A stretch of 38,862 bases of DNA from a virus. The notes under the pieces are model-generated. The model was not told where the DNA came from and ran no database searches. It saw only the letters and a list, made by a program, of their open reading frames with translations. Shown here one piece after another: positions 1-38,862 of this stretch; positions within the stretch are counted from its first letter, which is position 1, and every line of letters starts with the position of its first letter. Made by a program: the position numbers and the translations under genes. The stretch covers positions 1 through 38,862 of the IMG/VR virus record IMGVR_UViG_3300024518_003520; one strand, written 5' to 3'.

Positions 1-40
1 CCCTGGCCCCCCTCTGAGCCTCCCGCCGGCTCTCTATATG

Positions 41-427
41 TCATGCTAGCCTGCAACCTTCACCGTCCCGCTTGAATCCGCGGTCCGTGACCGAAAACCA
101 CTGCTGCGGGCCGCGCCATGCCTCGTACGCACGGACGAGGTTCGCAGACTCTCGCTCTGGATAGCCGCGAAGCTTGGCCACAACCACCGCAGCGACCTTT
201 ACGGCCACATGGTCGCATGATACTTCCTGCTCTAGCAGGCTCCCCGATTGAAGGAGCCGACGGTCGGCGGCAACCTCTCGCAGACGTCGGGTCGCTTCCG
301 CAGCCACCGGTCGGTCACAGAACTGTTCGTCCCGGTACAGCGAGGCCATCCCGTCCAGTTGCTCGAACGGATCATCGATCATCGCGTCCATGTCCCGCAC
401 GTCCTGGGCTGTGTAGCTGACGCCCAT
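41..427 (-). CDS. hypothetical protein, 128 aa
   Basis: I do not recognise this protein. It begins MGVSYTAQDV, is acidic at the N-terminus (DMDAMIDDPFEQLD) and has a central helical stretch rich in Ala, Val, Leu and Lys (HVAVKVAAVVVAKLRG), which could be a small helical DNA- or protein-binding domain. Two ATGs are possible, at 439 and 427. I choose 427 because the first ATG forms part of a strong GGAGGTGAGG Shine-Dalgarno that sits correctly for the second. It is the first gene after the repeat-rich region 428-908, so those repeats may control it. It is the last gene on the strand before the window edge. Confidence 0.6.
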   Translation of the reverse strand: MGVSYTAQDVRDMDAMIDDPFEQLDGMASLYRDEQFCDRPVAAEATRRLREVAADRRLLQSGSLLEQEVSCDHVAVKVAAVVVAKLRGYPERESANLVRAYEAWRGPQQWFSVTDRGFKRDGEGCRLA

Positions 428-541
428 CCTCACCTCCATAGATAGTTAACACTCGCCGTAGTAGTAGGGCCTGTGACATCCGTGCGATTCGCCACGGGCC
501 AGCCATAAACCCTTGACGCACAAGTGGTTAGCGACCTGCCC

Positions 542-688
542 CCTGTCACTTCCCTGTGATATCCTCTGTGCGTTCCGCCCTTGTTGCCAACAGGCTGTGC
601 CCATGCAGTCGTGCGCCTGTGACACACTGGCCATGATATCACAGGAATCGCACGAATATCACAGAGGATATCACAGGAATGTGACAGG
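542..688. repeat. 29-bp inverted repeat with internal GATATCACAGG copies
   Basis: The left arm 542-570 and right arm 660-688 are inverted copies matching at 27 of 29 positions, each carrying CCTGTCAC and CCTGTGATATCC. Between and within the arms, GATATCACAGGAAT recurs as a direct repeat at 635-648 and 667-680, 32 bp apart (about three helical turns), with a degenerate AATATCACAG at 655. A further CCTGTGACATC lies at 470-480. The shared core looks like a protein binding site present about six times. The arms are too far apart (89 bp) for an ordinary transcription terminator. Confidence 0.7.
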
Positions 689-732
689 CTGGAAGTCCAC
701 CGTGGATGCTGCGGCGACCGACGGCGAGCTAC

Positions 733-776
733 CGTAGACCTCTCGTAGACCTCTCGTAGACCTCTCGTAGACCTCC
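733..776. repeat. tandem 11-bp iterons, 4 copies (CGTAGACCTCT)
   Basis: Four head-to-tail copies start at 733, 744, 755 and 766. The first three are identical and the last differs only in its final base. The period matches one turn of B-DNA, so a bound protein would sit on one face. Confidence 0.85.
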
Positions 777-792
777 CACCGCGCATCATGGG

Positions 793-825
793 TTGTGTCA
801 GTTGTGTCAGTTCTGTCAGTTCTGA
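793..825. repeat. tandem 9-bp repeats (TTGTGTCAG / TTCTGTCAG)
   Basis: Units start at 793, 802 and 811, with a truncated fourth (TTCTGAG) at 820. The third unit differs from the first two at one base. The array lies between the two 11-bp arrays. Confidence 0.8.
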
Positions 826-867
826 GCCCATAACTGCCCCAAATCGTTCGAAAACACCACCAAACGG

Positions 868-900
868 CATCTGACCGACATCTGACCGACATCTGACCGA
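868..900. repeat. tandem 11-bp iterons, 3 copies (CATCTGACCGA)
   Basis: Three perfect head-to-tail copies start at 868, 879 and 890. They end eight bases before the stop codon of the lipoprotein gene at 909. The period equals that of the array at 733-776 but the sequence is unrelated. Confidence 0.85.
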
Positions 901-908
901 CAGCAGCC

Positions 909-1220
909 TCACAGGCCGCCCAATGGCCCGCCCATCCAACCGGCGAACCTCTCGACGTCCGAGGCCCACTCGTCCCGCTGCAGTCGTGCGAAGTCCGCTA
1001 GATCACAGTCTAGGTCCCCGTCCAGGTCGCCCAGGGTCCAGGCCGTGACCCACGCACCAGGCAGCGGTACGCCATCCCCATACACCGTGCCGGAGATCGT
1101 GCACGTGGGTGGCCCGATCTCGCTGGCGTCACGCGATGGGACGATGATCGGCCGCCGGTGAGCCCCACAGCCGCCGAGCAGGACAGCCGGCCAGACCAGT
1201 AGGTGGGTTTGGCCCCTCAA
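909..1220 (-). CDS. lipoprotein with carboxypeptidase-regulatory-like and dockerin-like segments
   Basis: This 103-residue protein starts with a TTG that overlaps the upstream stop (TTGA). Residues 1-18 form a lipoprotein signal peptide: MRGQTH, a hydrophobic LLVWPAVLL, then the lipobox LGGC. After the lipidated Cys, residues around 39-57 (CTISGTVYGDGVPLPGAWVTAW) resemble the start of a carboxypeptidase regulatory-like or CNA-B beta-sandwich. Residues around 61-82 (GDLDGDLDCDLADFARLQ) resemble a dockerin/EF-hand calcium loop of the kind frequent in Planctomycetota secreted proteins. It may act at the cell envelope, for example in superinfection exclusion or as an outer-membrane spanin. The start is the weak point; no ATG gives a signal peptide. 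Confidence 0.6.
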   Translation of the reverse strand: MRGQTHLLVWPAVLLGGCGAHRRPIIVPSRDASEIGPPTCTISGTVYGDGVPLPGAWVTAWTLGDLDGDLDCDLADFARLQRDEWASDVERFAGWMGGPLGGL

Positions 1221-1306
1221 GAGTACACGTCCGGGTCACTCGGAAGCCGGGACGTCACGCCCAGCATCCAGAAGCCAACCCGCACAGTGAGGCTACCCAG
1301 CCACAT
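1217..1306 (-). CDS. possible 29-aa hydrophobic peptide
   Basis: This short frame begins at an ATG preceded by GGTGGCGG and ends in the TGA that overlaps the TTG start of the lipoprotein gene. It overlaps the end of the upstream gene by 14 bases. The peptide has a hydrophobic N-terminal half (MWLGSLTVRVGFWMLGV) and a polar tail. Its place between two coupled genes is the main support. It could be a translational leader or a small membrane peptide. Confidence 0.35.
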   Translation of the reverse strand: MWLGSLTVRVGFWMLGVTSRLPSDPDVYS

Positions 1307-1739
1307 CCGCCACCGACGCCGGCGACCCAAGGCAACCGCTATCCTCGCGTTCGTTGATAACCTGTTCCGGCCTGCACGAATCACTAACGGATGCGTCCGC
1401 ATTGCACACCTCAATCACAGGGTCGAAGCACCAGGCGATGCACGAGTACCGCCACGAGCCGTCCTGCATCGCTCTGTGCAGCGACACCAGAGCCGTCGAC
1501 CCACCAATGCCCTGTGCATCTAACTCCGGGTGGATGTCCTCCAGCCGATGGTACTGTGTCTCGCACAGACGCCGGTCGCTATCGAACATGAACGTGTACC
1601 GTACCACCGGAGACTCATGCCAACTGGTACCGGCTGGTGTCGGTGGCGCCACCCGCCCACAACTGCGACACGGATCGCCAACACACCATTCGATCGATCG
1701 CGTGCTGTGCAGGGTTCCCTCTACGATTTCCATGTTCAT
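1293..1739 (-). CDS. hypothetical Cys-rich protein, 148 aa
   Basis: Not recognised. The start ATG at 1739 overlaps the stop of the resolvase gene (ATGA) and follows GAGGGGTG. The N-terminal third carries C-x4-C-x2-C-G (CVGDPCRSCG) and further Cys residues follow (RRLCETQ, YSCIAWC, EVCNAD, DSCRP). A small metal-binding or disulfide-stabilised domain is therefore likely. A second in-frame ATG at 1733 is also possible. It sits between the RuvC-like gene and the lipoprotein gene. Confidence 0.6.
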   Translation of the reverse strand: MNMEIVEGTLHSTRSIEWCVGDPCRSCGRVAPPTPAGTSWHESPVVRYTFMFDSDRRLCETQYHRLEDIHPELDAQGIGGSTALVSLHRAMQDGSWRYSCIAWCFDPVIEVCNADASVSDSCRPEQVINEREDSGCLGSPASVADVAG

Positions 1740-2434
1740 TTCACACCCCTCATCTTGCGCTCGGGCAGCAGCACCACGGACCGGCTAGGCGCCTGGCACA
1801 CGGAACACGGGCACGTGTCTCGATCGCTACCCCACACGTGCCGACAGGACGGACAGCGGTGGTCGTAGCGTGGTACGCGGGTCTGCGTGTGCTCAGCGAT
1901 AAGCGCCTCTTTGCGGCACTTCGCGAGGAACCAACCGCCGAGCGTCACTGCGTCGCTACCGTCGCCGCCGGTATCGTCGTGGGTCTCGCGCCAGGCGTGA
2001 TAGACCGGCTCCAGCATCGCCCGCTGTGCGCGGGCGGCCTTCGGGCAGCTCCGCGTCCACGTGTTCGGCTCGACCCGATGGAGTCCGCACAAGCCCCACG
2101 CCTGGATGGTTCGGGTGATGCACCCGACGGCATATCCGTAGCGTGCCAGGCCGTGCATGCGCTCTTCATGGCCCCACCCCTGGTGCAACCCAGGCATCTC
2201 GATAACCGCGTGGTGTGGCTGATGCCGGCGTAACTCGTCGCACAGGTCCTCGCACATGCGGTCCGTTCGTACAAGGTAGTCTCGGGAGCCGGGGCCTCGA
2301 GTCACGCCCACCATTAGCAGCGTCCCGTCAAAGCCGAACATGGCGACGCCGGTGGCGGTGCTCGACGGGTCGACAGCCACGCAGTACACGGGGACGGTCG
2401 GCTTGCTCTGTTCAAAGATAGGTCGCCCAACCAT
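1736..2434 (-). CDS. RuvC-like Holliday junction resolvase with C-terminal zinc ribbon
   Basis: This 232-residue protein shows the RNase H-fold resolvase pattern. The first acidic residue is Asp22 in VAVDPSSTATG, the second is Glu79 in HHAVIEMP, and Asp158 and Asp161 sit in GGDGSDAVTLG, the terminal D-x-x-D helix. Such enzymes cut branched DNA and, in phages, resolve recombination intermediates before packaging. After residue 190 a five-Cys module (CPSC, then CPCSVC at 208-213) is appended, which RuvC-family proteins normally lack and which could be a DNA-binding zinc ribbon. The gene overlaps its upstream neighbour by one base (TGATG), so translation is probably coupled. Confidence 0.7.
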   Translation of the reverse strand: MVGRPIFEQSKPTVPVYCVAVDPSSTATGVAMFGFDGTLLMVGVTRGPGSRDYLVRTDRMCEDLCDELRRHQPHHAVIEMPGLHQGWGHEERMHGLARYGYAVGCITRTIQAWGLCGLHRVEPNTWTRSCPKAARAQRAMLEPVYHAWRETHDDTGGDGSDAVTLGGWFLAKCRKEALIAEHTQTRVPRYDHRCPSCRHVWGSDRDTCPCSVCQAPSRSVVLLPERKMRGVK

Positions 2435-2703
2435 CAGACGCCCCCAACCGCGACGTAACCCCTAAACACCGCAGCCCGCAGGCGCATCGGTGGCACCTCG
2501 TACTCTGCCGTTACGGTCGGCAAGTCCTTCATCTTCTCCACCTTGCCCAACTGCGGATCCGCTATCCGCATGACCAACACAGCGCAGCCGCGGCGGTCGT
2601 CCTCGACGCGCAGCCCTACCACGTCCGTCGACTCAGGGAGGCCCAGCTCGCGCTTGAGCACCTCCGCGTCAATCCTCATCTCGGCGACTCTCGCTCCGGC
2701 CAT
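2434..2703 (-). CDS. small conserved protein, paralogue of 8546-8839 and 10026-10298
   Basis: This 89-residue protein shares a layout with two other genes here. A helix (IDAEVLKREL) is followed by GLPESTDVVGLRV, a beta-strand segment ending in a DP motif (VLVMRIADPQL), and a closing VTAEYEV. The function is unknown. The reading frame starts at an ATG preceded by TAAGGGGCTAGCG, a variant of the stop/Shine-Dalgarno/start junction seen throughout the accessory block. Confidence 0.6.
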   Translation of the reverse strand: MAGARVAEMRIDAEVLKRELGLPESTDVVGLRVEDDRRGCAVLVMRIADPQLGKVEKMKDLPTVTAEYEVPPMRLRAAVFRGYVAVGGV

Positions 2704-2713
2704 CGCTAGCCCC

Positions 2714-3079
2714 TTACTCTACAGGATACATCGCACAGACCACACGCAGGCGGTCCTCTGCGTTGACCACGTCGTCGATAGCCTCCCGCCACATCCCAGC
2801 GTCGCCCACCAAGTCCCGGTCCCACACGCCCCCACGCTCCGTGTACACCGGCAGTATCTTTGTGGGCACGCCCATCGCCTCGAACAGCTTCGCGGCCATC
2901 TTGGCTTGTGGCACAGGACCCCATCGGCAATGCCGCAGGTCGGATAGATACCTCGCCGTAATGCCGCATCGCGTGGCGAGGTCCGAGCCTGTCATGCCGC
3001 GCGCAGCCTGCACGGCGCGGACGGCATGCGCGAACCGCGAGATCGGTGGGGCCACCAGGCGCGGCCGCGGTTGGCTCAT
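2714..3079 (-). CDS. XRE-family helix-turn-helix regulator
   Basis: This 121-residue protein has an N-terminal helix-turn-helix of the Cro/CI type around residues 15-60: FAHAVRAVQAARGMTGSDLATRCGITARYLSDLR, where SDLATRCGI and ARYLSDL form the turn and recognition helix. The rest is an acidic C-terminal part (VWDRDLVGDAGMWREAIDDV). The ATG at 3079 overlaps the upstream TGA (ATGA), which decides the start over longer frames. It probably binds operators in the phage, the repeat-flanked promoter near 15760 or the repeat region 428-908 being obvious candidates, but no target is shown by sequence. Confidence 0.7.
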   Translation of the reverse strand: MSQPRPRLVAPPISRFAHAVRAVQAARGMTGSDLATRCGITARYLSDLRHCRWGPVPQAKMAAKLFEAMGVPTKILPVYTERGGVWDRDLVGDAGMWREAIDDVVNAEDRLRVVCAMYPVE

Positions 3080-3327
3080 TCGTCCATCCCCAATAGCGCC
3101 GGCGTCACACGCGGGAATGTCGACGCAAGCAACGCCTCTTGACGCTGCAGGAAATGATCCACCAGCTCCCGTGTGTATTGCACCTCGTGCTCGAGCACCG
3201 ACAGACGGACATGCACAGTCCCGATCCCAGCGACAAACGCAATACACGCGCCAACCAGCGTTCCGACAACCTGGAGGTTCATATACGAATGGGGGGTCAG
3301 CTTCGTCTCGGTCCCGTTCCCAGCCAT
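3076..3327 (-). CDS. small membrane protein with transmembrane helix and coiled coil
   Basis: In this 83-residue protein, residues 17-40 (NLQVVGTLVGACIAFVAGIGTVHV) form one membrane helix. A heptad-like amphipathic region follows (RLSVLEHEVQYTRELVDHFLQRQEALL). This layout is shared by XhlA-type holin partners and inner-membrane spanins, so a lysis role is possible. The function is not proven. It is preceded by the HNH gene (stop TAA, four bases upstream of the start) and coupled to the XRE gene. Confidence 0.55.
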   Translation of the reverse strand: MAGNGTETKLTPHSYMNLQVVGTLVGACIAFVAGIGTVHVRLSVLEHEVQYTRELVDHFLQRQEALLASTFPRVTPALLGMDE

Positions 3328-3330
3328 GCT

Positions 3331-3681
3331 TTACCGTCTCCGTTTAGGGCGGCCGAAGCCGCCATCCTCCATGCAGGTCTTGCGGCTGTGGCAGGATCCA
3401 CACAGCGCCTGCAGGTTCGACATTTCATAGCTTCCGCCGTCGGCCACCGGCACCACGTGGTCAACGTGTGTCGCAGGCTGTCGGCACCCGCGTCCCTGGC
3501 ACACGCGGTTCGCCGCTAGCACAATCGCACGGATTTTAGGCCAGGCGTCCGCCCCCCCGTACCCCCTGTCCTTTGACGATGGCCGCACCTTGAGCGGTGG
3601 CATGCACGCCTTGCAGTAGGTGGTGTGAACTAGGGCACCGCATCCAGGGCGGGCACACGGTTTCGGTAGCCTGTTTGGCAC
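3331..3681 (-). CDS. HNH endonuclease
   Basis: This 116-residue protein starts with GTG preceded by GGAG at eight bases. The N-terminal zinc-binding Cys pairs (CARPGC, CKAC) precede a standard HNH core: THVDHVVPVADGG with the metal-binding DH, then NLQALCGSCHSRKT. Phage HNH proteins of this class usually sit beside the terminase and help cleave DNA during packaging, or act as homing nucleases. Here the gene is far from the terminase in linear coordinates, embedded in the early/accessory block, which is unusual. Confidence 0.85.
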   Translation of the reverse strand: MPNRLPKPCARPGCGALVHTTYCKACMPPLKVRPSSKDRGYGGADAWPKIRAIVLAANRVCQGRGCRQPATHVDHVVPVADGGSYEMSNLQALCGSCHSRKTCMEDGGFGRPKRRR

Positions 3682-3758
3682 CGTCGTGGCTCCAAAATGG
3701 GCGGCCCAGGGTAAGCAAGGTGTTCCGTCCCCAGGCCGCCACGCTCGTGCGAATGCTG

Positions 3759-3953
3759 TCAGCCGTCGGCGTGCGTCGCCACGGCTGTAGCATTCGCAAT
3801 GTCCTCGAAGGCGAAATCGTCCGCCACGCCAGTCGCATGTGCCTTAGCCGTGAACGTGCACGACACCTCGACCGTGCCATCGAACGTCTTGCACCCGCCG
3901 ATCATGCACAGGCACATGATCAGCCCGATACTCGCTACCGTGTAGCTCTTCAT
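3759..3953 (-). CDS. small lipoprotein, 64 aa
   Basis: The peptide begins MKSYTVASIGLIMCLCMIGGCKTFDG. It has a Lys-containing n-region, a hydrophobic core and a lipobox (IGGC) at residues 18-21, leaving a 43-residue secreted part. The ATG at 3953 has an ideal GGAGG eight bases upstream, which outweighs the longer frame. A short lipoprotein close to a small transmembrane protein (3076-3327) suggests a spanin pair, although the HNH gene lies between them. The secreted part is not recognised. Confidence 0.6.
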   Translation of the reverse strand: MKSYTVASIGLIMCLCMIGGCKTFDGTVEVSCTFTAKAHATGVADDFAFEDIANATAVATHADG

Positions 3954-4029
3954 CTGAGGTCCTCCAAAAGAAACGCTGTAGCACTCTGACACATCCTACT
4001 CGGATACGTGGGAATCGCTAGCGACGCGG

Positions 4030-4689
4030 CTAGGCCTCGTTTTCCCGTGCTTGTGACTTCATGCTTTCGAGCATGCCTTCTAATACTTTCACGTCCGATA
4101 TCTCCTCCAGCTCTGACACAGTCTTGAGGCTGCCGGCCCGGAGGAGGAGGAGGTGTCCCTTTACGTTGTCGGCTTCCAGCCTGTAAACCTCTGCGCATCG
4201 GCGGCGCAGGTTCGCAACACGATTCGCCGGGTCCTCTTGTGCTGTCTCCGGCACTACCGCCGGGACCACGGCTTGTGCCCGCCCGATCGCCACGGCCAGG
4301 GCCTCGACGTCGCCACCGCTTGCGGTTGCAGCCGCCGCCAAGTCCTGCACCGGTCCAGCGGCTGTGCAGAGCGCCCGCCGCGCCGAGATCACCTTCTGTA
4401 GCGCGGCCGCGCCGAAGACCAGCTCAGGGGTACCAGGGCTCCGGCACACAAGGCCCAGGTTGGGGCCGCCGTTCAACAGCAGACCGAGCTGTGCGGCTAC
4501 GAGCAACGCGGTTAGCAGCGCCTCATCCGTGCACGCGTCGGCTCCGGGCACCGTCTGCACGTACGCCTTGAACTCGCTGGCGAACTCACGGGCGCCAGTC
4601 GTGCCCAACGCCATCGGCATGGCCTCAGCCAGTTGCCCGACGACAGCGCTGAGAGACAGCCCCAGCCGGTCCCATCGCTCAGCGGTCAT
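4030..4689 (-). CDS. possible divergent RecT-like ssDNA-annealing protein, 219 aa
   Basis: Residues about 40-105 follow the ordering of RecT-family N-domains. They read CTDEALLTALLVAAQLGLLLN, then GLVCRSPGTPELVFGAAALQKVISARRA, comparable to the RecT pattern 'ESLL-AL--AAQLGLEPN' followed by 'yLvP---G---L--LA-RS'. The C-terminal part is helical and acidic (SELEEISDVKVLEGMLESMKSQ). This is a weak, by-eye resemblance. The start at 4689 is preferred over the ATG at 4698, because GGAGG lies directly before the latter and nine bases before the former. RuvC-like, MmcB-like and HNH proteins in the same block would fit a recombination module. Confidence 0.4.
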   Translation of the reverse strand: MTAERWDRLGLSLSAVVGQLAEAMPMALGTTGAREFASEFKAYVQTVPGADACTDEALLTALLVAAQLGLLLNGGPNLGLVCRSPGTPELVFGAAALQKVISARRALCTAAGPVQDLAAAATASGGDVEALAVAIGRAQAVVPAVVPETAQEDPANRVANLRRRCAEVYRLEADNVKGHLLLLRAGSLKTVSELEEISDVKVLEGMLESMKSQARENEA

Positions 4690-4882
4690 AAGCACCATCC
4701 TCCAGCACTTGCGCGATACGCTCAGCAGTCACAACCATCTCGTCGCAGTCCGCCGGCACGGCCCGGTAGGCAACAGCCCTGCATGGCGGGCACAGCGAGC
4801 GGCAGCCCGGCCGCGGCCGATAGCGGGCACCGCACTCCGGACAGACCTCTGTGAGTTCCTCAAGATTCAAGTCACCGTCCAT
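4679..4882 (-). CDS. zinc-ribbon mini-protein, 67 aa
   Basis: Residues 14-34 carry C-x2-C and C-x2-C pairs (CPECGAR, SLCPPC), a typical zinc ribbon, followed by an amphipathic helix (VVTAERIAQVLED). GGAGAATGCG precedes the ATG. It overlaps the start of the next gene by about ten bases, so the two are probably co-translated. Function unknown. Such mini-proteins recur through this block. Confidence 0.6.
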   Translation of the reverse strand: MDGDLNLEELTEVCPECGARYRPRPGCRSLCPPCRAVAYRAVPADCDEMVVTAERIAQVLEDGAYDR

Positions 4883-4971
4883 CGCATTCTCCAGCGACGG
4901 GCGGGCGCCCGGTGCATCCCAGCTACGCCCAGGCTCAACGCCCCTTAGCGCACGAGCGCCCGCACATCGTC

Positions 4972-5688
4972 CTAGACCCCTGTCTGATCACGTCCTGTCA
5001 GCGACCGAGCCGACTGCCTGTCGGCTCGGTCATGGTCGAGCCAGCTCGGCAGACCATCCCACGTCCGCCCGTCCAGCTCGCCGCCGTTGTACGCAAACGG
5101 GACACGCCGCTCAACGCACTTGTCCCGGATGCCACGCACCCAATCAAGCTCCATCGCACGGGCTCCGACGCCCGTCTCGCGACCCACGTACACCCAATGC
5201 ATACCAACCACGGGCAGCGAGCGTATCGGGCCGAGCAACGGTTCAACGGCCACATATCGCGTCTTGGCCGGCAGGCTCCGGAGCGTGCGGATCCGATCGA
5301 CATACTCCGCGCTCTCCACCGTCACACCGAGCCACAGGTTGTTCGGCCACGGTAGTACATCGGCTAATTGCGCCGCCACTTGAGGTCGCTTCGTGAGTAT
5401 CTGGTACAGATGCCGCGGGGTGTCGGCGATCGTCTTAAAGACTCGCCGCACAAACGCCGGCGGCACCTCCGCATGGAACAGGTCGCCGAGCTGTGAGACG
5501 AACACCCGCCGCGGATTGCGCCAGCGAGTCGGCCTACGTAAGACGCTCGGATGGATCGTCGGAGTAAAGCTCCGCAGAAAATACGGCGCGCCACCGTGGA
5601 GCGCGTAGCATCGGTCACAGCCGGCGCTGGTGCGGGTGCAGCCGGTGACCGGATCCCATGACTCTGTCGGCAATTCCCTGATGTTCAT
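4972..5688 (-). CDS. DUF5131 (phage Gp37/Gp68-type) protein
   Basis: This 238-residue protein has the full signature of the phage Gp37/Gp68 (DUF5131) family. It reads WDPVTGCTRTSAGCDRCYA at residues 11-29 with its Cys cluster, then FVSQLGDLFHAEVP, ILTKRP, NLWLGVTVES, YVAVEPLLGP, WVYVGRETGVGARAM and a C-terminal LDGRTWDGLP. The spacing suggests a radical-SAM or iron-sulfur TIM-barrel-like fold. The biochemical role is not settled. It is intact and of normal length. An 89-bp gap with a CGGGCGCCCG palindrome lies downstream. Confidence 0.8.
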   Translation of the reverse strand: MNIRELPTESWDPVTGCTRTSAGCDRCYALHGGAPYFLRSFTPTIHPSVLRRPTRWRNPRRVFVSQLGDLFHAEVPPAFVRRVFKTIADTPRHLYQILTKRPQVAAQLADVLPWPNNLWLGVTVESAEYVDRIRTLRSLPAKTRYVAVEPLLGPIRSLPVVGMHWVYVGRETGVGARAMELDWVRGIRDKCVERRVPFAYNGGELDGRTWDGLPSWLDHDRADRQSARSLTGRDQTGV

Positions 5689-5692
5689 CTAT

Positions 5693-6034
5693 TCACGTTG
5701 GGTAACAGAGCAACGCACGCCACTTGCGCAGCAGTTGAACGTGTCGGGCGTATGTATCTTCGTCGGCGACGAGTTCGGCGATGAGTTCGGCGACCATCGT
5801 CTCGTGCTGCGCGGTGTTCCCCTTGTGCCACAGCGTCGCCCACTCTATCCCCGTAGCGTCCGTGCCAATCACAACGGCCGTGCCGGCAAGGACCTGTTGG
5901 ACTAGGTCCGCGCACACGTCGCAGAGCGCGTATCCAGGACTGGCCACTAAGTTGGGGGGTGTGTCGAAGTGGATTCGCCCGATCCGATCACCGTCAATCG
6001 AAGCACCACACCGCCCACATTTTTTATCATTCAC
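5693..6034 (-). CDS. zinc-finger-containing hypothetical protein, 113 aa
   Basis: The GTG start lies inside the end of the previous gene (GTGAATGA). Residues 5-10 (KCGRCG) and a second pair (LCDVCADLVQQVL) form a split treble-clef-like zinc site. The remainder is helical. The layout resembles the protein at 10301-10516. Function unknown. Confidence 0.55.
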   Translation of the reverse strand: MNDKKCGRCGASIDGDRIGRIHFDTPPNLVASPGYALCDVCADLVQQVLAGTAVVIGTDATGIEWATLWHKGNTAQHETMVAELIAELVADEDTYARHVQLLRKWRALLCYPT

Positions 6035-6221
6035 GGTCTATCCCCCATAGTTCCTTACTGCACCTCGGGCAATAGTCGCGCCCCTTGCACCGCGTCCAGC
6101 CGCGTACCTGGTCTCGCCTGCGGCGTCCCGGCGTTCCGTGCCGCGTGGCCGCCGAGCAGCGGTCACACGCCCGCCGCGTCAACAACGCCCAGCCTGTCGG
6201 CACGCGCTTGGTCGTCAACAT
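6027..6221 (-). CDS. basic Cys-containing mini-protein, 64 aa
   Basis: The ATG at 6221 overlaps the end of the upstream gene by seven bases, and the stop overlaps the next GTG start. Cys pairs CDRC and YCPRC flank an Arg-rich segment (HGTPGRRRRDQVRGW). This could be a small nucleic-acid-binding zinc module. Not recognised. Confidence 0.5.
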   Translation of the reverse strand: MLTTKRVPTGWALLTRRACDRCSAATRHGTPGRRRRDQVRGWTRCKGRDYCPRCSKELWGIDRE

Positions 6222-6640
6222 CCGTCGGCCGCCAACGCCTTCTGTTCCGCCAGGTCCTCCGCCGCCTTCACGGCCGCCAGCCGGCCACGCTCAACGCCCC
6301 ACGCGATGCGGAACCGCTCGTGTATCGCCACCAGCACCGCGAGTTCGTCCTCCACCGGAACCCGGAACACGTCTGCCAGAAACTTCGGCGAGAGGTCCCC
6401 TCCGAACCAGCCGACAGAGTATCCGGGTGGCGAAATCAGACCCAGGCCGAATCGGCCGAGCATCACATCGCCCGCGATCGTGAGCCGGCTGGCGAAATTC
6501 GCCAGGTAGATCGCAGCGACTCCTGTATCCCGCCTGCCCAACCTCCAGCATTCAACGCCGAGGTCGCCCCGGGGATCGATCACGTGGTCAGACAGCCGCT
6601 CGGCCATCGTACGGTCAGCCACACAGACATGATTGCTCAT
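6215..6640 (-). CDS. hypothetical phage protein, 141 aa
   Basis: GGGAG precedes the ATG. The middle (LTIAGDVMLGRFGLGLISPPGYSVGWFGGDLSPKFLADVF) has the appearance of a conserved phage family with a GD/GYS/WF pattern that I have seen in small siphophage proteins, but I cannot name it. The C-terminal third is a charged helix (ERFRIAWGVERGRLAAVKAAEDLAE). Function unknown. Confidence 0.6.
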   Translation of the reverse strand: MSNHVCVADRTMAERLSDHVIDPRGDLGVECWRLGRRDTGVAAIYLANFASRLTIAGDVMLGRFGLGLISPPGYSVGWFGGDLSPKFLADVFRVPVEDELAVLVAIHERFRIAWGVERGRLAAVKAAEDLAEQKALAADGC

Positions 6641-6653
6641 AGTCGTAACTCCC

Positions 6654-6971
6654 TCAAGAACAGGACCGGCCCGGCCGCTCCGCCAGCGATAGACCGTCTA
6701 ACGCATCCAGACCTCGACCCACATGGTTCCGCATCGCTTCCAACGCCACGCCCAAGTCGATGCTTGGGTCTGAGTCCCAGAGGTTGCACAAATCCTGGAC
6801 CGCTAGCGCGTGCATCCCCCCCACATCGTACAGGCACCCGCACCGTAGCCGATGCTGGCAGATCGACGCGCCGCACGAGCGGCATAGCCACAGGCGTGCG
6901 TCGGTCGCTTCGCCGTCGGCCGTGTTCGGCCGCAGGTCCGGCAGCAGATCACATTCAAGACACAGGTGCAT
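6654..6971 (-). CDS. zinc-ribbon protein, 105 aa
   Basis: The N-terminal 45 residues hold CLEC, LCRSC and CQHRLRCGC clusters, followed by an acidic helical region (VQDLCNLWDSDPSIDLGVALEAM). The start ATG is part of a junction repeat (AATGAGTCCTGAGGATG on the coding strand) that also supplies the upstream stop. Function unknown. Confidence 0.55.
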   Translation of the reverse strand: MHLCLECDLLPDLRPNTADGEATDARLWLCRSCGASICQHRLRCGCLYDVGGMHALAVQDLCNLWDSDPSIDLGVALEAMRNHVGRGLDALDGLSLAERPGRSCS

Positions 6972-6973
6972 CC

Positions 6974-7141
6974 TCAGGACTCATTCCGCGTTGCGTCCAG
7001 TGCTTCGGTGATCTCGCCACGAGCCGCTTCCAGGGCTGCCCTCAGCCTGCCCGCGACGCCGCGTTCGGTGTCCAACTCCTTTTCGAGGCTGGCCACCTTG
7101 TCGATCAGGTCGTCACGGTCCACGTAATCGCAATTGTCCAT
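6974..7141 (-). CDS. coiled-coil mini-protein, 55 aa
   Basis: The ATG at 7141 is given by a perfect junction repeat (AAGGAGTCCTGAGGATG); longer frames upstream overlap the preceding gene heavily. The peptide is almost entirely one amphipathic helix with heptad spacing (LIDKVASLEKELDTERGVAGRLRAALEAARGEITEAL) and ends NES, a variant of the recurring KES terminus. It may dimerise. Confidence 0.6.
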   Translation of the reverse strand: MDNCDYVDRDDLIDKVASLEKELDTERGVAGRLRAALEAARGEITEALDATRNES

Positions 7142-7143
7142 CC

Positions 7144-7617
7144 TCAGGACTCCTTTCCGGGGCACCGGCGCCAGTCCCGCATCACACAACACGGGCCAAC
7201 AACACCATCGCGGCTCCACCAGTCTCGCACACGCGCCGTATTGCAGCCACACAGCACGCAACACGTCCGCAGTGGATCGTCATAACCTAGCGCGGACAGT
7301 TGCGCCACCGTGTACAGGTTGCACAGCTGGACCGCGTCGGACGCCCATGCTCGCCACGCGGTCAGCGGTACCCGCGTCTGTCCGCGTATCCACCTCGCAA
7401 GCTGCCCGATTGCAGCAGCGCCCGTCCCGCCAAACGGCATACGGTAATAGGCGTTCGCCAGGCCACCGGAGCACGATCGGGTGGATGCGTAGATCGCCGC
7501 ACCGGTTGCGGTATCCTCAAGCCACAGCCGGCCGTGCCGTGAGCGGTAGAATACTGTGCGCGGTTGGAACGTCCGCAGCACGTCGTTAGCTCGTGGTATG
7601 ATTTCTTCGTGCAACAT
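7144..7617 (-). CDS. hypothetical zinc-binding protein, 157 aa
   Basis: The N-terminal part looks like an alpha/beta fold with YASTRSC and ANAYYRMPFGG. The C-terminal 50 residues hold a Cys-rich site (CCVLCGCN and GPCCVMRDWRRC). The protein ends in KES followed by the junction repeat. The start at 7617 follows AAGGCTGATT directly after the methyltransferase stop. Function unknown; it could be a partner of the methyltransferase by position only. Confidence 0.55.
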   Translation of the reverse strand: MLHEEIIPRANDVLRTFQPRTVFYRSRHGRLWLEDTATGAAIYASTRSCSGGLANAYYRMPFGGTGAAAIGQLARWIRGQTRVPLTAWRAWASDAVQLCNLYTVAQLSALGYDDPLRTCCVLCGCNTARVRDWWSRDGVVGPCCVMRDWRRCPGKES

Positions 7618-7625
7618 AATCAGCC

Positions 7626-8507
7626 TTATGGGACTAGGTGCCGTTCTTGCTCCACAATCATCCGTCCCAGATACTCGGCCACCTGCGGCACTACGGCGTT
7701 GCCGAGTCCTTTAAGTCTGTCCACCCGAGAGGGAATCCCATTAGCCATTCGACCCACGTCGGGCTCAACGGCCCACTGACGTACTCCGACAGTGGCCGCG
7801 AATTCCCATAGTCCTTCTTGGTCTTGCCAGACTTCCAGTCTCGGCTTGTCGGTGTCGGGGCCATCACCGCAGCCTGTAGATCCCCCCTGTCGTTTTTCCT
7901 CGGCCGCCCATAATGGCTCGCTGACCCCTTCGGCGTCGGCCAAAGGCCGTACCTCGACATCCCTACGAGCGTGTACCTCACCTTCCCGATTCGCCCCTGA
8001 GACCCCCCGACGTTGCTCGTGTGGTCCGTTGCGACCGGCGTAGGCAACCACGAAGATTCGGTCGCGTCGGTGAGGCGCGCCAACGGACGCCGCTGGAATA
8101 CAATCCCACTCCGCATCGTACCCGCACGCGGCCAAGTCCCCGAGAACGTCTCCCAAGCCCCGTCCAAGCAAAGCTGCGACGTTCTCCACGAGAACATATT
8201 GGGGTTGAACGATGCGAATGATCCGAGCAAATTCAGACCACAGCCCGGATCGCTCGCCGCCGATTCCTGCTCGCTTGCCTGCGTTGCTGATGTCCTGGCA
8301 GGGGAACCCGCCGCAGATGAGGTCGACTGGCTTGAGGTTGTCTCCGACTGTTCGCACATCTTCGTACCTCGTCACGTCAGGCCAGTGCTTGGCGAGCACC
8401 TGGCGGCACCAGTCGTCAATCTCAACCTGCCAGGCGCATTCCAGACCAGCCCGTTCCAGGCCCAAGTCTAGTCCGCCGATGCCTGCGAATAGGGAACCGA
8501 AACGCAT
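7626..8507 (-). CDS. Dcm-type DNA (cytosine-5) methyltransferase
   Basis: The 293-residue protein shows the ordered C5-methyltransferase motifs: I FAGIGG at residues 7-12, II VEID at 28-31, IV GGFPCQ with the catalytic Cys70, VI ENV at 108-110, VIII RDR at 148-150 and X GNAVVP at 269-274. It would methylate cytosine in the phage (or host) DNA, protecting it from restriction. No cognate endonuclease is seen, so it is an orphan. The ATG at 8507 fits the GGAAGGA better than the GTG at 8510. Residues 158-245, where the target-recognition part should be, look low in hydrophobic core. This part of the gene is also read in a second frame (7691-8359). Confidence 0.9.
   Translation of the reverse strand: MRFGSLFAGIGGLDLGLERAGLECAWQVEIDDWCRQVLAKHWPDVTRYEDVRTVGDNLKPVDLICGGFPCQDISNAGKRAGIGGERSGLWSEFARIIRIVQPQYVLVENVAALLGRGLGDVLGDLAACGYDAEWDCIPAASVGAPHRRDRIFVVAYAGRNGPHEQRRGVSGANREGEVHARRDVEVRPLADAEGVSEPLWAAEEKRQGGSTGCGDGPDTDKPRLEVWQDQEGLWEFAATVGVRQWAVEPDVGRMANGIPSRVDRLKGLGNAVVPQVAEYLGRMIVEQERHLVP
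7691..8359 (-). CDS. overlapping second-frame protein inside the methyltransferase gene, 222 aa
   Basis: A 222-codon open frame lies wholly inside the methyltransferase gene on the same strand in another frame. Its ATG is preceded by GAGGT at six bases (CGAGGTACGAAGATG). The translation does not look random. It has a Ser/Thr-rich start, a Trp-containing middle (FSWRTSQLCLDGAWETFSGTWPR), three copies of a PTP motif (LPTPVATD at 105, WPTPKGSA at 140, APTPTSRD at 167) and a closing SPTWVEWLMGFPLGWTDL at 199-216. I recall phage proteins with such PTP motifs and a WVEWLMGFP ending, but cannot confirm this here. A dual-coding gene pair is the simplest reading. Confidence 0.55.
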   Translation of the reverse strand: MCEQSETTSSQSTSSAAGSPARTSATQASEQESAASDPGCGLNLLGSFASFNPNMFSWRTSQLCLDGAWETFSGTWPRAGTMRSGIVFQRRPLARLTDATESSWLPTPVATDHTSNVGGSQGRIGKVRYTLVGMSRYGLWPTPKGSASHYGRPRKNDRGDLQAAVMAPTPTSRDWKSGKTKKDYGNSRPLSEYVSGPLSPTWVEWLMGFPLGWTDLKDSATP

Positions 8508-8511
8508 CACG

Positions 8512-8538
8512 TCCTTCCGATAACTACCGCATCGTAAC
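8512..8538 (-). promoter_or_regulatory. duplicated leader element, copy 1 (upstream of methyltransferase)
   Basis: A 27-base element matches 9577-9603 at 26 positions. On the coding strand it reads GTTACGATGCGGTAGTTATC and continues into the GGAAGGA ribosome binding site of the methyltransferase. Both copies sit in the only two sizeable gaps of this part of the block, directly before a gene start. A shared operator, promoter part or translational control element is likely. Confidence 0.6.
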
Positions 8539-8545
8539 GATTATT

Positions 8546-8839
8546 CTAGGACGTTGGCGGTCCAGGTTTCAGTTCCGGAGCACCTTCGTACCGCTGAAAC
8601 ACCAGCGATGGCTCCTTGCGGTAGCGCTGCACAAACGTCGCCTGCACAACCGGGAACGCCAGCGCCCGACACAGTTCCGCTAGCTCCGGGTCTTCAATGA
8701 GTAGTTCAATCTGCCGCTGCCACGAACCGTTTGGCGTAACCTGCATGCCCACAATCTGAGTGGTTTCCGGTAGGCCCAGTGCTTGCCGCACCAAGTCGGC
8801 CGACACCGGGAGTATTGCTCTTGTGTTCCGTTCACTCAT
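8546..8839 (-). CDS. small conserved protein, paralogue of 10026-10298 and 2434-2703
   Basis: This 97-residue protein reads LPVSADLVRQALGLPETTQIVGMQV, then IELLIEDPELAEL and FPVVQATFVQRY, matching its two paralogues in order: helix, GLPETT turn, strand ending in EDP, and a terminal strand. The ATG is supplied by a perfect copy of the 18-base junction. Function unknown. The gap to the methyltransferase holds the duplicated leader element. Confidence 0.65.
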   Translation of the reverse strand: MSERNTRAILPVSADLVRQALGLPETTQIVGMQVTPNGSWQRQIELLIEDPELAELCRALAFPVVQATFVQRYRKEPSLVFQRYEGAPELKPGPPTS

Positions 8840-8842
8840 CGC

Positions 8843-9046
8843 TCAGGACTCCTTCGCGTCACGCATGATCTTGCTGCACTTCGGACACACCCATGTGTCT
8901 TCCGTGGGCCGCGTCCATCCTATGTCCATCGCGAACCACGTGACGTATTCCCAGTCGCACCGCCTGTCCCCATCGCCATCGCAGGTATCGTCGCAGACTC
9001 CCCAGTCGCACGTTATGGTTACCACTTGCTCTTCATGCACGCCCAT
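8843..9046 (-). CDS. Cys-rich zinc-ribbon mini-protein, 67 aa
   Basis: It has an acidic Cys-rich N-terminal half (CDWGVCDDTCDGDGDRRCDW), then WVCPKCSKIMRD, and ends DAKES with the stop embedded in the junction repeat. Two zinc sites are likely. The start ATG is also given by a junction copy (9044-9060). Function unknown. Confidence 0.6.
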   Translation of the reverse strand: MGVHEEQVVTITCDWGVCDDTCDGDGDRRCDWEYVTWFAMDIGWTRPTEDTWVCPKCSKIMRDAKES

Positions 9047-9048
9047 CC

Positions 9049-9237
9049 TCAGGACTCCTTCGCCGTACGATCACGCCAATGGTGGCAACATTCCTCGCCC
9101 ATCTTGCGAATCGTCTTCGGCTCATATCGGCAATGCCCATCATCCCTCTCTGCCCCGGACCATCCGTTCACGCACCACACGCCAAAGTCTTGTTTCCAGT
9201 ATATGCACGTTCGGCAGATTGCTTCCGTGTCGCCCAT
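9049..9237 (-). CDS. Cys/His-rich mini-protein, 62 aa
   Basis: The sequence CRTCIYW, WCVNGWSG, DDGHCRYEP and ECCHHWRDR gives at least six Cys plus His ligands, suggesting a metal-binding module or small structural zinc protein. It ends AKES. The upstream junction is a diverged form (GGAGGCTGAGAGATG). Function unknown. Confidence 0.6.
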   Translation of the reverse strand: MGDTEAICRTCIYWKQDFGVWCVNGWSGAERDDGHCRYEPKTIRKMGEECCHHWRDRTAKES

Positions 9238-9240
9238 CTC

Positions 9241-9570
9241 TCAGCCTCCCATCTCTCGGCAGTCAGCTTCCACATCAACGCTGCCTTCATTGTCGAAGAT
9301 CAGCTTCCGCACTTCGTCCGCGTACGGCTCGTCGCGGTTAACGACCCAATACTTGTTCCATGGAGTCTTATTCCTGCGGCGCCGGCTTGCGTTGTACTTC
9401 TTCAGCAACTCGTCGAACTCGTACGCCTCATCCTCCGACAAGCACTCCAGGAACTCCTCCGCCTTCAGAACGAAGAACCTCAGACCGTGACGCTTTAGCG
9501 ACGCCATCCATTCGGCCCTGATCGGCGGGTCGGTTGGTCCCGGACACGAATCTGACACTGGCCCTGGCAT
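9241..9570 (-). CDS. hypothetical charged helical protein, 109 aa
   Basis: A proline-rich N-terminus (MPGPVSDSCPGPTDPP) is followed by highly charged helices (KAEEFLECLSEDEAYEFDELLKKYNASRRRRNK). GGAGAGACT precedes the ATG, and copy 2 of the duplicated leader element lies just upstream. Not recognised. Confidence 0.6.
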   Translation of the reverse strand: MPGPVSDSCPGPTDPPIRAEWMASLKRHGLRFFVLKAEEFLECLSEDEAYEFDELLKKYNASRRRRNKTPWNKYWVVNRDEPYADEVRKLIFDNEGSVDVEADCREMGG

Positions 9571-9576
9571 AGTCTC

Positions 9577-9603
9577 TCCTTCCGATAACTACCGCATCAT
9601 AAC
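9577..9603 (-). promoter_or_regulatory. duplicated leader element, copy 2
   Basis: This copy is identical to 8512-8538 except at one base. On the coding strand it reads GTTATGATGCGGTAGTTATC and runs into GGAAGGAGAG before the ATG at 9570. It sits in a 47-bp gap (9571-9617), one of the few real gaps among these overlapping genes. Confidence 0.6.
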
Positions 9604-9617
9604 TACTGGTATCGGAC

Positions 9618-9836
9618 CTAAGCTTGCAACTGGTCCTCCGACGCCTCCTCGAGATCCTTGACGAACGCTGTGAAGCAGACCGGACAACAGGCCACCTCAC
9701 CGTCAAAGCTCAAGTGCCACCCGGCCGCCTCGGCCAGCACCCTGGCGTCATTCTTGGCAGCGGCCGCCGGTGCCCCGTCTTCGCATTGGTTGCACTCGTG
9801 CCAGTGGATCGTATCTAGTGCGGTCTGCAGGCTCAT
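9618..9836 (-). CDS. zinc-binding mini-protein, 72 aa
   Basis: It contains HECNQCEDG, then a helix (AAAAKNDARVLAEAAGWHLS), then VACCPVCFTAFVKDL, giving two Cys pairs separated by a helix as in treble-clef or zinc-ribbon folds. An acidic tail follows. Junction repeat (EEP variant) at the start. Function unknown. Confidence 0.6.
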   Translation of the reverse strand: MSLQTALDTIHWHECNQCEDGAPAAAAKNDARVLAEAAGWHLSFDGEVACCPVCFTAFVKDLEEASEDQLQA

Positions 9837-9839
9837 CGC

Positions 9840-10022
9840 TCAGGGCTCCTCTTTCTGACGATCTGACATCAGACGCTCTGGGATCCCAAAGCTGTTCGCG
9901 ACGTCAAAGAACCACCTACGCCGATCCATCTCCTCGAACAAGAGCATGTCTTTGGGCGGGATCGTAATCGGCGACACTGTCACGCCTTCCGGTAGCTCAG
10001 CGGCCTTATGCCTCGTCGCCAT
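9840..10022 (-). CDS. hypothetical mini-protein, 60 aa
   Basis: It contains a proline-rich strand (LPEGVTVSPITIPPKDMLL), an acidic-basic helix (FEEMDRRRWFFDVANSFG) and the ending DRQKEEP. The terminus overlaps the junction (GAGGAGCCCTGAGCGATG), a variant in which KES becomes EEP. Not recognised. Confidence 0.55.
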   Translation of the reverse strand: MATRHKAAELPEGVTVSPITIPPKDMLLFEEMDRRRWFFDVANSFGIPERLMSDRQKEEP

Positions 10023-10025
10023 CGC

Positions 10026-10298
10026 TCAGGACTCCTTGCGATCAGCCACGGTGTAGCCTTCGAACGTCGCCTGTATGGCTGACGGAAATACATCACCTTC
10101 GCGGCGCTTGTACTTGGCCGAGACGTACGGAACCCTGCCGTCCGGGAGATCGACGATAGTCGGGTCCTCGATGAACAGCTCAATCATTCCGCCGCGCCCC
10201 GAGGCCGCACCGCAGATCTTAGTCGTATCCGGGAGTAGCAGCACCTCCCGGAGAAGCTCCACTGAAATAGGCAACACCGCACGATCTGTCATTCCCAT
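10026..10298 (-). CDS. small conserved protein, paralogue of 8546-8839 and 2434-2703
   Basis: This 90-residue protein reads LPISVELLREVLLLPDTTKICGA, IELFIEDPTIVDLPDG and VPYVSAKY, closely parallel to 8546-8839. It ends DRKES inside the junction repeat at 10020-10037. The start at 10298 follows a diverged junction (AAGGAGTCGTGAAGATG); a second ATG at 10292 is possible. Function unknown. Confidence 0.65.
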   Translation of the reverse strand: MGMTDRAVLPISVELLREVLLLPDTTKICGAASGRGGMIELFIEDPTIVDLPDGRVPYVSAKYKRREGDVFPSAIQATFEGYTVADRKES

Positions 10299-10300
10299 CT

Positions 10301-10516
10301 TCACGACTCCTTGCTTGCGATCGGCATGGGCACGGGCAGCGGCGCCTCGTACAACACCGTCCCGGCCGATGCCCACGCGTCCAATATCTGAGCACCCAAA
10401 GAATAACAGTCTATGCAGCAAGACCAGTGTCGCCCCCTCAAGCCGCCTAACGCTATCAGTCTCGCCGTTTCGGGCGATAACTCGACACCACATCTCTCGC
10501 ACACCTTCGCTACCAT
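10301..10516 (-). CDS. zinc-ribbon mini-protein, 71 aa
   Basis: KVCERCGVELSP at the start and HWSCCIDCYSLGAQIL form a Cys4 site around a short linker. A hydrophobic, proline-containing tail follows and the protein ends ASKES. The start comes from a perfect 18-base junction copy (10514-10531). It resembles 5693-6034 in layout. Confidence 0.6.
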   Translation of the reverse strand: MVAKVCERCGVELSPETARLIALGGLRGRHWSCCIDCYSLGAQILDAWASAGTVLYEAPLPVPMPIASKES

Positions 10517-10540
10517 CGCTCAGGACTCCTTGGATTCGGA

Positions 10541-10780
10541 CTAAGTCTCGTCGCACGCCCACGGACTGCCGAGAAGCGCCAGCCAATCTTCCATGTCCAT
10601 CAAGACGTCCCGAGCGGCGACGTCTAGCGCGTCTCGCGTGCCCATCTCCGCCGCACTATGCAGCCTGCTTGCCATACCTTCAATGGACATGCGAAGCATA
10701 TTCTCTCGTTCCTCTGGATTACCTGTTTGCCATTTCCGTGACCAACGGATTGCTTCAATGGGTCGATTCACTTTCGCCAT
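10541..10780 (-). CDS. hypothetical helical protein, 79 aa, with in-frame remnant of the KES terminus
   Basis: The protein is helical (REAIRWSRKWQ-like basic start, GMASRLHSAAEMGTRDALDVAARDVLMDMEDWLALLG). It ends at TAG (10541-10543). Reading on in the same frame gives six more codons, the last three being Lys-Glu-Ser, before the TGA inside the junction repeat. The TAG therefore looks like a late mutation that trimmed the tail of a formerly KES-ending protein. Confidence 0.6.
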   Translation of the reverse strand: MAKVNRPIEAIRWSRKWQTGNPEERENMLRMSIEGMASRLHSAAEMGTRDALDVAARDVLMDMEDWLALLGSPWACDET

Positions 10781-10792
10781 CGCTCAGGACTC

Positions 10793-11053
10793 CTACAGCT
10801 TGACGTACTCGCGCACGTCCTGGAGATGCTGCTCCCACACGTAGCACGTGCTGGCGCGCACACAGTCGTCGTGGCCATGCTCCGGATAGACGGGTTCGCC
10901 TGTGCCGCCCTCCGGCCACGTGCTGTCCTCTAGCACAGCGCGCACGGGCCACTTGATCCCAAGCGACTCCATCGTGATGGGCGTAACCACGGGGGCCTCA
11001 AGGCACCCGGCCAGAAAGACAGTATGGCATAACAGTAGATGTTTGGTGGACAT
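10793..11053 (-). CDS. lipoprotein, 86 aa
   Basis: MSTKHLLLCHTVFLAGCLEAP is a lipoprotein signal peptide with the lipobox LAGC at residues 14-17. The secreted part is Pro- and acid-rich (PVVTPITMESLG, YPEHGHDDCVRASTC). It follows a 35-residue membrane protein, so a spanin-like pair is possible. The stop TAG replaces what would be the Lys codon of an in-frame KES terminus: TAG-GAG-TCC-TGA, against AAG-GAG-TCC-TGA elsewhere. The ATG follows AAAGGTGTCCTGATT. Confidence 0.65.
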   Translation of the reverse strand: MSTKHLLLCHTVFLAGCLEAPVVTPITMESLGIKWPVRAVLEDSTWPEGGTGEPVYPEHGHDDCVRASTCYVWEQHLQDVREYVKL

Positions 11054-11071
11054 AATCAGGACACCTTTCCA

Positions 11072-11179
11072 TCAGGGCTCCAAGGTCAGTATCACCAAGA
11101 ACACACCGAGGCAGCACAGCAACCAACTGGCGGCCACCACCCCGATCGCCAGGTACACGCACAGCCACAGGCACGCCAT
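11072..11179 (-). CDS. 35-aa single-span membrane protein
   Basis: The short frame begins MACLWLCVYLAIGVVAASWL and is hydrophobic almost throughout, with four Cys, ending LTLEP. Its start is given by a junction copy (ACGGAGTCCTGAGGATG) and its stop by a GGAGCCCTGA variant, exactly like its longer neighbours. This strongly suggests it is a real gene. It could be a holin-like or small regulatory membrane peptide coupled to the lipoprotein downstream. Confidence 0.6.
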   Translation of the reverse strand: MACLWLCVYLAIGVVAASWLLCCLGVFLVILTLEP

Positions 11180-11181
11180 CC

Positions 11182-11553
11182 TCAGGACTCCGTTTTTCGC
11201 AACGGGCGGCCACGCCTAAGCACGATCATCTCATACGCCGTCATCAGTGCCGTCAGCGATGCCTCAAACACCGAACTCCCTTGTCCTCCGAATATCTCTC
11301 CACGGCGTAGGTTGCGGTGCTCGCCGACGACGCGCCACGATGCATATACAACCCGAATAGGATGCCCTGGGAAACGAACGCGTCCGCCGGCCATAGCAAG
11401 AGGCAAGTCCAGCCCCTCAAGGTCTTCGACTGTTGCAACCTGTTCACACTTGCGTCGAATCCAACGACAAAACCCAGACAACTTCACATGGGGAGGCATC
11501 GGCAAGGCCCCGGACGACCGTTGGCTCCAAAGCGTTCGCACTGTGTCGCCCAT
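11182..11553 (-). CDS. hypothetical protein, 123 aa
   Basis: Not recognised. It has a basic N-terminal half (WSQRSSGALPMPPHVKLSGFCRWIRRKCEQV), an alpha/beta middle (GGRVRFPGHPIRVVYASWRVVGEHRN), and a hydrophobic helix near the end (SLTALMTAYEMIVLRRGR). It ends KTES in the junction. The start comes from a diverged junction (AAGGGATCCTGAGGATG). Confidence 0.55.
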   Translation of the reverse strand: MGDTVRTLWSQRSSGALPMPPHVKLSGFCRWIRRKCEQVATVEDLEGLDLPLAMAGGRVRFPGHPIRVVYASWRVVGEHRNLRRGEIFGGQGSSVFEASLTALMTAYEMIVLRRGRPLRKTES

Positions 11554-11555
11554 CC

Positions 11556-11981
11556 TCAGGATCCCTTCTCCATCTCAAGCTCCGCGATCCGCCCGTCCTT
11601 TGCCATAATCTGCTGGGTCAGCGCTGCCGTGTCGTCCTCGAGCGTGGCCTTTGCGCACGCAAGCATCGTGCGAAGGTGCTCGATCTCCTCCGATGGCTCC
11701 GGTGCCGTAGCCATCGACTCCCTCAGTAACGCCACAGCGTTGTACGCATGGCCAAGGCCCGCGCAGTCCCCCTGTAGCTTTGACAGCACCCCCGCTAGAT
11801 TCGCCAGATCCCGTCGGACGTACGTCCGTATCTCGTTAACAGCACCGCAGAAGCGCTCTACGTTCTCGCAAACGTCCTCCCACATGACCCAGGCACCACC
11901 CGGGCTCCGTTGCATGCTGTCTGAGCCGGGTGGTCCCTGTTCGAACCTCGGCACGTTTATCTTCATCGAACCAGCCGCCAT
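11556..11981 (-). CDS. hypothetical coiled-coil protein, 141 aa
   Basis: The ATG at 11981 follows GGAGTGCTGATT, in which the stop of the upstream gene is embedded. After a short extended N-terminus (MKINVPRFEQGPPGSD) the protein is helical, with a long C-terminal coiled coil (EEIEHLRTMLACAKATLEDDTAALTQQIMAKDGRIAELEMEK). It ends KGS, a variant of KES. Function unknown; oligomerisation likely. Confidence 0.6.
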   Translation of the reverse strand: MAAGSMKINVPRFEQGPPGSDSMQRSPGGAWVMWEDVCENVERFCGAVNEIRTYVRRDLANLAGVLSKLQGDCAGLGHAYNAVALLRESMATAPEPSEEIEHLRTMLACAKATLEDDTAALTQQIMAKDGRIAELEMEKGS

Positions 11982-11983
11982 AA

Positions 11984-12409
11984 TCAGCACTCCAACACAG
12001 CCACGTCCCGGCACCACAGGCAGGGCAGCGAGCCGTCAACGAACATCCGCGTAAAGCTCCCACGTTCGAACCCGCTGCCCAGGCAATGGTCGCAGCTCGG
12101 CCGCGCGCGCTTCCGCCAGGCCATGGCCTGCTGTCGGCCCGCGTTCCCGATCTCGAGCACGCGCCCCGCCGTCTTGGCGCAATCCGGGCAGTAGTGGGAC
12201 GTCGTGTCGATGCCGTATTGGACCCAGTCTCTCCTGATAAACGGGGACCACTGATCGCGGCCGAGATAGAGACAGACCACTAGCTCGCGGCAGCATCCTC
12301 CGTCGCACAGCCATACCGCGTCCGTCCGCTTGGAAAATACGTGCCGTCGGCCGGACAAGTCAGTGACGCTCTCGTATGTCGTTGTGATGTGCTCCACGGT
12401 TACGTCCAC
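11984..12409 (-). CDS. zinc-finger protein with DnaJ-like knuckle, 141 aa
   Basis: Three Cys clusters are present: LCDGGCCRELVVC, HYCPDCAKTAG, and CDHCLGSGFERG followed by PCLWCR. The last is laid out like a DnaJ-type CxxCxGxG zinc knuckle with its partner pair. The GTG start overlaps the upstream gene by ten bases. It may bind nucleic acid or stabilise a partner. Function unknown. Confidence 0.6.
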   Translation of the reverse strand: MDVTVEHITTTYESVTDLSGRRHVFSKRTDAVWLCDGGCCRELVVCLYLGRDQWSPFIRRDWVQYGIDTTSHYCPDCAKTAGRVLEIGNAGRQQAMAWRKRARPSCDHCLGSGFERGSFTRMFVDGSLPCLWCRDVAVLEC

Positions 12410-12636
12410 CTGGTTCCGTACTTCGCGATTCTCGCCGCTCGCTGACGCGTCGGCCGATCCATTTCCCAGGCCTTCGCGCGGTCGAGATGGCTCTGGAGCA
12501 TGTCAAGGTCCGCGTATCGGTCCGGTTCGAGCTGGCGTCGCGCCCTGAAACGCCGCAAGTCCAGGACCGCGAGCACCTTGGCGACACCACCGACCAGGGC
12601 GGCCGCAGCAAACGCCGGTATCGCAGGGTCCACCAT
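12400..12636 (-). CDS. small membrane protein with basic helical tail, 78 aa
   Basis: MVDPAIPAFAAAALVGGVAKVLAVL is a hydrophobic N-terminal segment. A strongly charged helical tail follows (RRFRARRQLEPDRYADLDMLQSHLDRAKAWEMDRPTRQRAARIAKYG). The ATG shares its A with the TGA of the upstream gene (TGATG). It is third of three consecutive small membrane-protein genes (12400-12958), which resemble a holin/spanin set in layout but not in recognisable sequence. Confidence 0.55.
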   Translation of the reverse strand: MVDPAIPAFAAAALVGGVAKVLAVLDLRRFRARRQLEPDRYADLDMLQSHLDRAKAWEMDRPTRQRAARIAKYGTRWT

Positions 12637-12752
12637 CACCGCCTCCCTCTGCGTTCGCGCACCTCGTCGCCGTCGTACTCGTCCTTGTACAGCAACCGCA
12701 GCACCCACAGGGCGCCGATGATCAAGGCAACCAGAATCAAACAAACCGTCAT
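12636..12752 (-). CDS. 38-aa single-span membrane protein
   Basis: MTVCLILVALIIGALWVLRLL forms one membrane helix, followed by a charged tail (YKDEYDGDEVRERRGRR). The ATG overlaps the upstream TGA (ATGA) and follows GGAGATT; the stop overlaps the next ATG. Tight coupling on both sides makes this very short frame convincing. A holin or small accessory membrane protein is possible. Confidence 0.6.
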   Translation of the reverse strand: MTVCLILVALIIGALWVLRLLYKDEYDGDEVRERRGRR

Positions 12753-12958
12753 AATCTCCGGCCCTTCTCGTAGGCCTCGCGCCTGCGCCGCAGTGTCGCG
12801 TCCGTTTTTAGCGTCGCGATTTTCAGACTGAAGACCAACCACAATACCGCCAGGATTCCGCACCCCAAATCGATCCACCTGTGATATCCAAATCGACAAT
12901 GGACGCGGCGGAACCGATACCGCACCCACAACACGAATCGATGTCTGCGTAAACTCAC
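12749..12958 (-). CDS. basic small membrane protein, 69 aa
   Basis: The N-terminus is very basic and His/Arg-rich (SLRRHRFVLWVRYRFRRVHCRFGYHRW), then a membrane helix (GCGILAVLWLVFSLKIATL) and a basic tail. The GTG start overlaps the upstream stop (GTGA). First of three adjacent small membrane proteins. Function unknown. Confidence 0.55.
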   Translation of the reverse strand: MSLRRHRFVLWVRYRFRRVHCRFGYHRWIDLGCGILAVLWLVFSLKIATLKTDATLRRRREAYEKGRRL

Positions 12959-13251
12959 CCGGCACCCGTCCCGCCATCAGCAGCTTCAACGGCGGCCTCC
13001 CTAGCCAGCAGCTCGCCGAGCCGCGCAGTGTCCTCTCGGAGCCCGCGCATCCACCAGCCGCTAACCCATCGCCCTCCCGCCGCCGCCCGGCGATCGATCT
13101 CGACCGTACCTGCGACGATTCGAGCCAGAGCGCGCAGCATTTCTATGCGCCTTCGGTCCTTCATGTCATCGCCCTGTTTCAGATTCACGGTATTCACAGC
13201 CAAAGATTCCCCTAACTTCGACAGCATCCCGGCGTCCGATCGTTCCAACAT
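12955..13251 (-). CDS. hypothetical helical protein, 98 aa
   Basis: It is helical and basic (MKDRRRIEMLRALARIVAGTVEIDRRAAAGGRW, then MRGLREDTARLGELLAREAAVEAA). Starts at 13251, 13227 and 13164 are all possible. I keep the longest because AGGTG lies eight bases before it and it leaves the smallest gap. Not recognised. Confidence 0.5.
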   Translation of the reverse strand: MLERSDAGMLSKLGESLAVNTVNLKQGDDMKDRRRIEMLRALARIVAGTVEIDRRAAAGGRWVSGWWMRGLREDTARLGELLAREAAVEAADGGTGAG

Positions 13252-13259
13252 TGGTACAC

Positions 13260-13460
13260 CTATTCGTGGCCGGTTGCCTCTGGATACGCGTCCGGAAACA
13301 TGGCCATATGCAAAGCACGCAGGGTGGCCTCTGGATCCTCAAACGTGCGTCCAGAATCCACCTTGCCCGCCTCAATGGCTTCGACATCATCTAGTACCAT
13401 TCCGGCCAGGAGCCACACTATGGCCTTGCCAACGCGCTCGGGTTTGTCTGAATGCAACAT
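13260..13460 (-). CDS. hypothetical mini-protein, 66 aa
   Basis: MLHSDKPERVGKAIVWLLAGMVLDDVEAIEAGKVDSG is a helix-rich start, followed by DPEATLRALHMAMFPDAYPEA. The longer upstream frame would overlap the previous gene throughout, so the ATG at 13460, with AAGG about 17 bases upstream, is preferred with some doubt. Function unknown. Confidence 0.5.
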   Translation of the reverse strand: MLHSDKPERVGKAIVWLLAGMVLDDVEAIEAGKVDSGRTFEDPEATLRALHMAMFPDAYPEATGHE

Positions 13461-13489
13461 AATATCCGATATGGGACCTTGATCGCGGA

Positions 13490-13780
13490 TCAGGGCTCGG
13501 AGCCCTTTGGGGCTCGATATCTGTAGGCCACCTCCAACACGTGTCGCTCGTTGATACGCCCGATCAACCTCGGCGGTGCCCCAGGCACCGTAAGCCAATA
13601 CTGGAACCAACCCGTTCGGATCCCATCTACATCGCGTTCCTCTTCGATCTCAGGCGACCAATCGGACGGATACGCGTCGCCCCGCATCCCATAAAACCAC
13701 GAGCCGCCGTCACGGACTCGCAGGGCCTCAATCGTCGCGCCGAAAAGCCCGACGCCGTCAGCAGGCTGCTTAGGATCCAT
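13490..13780 (-). CDS. TGWF-family paralogue 3, 96 aa
   Basis: It reads ATIEALRVRDGGSWFYG, EIEEERDVDGIRTGWFQYWLTV, LIGRINERHVLEVAYRY, the same order as its two upstream neighbours. The start is a GTGATGGAT triplet identical in form to that of the next gene; I take the ATG. It ends GSEP with the GAGCCCTGA junction variant. The family is not one I can name. It could be a small beta-rich virion or anti-defence protein. Confidence 0.6.
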   Translation of the reverse strand: MDPKQPADGVGLFGATIEALRVRDGGSWFYGMRGDAYPSDWSPEIEEERDVDGIRTGWFQYWLTVPGAPPRLIGRINERHVLEVAYRYRAPKGSEP

Positions 13781-14090
13781 CACATCCCTCCGGGGCCGAG
13801 TCCACCCACGCCTCGGGATCCGTGGCGGGCTCGTACTTCACCTCGGCGACGTACCGCTCGTTGACACGCTGGAGTAACTGGGGTGCCTTGCCCACTTCCG
13901 TCCGCAAACACTGAAACCAACCCGTCCGGTTTCCCGCGGTGTCGTACTCGTGCACAATCTCGGTCGCTGCGTGTTGCGGAGACGGAGGAGCGGCGGAAGG
14001 CCAGATCCACGTAGCCCCGGCACGTACGCGAATACCCACGATCGTCACGTCACGAAGCCCGCAAGGCTGCGGCGCCTGTTCTGCATCCAT
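13770..14090 (-). CDS. TGWF-family paralogue 2, 106 aa
   Basis: It reads VTIVGIRVRAGATWIWP, EIVHEYDTAGNRTGWFQCLRTE, LLQRVNERYVAEVKYEP. The ATG at 14090 follows GGGAGCGAGTG. It overlaps the next paralogue by about ten bases. With 13490-13780 and 14090-14317 it forms a tandem array produced by duplication. Confidence 0.6.
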   Translation of the reverse strand: MDAEQAPQPCGLRDVTIVGIRVRAGATWIWPSAAPPSPQHAATEIVHEYDTAGNRTGWFQCLRTEVGKAPQLLQRVNERYVAEVKYEPATDPEAWVDSAPEGCDGS

Positions 14091-14317
14091 CACTCGCTCC
14101 CCTGTGAATAGTCCGCCTGGATCACGAAATCAGCGTTGATCCGTCGGACAAGTGTCTCCTTTTTCGTATCGGGATCCGTGTGCCAAACCGAAAACCAGCC
14201 CGTGGTGTCGCCGTCCTCGTCCACGTCCTCGGCAATCACCTGATCGGGCGCCGCCGGTACAAGCGTCGCGCCGCCTCCGTCGAACAGCCGAACCACCCAA
14301 AGTGCCTCGATTGCCAT
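14090..14317 (-). CDS. TGWF-family paralogue 1, 75 aa
   Basis: It reads MAIEALWVVRLFDGGGATLVP, VIAEDVDEDGDTTGWFSVWHTD, LVRRINADFVIQADYSQ. The ATG at 14317 has AAGGAGACTGAC upstream, with the stop of the YkgJ-like gene embedded in it. It is the shortest and most divergent of the three tandem copies. Confidence 0.6.
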   Translation of the reverse strand: MAIEALWVVRLFDGGGATLVPAAPDQVIAEDVDEDGDTTGWFSVWHTDPDTKKETLVRRINADFVIQADYSQGSE

Positions 14318-14318
14318 G

Positions 14319-14723
14319 TCAGTCTCCTTGATTCGTCCTCTCAATACCCCCTATTGGTGCCGCACGGTCCGCCATGCGACGCACCTCACGAGCCGCGAGG
14401 CGCCTGGCCGCCTGGCTGATCTTGCGACGCCGGTGCCGTGAGACGGGGAGCGCTGCCAACAGCTCAGGGTCGAGGAACACCCGGCAGTCCATCTCTCGGC
14501 AGACCGTGGGCCGCCGATCCCATATCGTGCAGCCGGACCGGCGTTGCAGGTAGATGCAGTCTCCGTTTGCTTTGTGAGCCAACATGAGGCGCTCGCCAGC
14601 GGGCTCCGTGCGGTACCGCCGCGGGTCGTCGCCGCACTCAGGGTGCAGAAAGACCGCGTCGCCCTGGCAGCACAACGTGCAGCCGTCACACAAGACAAGC
14701 CTGTCTTTTCTTGAGGTCGTCAT
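14319..14723 (-). CDS. YkgJ-type cysteine-cluster protein (zinc/iron-chelating)
   Basis: In this 134-residue protein the cysteine pattern CDGCTLCCQGD, PECGDDP, GDCIYLQRRSGCTIWDRRPTVCREMDCR matches the YkgJ/Fe-S-oxidoreductase-like zinc- or iron-chelating domain, with the GDCiYL and GCtIWdrRPtvCR signatures intact. The C-terminal third is a basic helix (RRKISQAARRLAAREVRRM). Such proteins are common in phages of environmental bacteria; their substrate is unknown. It overlaps the MmcB-like nuclease by 38 bases. Confidence 0.8.
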   Translation of the reverse strand: MTTSRKDRLVLCDGCTLCCQGDAVFLHPECGDDPRRYRTEPAGERLMLAHKANGDCIYLQRRSGCTIWDRRPTVCREMDCRVFLDPELLAALPVSRHRRRKISQAARRLAAREVRRMADRAAPIGGIERTNQGD

Positions 14724-15288
14724 ACCGCCTACGCTCGTTCCAGAATCGATAGTAGCAGCCGCGAAACATCGCCTTCACAATATCTGGCGGAACGCGTCGC
14801 CGCGTCAACAGTGGCCCGCGCTTCACCACAGCCAGCAGCGGAGAGGGACACGCGTAGCCCGTGTATTCGTCTGGCTCTTGCCAATACGCATAGAGCAGGC
14901 CTGCGTAGTCCGGGAGGTCTGCAGGCTCAATCACGAGCGGTGGGCACACATAGATAAACCGCGATGGCAGACCAGCGTCGTGCTGATCTCGCTTCTCTAG
15001 CCGCCTGTGCTTCTCTGGCTTGTCCTTGAAATCGCGTCGAAAGTCTGCGCCGTTGCACTTGATCTCGTATTCGTTCAGCAGCCCGGATGCCGTGATCACG
15101 GCCACGTCGCATTCATACCATCCGGCCGGACCGTAGCTCGGCACGATAACGCGGGCCGGCCCGTCGCACCGATAGTGGACGGCGCCCTGCAAGGCACGCT
15201 CACACAAGCCCTCGCGCTGGAACGCAGGATCATCCGGCCTGAAGGTGCGTGCCTGAGTGACTACCGCGCTGTGCTTGAACTGAGCCAT
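14686..15288 (-). CDS. MmcB-like PD-(D/E)XK nuclease
   Basis: This 200-residue protein has the PD-(D/E)XK core: WYECDVAVITASG (acidic residue), NEYEIKCNGADFRRDFKDKPEKH (E-x-K and the following basic motif), and RFIYVCPPLVIEPADLPDYAGLLYA. This combination is typical of MmcB/DUF-type DNA-repair nucleases widespread in phages. The C-terminal half is basic. It may act in recombination or DNA clean-up with the RuvC-like and RecT-like proteins. The ribosome binding site is weak (GGTGGCGA). Confidence 0.75.
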   Translation of the reverse strand: MAQFKHSAVVTQARTFRPDDPAFQREGLCERALQGAVHYRCDGPARVIVPSYGPAGWYECDVAVITASGLLNEYEIKCNGADFRRDFKDKPEKHRRLEKRDQHDAGLPSRFIYVCPPLVIEPADLPDYAGLLYAYWQEPDEYTGYACPSPLLAVVKRGPLLTRRRVPPDIVKAMFRGCYYRFWNERRRYDDLKKRQACLV

Positions 15289-15318
15289 TCGCCACCATTG
15301 ATAAGGAGGCCCGCGCCG

Positions 15319-15504
15319 CTATACTTCGTGGCCGTCCTGGCCACGTGGGGGGGAAGCATTGGTCAGACGCGGGCCTCCCGGAGATAACTCGAGGTCGGAA
15401 ACGACCGCACCGAGCAACAGCTCAGGCCGGTGCCTGGCCATGTGCCCGCTGATCGGCTGGGGCAGGTCGTCAGTCGTCTCGCTGTAGGGCAGCTCCTCAA
15501 GCAC
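15319..15504 (-). CDS. possible 61-aa protein
   Basis: A GTG at 15504 overlaps the end of the AlpA-like gene and has CGGAG seven bases upstream. The frame reads LEELPYSETTDDLPQPISGHMARHRPELLLGAVVSDLELSPGG and ends at TAG. The composition looks protein-like, but I know no family. The alternative is that 15289-15496 is empty. Confidence 0.35.
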   Translation of the reverse strand: MLEELPYSETTDDLPQPISGHMARHRPELLLGAVVSDLELSPGGPRLTNASPPRGQDGHEV

Positions 15505-15697
15505 GAGGCCGCTCCGATAAAGACGCGATCCACGCCGTAATATCTGACCGCCGCCACACCACCCTCCGCACGCCCTTGATCTCCACGGGACACGGGAAGT
15601 CCACCGAGTCTGCAACCAACAACTGAATCCGCCGCTCACTTAGCGACGTGAGTTCCGACACTATTTCAATCCCGATCAGGTCGTCCATGCGATTCAC
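15497..15697 (-). CDS. AlpA-like helix-turn-helix regulator/excisionase
   Basis: This 66-residue protein, with a GTG start (or ATG at 15688), reads IVSELTSLSERRIQLLVADSVDFPCPVEIKGVRRVVWRRSDITAWIASL. This is the AlpA/MerR-like winged helix-turn-helix order: helix-turn-helix, FPxPV, a beta wing with Arg/Trp, and SDIxxWI. AlpA proteins activate transcription or help excision. It is the first gene after the promoter at 15750-15778 and so is probably the first product of the early block. No integrase is present, so a transcriptional role is more likely. Confidence 0.8.
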   Translation of the reverse strand: MNRMDDLIGIEIVSELTSLSERRIQLLVADSVDFPCPVEIKGVRRVVWRRSDITAWIASLSERPRA

Positions 15698-15726
15698 GTT
15701 CCAGCGGCCTGGTTACCAAGCCATAT

Positions 15727-15778
15727 GCCTCTGTGCGCCTCTATGCACAAGTATACGCCACTGTGCGCCGTGCATCAA
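15727..15778 (-). promoter_or_regulatory. strong sigma70-like promoter flanked by repeats
   Basis: On the minus strand TTGATG (15778-15773), a 17-base spacer and TATACT (15755-15750) form a near-consensus promoter reading toward the AlpA-like gene. GCCTCTGTGCGCC at 15727-15739 and GCCACTGTGCGCC at 15757-15769 are direct repeats with one mismatch, 30 bp apart. ATGCAC (15743-15748) and GTGCAT (15770-15775) are inverted around the -10. These look like operator half-sites, perhaps for the XRE or AlpA-like protein. Confidence 0.7.
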
Positions 15779-15793
15779 GGCGGAAATAGGGGC

Positions 15794-15830
15794 GGGCCTG
15801 GCAGTGGTCCGAAGACCGGCCGCCAGGCCC
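15794..15830 (-). terminator. stem-loop with UUCG cap at end of late block
   Basis: In the minus-strand transcript GGGCCTGGC (15830-15822) pairs perfectly with GCCAGGCCC (15802-15794). An inner stem GGTC/GACC is closed by the very stable C(UUCG)G tetraloop. It lies between the last late gene and the early promoter. The downstream T-run is poor (TATTT), so it may be a weak terminator or an RNA-processing or stability element. Confidence 0.55.
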
Positions 15831-15850
15831 GGAGAAGCGACTCGAGCACC

Positions 15851-16066
15851 CTAGACGGGTGCCGTGAAAATATCTGTCTCGGAGACGGTCGCCGCTTGGG
15901 CTTCCCGTCGGTGCCGATGCACCCGCGCCTTGGCCCAGGCCCGGATGTACCGCTCGGCATACGCCACGTCGCCCTCAGCCTCCAGCCGTCCGAATCCCGT
16001 CGACTCCACGTAGGCGACGAACATCTGACCCTTCTCGGCAGTCGCTTCTAACGTCAGCGTCGGCAT
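15851..16066 (-). CDS. hypothetical protein, 71 aa
   Basis: MPTLTLEATAEKGQMFVAYVESTGFGRLEAEGDVAYAERYIRAWAKARVHRHRRE: a short beta start followed by a helix with a basic patch. The ATG lies directly after the upstream stop (one base between). It is the last gene of the late block. Not recognised. Confidence 0.6.
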   Translation of the reverse strand: MPTLTLEATAEKGQMFVAYVESTGFGRLEAEGDVAYAERYIRAWAKARVHRHRREAQAATVSETDIFTAPV

Positions 16067-16067
16067 G

Positions 16068-16403
16068 TCATTCTCCGTTTGATTTTGGCGGTGTGGCCGC
16101 GGTCAGCGTGGCCATCACCTGAGCCAGCACGAGCGATGGGAAGGCCGCCGGATTCTCCTCCACCGCGGCCCGCGCGCGATCGTACTCCGCGTCTTCCATG
16201 TCGAGGAACGTGCTTGACGTCGTCGCCGCTTCGTGCAGCTTCAAGGCCAGCGACCAGTTGGCCACGGCCTGGCTCCCGTTGGCCACGCTCTTCGCAAGCG
16301 TTTGCTGCAGCGCAAGGGACACGCGGAACGGTGGGCCTTCGGTTGTCCTCACAGCCACACCAGATATGTCGCTGATTATGTCACCTACGTCGACTCTTTT
16401 CAT
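16068..16403 (-). CDS. hypothetical helical protein, 111 aa
   Basis: AGGAGAAGCGAG precedes the ATG. It has a beta-rich start (VDVGDIISDISGVAVRTTEGPPFRVSLALQQTL), then helices (NWSLALKLHEAATTSSTFLDMEDAEYDRARAAVEENP). The gene lies downstream of the tail fibre, where fibre chaperones often sit, but no family is recognised. Confidence 0.6.
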   Translation of the reverse strand: MKRVDVGDIISDISGVAVRTTEGPPFRVSLALQQTLAKSVANGSQAVANWSLALKLHEAATTSSTFLDMEDAEYDRARAAVEENPAAFPSLVLAQVMATLTAATPPKSNGE

Positions 16404-16415
16404 GTCTCGCTTCTC

Positions 16416-19400
16416 CTAGAGGTAGACTGGAAACCAGCCCTTAACGGTGCCGGTAAATATTCGCTTCCACACTTGTACTCCGAGCGCACCCGTCGGTAGA
16501 TTTGCCAGCGCTGGCGGCGATGAGGATCCGGCGCTGTCAAAGGACACATCGATCAAGAACGTATTGACTATGCCTGTCGACACCGCGGCATCTATTGCCA
16601 GATGCCCGCACCGAACGCGTGCGTCAACGTCCAGCCCCGCGGCGTCCAGCGTCATTTCCGCAGTGGCCCCGATCAAGAATTCAAGGTCCCCGCTGGTGCC
16701 GAAACCGAAGCCAGTGTCAACGCCGCCATTGTTGAATAACCACTTGTCCTCGGTCAGCAGTACGGTCAGTGTTTCTGACGTGTCGCCGATCCCCGTGAGC
16801 GTTATCTCAAGGCGCGACCCATGATCCGACACGCCCCAGTCCTCATCGGCCAGCGCGCGGATTGTCGCGGCGATGCCGTAGGCGTTGCCGTCGTGTCCGT
16901 AAAGCGCAAGCTCTCCGAGTTCGTCGTTGTCCGATACTGCCGTCGGTGAGCCGAGCGTGCCACGTGCGCGCCGTAGCTGCAGTTGGGCTGGCGCTGCTAC
17001 CGTCGCACTGGCCACAGTCACGAGCGCCGTGCCGTCGTCCAAATTGAAAAGACCGGTTATCCGTGTGTCACCCGTGATCTCAATGGAGCCGGTCCCCTTG
17101 GCCGAGAACAGTAGGTCGATGTCTGTGTCAGTCCCGGCCGCGCCGAGCGATGGCCCGGAGCCCGTCGCCGCGTTGGTAGCCGCAAGGTAGTTTACCGCGC
17201 TGGCCACCGACGCCGCCGTGAAGGCCTTCAGGCCTTCGGGCTGCATCAGGATCTCTGAGGACGCGTCGGTCGTTGTCAGCGGCAACCCACCCCCGCCACC
17301 GAGCACGTTGATCTCAAGGCAGTTGAGCACCTCGGCCGTAAACGCGGCGGCAACGCCGACAAGCTCCATCGTAGCGGCCTGGATCGTCACCGTCCCGGTC
17401 TCCGGCGCGCCGTAGATCACCACGTCGTCGCCGTTGACATCGACGTAGCCGGCGCCCGTCGTGTACATCCCGACCTTGTTCCCACTGCCACGGATCTGCG
17501 GATAGGCTGTGGAGCCATCGCCGCTACGCACCTCGAGGTAGGTCGCGGCCGAGGCTACCGGCGTCAGCCGCAGAACCTCGTTCGGGTCGTCGGCCTCACC
17601 GATCGCCGTCAGCGCGAACGAAAGCTGTGTGCCCTGCGCGGCGCCGCTCCAGTTCTCCGACGCCGTCCACGTGGCCATGCCCGACTTGGTCACGGTGCTG
17701 GCGTCGTGCCCCCATGCCTGCAGGTCGCCCAGCACATCCCCCGATTGAACCGCGGCAGGCCCTGTGCGCGAGCGCTGGAACGCAAACGTGGGGCCGGACG
17801 CATTGCTTACGATCGACATGACCGCGACGCCGCCAGCGACGAAAAGAAAGTCGGTGTTGATCGTGCCCGACGCCAGGATATCGAAGTCGTCCATATCCAG
17901 GTCGCCGAGCATCGGACGCGTACCCAACCGGTCCAGGAGATCCGTGATCGACTCGCCGCCATCCTCGATCACCTTGCCCGTCGTACCCTGGTAGATCGCG
18001 ATGTTCTGGTCTACCGATGGAGCGATGCCGATCACATCTCCAGACGATGCCACGCCGGCCCCCGTCCCCGCGCTGAACGCCAACGGCCGGACATCTTTCC
18101 ACGTGGCGTTTGTAAAGTCGGTATCCCCCTCCTGCATGACCACGGTCGAGCTACACGGCAGCAGCGCTAGGCCGGGCGGAATCGCCGGCGGGTCAGCGAG
18201 CACCGCCGCGCCCTCCGTATTGAATTGCTCCTGTGGGTAGACCCAGTGGATAGCGCCGTTGGGGTACGTGGCGGTTGGCGCGGAAACCAAGAAGAGCGAC
18301 TTAAACCACTTCTTGATGCCCATGGCCACCAGGTCGGTACCGTTATCCCAAAACTCATTGTCCAGCTCGGCGTCTGTGTCTGACGTCCACACGCCCGACG
18401 AGTGAAACCAACGGACGAGATTGACGGTCTGGCTGAAGATAGCCGGCACCACGTTCCCATGGTGGCCGTCCGTGTAGTATTCGCCGGACGTACACAGCAC
18501 GTCTCGGTCGTTCGTACCGTCTGGATCTGCCGAGACGGCGACGCCATCGGCCACGACAATCGGCATGATCTCGGCCAGCGCGTGATGCACCTCGTGCGGA
18601 AACTCGCGGATAATCGGCTCGACGTGCAACGTGTAGATGTCGTTTTCTTGGCACGCGATCGTCGCCACGGCGATCTCGTCACCGCCCGGCGCGACAGTGC
18701 CGAGCGTCAGGGTCGACCCAGCAGACCACAGCAGATAGCTGACATCGCCGTCGGCGCACGTACCGCTACCGGCGTTCGTGGTGACGATGTCCTGCTCGAA
18801 GTCAACGACGAGCCCCGCACCCCACGAAATGGCTCGGCTACCATCGTCGGAGACGGATATCTCCGTCAGGACGCCAGCCGTGATCGTGTCGTCCAACATC
18901 TGCCACACGGTCCGGTCCGGCTTGTAGCCGATGAGCGTAGCGCCTTCAACCGGTGACGTTGTGTCCGCCAGCTCAGCCTTAGACACAAACTCCTTCCAGA
19001 TGGCGGCGCCGACAGTAGCATCGATGCAGACCCAGATCAGATCGGCCGTCACGTCAAACCACCAGGACCCGACGCTCCAATCATCATCCGCGTCGTCGTT
19101 CACCGTCGGCGCTGTCGTGGCCGTGCGATTGTGGAGCGGTGCGGCGACCTCCAACCAGCTCGCGGAGCCGACACTAGCATCGATGCAGACCCACACCAGA
19201 TCCGCGGTCACGTCAAACCACCAGGACCCGACGCCGAAGCCGTCGTCCGCATCGTCGTTGACGGTCGGCGCCGTCGTGGCCGCGAAGTTCTTCAGCGCCG
19301 AATTATCGCCCAGCCAGTCAAGCGCCTCGCGCACGTTGACCGGGACCGTTGGCCAAGAGGTCTTGGTCGTTGGCGTGTAGCCCACGTCCTTGCTATAGGA

Positions 19401-19490
19401 CCGCGGGTCTGTCGGTTGGAACCCGCTGGCGCCCTGATCGCGCGAGCCGCCGACGGCGTTTCGGGTCGGCGTGAAGTGCGTATCAGGCAT
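16416..19490 (-). CDS. large tail fibre/spike protein, 1024 aa
   Basis: The N-terminus (residues 1-65) probably attaches to the tail. Residues 71-115 and 123-168 are tandem copies of a module APTVNDDADD-x5-VGSWWFDVTADL-WVCIDA-VG-A-W, a repeat known from many siphophage tail fibres. The long remainder is Gly/Thr/Ala-rich with beta-repeat character (SGTINTDFLFVAGGVAVMSIV, ASATYLEVRSGDGSTAYPQI), ending in a compact FTGTVKGWFPVYL. It is the likely receptor-binding protein. It overlaps the upstream gene by eight bases. Confidence 0.8.
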   Translation of the reverse strand: MPDTHFTPTRNAVGGSRDQGASGFQPTDPRSYSKDVGYTPTTKTSWPTVPVNVREALDWLGDNSALKNFAATTAPTVNDDADDGFGVGSWWFDVTADLVWVCIDASVGSASWLEVAAPLHNRTATTAPTVNDDADDDWSVGSWWFDVTADLIWVCIDATVGAAIWKEFVSKAELADTTSPVEGATLIGYKPDRTVWQMLDDTITAGVLTEISVSDDGSRAISWGAGLVVDFEQDIVTTNAGSGTCADGDVSYLLWSAGSTLTLGTVAPGGDEIAVATIACQENDIYTLHVEPIIREFPHEVHHALAEIMPIVVADGVAVSADPDGTNDRDVLCTSGEYYTDGHHGNVVPAIFSQTVNLVRWFHSSGVWTSDTDAELDNEFWDNGTDLVAMGIKKWFKSLFLVSAPTATYPNGAIHWVYPQEQFNTEGAAVLADPPAIPPGLALLPCSSTVVMQEGDTDFTNATWKDVRPLAFSAGTGAGVASSGDVIGIAPSVDQNIAIYQGTTGKVIEDGGESITDLLDRLGTRPMLGDLDMDDFDILASGTINTDFLFVAGGVAVMSIVSNASGPTFAFQRSRTGPAAVQSGDVLGDLQAWGHDASTVTKSGMATWTASENWSGAAQGTQLSFALTAIGEADDPNEVLRLTPVASAATYLEVRSGDGSTAYPQIRGSGNKVGMYTTGAGYVDVNGDDVVIYGAPETGTVTIQAATMELVGVAAAFTAEVLNCLEINVLGGGGGLPLTTTDASSEILMQPEGLKAFTAASVASAVNYLAATNAATGSGPSLGAAGTDTDIDLLFSAKGTGSIEITGDTRITGLFNLDDGTALVTVASATVAAPAQLQLRRARGTLGSPTAVSDNDELGELALYGHDGNAYGIAATIRALADEDWGVSDHGSRLEITLTGIGDTSETLTVLLTEDKWLFNNGGVDTGFGFGTSGDLEFLIGATAEMTLDAAGLDVDARVRCGHLAIDAAVSTGIVNTFLIDVSFDSAGSSSPPALANLPTGALGVQVWKRIFTGTVKGWFPVYL
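19003..19290 (-). repeat. tandem ~155-bp coding repeat in tail fibre gene
   Basis: Two adjacent DNA copies encode the APTVNDDADD...VCIDA modules. Long identical blocks remain at DNA level, for example GTCACGTCAAACCACCAGGA in both, which indicates a fairly recent duplication or gene conversion. Confidence 0.7.
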
Positions 19491-19956
19491 CGGCCGCCCC
19501 CCCCGTGATCATGGAGAAATACGTACGCTCCGGGACGATGCCGATCTCAACGGCCGTCGCCGTGAAACTCGGCATGACGTCGAGGAAGTGGATCACATCG
19601 CCAGCGGCGAACGACCAGCTCGGCATCTCATCCCAGCCGATGCGCAGGAACATCGGAAGCGCCAACGGGAGTTCCATATCCTGCTGATGCTCTCGCCAGA
19701 TCAAGGTACGGTATATCTGAGACTTGACCCAGTCGCCAGTCGCGGAATCCACGTGCTCGTTTTCGGCCACAGACTCCCGGTAAAGTTCCACCACGTGCGG
19801 GTCGTCGTTCTCATCGATGGACGTCCGGACGTAGGCCAGCATGAATGGCGTATCCCACGTCACGCGCAGCTCGAGGATCTGGCCGGCGTTCACAGCCTGC
19901 GCCCGCTTGATCCAGTCGCCAGTCGGCTTAACGGCCTCGGCGAAAATGCCCGCCAT
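19483..19956 (-). CDS. tail-associated protein, 157 aa
   Basis: Not recognised by family. It has beta-rich segments (GQILELRVTWDTPFMLAYVRTS, YRTLIWREHQQDMELPLALPMFLRIGWDEMP) typical of phage tip or fibre-linked structural proteins. AAAGGGGACAGC precedes the ATG. It is coupled to the tail fibre gene by an eight-base overlap, suggesting an adaptor or assembly partner. Confidence 0.55.
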   Translation of the reverse strand: MAGIFAEAVKPTGDWIKRAQAVNAGQILELRVTWDTPFMLAYVRTSIDENDDPHVVELYRESVAENEHVDSATGDWVKSQIYRTLIWREHQQDMELPLALPMFLRIGWDEMPSWSFAAGDVIHFLDVMPSFTATAVEIGIVPERTYFSMITGGAADA

Positions 19957-19968
19957 GCTGTCCCCTTT

Positions 19969-20871
19969 CTACGCTGCGCGAATCGCCTCTGCCTGCATGC
20001 TGTCCGGCGTCAGCCAAACCGTACCGCCCAGGTTGTTGTCCGTGCCGAACGTAACGAGGTTCGGGTCCGCGATCACAATGGAGCCCGGGAATCGGTTGAT
20101 TGTGGTGATCGTCTTGGCGACCGGAGTCATGCCGAGATCCAGCACCGCACCACCATACACATTCACGAGCGTAGCCGTGCCCAGGTCGGTACCGCTGGAG
20201 TAGACGCACGTACCGCCGTACAGGTGCAGCGTATCGATCTGCTCTTCGTCCTGGAACATGCGCCCCGAATGCATGTGAACGACACTGATCCGGCCCGTGG
20301 AGAACACGGTACCCGCCTGCACGGTCAGATCCGTTACCATCACGGCGGTGGTAGCGCCGCTCTTCGCGTGGATCGTGAGCCGCGCACCTTCAGCGCCTAG
20401 CCCCGTGGTGTTCGTGATCTCGACGAGCGCCGGAACCGATACCGTACCCAGGGTCGCCGCAAGCTCGACGTGCCCCGACAGGACGGAAATCTTTTCGATC
20501 CGGTCGCCGTCCAGATGCGCGGCCATGTTCATGTTGGGGCTGTCGACGATCACCTCGTCGGTAAACTCCGTCGGGTTTCCGCCGTCGTCGTAATCCGACT
20601 TGAAGTACATCGAACCGCTACCCGCGTGATGCACCCGCGCCGCATCGATGCGCAACGGTGATGCCAGCGACGCCACCATCCCCGGGTAGTGCCGGTCCGT
20701 CCGAAGCAAGTCAAGCTTGACGTCGGTCTCCGTCGAGCCCAGCACCGACTGAGTATTAGCCGCCCGAAACTTGGCTTCGTTGGTATCGACGGGCGCCGCT
20801 CCCAACGTCCAGTTCCCGGCCGAATTCCAAACGCCCGGCGCCGCCCCAACCCACAGTGTTTCCGCACCCAT
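19969..20871 (-). CDS. beta-repeat virion surface protein, 300 aa
   Basis: The N-terminal LWVGAAPGVWNSAGNWTLGAAPVDTNEAKF has the W-G-NW-G-P pattern of autotransporter-like/extracellular beta-strand modules. The rest alternates short strands (VHHAGSGSMYFKSD, LHLYGGTCVYSSGTDLGTATLVNVYGGAVLDLG), consistent with a beta-helix. It is probably a tail-tip or fibre protein. AAAGGATCATGCG precedes the ATG. An 80-bp gap separates it from the upstream gene. Confidence 0.6.
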   Translation of the reverse strand: MGAETLWVGAAPGVWNSAGNWTLGAAPVDTNEAKFRAANTQSVLGSTETDVKLDLLRTDRHYPGMVASLASPLRIDAARVHHAGSGSMYFKSDYDDGGNPTEFTDEVIVDSPNMNMAAHLDGDRIEKISVLSGHVELAATLGTVSVPALVEITNTTGLGAEGARLTIHAKSGATTAVMVTDLTVQAGTVFSTGRISVVHMHSGRMFQDEEQIDTLHLYGGTCVYSSGTDLGTATLVNVYGGAVLDLGMTPVAKTITTINRFPGSIVIADPNLVTFGTDNNLGGTVWLTPDSMQAEAIRAA

Positions 20872-20951
20872 CGCATGATCCTTTCACTTGCCGTCGCGTT
20901 GCCTGGCGAGGCGCTGTCAACGACAGTACCACCCTAACCCCGCCGACGCAA

Positions 20952-22349
20952 TTATCGTGCGCCGCGGCCTATCGCGTTCCACGGACAATCCGGTGCCGGG
21001 TGCGCCGCGCGGCGCAACGTCCTGGCGAACAGCCCGCCGCATCGCGCTCCGCGGTCGCACAGGTATCGGCAGTTCGTTTCTGCGGGCATCCAGCGGGGGC
21101 ACTGCTCGCACAGCGCCAGGCGGGCGGCCACGAGCTGTGCTATCCGCGGGTCCTCGACCGGCTCGGGCTGGTTCGACGGGTCCTCCCGTTGCCGTTGCCA
21201 CGCCTCAAACGAGGCTTGCACCTGCGCTTCAGTCCGGTTAAAGGACCGGCGCCGCTCCGCCCACCGAGCCAACCGCGTCCGACCGCCCTCGCCGAGCTGA
21301 TCCAGATAGTCGTCCTCGCCGCGCGCCAGGATAGACGCGTTCGGCGGTCTCCCTCGCGTCGGCTCCACCGGCGGCAGCTTGGTCGCGCCCGGGGCGCGGG
21401 GCGGCGGTGGCGGCGGAACGGCCGGCGACGTCCGAACCACGGCAGCGTCCGGGCACGCCATGTGCGAGACATACCCAGCCGTCGCGCCCATAGACGGTAG
21501 CGCGCAGCCGCCTGGGAAGCCGCTCGGCTGGTGGTATGCATACAACGGGCACGCACCGCCCAAACTCGACAGACTCGCTGCGTCTAATTGGATGAACAGC
21601 CCATTCACAGTGCCCTCACAGCTCGGCGCCGCGGAGACAATCGGCCTGCCCTGAACCCTCCCCCCCATGACCGCCCAGCATGTACACTCACAATTCTCGC
21701 CGGGGTTGCACGGCGCTGGCGCTATCTCCCCTTGGACCGAAACGCTTACGTCCGTCGGGCCACCCCATTCGGTCGTCTGGTATGCAAGGTTGAAAACCTC
21801 ACTACTGTAGTTCGTGTTCAGATGGAACCCCATCGGCTGGATGTCCATCGTACGCACAGTCGCGGCGCCGCAAAGTCGATGGAAGTTCGTCCGTGCGAAT
21901 GTCGCGCAGTAGCCGAAGGTCGGCGCCAGGTAGACGGCAGTGCACCAGTAGGAGCACCTCGCGCCTGTCGGATCGATTGGCTGGATCGTGTGGAAGCGTT
22001 CGGTCGTGGTGTAGAACTCTTCCGGGTCGCCCTGCGGGTACTGATCGTCGATGTGGATAACCCAGTGGTCGAATATGGCGACGGTTCCAGTGTAGGACGA
22101 CGTGATACTTGACCCGGCACGTATGCCGACCGGATCCCCGCGCTCGAACCGCGTCCACGCCATCGACCCACCGGACGGCTGTCCCACCTCACAGTGGGGC
22201 GTTGTGAAGCCTAGGTTCAGATTGGTGTTGTAAAACCACCCATTGTACCCCTGCACCTGGATCTCCAGGGTGACCTTGCACGGGCATTCCTCCACCTCGG
22301 GAACACAGCAGCACAGCAGCTTGGCGGCGGATCCCAGCGCCTGCGTCAT
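20952..22349 (-). CDS. Cys-rich tail protein, 465 aa, with C-terminal zinc- or Fe-S-like module
   Basis: The ATG at 22349 overlaps the upstream stop (ATGA). The N-terminal 40 residues contain LCCCVPEVEECPC, and the middle is a beta-rich virion-like domain with many scattered Cys. A Pro-rich hinge (VPPPPPPRAP) leads to a helical segment and a final C-x2-C...C-x3-C...C...DCPW cluster (LCEQCPRWMPAETNCRYLCDRGARC). It could bind metal at the tail tip. Such Cys density is unusual for a virion protein. Confidence 0.6.
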   Translation of the reverse strand: MTQALGSAAKLLCCCVPEVEECPCKVTLEIQVQGYNGWFYNTNLNLGFTTPHCEVGQPSGGSMAWTRFERGDPVGIRAGSSITSSYTGTVAIFDHWVIHIDDQYPQGDPEEFYTTTERFHTIQPIDPTGARCSYWCTAVYLAPTFGYCATFARTNFHRLCGAATVRTMDIQPMGFHLNTNYSSEVFNLAYQTTEWGGPTDVSVSVQGEIAPAPCNPGENCECTCWAVMGGRVQGRPIVSAAPSCEGTVNGLFIQLDAASLSSLGGACPLYAYHQPSGFPGGCALPSMGATAGYVSHMACPDAAVVRTSPAVPPPPPPRAPGATKLPPVEPTRGRPPNASILARGEDDYLDQLGEGGRTRLARWAERRRSFNRTEAQVQASFEAWQRQREDPSNQPEPVEDPRIAQLVAARLALCEQCPRWMPAETNCRYLCDRGARCGGLFARTLRRAAHPAPDCPWNAIGRGAR

Positions 22350-22921
22350 GGCCCACCCCCGCAGTCGGTGGTTTGCGTGAACGCCGGACCGTTCACCCCA
22401 ACCCATTCGCCCTCGGTCGGACAGCCATCCTCATCGCAGTCCGTCGGCAAGTACGCGCTCAGCATGACGCGCTGCGCCGGGTAGGATGTGAACGCGTATC
22501 GGGTCGCGCCACTTTGCACGAATTCGTGTACGAGCGCATACCGCTTGGACGTCGGTACCACCACGCCGCCCACGTCGTGCCAGATCGCGTGGAGCTGACC
22601 GCCCAGCTCGTCCAGGTTGTGCGCCGTGACCCAGCGTCCGCCCTCGAGCGGAGCCGCGTCGGACCACGACTCGCCCGCCGCTGGCAACGCCAGCTCCCGG
22701 ACCCAATACTGTTCGGTGGTGTAGTCGGCGTCACCTTCGTCCGGCCCGCTCCGCACGATCTCCGCGACGAACATCGAGGCGCTAGGCGTGTCGTCGGCCG
22801 GCAGTGCGGCTGTCCGGCGTGGCCGGCCGCGATTGTCGATCGGCTTGTTTTCGACCTCGCGAACCGCGTTGATGATCCGCCCAGCGCCCTCGCGGTTGAA
22901 TGTCACGGACTCGGACGCCAT
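22346..22921 (-). CDS. tail-associated protein, 191 aa
   Basis: The ATG at 22921 shares a base with the upstream TAA, which excludes the longer frame. It has an initial helix (REGAGRIINAVREVENKPIDNRGRPRR), then SMFVAEIVRSGPDEGDADYTTEQYWVREL and other strands resembling oligosaccharide-binding-type virion modules found in phage fibres. The end is Cys/acid-rich (TDCDEDGCPTEGEW). Role inferred from position only. Confidence 0.55.
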   Translation of the reverse strand: MASESVTFNREGAGRIINAVREVENKPIDNRGRPRRTAALPADDTPSASMFVAEIVRSGPDEGDADYTTEQYWVRELALPAAGESWSDAAPLEGGRWVTAHNLDELGGQLHAIWHDVGGVVVPTSKRYALVHEFVQSGATRYAFTSYPAQRVMLSAYLPTDCDEDGCPTEGEWVGVNGPAFTQTTDCGGGP

Positions 22922-23922
22922 TACGTTGGGATCCTCAGCAGGCCGAACGGCAGCGAGACGTACGGCTTGAACAGCGTATCGGCGGCATCGGCCCCCGGCT
23001 CGACTTGCTTCCCGGCCAGGTCGAGCGGCATCGGGATCTGCGAGCGGATCATTTTCGGATCGGTGTTTGCCGGCGGGTCTTTCCATACCGGGCGCCACAC
23101 ACCGTTCTCGTCCAGCGTCGTGTCCTGCACCATGACGGCCGTCCGGACACCGTCGACCAACTGCGTCAGGCTGAAGCTTGCCAGCACGAGGTCATGCGGG
23201 CCAGCATCGCCCAGCGGGACGAATGGGTTGCCACCCATCAGCATTGTCAGGCCTATGCTGACGTAAGGCCTCGACCAATCAAGTTCGTTGTTGAGCGTCC
23301 ACCCCGTGATCTTCGCCCGCCGCGCGCCAACCACATACCCCAGCATCCCCTTGCATGTGAACGGTTCCGAGTTTATCGCGCTGGCGTAATTGGCCATGAT
23401 CTGCGGATTGTATGTCCAGCTATTCCATGACACGGAAAGCTGAGTCATGTTGTAATCGACGGCGGGCGCCGGGTCGTATTCTACGCCCGCCGTATTAAGA
23501 ACGCGTTTTCCCTCGGCATCGTAGACTATCTCTCGGGTCATGCCGATCGTAGTCCAGCTCCAGCGTGGAGTCTTCGCGAGCGGACTGATAGGCGCATTAC
23601 CCCCTGCGATCGCCGCGTAGGACACGGTGACCAGATGATTGGTCATGGACGAGCCGTCCGGCTTGGCGTCCTTCGCGCGGACGGTCAGGTAGTCGTCGGT
23701 ACCCGCACCCGGTCCGATACCACCTTCGTCCGGAGTATACCTCTCGGACAACGACGGTATCCGCACGCCGGTAGTCGGGTCGACCGCCTCGGTCAGCACC
23801 GCGCCCTCATCCTGCGGATCGTCCGTCAACACTCGCCAGACGCGGACAGCCGTCAGATTGCCGTCGGAATCCGTGTGATAGCCGCGGCCCTTGTTCTCTC
23901 TGAGCACCTGCAGGACAGCCAT
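22921..23922 (-). CDS. tail tip/baseplate protein, 333 aa
   Basis: AAGGGGGGTGCG precedes the ATG. The protein has no membrane segments and is mixed alpha/beta, with NHLVTVSYAAIAGGN, PRWSWTTIGMTREIVYD, LNTAGVEYDPAPAVDYNMTQLSVSWNSW and a long strand-rich end. Immediately downstream of the tape measure gene this is the place of the distal-tail or hub protein. The sequence does not let me say which. Confidence 0.55.
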   Translation of the reverse strand: MAVLQVLRENKGRGYHTDSDGNLTAVRVWRVLTDDPQDEGAVLTEAVDPTTGVRIPSLSERYTPDEGGIGPGAGTDDYLTVRAKDAKPDGSSMTNHLVTVSYAAIAGGNAPISPLAKTPRWSWTTIGMTREIVYDAEGKRVLNTAGVEYDPAPAVDYNMTQLSVSWNSWTYNPQIMANYASAINSEPFTCKGMLGYVVGARRAKITGWTLNNELDWSRPYVSIGLTMLMGGNPFVPLGDAGPHDLVLASFSLTQLVDGVRTAVMVQDTTLDENGVWRPVWKDPPANTDPKMIRSQIPMPLDLAGKQVEPGADAADTLFKPYVSLPFGLLRIPT

Positions 23923-23932
23923 CGCACCCCCC

Positions 23933-25474
23933 TTAGAACGTCATAACGATCGGCAGCGCCGTCTGTAAGTCTTGGCTCAGTTGCGTGATGGCCTGGCTTG
24001 TCGATCCGGTGTTCGTCACAATCGAGCCCAACAGCTTCTGTGTGTTGCGCCCCTGGTTGGCCGCGGCGAATGCCGCACGCTTGGCTTCCGCGGATCCGCT
24101 CACGAGCAACGGCGCGAAGGCACCGGCCTTGAAGCTATCCGATAGTGCCTTGCCGACGCCGCCGATTGTTGTGGACTGTACAGCATCGGAGAGCGTCGCA
24201 GCAGCCTCGGCCGCCGCTTGCGCCCTGTCCCGGACTTCCGCAATCCAGGCCAAGGCCCTGTCACCGAAAGACGCCTGTGCGTCGAAGTTCTTCAACTCGT
24301 CTAATATGCCTTTCGTGAAGCCGACGAAATCACTCAATGCCACCCGCGCGGCGCCAGCATAGACATCTCTTCCACTCGCGATGGACGCTCGCAGCGCCGC
24401 TTCAGTGGTCCGGCTTAGCTGTAGAAACCTTGCCACCGTGTTAGACGGGTCGAGCACGGCCAACGGCGTTAATGTCTGCCGGAGCTTCGTGATCTTTGAC
24501 AGCAACATATTCCCGAACTTCGCAAGCTGATTGACCAGCCAGCTCACAAGCTCGACCACCTGCAGCTTCATCCACTTGATCAAGCCGAGCACCAATTGCC
24601 GCACCTGAATGAAGATCCGTAGCCCTTGCTGGAAGGCGTCCGCCACCCGTGCGACAATGAGGACCACGGTTTCAAGGGCACGTCGGATCTTGGCCGCAGA
24701 CCCCTCACCCTCAACACCCCACGCAATCATCCGTTTATTTGACTCAATGAGGAACGGCGTCACGAACAGCGCGATTTCATTTCCGATGCCCCGGAATATC
24801 TCGCCGACCCTAAGTAGCGAGTCATTCAACATCTCGAGCTTTTTGGTCTCGATCCTCGTCAGCGCCGTGCCCATCAGCAAGGCTTCGCGCTTGGTCTCTG
24901 CGAACGCCTTCGAGCCGGCTGTCATGGTGTTGATTACCTTGACGCCACCCGTGTCAAAGAGCTTCATGGCCAGCCGAACCTTATCGGCCTGCAGCCCCAC
25001 GGCCTTGATCGCGTCCGCGATCTTGAGGAACGCGGCTTCAGTGCCAAGCGCGTTCAGCTCCACCGGATCTAGTTTTAGCTCTTTGAACGCTGCTACGGCC
25101 TCGCCGGTTCCTACGGCCGCAGCTGAGGTCCGGCGCACGAACCGCTGCAGCGCCATGTCGAACGTCTTTACCTCGACGCCGCTTAGCCGTGCTTGCAGAT
25201 GGAAGCCGGCCAGCGCTTCGGTAGACAATCCAAGCAAATCGGCAGTCTTACCGAGCGCGTCGTTGATCTTGAGCGATTGCCGGACCATGAGCGCCATGGC
25301 CCCGATAGCCGCGGCACCCAGTGCAACGCCCCATTTCGCGACGCGCACCGATAGGCCCTTGATGCGGGTGGCGAACTTCGTCACTTGCTTGACGGCCCGC
25401 TGCATCTTCTTCTGGAAGGCCTTGACCTGCGCGGACAGGATGATTGTGATCTTGCCGGTGCGCTTCTTACCCAT
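23933..25474 (-). CDS. tape measure protein, 513 aa
   Basis: It has a basic N-terminus with a long amphipathic helix (VKAFQKKMQRAVKQVTKFATRIKGL), a membrane-like helix (WGVALGAAAIGAMALMV), then the motif INDALGKTADLLGLSTEALAGFHLQARLSGV typical of phage tape measure proteins. A hydrophobic central region and a helical C-terminus follow. At 513 residues it is short for the family, predicting a short tail (about 75-80 nm at 1.5 angstrom per residue). It follows the chaperone pair with an eight-base overlap, the normal order. Confidence 0.85.
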   Translation of the reverse strand: MGKKRTGKITIILSAQVKAFQKKMQRAVKQVTKFATRIKGLSVRVAKWGVALGAAAIGAMALMVRQSLKINDALGKTADLLGLSTEALAGFHLQARLSGVEVKTFDMALQRFVRRTSAAAVGTGEAVAAFKELKLDPVELNALGTEAAFLKIADAIKAVGLQADKVRLAMKLFDTGGVKVINTMTAGSKAFAETKREALLMGTALTRIETKKLEMLNDSLLRVGEIFRGIGNEIALFVTPFLIESNKRMIAWGVEGEGSAAKIRRALETVVLIVARVADAFQQGLRIFIQVRQLVLGLIKWMKLQVVELVSWLVNQLAKFGNMLLSKITKLRQTLTPLAVLDPSNTVARFLQLSRTTEAALRASIASGRDVYAGAARVALSDFVGFTKGILDELKNFDAQASFGDRALAWIAEVRDRAQAAAEAAATLSDAVQSTTIGGVGKALSDSFKAGAFAPLLVSGSAEAKRAAFAAANQGRNTQKLLGSIVTNTGSTSQAITQLSQDLQTALPIVMTF

Positions 25475-25835
25475 GGCGCGGCGACCTCTTCCGCCGATTG
25501 GCGTACATGTCCAACGTCATTTTCGCAGCCATCCAGCCAGCATCATCATCGCCCACGTTCCGCTTCTCGGTCACGCGATCTCGGGCCGCATCCCAGTCAA
25601 GCACGACACCGTCGTCCGAAAGCTTCGTCGGGTTCTTGGGATCGCCGAACGCGTTGCAGATCGTCGCCACGATATGCCCCGTGTTCACGTCCATCCGGTG
25701 CCCGCCGATCGGTTCCAGCGCCGCGAATTCGCACCAGTCCAAAAACTCCCGCATCATCATTTCCACCTTGAGACGTCGGACCGTTATCCCAAGGTGACCC
25801 GCCACCCGGTGCATCATTATCCGCAGTGGCGTCAT
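25467..25835 (-). CDS. tail assembly chaperone, T-part (gpGT-like extension)
   Basis: This 122-residue frame carries the gpT-type signature MMMREFLDWCEFAALEPIGGHRMDVNTGHIVATICNAFG...TKLSDD. In lambda-like phages this part is made only as a G-T fusion by -1 frameshifting and links the tail tube protein to the tape measure. Here the -1 frame after the slippery site enters this frame one codon before its ATG, so it can be made as a 268-residue fusion, and the ATG may allow separate synthesis as well. Confidence 0.8.
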   Translation of the reverse strand: MTPLRIMMHRVAGHLGITVRRLKVEMMMREFLDWCEFAALEPIGGHRMDVNTGHIVATICNAFGDPKNPTKLSDDGVVLDWDAARDRVTEKRNVGDDDAGWMAAKMTLDMYANRRKRSPRHG

Positions 25836-25844
25836 TCGTTTTTT
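25801..25844 (-). promoter_or_regulatory. programmed -1 frameshift signal (A_AAA_AAC slippery site plus stem-loop)
   Basis: On the coding strand the zero frame reads CCA-AAA-AAC-GAA-TGA, containing the canonical heptamer A_AAA_AAC (25844-25838). Seven bases downstream GCCAC (25830-25826) pairs with GTGGC (25805-25801), with an inner CGG/CCG stem and an 11-base loop. After a -1 slip the next codons are CGA-ATG-ACG, entering the gpT-like frame. All three standard parts (heptamer, 5-9 base spacer, stimulatory stem) are present. Confidence 0.85.
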
Positions 25845-26272
25845 GGGGCCTCCGGTTCCTCCGGGTTCTCCGGTTCCACTGCTTCCGGCTTGTAACGCAG
25901 CGAGACAGGCCCCGGGACTTCGTCGTTTCCTAAGCCGCTCAGTTCGAGCGCTGTGGTCATAATGCGGTGCATGACGATCCAGCTCCGCTTCCGCAGCGCG
26001 GCCATGTCCTTCCGGTCGAAGAGCGGGGTGCCGTCCTCATTGACGACACAGCACCGGACCACGTGCTCAATGGCCCCGTTGCTCGAGCCGCTCTTATCGC
26101 GGCCGACGATCGCCGCCATATCCTGGCATTCGCCAACCGACAGACCCCGCACCCAGCAGCCGCCGTCCTGGCCCCACTCTGGCGTGGGCACCCACTCGCG
26201 CTCCAGGTCGTCCGATGTAATGATCTCAGCCGCCGACAGGCACCGGCGGGTCGTTCCGTTCCCGTTTTCCAT
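25832..26272 (-). CDS. tail assembly chaperone, G-part
   Basis: This 146-residue protein starts after AGGAGAAGCGA. It reads LSVGECQDMAAIVGRDK, VVRCCVVNEDGTPLFDRKDMAALRKRSWIVMHRIMTTALELSGL, then a Pro/Glu-rich tail ending EAPKNE. This matches tail assembly chaperones of the gpG/gp24 type: 'vxxCvvdedGkplF-xxDxxxLxxkswxxlxrixxxaLelsgl'. It lies between the tail tube and tape measure genes and is joined to the gpT-like frame by the frameshift site at its 3' end. Confidence 0.85.
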   Translation of the reverse strand: MENGNGTTRRCLSAAEIITSDDLEREWVPTPEWGQDGGCWVRGLSVGECQDMAAIVGRDKSGSSNGAIEHVVRCCVVNEDGTPLFDRKDMAALRKRSWIVMHRIMTTALELSGLGNDEVPGPVSLRYKPEAVEPENPEEPEAPKNE

Positions 26273-26290
26273 TCGCTTCTCCTGCGATTG

Positions 26291-26710
26291 TTACGCGCTG
26301 CCAGCGGTATGCACCCAGACCCCGCTGAGTTTCCAGGTGAGCCGCCACTTGAGCACGCCCACGTTAATGATCCACTGAAGACCGGACAGGAATCCGTCGC
26401 CCACTTCCTTCGCCGCCGTCGACTCGCCAGTCTTTAGCGGGTACGTCAACGTCAGGACCTCAACAGGCAAGGAAATCGGCGGCTGAACCGCCGCATCCGG
26501 ATCGGCGTACCCCTCGGCCGTGATCGTCCCGGGATCGATCACGTGCGGCAGGAACTCCTTTGCGTGCTGCGTGCCGGTGATCGCCGTACCGTTGAGCTTC
26601 GTAACCTCGTCGTATTCCCGGTTGGGGCCGTCGCGTGTCCCGCTCTCCGCGTCAAACACAAATGCGCTGTCGGCACCCGTGACGTTGAAACCGAAACCAG
26701 TTGTTGCCAT
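26291..26710 (-). CDS. tail-tube-like protein 2, 139 aa
   Basis: It has the layout FGFNVTGADSAFVFD, HAKEFLPHVIDPGTITAEGYADPDAAVQPPISLPVEVLTLTYPL, LKWRLTWKLSGVWV, comparable to a gpV-like tube fold and to the upstream gene (EF-P--DGG-LT pattern). AGGTAACGAG precedes the ATG. It may be a second tube subunit or a tube-capping/initiator paralogue. Confidence 0.6.
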   Translation of the reverse strand: MATTGFGFNVTGADSAFVFDAESGTRDGPNREYDEVTKLNGTAITGTQHAKEFLPHVIDPGTITAEGYADPDAAVQPPISLPVEVLTLTYPLKTGESTAAKEVGDGFLSGLQWIINVGVLKWRLTWKLSGVWVHTAGSA

Positions 26711-26725
26711 CTCGTTACCTTTCGT

Positions 26726-27112
26726 CTATGGGTCGATTTCCCAGTCAAGCGTAGCCTTGAACGTCATTTCGGTGTCCATCCGACCCTGCTCGAAGTTGGT
26801 CGTATTCCCGACGTTGAAGATGGTGCACACGTAGGTCGTCGAGTCCGGGAATAGGATCGTAGCCGGCTGGGGAACTTCCGCGATCGGCGGCGGGTCCGAC
26901 GTGTCCAGGATCGAGGTCAACGTCAGTTCGCCGCCGTCCATCGGGCCGGGGACAAACTCCTTCCAGATCACTCCAGACGCGTCGACCGGCGAATCCAGGT
27001 GCGTCACGTCCACCGCCTCTCGCGTAATGTCGCCGATGTTCATCACGACAACCGGGCTGTCCCACGCGCTCCCGGCAATCGACAAGGTTGCCTTTGATCC
27101 GATCCCAGCCAT
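26726..27112 (-). CDS. major tail tube protein
   Basis: This 128-residue protein reads GIGSKATLSIAG, VVVMNIGDITREAVDVTHLDSP, WKEFVPGPMDGGELTLTSILD, TIFNVGNTTNFEQGRMDTEMTFKATLDW. This is the standard order of siphophage tail tube proteins ('idvThldS...EFipGl-DgGeLt'). AAAGGATACTTTT precedes the ATG. It lies directly after the tail terminator gene. Confidence 0.8.
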   Translation of the reverse strand: MAGIGSKATLSIAGSAWDSPVVVMNIGDITREAVDVTHLDSPVDASGVIWKEFVPGPMDGGELTLTSILDTSDPPPIAEVPQPATILFPDSTTYVCTIFNVGNTTNFEQGRMDTEMTFKATLDWEIDP

Positions 27113-27125
27113 AAAAGTATCCTTT

Positions 27126-27575
27126 CTACGCAGTCGCTATCTGCTCGTCAAAAGCAACCTCGTATGTTTGCGTCAAGGCCCACGCCCGGAATTGCGATTC
27201 CCCTGTCGGCCCGATGTATCGCTCTTCTTCCGGTTCGTCACCGCCGTGGGGCAAGATTCGAATGCAGTGCACCCAAACCTCACCGATCTGTCCCATCTTG
27301 TGATCAAGCCCCATGCGCACTTGGTCCGCGAATTGGCGCACCAGTGCGTACTCGCTGTGATAGCTCGTCACTTCGACGGGCCGCTGTACAAGCGCGATGA
27401 TCGTATTGAGCGCCGCGTTCCGCAGATCCGGGCCGGCGCGATATGTGATCGCCGGCAGTTTCCAATGCTGCAGCAAGCTCGCCGGTCTGATCCGGTGAGC
27501 ACCTTGCGGGTCAAGGATGCGCGGACCTATCCACGGGTTCTCGGTCAGTAGCTTGACTATTGCCGACTCGCCCAT
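27126..27575 (-). CDS. tail completion/terminator protein (DUF3168-like)
   Basis: The 149-residue protein reads IVKLLTENPWIGPRILDPQGAHRIRPASLLQHWKLPAITYRAGP, then TSYHSEYALVRQFADQVRMGL, and ends RFRAWALTQTYEVAFDEQ-like strands. This matches DUF3168-type tail terminators that cap the tail tube. The ATG at 27575 follows the upstream stop by one base, excluding the longer frame. Confidence 0.7.
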   Translation of the reverse strand: MGESAIVKLLTENPWIGPRILDPQGAHRIRPASLLQHWKLPAITYRAGPDLRNAALNTIIALVQRPVEVTSYHSEYALVRQFADQVRMGLDHKMGQIGEVWVHCIRILPHGGDEPEEERYIGPTGESQFRAWALTQTYEVAFDEQIATA

Positions 27576-27576
27576 A

Positions 27577-28128
27577 TCAAAACGCGTCCAGTAGTCCGTC
27601 GAGGATCTCGGACATTGCGATGTCCATAGTCGCATCTGCCTTCGCTTCGAACGCCGGATTCCCGAACGGCAGCACCGGCATGATACCCGTGGACCGCAGG
27701 CCAGTGCCCTCGGCACCGGCATCCGGCGGACGCTCGCCCGCGCGAACGGCCCGGCGAACAGCAAGACGGAAGTCTTCGCCCTCGGCGCGCCGGACCTTCC
27801 TCTCCTTCTCACTGGCACCGAGCCGCGCGCGGAACCGAGGCTCCGTGCCTTCGTCGACCAGATGCTGGTGCGGCGCCTTGTTGTGAAGCGGGCCGATCGC
27901 CTTGATGAACCCGCCGGAGACAGTCCGGCTGACGCGGCGCACGCTTGTCCGCAGGTCACCCTCCTGCTTCTTGCTAACCTGGCGGATCTGCTTCCGCATC
28001 TCGCGGGCGAGCGGCAGCGATGCCAGGTTGATCGCGCGTCGCACGATCTGCCGCTGTTTGGAACCGGGCAGCCGCTCGAGGCGCCGCCGCACGCGGTCCG
28101 CGCCCTTGATGATTAGCTGTGTTTCCAT
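27577..28128 (-). CDS. HK97 gp10-like head-tail/neck protein
   Basis: The 183-residue protein starts METQLIIKGADRVRRRLERLPGSKQRQIVRRAINLASLPLAREMRKQI. It shows the basic helical start and the KAPHQHLVDEGTEPR turn of the HK97 gp10 family, and ends with a hydrophobic helix (MDIAMSEILDGLLDAF). The ATG shares a base with the upstream TGA. It joins the adaptor and tail terminator. Confidence 0.8.
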   Translation of the reverse strand: METQLIIKGADRVRRRLERLPGSKQRQIVRRAINLASLPLAREMRKQIRQVSKKQEGDLRTSVRRVSRTVSGGFIKAIGPLHNKAPHQHLVDEGTEPRFRARLGASEKERKVRRAEGEDFRLAVRRAVRAGERPPDAGAEGTGLRSTGIMPVLPFGNPAFEAKADATMDIAMSEILDGLLDAF

Positions 28129-28508
28129 CAGGGTACCTCCGGGACGGCGATCGCTCGCATGGCTGTAGTCGCCATCCACTCGCCCTTGTAATCCCAGTCG
28201 ACGACCGTCTTGATATCCCATCGGTGACCCGTATCCCGGCACACGAACCACCGGTCGACCCGGATATCCGGATCGTAGCGGACATAGATCGCGACGCGTT
28301 CGGACGCCGCCATCCGCTCCTCGAGGTCCTGCTCTGACGCCGTCAGGTGCTCGACGTGTGCCAGATGCCCGTCGGAAACCAGGCTGTCTGAGACGTCGAC
28401 CTCGCCGTACTCGTTCTGTGGGGTTCCCGTGGGCCGCCCGTGCTCGTACAGGTCCAGCACGTGGTCGAGCGGCAAGCGCGAAAATTCCTGCAAGTTCCGC
28501 GGACGCAT
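28128..28508 (-). CDS. head-tail adaptor (Phage_H_T_join type)
   Basis: The 126-residue protein starts MRPRNLQEFSRLPLDHVLDLYEHGRPTGTPQNEYGEVDVSD and continues HVEHLTASEQDLEERMAASERVAIYVRYDPDIRVDRWFVCRDTGHRWDIKTVVDWDYKGEWMATTAMRA. This is the classical head-tail joining protein pattern (E...ER..a......vtiRyd..i....r......r.ydI..v.d...r..w...ta). TGATG overlap with the upstream gene fixes the start. Confidence 0.85.
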   Translation of the reverse strand: MRPRNLQEFSRLPLDHVLDLYEHGRPTGTPQNEYGEVDVSDSLVSDGHLAHVEHLTASEQDLEERMAASERVAIYVRYDPDIRVDRWFVCRDTGHRWDIKTVVDWDYKGEWMATTAMRAIAVPEVP

Positions 28509-29074
28509 CAGATTTTCCCGGCCTCCGTCTGCGGCATGCCCGCCGGCACGCCCTCGGGATACGCACCCGGCATGTCCCACATCTGACGGACGATATCGAG
28601 GATCGCCAGCCGGTACTCTTGGGGCACGTCGGACGCCGCGGCACCGTGCCCCGACACATAGACAATCTGGATCCCGCCGAGATCCCCGCGGATCACAGGC
28701 CACGAAACCCCATAGGCACGTGCGATGCGACCGGGCTCCGTCGTGAGGTCCACCTGATACTGATCGGCCGCCCACGTCTGCGTGTCACCAGCGGCATCCA
28801 CGTACGTGATCGAGGTTACAGACGCCAGCGGCGCATACGGTGGCTTGATCACGGCCTGCTCAACCGGCCACCAATCGAGCGTGTAACGGCGCGTGGTGTG
28901 GATGTACGACCGGCCGTTGTCCTGTTCCAGCCGCACGCGCGCAGCCGTGATGAACATCGCAATCCGCGTATCGAACGACGACCCACGGATGCCTGCGTAG
29001 TCCTTAGCCTCGTCGAGCGTCACCGGCTCGACAGCCGGTGGCGTCACCACGACCAGCCCGGTAGCGCTACCCAT
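28508..29074 (-). CDS. head-tail connector (gp6/PF05135-like)
   Basis: The 188-residue protein reads VVVTPPAVEPVTLDEAKDYAGIRGSSFDTRIAMFITAARVRLEQDNGRSYIHTTRRYTLDWWP, the standard N-terminus of the phage gp6/gp8 connector family. It continues with the IxLpyaPLxSVxSxxYvDaxG strand region and a C-terminal helical bundle. It forms the ring below the portal. It overlaps the upstream gene by eight bases. Confidence 0.85.
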   Translation of the reverse strand: MGSATGLVVVTPPAVEPVTLDEAKDYAGIRGSSFDTRIAMFITAARVRLEQDNGRSYIHTTRRYTLDWWPVEQAVIKPPYAPLASVTSITYVDAAGDTQTWAADQYQVDLTTEPGRIARAYGVSWPVIRGDLGGIQIVYVSGHGAAASDVPQEYRLAILDIVRQMWDMPGAYPEGVPAGMPQTEAGKI

Positions 29075-29429
29075 ATTCGATCACCACCACTGTAAAGACC
29101 CCGGTCTTCGCGTCGCCGCCGTTCGTCACCGCGATCTGCACCTGTTCGTCGGTCAGCACCACGTCCGAGTATACGTCACCAATCACCGTGCCGGCCGTGT
29201 CGTTGACCGTCGCCCGCGGGTGCACCGTTTTCGACGCGGTCACGTTTTCCTCGGTCCAGATCGTTTCCCCGCGATCCGCCGCTGTAATCGCAAAGTCCAC
29301 TGTGTCCGCGTAGTCGGTCTTGGCATACTGGATTGAATGCACGGTCCCCGTGAGCCGGGGCGATTTAGCGGTGACGGCCCCGCTACCGTTAGTCACCGCA
29401 GTGAGCGTGTGGCTCCTGGCACGTCCCAT
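29067..29429 (-). CDS. small beta-rich structural protein, 120 aa
   Basis: TAVTNGSGAVTAKSPRLTGTVHSIQYAKTDYADTVDFAITA, then GDVYSDVVLTDEQVQIAVTNGGDAKTGVFTVVVIEYG: an all-beta pattern often found in small phage head or connector-adjacent proteins. The ATG lies three bases after the upstream stop. A head decoration role is plausible, not shown. Confidence 0.6.
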   Translation of the reverse strand: MGRARSHTLTAVTNGSGAVTAKSPRLTGTVHSIQYAKTDYADTVDFAITAADRGETIWTEENVTASKTVHPRATVNDTAGTVIGDVYSDVVLTDEQVQIAVTNGGDAKTGVFTVVVIEYG

Positions 29430-29432
29430 CTG

Positions 29433-29963
29433 TCAGTCCTCCATCGCCCAGATACCGCCTTTACTCGTGACCGTCCATCCGGTCACGCCGTCACCGACTA
29501 CCGTCAGGCAGTCGGTCACGAGGTCGGTGCCCTGCGTGTTTATAATGTCCTTGTCGTCGGCACCCGCGTTGATGTTGTCCGCGGGCGCAGGAGAGACGCT
29601 GAACCCGGTCACCGCGCTGACCACGCGGATGGCGAAATGGTAGACGAGCCCAGCCACCGTAGCCGGCAAGGTCGCCACGATATCCGCCGCATCCACGTAG
29701 AACAGCGTGCCGCTTTGCGCCGCGGTCAACGCCGTGTCCTCCGTCAGCGCCACGGCGTGCGGTGTGAATACCGTCCCCGCCTGGAAGTCGACGGCCCCAC
29801 CATTCTCGACCGTCACCGTACCGCCGGCCTCCACGGTGGCCACGGCCCCGCTCTTGATCTCGACCGCGCCGCCTGCATCGACGGATGCGGTCCCGCCATT
29901 GCCGACGTGCAACTGCTGCCCGTCCGGCGCCAAGTAGACCGGTGATGTGTCTCGCAGCGTCAC
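29433..29963 (-). CDS. beta-repeat head/surface protein, 176 aa
   Basis: The N-terminal 60 residues repeat a Gly/Val pattern (GGTASVDAGGAVEIKSGAVATVEAGGTVTVENGGAVDF) with a six- to seven-residue period, suggesting a short beta-solenoid. The C-terminal half is a compact beta domain (LVYHFAIRVVSAVTGFSVSP). The GTG start overlaps the upstream stop (GTGA). Likely a fibre-like or decoration protein on the head. Confidence 0.6.
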   Translation of the reverse strand: MTLRDTSPVYLAPDGQQLHVGNGGTASVDAGGAVEIKSGAVATVEAGGTVTVENGGAVDFQAGTVFTPHAVALTEDTALTAAQSGTLFYVDAADIVATLPATVAGLVYHFAIRVVSAVTGFSVSPAPADNINAGADDKDIINTQGTDLVTDCLTVVGDGVTGWTVTSKGGIWAMED

Positions 29964-30835
29964 GCAGCACCGCGCTGTCTCGAGATCGCCAGACCATGCA
30001 CGCCCACGATCTTGGCAGCCGCCTCGCCGTCGGCCATGACACCGACATACGGAATCAGGTCAATGGCATCTGTGAGCGCGGCGCTCGTCTCGACAAGCAC
30101 CCCGTTGATATACATCTGGGCCGTCCGGTCGCTCTGGATGTCGATCACCAAGTGATACAACGTAGACGCGGCCACCGTCACACCGGAATCCGCCGCGTCG
30201 TCCGAATCGGCAATCGAGCTGATCGCCTGCCACCCGCCACTGTTGACCCCGTTCTGGTAACGGAAAAAACACTGGTTGGCGTCGGTCGCGGTCACCGGCA
30301 CATTCGTCAACTTGAGCCCCGCCCAAATGGTCATGTTCGTGATGGCCGCCTGAGTCTCGAGGATGGCCTCCCACCGCGTCTGGCGATCCGTGCCCCACGT
30401 GTAGAGGTTCCACGGGCTGATGTAGGACGCCGCGAGGTTCGGCAGCAGGATCACTTGGTCGTCGTCGGCGCCCGCCGTAGTCAGCAGGATTCCGCCTTCT
30501 GCGTCCTGCGTCACGCTGGCCGAAATCGCGTTCGTGCCCAGGATCTCGAAATCCGGATCCGTCAGCAGGGCCGTGCCAAGGTCGGCATCATGGTCCGCCT
30601 GCAGGCCTGGCTTGCCGTGTGTGTTCGCGATCCATTTCAGATTGATCCGATCGCCGAGGCCCTCTTGCTCAAAATAGTCGCCGCTCATCTTCAGGACGGC
30701 AGCGCGGCGAGCGGCGACGTAGCTGAGGGATCCATCGGGGGCAGAGCCGATCTGCAGGTCGGCGCCGTCCTTCAGACGGAGTACGTCACCGCCGTTGATC
30801 CCGGCCGGCCCAAACACTTTCGGGGTTGCTGTCAT
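29960..30835 (-). CDS. virion protein with concanavalin-A/LamG-like domain, 291 aa
   Basis: ATG at 30835 is preceded by GGAG at nine bases. The first 80 residues resemble a phage surface-protein leader (INGGDVLRLKDGADLQIGSAPDGSLSYVAARRAAVLK). Residues about 140-290 read WEAILETQAAITNMTIWAGLKLT, QCFFRYQNGVNSGGWQAIS, TLYHLVIDIQSDRTAQMYINGVLVETS, the strand order of a LamG/ConA-like lectin fold. It may bind host surface sugars while attached to the head or neck. Confidence 0.65.
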   Translation of the reverse strand: MTATPKVFGPAGINGGDVLRLKDGADLQIGSAPDGSLSYVAARRAAVLKMSGDYFEQEGLGDRINLKWIANTHGKPGLQADHDADLGTALLTDPDFEILGTNAISASVTQDAEGGILLTTAGADDDQVILLPNLAASYISPWNLYTWGTDRQTRWEAILETQAAITNMTIWAGLKLTNVPVTATDANQCFFRYQNGVNSGGWQAISSIADSDDAADSGVTVAASTLYHLVIDIQSDRTAQMYINGVLVETSAALTDAIDLIPYVGVMADGEAAAKIVGVHGLAISRQRGAA

Positions 30836-30913
30836 AGTACGTTTCTCCACTGCGTACGTGGGCCGGACAGCCTTTCACCCGCGCTGCCCGGCCCACTGCA
30901 CGGTGATGCCGGT

Positions 30914-31360
30914 CTACGCATCCGCCGGCGAGATCGCGGCCAACGACGTGACGGAGTTCGCCACGTCCTGCTCAATGACGCCGTCCCGGAGTTTGGACCG
31001 GATGGCGTAGATTTCGCCGATACTCACATCCTCGTCCGTACGTGTGATGGTGCAACGGAGATAGTTGTCCGTCACCTTCGGCACGTACACGTCGCTCACA
31101 AACGTCTGGCCATCGTCGTCGGCAGCCACGCTGTGCGTCACGCCGTCGACCTCTGCCCAGCTACTATTGTCGGCCGACGCCTCGACCTTCATCGTAGTGG
31201 TCGCGCCGGCCGTGATGGCCGGAAACGTGGTAACGAAAGTAACCTCTTCCGTACCACCGTCCGCCGACATATTGATCGAATCCGAATTGACCTCGGTCTG
31301 CGCCGCGGCGCTCGCAGCCTTGACCTTGGTAATCCGGTTACTTTCTGTGAAATACCTCAT
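30914..31360 (-). CDS. probable head decoration protein, 148 aa
   Basis: ATG at 31360 with GGGAG upstream. It is all-beta in appearance (EEVTFVTTFPAITAGATTTMKVEASADNSSWAEVDG, YVPKVTDNYLRCTITRTDEDVSIGEIYAIRSKLRDG). The TTMKVEASADNSSWAEV region resembles Ig/F5-8-type modules often attached to phage heads. It follows the capsid gene directly, where decoration proteins normally lie. Confidence 0.6.
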   Translation of the reverse strand: MRYFTESNRITKVKAASAAAQTEVNSDSINMSADGGTEEVTFVTTFPAITAGATTTMKVEASADNSSWAEVDGVTHSVAADDDGQTFVSDVYVPKVTDNYLRCTITRTDEDVSIGEIYAIRSKLRDGVIEQDVANSVTSLAAISPADA

Positions 31361-31390
31361 GTCCAACACTCCCAAAAAAGGGACACACTG

Positions 31391-31440
31391 ACAACGCCGT
31401 CAGCAGGAACTCCGAACAACGCCGTCAGCAGGAACTCCGA
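31391..31440. repeat. perfect 25-bp tandem duplication between capsid and next gene
   Basis: Bases 31391-31415 and 31416-31440 are identical head-to-tail copies, ending one base before the capsid stop codon. It lies in the 81-bp gap downstream of the most highly expressed gene. It contains no obvious terminator hairpin. It may be a recent duplication or a paired binding site. Confidence 0.85.
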
Positions 31441-31441
31441 A

Positions 31442-32851
31442 CTAAGCGGCCATCGTCAGCTTCTTGATGGGCTTGGTACCCGCGTCCAGCGTCGCGCCGT
31501 CCGCCCGCTCAACCGCCATATAGCCCACCTGATTGGCCGTGGCGAACCGCTCAAACAACCTGTGCAGCGTCAGGCCGGCGACCGTCCTAACGTGGTATTT
31601 GTTGAGCTGTCCGAAGATCAGCGCGTCAGTGGCAGACCCGATCTCCGGCATGTTGTTGTTGATGCTCATCGGGTAGCCGAGCAATGTGGCCGGAATGCCC
31701 AACTGCAGGCCCGGCTGGAACATATACTGCCCGTCGCCAGTCTTGAACTTGCGGATGTGCTCGAGCGTCGTGTCGTGCAGCATCCAGCCGACGCTCGGTG
31801 CCTCGCGGTAAGCGACGTCGACCGAATGGATCAGGGACACCAGTTCGTCCGGCTGGATCTCCGAAGCGCTGGACGCCGTCACGCCTGCACCGGCGTCGGT
31901 CACGATCCCGCGCGGCTGCCCGGACCCCGTGCCCGTGGTGAAGTACGCGTTCTGACCGCGGGCCAGGCTGGTAGCCAGGTGCTCCGCGAGCAGCGCGTTC
32001 ATATCAAAGTGGCTGTCTTGGATCAGCCGATTCGGAACCAGCACGATACCCGTCGTGAACTCGTGCGCGCGGAACGTGACCGAGCTGTAGCTCGGGTCGT
32101 TGCCGGTCGTCGAGGTTTCCTTGTTCTCGCCGATGATCGTTGCGACCTGGCTCGTGCCGTCCATCGTCGGCCAGGTGATGTCCTCGCCGGTCGCCGTGCG
32201 CAGTGGCGACGCCACGCGCTGCACGGATCCGATGAACAGCTTGTTCACCTCGATCATGTCGATAAAGCCGGGCGGAACCATGACCCCACCTGAACCACCG
32301 GCCAGCGTGGACAGCGCGCGGCTGTATGCCACGGTCGGATGCATCGTCCGGTAGGCGTGCTGTGCCAAGCGGATAGCCGCGTTGCTGAGCACGTCCACGG
32401 CGATCACATCCTGAGCCAGATCCATGCCAACACGGTCGGCGGCCGCGCGCTCGGGTTTCGTCGCGGAATCGAGGCGCGTGGGCGCGCACCGAGACCAGCC
32501 GGCGATCGCGGCGCTCTGGTCGCGCTGGCTCGCGGTGATCCGTTCAACGTCGTCCGGTTCCGGATCCGTCTGCATCGTCAACGGGTGCTTGACCACCGCC
32601 GCCTGGTGGCGATCGATTTCGGTCGCGCGTTCGAGCGCCGTCGCCCGTTCCGATTCGCTCGCGCGGTCCGCGTCAATCTCCACGGTCAACACCTTGTAAC
32701 GGTTGGCGCCCAGGTCAAAGGCACTCGACTCTTCGGGCGTCCAGTCCCGGGCTGCGGTCTCGCCGTCACCCTCGAGGATCTGGCTCAGCGTCTTGACCTC
32801 GGCCGCCACCTTGGCCCGCTTCTCGATCTTCTCTGCTAGCGTGATAGGCAT
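31442..32851 (-). CDS. HK97-fold major capsid protein, 469 aa
   Basis: Residues about 1-105 form a charged coiled-coil delta (scaffold) domain (LAEKIEKRAKVAAEVKTLSQILEGD). The capsid fold follows: GGSGGVMVPPGFIDMIEVNKLFIGSVQRVASPLRT, ITWPTMDGTSQVATIIGENKE, YSSVTFRAHEFTTGIVLVPNRLIQDSHFDMNALLAEHLA, PRGIVTDAGAGV, PSVGWMLHDTTLEHIRKFKTGDGQYMFQPGL, LLGYPMSINNNMP. The delta domain is presumably removed by the protease encoded just upstream. AGGAG precedes the ATG. Confidence 0.95.
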   Translation of the reverse strand: MPITLAEKIEKRAKVAAEVKTLSQILEGDGETAARDWTPEESSAFDLGANRYKVLTVEIDADRASESERATALERATEIDRHQAAVVKHPLTMQTDPEPDDVERITASQRDQSAAIAGWSRCAPTRLDSATKPERAAADRVGMDLAQDVIAVDVLSNAAIRLAQHAYRTMHPTVAYSRALSTLAGGSGGVMVPPGFIDMIEVNKLFIGSVQRVASPLRTATGEDITWPTMDGTSQVATIIGENKETSTTGNDPSYSSVTFRAHEFTTGIVLVPNRLIQDSHFDMNALLAEHLATSLARGQNAYFTTGTGSGQPRGIVTDAGAGVTASSASEIQPDELVSLIHSVDVAYREAPSVGWMLHDTTLEHIRKFKTGDGQYMFQPGLQLGIPATLLGYPMSINNNMPEIGSATDALIFGQLNKYHVRTVAGLTLHRLFERFATANQVGYMAVERADGATLDAGTKPIKKLTMAA

Positions 32852-32852
32852 G

Positions 32853-33014
32853 CTAGACTCCTATGTTTAGGTATGCCGGCGCTAGCGTCTTGTGGATGTA
32901 GGCAACGCACGCGCTGGCGGTCAGTACACCAACGGGACAGGTACGTTGCCCGATAGTCGGACTTGTGTCTGTCTGTCTGACATCCGGGCCGGCGATAGTC
33001 GCCAGACCGGACAT
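32853..33014 (-). CDS. possible 53-aa protein between protease and capsid
   Basis: The frame starts at ATG 33014 and reads SGLATIAGPDVRQTD, then IGQRTCPVGVLTASACVAYIHKTLAP. It ends in a TAG set inside GGAGTCTAGCATG, so its stop overlaps the capsid ribosome binding site, the same architecture as the accessory-gene junctions. The upstream ribosome binding site is weak. It fills most of an otherwise empty 208-bp gap. It could be a small head protein or a translational leader for the capsid gene. Confidence 0.4.
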   Translation of the reverse strand: MSGLATIAGPDVRQTDTSPTIGQRTCPVGVLTASACVAYIHKTLAPAYLNIGV

Positions 33015-33059
33015 CGATCTCGCCGCATTCTACGCCGGCATCATGGGACCGCAACCCCG

Positions 33060-33746
33060 TCAGATGCCAGCATCGGCGATTACCGACATAGCCCGGACGC
33101 GGTTCGCTATTGCGGCGCGCTCTGCGTCGCGGCCCGCGACCCATTTCCGGACAAGCTCGTGGACCGGATCCGCCCCGCCAGCCGCCCGGCCCGATTCCAT
33201 GGCCGCGGTAGTCCCGGTGTAGGCCGGGCGCACGACCGGCCCCACGTCGTCCACTGTGACCGCGGTGTGCGTTAGGATCGTCGGCACGTCCTCGCTGTCG
33301 ACAACCGGCTCATCCACGTCGTAGGACCGCGGGAAGAACGTCAGGCTGGAGCCCTGGATGTCCCGGCGTGAAACCTGTTCGCGGATATCGTCGCCGAGCG
33401 GCGAGCGGGGTAGGTCGATCTCGTATCGCAGCCCTACGTCGTCCTCCCGGAGCCGGAGCGTATCGGCCGCCGTCCGGCCCAGCAGTTTCGACATGTCGTG
33501 CTGGAACAAGCCCAGGACATCGTCCTTGGCTATGCTCTCGCCGAAGGATCCGGGGGCGAACCGCTCGACGATCCCCCAGCCGAGATCGTATTCAGTCCCC
33601 GGGGTGCCGTCGTAGAATACCGCGGCGTACCCCGACAGCACGCGCTGGTCTTCGGAATCCGAAACCTCGGGCTGCCGCTCGGGCGCCAGCGGTGCATCAC
33701 GTGTCACACGCACGCCCGGCCGTAACTCCAGGTTAGCCTTGCCCAT
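33060..33746 (-). CDS. HK97-type prohead maturation protease (peptidase S78)
   Basis: Using the second of two adjacent ATGs (33746, with AAGGAGG at five bases) the protein has 228 residues. It reads VLSGYAAVFYD, IVERFAPGSF, VLGLFQHDMSKLLGRTAADTLRLRED with catalytic His83, and IQGSSLTFFPRSY with the nucleophile Ser134. This is the U35/S78 pattern. It cleaves the capsid delta domain and itself during head maturation. It overlaps the portal gene by about 14 bases. Confidence 0.9.
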   Translation of the reverse strand: MGKANLELRPGVRVTRDAPLAPERQPEVSDSEDQRVLSGYAAVFYDGTPGTEYDLGWGIVERFAPGSFGESIAKDDVLGLFQHDMSKLLGRTAADTLRLREDDVGLRYEIDLPRSPLGDDIREQVSRRDIQGSSLTFFPRSYDVDEPVVDSEDVPTILTHTAVTVDDVGPVVRPAYTGTTAAMESGRAAGGADPVHELVRKWVAGRDAERAAIANRVRAMSVIADAGI

Positions 33747-35424
33747 CATAACCTCCTTCTATGGCGGTACTTATGGCCGTCACCACCTCGGCGACCAGCA
33801 ATGCTATCGCCTGGTTTCGCGTTTCGTTGTTCGGCATGGCGGCAATCCGCGGCAGGGCCGCGAGCGCACCCGTGCGTACGAGGGTCGTCGCATGCTCGAC
33901 CACCGGCTCTACGTCCGCATCCTCGCGGCGCGCAAGCACAAGCATGGCTGCGATTGACGGCGCCAGCATCTCAGCCGCTCGCAGCCCGTTTCGCACAAAC
34001 GCCTTGCCCTCCGACCAGTCGACGATGGACGTCCCCGCGTCGATCGCCCGGCAGCCGTCCCACACGTAGCGCCTAACAGCTCGCAGCGTTGCGTCGGCCA
34101 GCACCGCCCCCATAGCACGGCGCCACTCAGCGACAGGTTCCCGACGTGGCGCCGGAGCGATCAAGGCCGCGCGGCCCGCGGCGTCCTTATCGGCTGCCGC
34201 GCCCGGTAGCGCAAGCGCATCGTCCGCCGGCGCCAGCGGGGCGTTTGGCGTTGGCAAGTGTGCCCCAGCCCCATCGGGCAAGGGTGGCATGCCCTCGCCC
34301 GCGCGGGCCTCGTCGACCGTCATAAACGCGGCACCGCCTAGGGCCAGGCGCAGGAACGTCCCGCGCGCAACAGCATCCACCAGCACAAGCTGACGCCGAT
34401 CGAAGCGGAACACGTACTCATCGGACGCCCGTTGCTCGTCGGTCAACAGCTTCTCGTACTCTTCCTCCCACGCTCGCAGGTGCACGTCGAGCGCATCGAG
34501 GTACGTCCGGGCTTCCACCTCGAGCGACGCGCGGGCCGTGCGCGTCGTGTCGCCAAGCAAATGGGGCGGCAGCCCGAACCACGTAGCCACGTCCCGGATC
34601 TGGTGCTCTCTCGCCTGCAACAGTTGGGCATCCTGCGGTGATATCCCCACCGTCTTGACGGACGTGCCCTTGGGCATGATGGCCACCCTGAACCGTTTAT
34701 CAACGCCCCGGTGCATGTTCTCCCAGTCGAGTTTCATATCGTCTCGATCTGGTTTGTTGAGTTTGTGCTCTGTCTCGAGGCAGATCCCCGGCATGGAGCC
34801 GTTGCCGTAGAACCTCCCGCAGTGGTCCTCGGCGGCCAGCGTGATGCCGAAAGCGTTTGTGGCGTACTGGACTAGGCTGTAGCCGGACAACGTATCGGCG
34901 CCGAGCCCGCGAATGTGCAGTATCTCGCTGGCCTGGATCCGCCATATGCCGTCGGTCGTCGTAATGACGTACCAGGGTTCGCCGTCCGCGCGCACGGGCC
35001 GCACGCTCTGCGGATCCAGCACCGTTAGCTGTGACGGTGCGCCGCTCTCATCGCGATCGATGAACGCATAACCGTTGCCCGTCAGCAGTCGGGCCGCGTG
35101 CATCGTCTGCCGAAACACCATGGCCGAAACGTACTTGGTAGGCCGGCTGTTGACCAAGCGGTAGGCCGGGTGCTCCGTGGCCCGCACCGGACCGGTCGGC
35201 GTCTTGCGGTGCAGCACCATCTCGAGCCGGCCGACGTCGTCGCTAATCTTGGAGACGCCGCGGAAAACAGCGGCCAGCGTCAGCGCCGTTTCGCGCGTGA
35301 CGGTCACGCCTGAGATTGCGGATGTCCCGGAGGCCTGGAGGTTCGCCCAGGTGATCGGTGTGTTCGGGTCTTCGACGGAGGCTCGGCTCAGCCACGTATT
35401 GATCCAGGAACGTATCGAGACCAT
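33733..35424 (-). CDS. portal protein (HK97 family) with long C-terminal extension
   Basis: GGAGGG precedes the ATG. The HK97 portal pattern is clear over residues 1-400: TLAAVFRGVSKISDDVGRLEMVLHRK, RQTMHAARLLTGNGYAFIDRDESG, SEILHIRGLGADTLSGYSLVQYA, RDVATWFGLPPHLLGDTTRTARASLEVEARTYLDALDVHLRAWEEEYEKLL. Residues about 415-563 form an extra Ala-rich helical extension (WRRAMGAVLADATLRAVRRYVWDGCRAI...) not normally present. The dodecameric portal is the DNA entry ring and terminase docking site. Confidence 0.92.
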   Translation of the reverse strand: MVSIRSWINTWLSRASVEDPNTPITWANLQASGTSAISGVTVTRETALTLAAVFRGVSKISDDVGRLEMVLHRKTPTGPVRATEHPAYRLVNSRPTKYVSAMVFRQTMHAARLLTGNGYAFIDRDESGAPSQLTVLDPQSVRPVRADGEPWYVITTTDGIWRIQASEILHIRGLGADTLSGYSLVQYATNAFGITLAAEDHCGRFYGNGSMPGICLETEHKLNKPDRDDMKLDWENMHRGVDKRFRVAIMPKGTSVKTVGISPQDAQLLQAREHQIRDVATWFGLPPHLLGDTTRTARASLEVEARTYLDALDVHLRAWEEEYEKLLTDEQRASDEYVFRFDRRQLVLVDAVARGTFLRLALGGAAFMTVDEARAGEGMPPLPDGAGAHLPTPNAPLAPADDALALPGAAADKDAAGRAALIAPAPRREPVAEWRRAMGAVLADATLRAVRRYVWDGCRAIDAGTSIVDWSEGKAFVRNGLRAAEMLAPSIAAMLVLARREDADVEPVVEHATTLVRTGALAALPRIAAMPNNETRNQAIALLVAEVVTAISTAIEGGYDGQG

Positions 35425-35442
35425 GGCCGGCCCTCCAGTTGC

Positions 35443-37209
35443 CTAGAGCGATGTTATACGGTCCACAGGCCCCACGTCAACATAAACGTCCGCACGGGAC
35501 AGGGCGAGCAGCGTCGTAATCACGCCGTCGATGGCACCACGGCCGCCCTTCGCCCGCTTGCGCGGGAACATCCGCCCGCCCGCATCTCGGTAGACGGACA
35601 CGTTGCCAACCATCCAGCGTAGTATCGGGTCGTCCTCGTGCAGCATCTTTCCGCCGGCCAGCAGCACCTCGAGCCGATGGCACGGCCCGGTCATGTTGGC
35701 AGCGTTCATCCGGTGCGGGACCATCGTCAGACCGTCGTTGCTCAGTTGCCCGGAGAGCTGAATCCCCTGGAACGTGAAGTCGACCGCCACCTCGCGGATG
35801 CTGTACTGGTTCCACAGGCAGGCGTCGACCGACGTCTCGTCCGGCAGCATCCCCGTAAGATCCCGTCGGATGCTCTCGTAATCGACGACCCCGCCTGGCG
35901 TCACGTTCACCCGGCCCTGTCGTTTCCACACACCCCACAGCGTAGCCCACTCGCCACGCATCTCCGCAATGCTCTCCTCCGGCATCCAGTACCACACACG
36001 GACCGCGTACCGGCCGGCCAACGGCCAGAGCAGCGTGAATGCCGTCACATCCATATTCGCCGATAGGTCCAGGCCGCCGAAGCACGGGACGCGCTTCAAG
36101 TCCGATTCCTTTATCTCGCCCTCGCAGACATCCCATTGCGGCACCGACAACCAGGCCTCCGCTTGCTGCGTCCGGATGTTCAGTTGCAGACGCAGGAACT
36201 TGTTAAGCTCCCCGGGGATCGCCGCGGCCTTGAGCGCCTCACGCGCCACGAACTCGGGATCGAGCGCCGCGCCAAAGTTCGGGTTCGCCGTGCGCCAGGT
36301 CTCTTCGGCTGCCCAGTCGTCGGCCTTCGCCGCTTCCCAAATCACCGGAAGGAAAGCGACGTCCGCCGCTGTCCCGTTCAACAGCATATGCGCGTAGTCG
36401 TGCTTCTCATTGCACACGGACTCGCGTTCATGGTCAGCCGTGCTCAGGTGCACCTGCAGCGAGTTCGTCCGGGCACCCATGGAGGACGTCATGGCGTCCA
36501 CCATGTCCCGCGTTTTGTGCGTGTGCAATTCGTCCGAGATGAGGGTGCTCGCGTTGTGCCCGTGCTGTCCAGTTGCGTCACTCGCAAGCACTTGCCAGAA
36601 GCCACGGTTCCCGCGCGGCCCCCGCGTTTCTCGATATCGTATGGACTTCTGATAGCCAACCAGGCGAGAGCTAATCGACTTTGGCGCGTCGTCGACCATC
36701 GCCTTGGCGATCTCGAATACGATAGCAGCCTGCTCTTTCGTCGAGGCAATCGAGAAGATTCGCGGCGCTTTCTCCGGCTCGACCACGAGCATGTACAGCG
36801 CGATGCCAGCGGCCAGCGTGGTCTTGCCGTTTTTCCGCGGGACGTAGACGAACGTCTCGCGGTACCGCCGGCGACCGTTAGGCCGGAGCCACCCGAACAG
36901 ATTGCCGATAACTGCTTGCTGCCACCGCTCGAGTTCGAACGGGCGCCCTGCATAGTCGCCCTCGATGTGCCGCAGGACGGACGGGAAAAACCGGAACACC
37001 ACGTCCGCGGCCTCCGGTGAAAAGCGGGTATCCTCGCGCGTGGCGATCGGGTCGTAGTTTGGGATACCCGGCCATGACGTGCCGTCTGGATCCGCGCCGC
37101 CGCAGAGCACGAGCCGCCAGCGGGCCACTTGATCCGCCGTCAGCCCGTGCCCCGCAACCAGCCAATCATCTGACCATTGCCGGTCGTCGTAGGAATTCGG
37201 TCCCGGCAT
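35443..37209 (-). CDS. terminase large subunit
   Basis: The ATG at 37209 with GGAAGAGG upstream gives 588 residues; a TTG at 37251 is less likely. ATPase: Walker A PRKNGKTT at 124-131, Walker B LISDE with Asp216-Glu217. Nuclease: FGGLDLSANMDVTAF with Asp371 and a terminal RGAIDGVITTLLAL Asp. These are the marks of the Terminase_1 (HK97/phiC31-type) family, which pumps DNA into the prohead and cuts it. It overlaps the small subunit by 44 bases. Confidence 0.95.
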   Translation of the reverse strand: MPGPNSYDDRQWSDDWLVAGHGLTADQVARWRLVLCGGADPDGTSWPGIPNYDPIATREDTRFSPEAADVVFRFFPSVLRHIEGDYAGRPFELERWQQAVIGNLFGWLRPNGRRRYRETFVYVPRKNGKTTLAAGIALYMLVVEPEKAPRIFSIASTKEQAAIVFEIAKAMVDDAPKSISSRLVGYQKSIRYRETRGPRGNRGFWQVLASDATGQHGHNASTLISDELHTHKTRDMVDAMTSSMGARTNSLQVHLSTADHERESVCNEKHDYAHMLLNGTAADVAFLPVIWEAAKADDWAAEETWRTANPNFGAALDPEFVAREALKAAAIPGELNKFLRLQLNIRTQQAEAWLSVPQWDVCEGEIKESDLKRVPCFGGLDLSANMDVTAFTLLWPLAGRYAVRVWYWMPEESIAEMRGEWATLWGVWKRQGRVNVTPGGVVDYESIRRDLTGMLPDETSVDACLWNQYSIREVAVDFTFQGIQLSGQLSNDGLTMVPHRMNAANMTGPCHRLEVLLAGGKMLHEDDPILRWMVGNVSVYRDAGGRMFPRKRAKGGRGAIDGVITTLLALSRADVYVDVGPVDRITSL

Positions 37210-37624
37210 CAGCCTCTTCCGCCGCCTCGGCCTGCACACGCTTTCGGTCAACGGGGGTCAAGCCGAGAAGTGATGCCGCGCGTACGAGCCGCCGGAAGGC
37301 GTTGTCCCGGATCCTAATCAGCGGAGACGGTAACTCGCGACCGGCATCTGTCACCGTCAGCAGCTCGAGCGGGTGCATCGCCTCGATGGTATCGGACACT
37401 TTGAGGAATTCGCCCCACGCCTGGCAGTACGCCACGAACGTAGAAACGTCGCCCTGCGTTAGTACACCGCTGTCGTGCAGCATCGGAGCCAGTCGCTTGA
37501 ACTCGCGCTTGGCCTCTGGCCGCAACCACTTCGGGCAGCTCGGAGGCGCGTCTGCCGAAGGCATCTTGAGGCCGGGCAAAACCGGCCGCGGCTTGGGTCC
37601 GCGTGTACCTGGTTTCTTTTCCAT
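37166..37624 (-). CDS. terminase small subunit (P27 family)
   Basis: The 152-residue protein starts MEKKPGTRGPKPRPVLPGLKMPSADAPPSCPKWLRPEAKREFKRLAPMLHDSGVLTQGDVSTFVAYCQAWGEFLKVSD. This is the P27/Terminase_4 layout, ending in the typical LGLTPVDRKRVQ segment. It recognises the packaging site and regulates the large subunit. Its ATG shares a base with the TGA of the upstream gene (TGATG), which fixes the start. Confidence 0.9.
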   Translation of the reverse strand: MEKKPGTRGPKPRPVLPGLKMPSADAPPSCPKWLRPEAKREFKRLAPMLHDSGVLTQGDVSTFVAYCQAWGEFLKVSDTIEAMHPLELLTVTDAGRELPSPLIRIRDNAFRRLVRAASLLGLTPVDRKRVQAEAAEEADAGTEFLRRPAMVR

Positions 37625-38799
37625 CACGCCGCCCCGTCGCAGCTCCCGTCCGGCGACACGTCGTTCAGCGTCACGTCCTTGCGGACCACGCGGTACTGCA
37701 GCCGCGGCGTCGGAATCGTAACGGCCAGCGTCGGCGGCATTTCGTTCGCCAGCGTCGCCATGGGAATCAGCAGTCGGCCAAGTCCATTCGTGCGGTCCGT
37801 CGCGCAATAGTAGGACCCCACCCACTTCTCCAGGAGCCGGCCCATCGCCGCCTTGCCGAAGTGGTCCACGCCCCGGAACACCTGGCCATAGAGCAACACT
37901 GCCGGTGCCGTCTCGCCCTCGCACAGATCCCACAGGAGTTTGACGGCGCCTTCCTCGCCCCGCGCCACGACCATGTCGATGTACACGCTCTCGGGCACCA
38001 CGACCATGTCCACCTGCATGCTCGCCACGATTGACCGGAGTTCTTCCAGGGCGCGTGCGGGATCCTCTTCCGGACCAAACGTCTGCCCCGTCAGGCCATG
38101 CACGCGGTGCATCGGGCAGGCGGCGCTTGCCAGACGCGGCATCACGTGCGCGTCGAACGCGGCCTGAGTCTTCGTCAAGATCAGGACAGTGCGGCGCGGC
38201 GCGACGGCCACCGGTTGCCCGGGATCCGTTTTCGGCAGGAGCCCGCCGCGGGCGATCAGCGTAACGAGGTCCATGCAGACCGTTGCCGCGTCCTCGAACT
38301 TTTGGGAAACCACCACGGTCACGCCGCCGGCTGGGATCCATCCGTCCCATAGCCAGCGCAACGGGTGCGGGTGCGGGAGCTCCGCCGTCGGCTCTGTCAA
38401 GGCCGACGTGGCCGGCGCGACAATCCCGCCCGGCGAGGCCGGCCCGGGCGGGCGAGCGTCTGCGGGCGCCGAGCAGCCCTCGGCCGCGGCCGCCACCACG
38501 GACCCCGGGCCGGCGTCGGCCGCGGTCGGCGCGGCGGGCACCTTGCCGAGCGGGAGCCGAGACGCCCGCCGCGGCGCTCTTCGGGCCACGTCCCGCGCGG
38601 TCCACGCGTTCACTAGCTCCAAGCTGGATGTCATCGCCCGCTTGGCGACCTTGCCCGGGTCGTTCGTCTTGGCCATCAGCGACAGTTGCCCGAGCATCGA
38701 TTGCAGTGCGAGCCTATCTTCCAGCATTCGTTTCAAGCCCACCGACTCTTCTTTCTGCCCCACTTCTCCCGCGTCCTTCCTTGGTTCGTCGTGCCTCAC
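37624..38799 (-). CDS. RepA/RecA-like ATPase fold lacking catalytic motifs, 391 aa
   Basis: The GTG start follows AAAGGATCTACA. After a disordered, Ala/Pro-rich region (residues 70-130), residues 137-320 track the RepA/AAA_25 helicase-like order: LRWLWDGWIPAGGVTVVVSQKFEDAATVCMDLVTLIARGGLLP, RTVLILTKTQAAFDAHVMPRLASA, VDMVVVPESVYIDMV, VLLYGQVFRG. The Walker A (normally GDPGLGKST) reads SQKFEDAAT, the Walker B acidic position is PES, and the RH-x2-K element is YGQVF. ATP hydrolysis is therefore unlikely. Its place before the terminase suggests a packaging-site or replication-origin scaffold. Confidence 0.65.
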   Translation of the reverse strand: MRHDEPRKDAGEVGQKEESVGLKRMLEDRLALQSMLGQLSLMAKTNDPGKVAKRAMTSSLELVNAWTARDVARRAPRRASRLPLGKVPAAPTAADAGPGSVVAAAAEGCSAPADARPPGPASPGGIVAPATSALTEPTAELPHPHPLRWLWDGWIPAGGVTVVVSQKFEDAATVCMDLVTLIARGGLLPKTDPGQPVAVAPRRTVLILTKTQAAFDAHVMPRLASAACPMHRVHGLTGQTFGPEEDPARALEELRSIVASMQVDMVVVPESVYIDMVVARGEEGAVKLLWDLCEGETAPAVLLYGQVFRGVDHFGKAAMGRLLEKWVGSYYCATDRTNGLGRLLIPMATLANEMPPTLAVTIPTPRLQYRVVRKDVTLNDVSPDGSCDGAA

Positions 38800-38862
38800 T
38801 GTAGATCCTTTCGTTAGAAGGGTGGTTTTTTCAGTTCGAACCCTCGTATTTAAACGCTTGCC
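38800..38862. promoter_or_regulatory. leader at right window edge
   Basis: On the minus strand this 63-base leader carries an AT-rich TTTAAATACG that could be a -10 region, and a palindromic GTTCGAAC, before the AAAGGA ribosome binding site of the first late gene. Any -35 element would lie outside the window or, if the genome is circular, in the first bases at 1-40. No firm promoter can be called. Confidence 0.3.

Follow-up and report, generated by a model that had tools for sequence, protein, structure and literature searches.

Two overlapping reading frames at the locus

The window, a tailed-phage record of 38,862 nucleotides from IMG/VR (IMGVR_UViG_3300024518_003520), contains genes for a terminase, portal, major head protein, tape measure and prohead protease. 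It also encodes a C5-cytosine methyltransferase (Dcm), the product of which we designated alpha, and within the Dcm gene lies a second open reading frame of 222 codons, the product of which we designated beta (Table 1). The nested frame begins with an ATG, terminates with a TAG and is in the +1 frame relative to Dcm, so that each nested codon begins at Dcm codon position 2. The overlap comprises 669 of the 885 bases of the Dcm gene. The initial annotation described this same-strand frame, its ATG, a GAGGT six bases upstream, its TAG, and its coverage of about three quarters of the methyltransferase gene, and each of these was confirmed in the sequence. The three PTP motifs it reported were likewise present, and the protein runs six residues past the ending it gave, to SPTWVEWLMGFPLGWTDLKDSATP. 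A DUF5131 protein is encoded near the methylase region (4972-5685, minus strand; PF07505, E=1e-62).

Table 1 Positions of the Dcm gene, the nested frame and their parts in the window.
Feature	Position	Strand	Evidence
Frame-0 Dcm ORF (C5-cytosine methyltransferase alpha subunit, motifs I-VIII and X), 294 aa	7626..8510	-	PF00145, phrog_363, AF2/Foldseek
Nested +1-frame ORF222, proposed beta subunit (small domain)	7691..8359	-	phrog_1008, +1 stop depletion, conservation phase
Shine-Dalgarno-like GAGGT, 6 nt 5' of nested ATG (ACGAGGTACGAAG-ATG)	8366..8370	-	direct sequence; weak evidence
Beta N-terminal domain (FNPNMFSWRTSQ..FSGTWPRAGTMRSG..LTDATES..LPTP), overlaps motifs VI-VIII	8036..8230	-	+1 in layouts examined; reduced wobble variation
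Region with three PTP motifs (LPTPVATD, LWPTPKG, APTPTSRD)	7838..8047	-	direct sequence
Motif IX, +1 frame (GPLSPTWVEWLMGFPLGWTDL)	7712..7774	-	EWLMG invariance; hhalign
Catalytic large domain, motifs I-VIII, frame 0	8031..8510	-	pLDDT about 84-98; substitutions mostly at codon position 3
Frame-0 middle, unconstrained, predicted disordered	7749..8003	-	pLDDT mostly <50, residues 169-253; codon position 1 most variable
Motif X helix (GNAVVPQ), frame 0	7638..7724	-	pLDDT 80-96; frame-0 constraint returns

Alpha matched phrog_363 (E=3e-85) and PF00145 (E=2.7e-48), the latter over residues 2-160 only, and recognition of Dcm by Pfam and NCBIfam together ended at about residue 160. The PCQ and ENV catalytic motifs and motifs I-VIII were identified from PF00145 and an alignment with M.HhaI. 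The AlphaFold (AF2) model of alpha was confident over residues 1-160 and 262-290, with 85 disordered residues (169-253) between them, and superimposed on the large domain of M.HhaI over 162 columns at 1.5 A by Foldseek. The GNAVVPQ of motif X is conserved and aligns weakly to the GNSVV of M.HhaI. Motif IX and the target-recognition domain (TRD) are absent from the frame-0 chain, the middle of which is unconstrained and disordered; motif IX is found in the +1 frame.

Beta matched phrog_1008 (E=4e-30), with residues 9-216 aligned to positions 35-281 of the 329 in the profile. Searches of Pfam and NCBIfam with the nested ORF returned no significant match (non-significant matches only in Pfam, and no NCBIfam model). 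Five short strands are predicted at residues 49-88, and the N-terminal domain has no known homologue. The number of PTP motifs ranged from 0 to 4 per relative in a simple pattern count. The +1 protein contains L-N-P-x-W-V-E-W-L-M-G-F-P, of which EWLMG was invariant in 95 relatives, and hhalign matched this motif to motif IX of the single-chain Dcm of Hamulus-type phages (prob 96.5, E=7.6e-10). In the Hamulus-type protein the Pfam DNA_methylase model aligns with residues 1-327, and motif IX lies between motifs VIII and X in one chain. Because the profile match is to this motif and the DNA_methylase model spans it, we assigned the WVEWLMGFP of beta as motif IX. Judged by its position, the N-terminal domain together with the PTP segments is most likely the target-recognition part. 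The AF2 model of beta alone was poor (pLDDT 60, pTM 0.31), and PDB sequence and fold searches with beta gave no match; beta is most likely the small domain of the enzyme, with fold support that reaches motif IX only.

In one relative, a homing endonuclease of the LAGLIDADG type (..AAYAAGLIDGEGCISIAHR..) has been inserted close to motif VI (L046:2500-3000) and shares the reading frame of beta. The Dcm frame is open throughout the insertion, and no intron was detected there by Rfam. Three others (L204, L254 and L019) have HNH-type sequences (CERCGG..LHRHH; CQVCGATGELERHH) beyond motif IX, close to the end of beta, as insertions or appended segments.

Openness and constraint of the +1 frame

The +1 open stretch in the window spans 226 codons, compared to a mean of 103 after synonymous permutation of the Dcm codons (p ~0.005, the resolution limit of the permutation test). 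The same permutation gave no excess for the +2 frame in the window (84 versus 80 codons, p 0.38). Synonymous-codon shuffles of 125 Dcm relatives yielded p<0.05 for the +1 frame in 82% and for the +2 frame in 7%, figures that take no account of phylogeny, the pairs and loci being related to each other; the outcome was the same for relatives with 46-56% GC as for the rest. Stops were then counted in 75 distinct Dcm genes that had been retrieved by Dcm protein only, which avoided choice by the nested frame. Only 9 stops were observed in the +1 frame versus 263 expected, and the +2 control had 534 versus 568. In class II, a second Dcm branch whose +1 frame is already open at the first codons, there were 0 stops in the +1 frame versus 173 expected (first 110 codons, 74 genes). 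We conclude that the nested frame of 222 codons is genuine and is maintained by purifying selection.

Constraint along the gene was assessed from frame-blind nucleotide alignments of disjoint pairs of relatives, in which differences were tallied by Dcm codon position and evaluated with sign tests. The test kept 42 pairs; 20 of 62 were skipped as the anchor pattern failed. From the Dcm start to motif VI, position 3 was the most variable in 42 of 42 pairs, the pattern of a normal gene, and before the overlap codon positions 1/2/3 differed by 0.15/0.09/0.48. Wobble variation was reduced across motifs VI-VIII. Between motif VIII and WVEWLMGFP, positions 1/2/3 differed by 0.43/0.31/0.30 in class I and by 0.37/0.19/0.18 in class II, position 1 being the wobble position of the +1 frame. 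Over the middle and motif IX, position 1 was the freest in 39 of 42 pairs (21 of 21 in class II, 18 of 21 in class I). Constraint on frame 0 returned at motif X, where position 3 was the most variable in 34 of 36 informative pairs. Amino acid identity in the middle was higher in the +1 frame than in the Dcm frame (0.63 versus 0.50, and 0.77 versus 0.59), and outside the middle the Dcm frame was the better conserved. In T4-like single-chain Dcm genes, used as controls, position 3 was the freest along the full length.

These results demonstrate that both frames are under selection and that constraint passes from one to the other: between motifs VIII and X of Dcm it holds the +1 frame and leaves the Dcm frame to drift. 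Constraint on frame 0 coincides exactly with the parts of the large domain. The initial annotation had suspected that the other frame was the constrained one in the middle of the methyltransferase, and the substitution phase there agrees. It had also named observations that would count against a second gene: homologues that lacked the second frame, frequent in-frame stops in related Dcm genes, and undiminished synonymous variation. Homologues kept the same frame, the stops were the few counted above, and synonymous variation does fall in the overlap.

The start of the nested frame was assessed across the family. With the best site per gene, a Shine-Dalgarno match of >=5 bases preceded the nested frame in 45% of genes and the +2 frame in 11%; counted per ATG, the values were just 19% and 6%, so the family-wide signal is weak. 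Class II gives a clearer picture: in all 51 genes in which the pattern could be placed, the Dcm start codon is followed by AATGAG, although AAT accounts for 39% of Asn codons elsewhere. Retention of AATGAG keeps an ATG of the +1 frame in place, four bases after the Dcm start. Separate initiation at a probable internal start fits the data better than a frameshift, because this class II ATG is fixed and because a frameshift would lose the beta N-terminal domain and, in the layout of the window, motif X.

Distribution and layouts among relatives

The nested frame is kept in at least 596 viral stretches. The family was also found in 242 phage records, chiefly of Mycobacterium and Paenibacillus phages, and in 343 stretches of bacterial genomes from many phyla. 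The expectation that homologues would sit inside phage Dcm genes was correct, and some had already been annotated (the 'g62 internal gene' of Lily, and Bloom_57).

Three layouts were distinguished. In type A, that of the window, beta is nested in an alpha that continues to motif X; this layout accounted for 76 of the 80 loci retrieved with beta, 77 of the 80 retrieved with Dcm, 73 of the 80 in class II and 71 of the 80 from bacteria. In type B, alpha ends after motif VIII and the +1 ORF holds the N-terminal domain, motif IX and motif X. Type B is carried by cluster A and O mycobacteriophages, an Embleya plasmid and a few genomes. In type C (Hamulus and relatives), frame 0 holds motifs I-VIII, the PTP segments, and motifs IX and X, and the beta N-terminal domain is a separate +1 ORF. 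Constraint in type C shifts to frame 0 right at the +1 stop, from 0.198/0.118/0.077 to 0.192/0.184/0.314 at positions 1/2/3. In the type C mycobacteriophage genes L173 and L261-L308, the short +1 ORF (the beta N-terminal domain and 1-2 PTP segments) is clearly selected, though motifs IX and X are in frame 0. In all layouts examined, bar a few loci, the beta N-terminal domain is in +1 over motifs VI-VIII; exceptions such as L371 look like indels that shifted both frames.

No beta was found without alpha, except at contig edges. Candidates for standalone beta genes without Dcm had long alternative N-termini (MSWLFSQ..), which proved to be +1 readings of Dcm too. At three loci (L208, L221 and L348), alpha is cut short by a frame-0 stop after motif VIII and before motif X, but both beta and the reading frame of motif X are undisturbed. 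Either these copies are damaged, or alpha may not need motif X, or motif X may be translated by reinitiation.

The ten neighbouring ORFs inspected around nine prophage or genome loci encoded no restriction enzyme; they included integrases, DNA polymerase A, a primase-polymerase and one weak match to HNH. With several of the genome loci next to phage integrases and no restriction enzyme among those ORFs, the picture agrees with orphan methylases of phages or prophages, whose likely role is DNA protection. One methylase locus (L254) is flanked by two copies of the int-alpA RNA (RF02996; 1408-1484 and 4094-4159). A Roseovarius MAG (OX638333.1) has five loci with the nested pair on one chromosome (L400-L404), all of equal score and equal length, which suggests repeated prophages or an assembly artefact.

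A proposed two-subunit methyltransferase and its known counterparts

We consider it likely that the locus encodes a two-subunit C5 methyltransferase of the M.EcoHK31I kind, with the large domain in frame 0 and the small domain overprinted in +1. Frame 0 would yield alpha, the catalytic large domain with motifs I-VIII and X, and translation of the +1 frame from the internal ATG at 8359 would yield beta. Beta would supply the motif IX that alpha is missing and, most likely, the target-recognition region, formed by a small beta-sheet N-terminal domain and the PTP segments. As in M.EcoHK31I, a working enzyme would form from the two chains together; the phage may employ it as an orphan methylase whose probable purpose is protection of phage DNA against host restriction. 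Several points stand against this proposal: the products of the type B locus of Corndog were not found by mass spectrometry (PMC4351075), the AF2 model of beta alone is poor and matches nothing in the PDB, the TRD of M.EcoHK31I is predicted in the large subunit, unlike here, and L208, L221 and L348 have a frame-0 stop ahead of motif X although their beta is intact. The initial annotation had viewed the nested frame as an overprinted partner of phage Dcm genes. That partnership holds, although beta is most likely not an unrelated protein but the missing small domain of the enzyme (target recognition and motif IX). The methyltransferase frame looks poor in its middle because the small domain is most likely encoded in the other frame. 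Far more tentatively, the beta N-terminal domain could have been born de novo by overprinting, from the +1 reading of motifs VI-VIII, and never have left it, with recognition and catalysis co-evolving on the same nucleotides in an enzyme family that is very widespread among phages; we regard this origin as possible, if rather doubtful.

Could beta instead be an independent overprinted accessory protein, for example an anti-defence factor or a regulator, that shares DNA with the methylase and is no subunit of it? Its lack of a recognisable fold when modelled alone, of an NCBIfam model or significant Pfam match, and of any known homologue for its N-terminal domain would be consistent with such a protein. 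We consider this improbable, as Hamulus-type relatives have motif IX in one chain with motifs I-VIII and X, alpha has no other conserved middle region or motif IX, and beta was not found apart from alpha other than at contig edges.

The switch of the constrained frame from 0 before motif VIII to +1 after it could also reflect programmed frameshifting at that point, which would give a single fused protein; a frameshift, hop or intron was raised by the authors of the Corndog study (PMC4351075). Such a fusion would bypass the beta N-terminal domain, a part that overlies motifs VI-VIII and shows +1 conservation of its own; with the layout of the window, the fusion would also terminate before motif X. 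Together with the fixed +1 start codon of class II and the lack of splicing in Corndog by RT-PCR (PMC4351075), this makes a fusion very unlikely. From the codon shuffles, stop counts and substitution phase, we ruled out that the +1 frame is simply a shadow cast by conservation of a GC-rich gene and yields no product. Long chance ORFs do occur in GC-rich genes, and the beta motifs SPARTS and TWPR.G are partly set by Dcm motifs IV and VI-VIII. The shuffles nonetheless exclude a shadow, also in the genes of 46-56% GC, stops are depleted in +1 specifically, and the middle region is better conserved in +1 than in the Dcm frame.

If the two-subunit proposal is true, many phage genes annotated as 'DNA methylase' and 'hypothetical' are one two-chain enzyme, and no enzyme would be expected from Dcm expressed by itself. 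Of two overlapping frames, annotation pipelines usually discard one, so most records lack the second chain. The proposal bears on the mycobacteriophage question left open in PMC4351075. Our literature search found no paper on the nested pair as a general feature of phages, and none in which the nested frame is recognised as the small domain or its selection and spread are shown. The family is also a very well sampled example of a long overlap on one strand, where the constraint on each frame can be followed along the gene and natural rearrangements act as controls.

The small chain of M.EcoHK31I is presumably likewise encoded within the large one, in another frame. The small domain of a C5 methylase comprises a variable region and motif IX, and M.EcoHK31I (YGGCCR; Lee, Kam & Shaw 1995), as summarised in PMC3404938, consists of two polypeptides, a large one with motifs I-VIII and X and a small one with motif IX. 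The window is similar in that motifs I-VIII and X are on the large chain and motif IX is on a separate small chain. It differs, in a comparison with the description in PMC3404938, in that the predicted TRD of M.EcoHK31I is in the large chain, whereas the frame-0 middle of the window has no protein-level constraint and a low pLDDT, and it is the +1 chain that is conserved. M.AquI is a naturally split C5 methylase, cut within the variable region, whose small chain contains part of that region and motifs IX and X (PMC3404938). In the window, motif X is in frame 0 and outside beta; an M.AquI-like small chain occurs in type B relatives only, and the type B mycobacteriophage layout is nearer to M.AquI than is the window.

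Among phages, Corndog gp6/gp7 and the cluster O relatives belong to the phrog_1008 family, as does the nested protein of the window, but their alpha ends after motif VIII and the +1 ORF extends through motif X. Coding potential was reported in both frames of Corndog, the end of gp6 resembles the C-terminal helices of M.HaeIII, and the authors could not choose among two assembling products, a frameshift, a hop or an intron (PMC4351075). For a similar arrangement, that paper cites Halobacterium phage phi H (PMC4351075). Nested +1 ORFs in the same place that match phrog_1008 are annotated in Bacteriophage Lily (gp63, 'g62 internal gene') and Paenibacillus phage Bloom_57; the depositors labelled them as a second DNA methyltransferase, with no further explanation. 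M.HhaI and the M.SPRI-like Dcm of T4-like phages share large-domain motifs I-VIII and X with alpha, yet they are single chains with motif IX and the TRD in the same frame and no conserved +1 frame.
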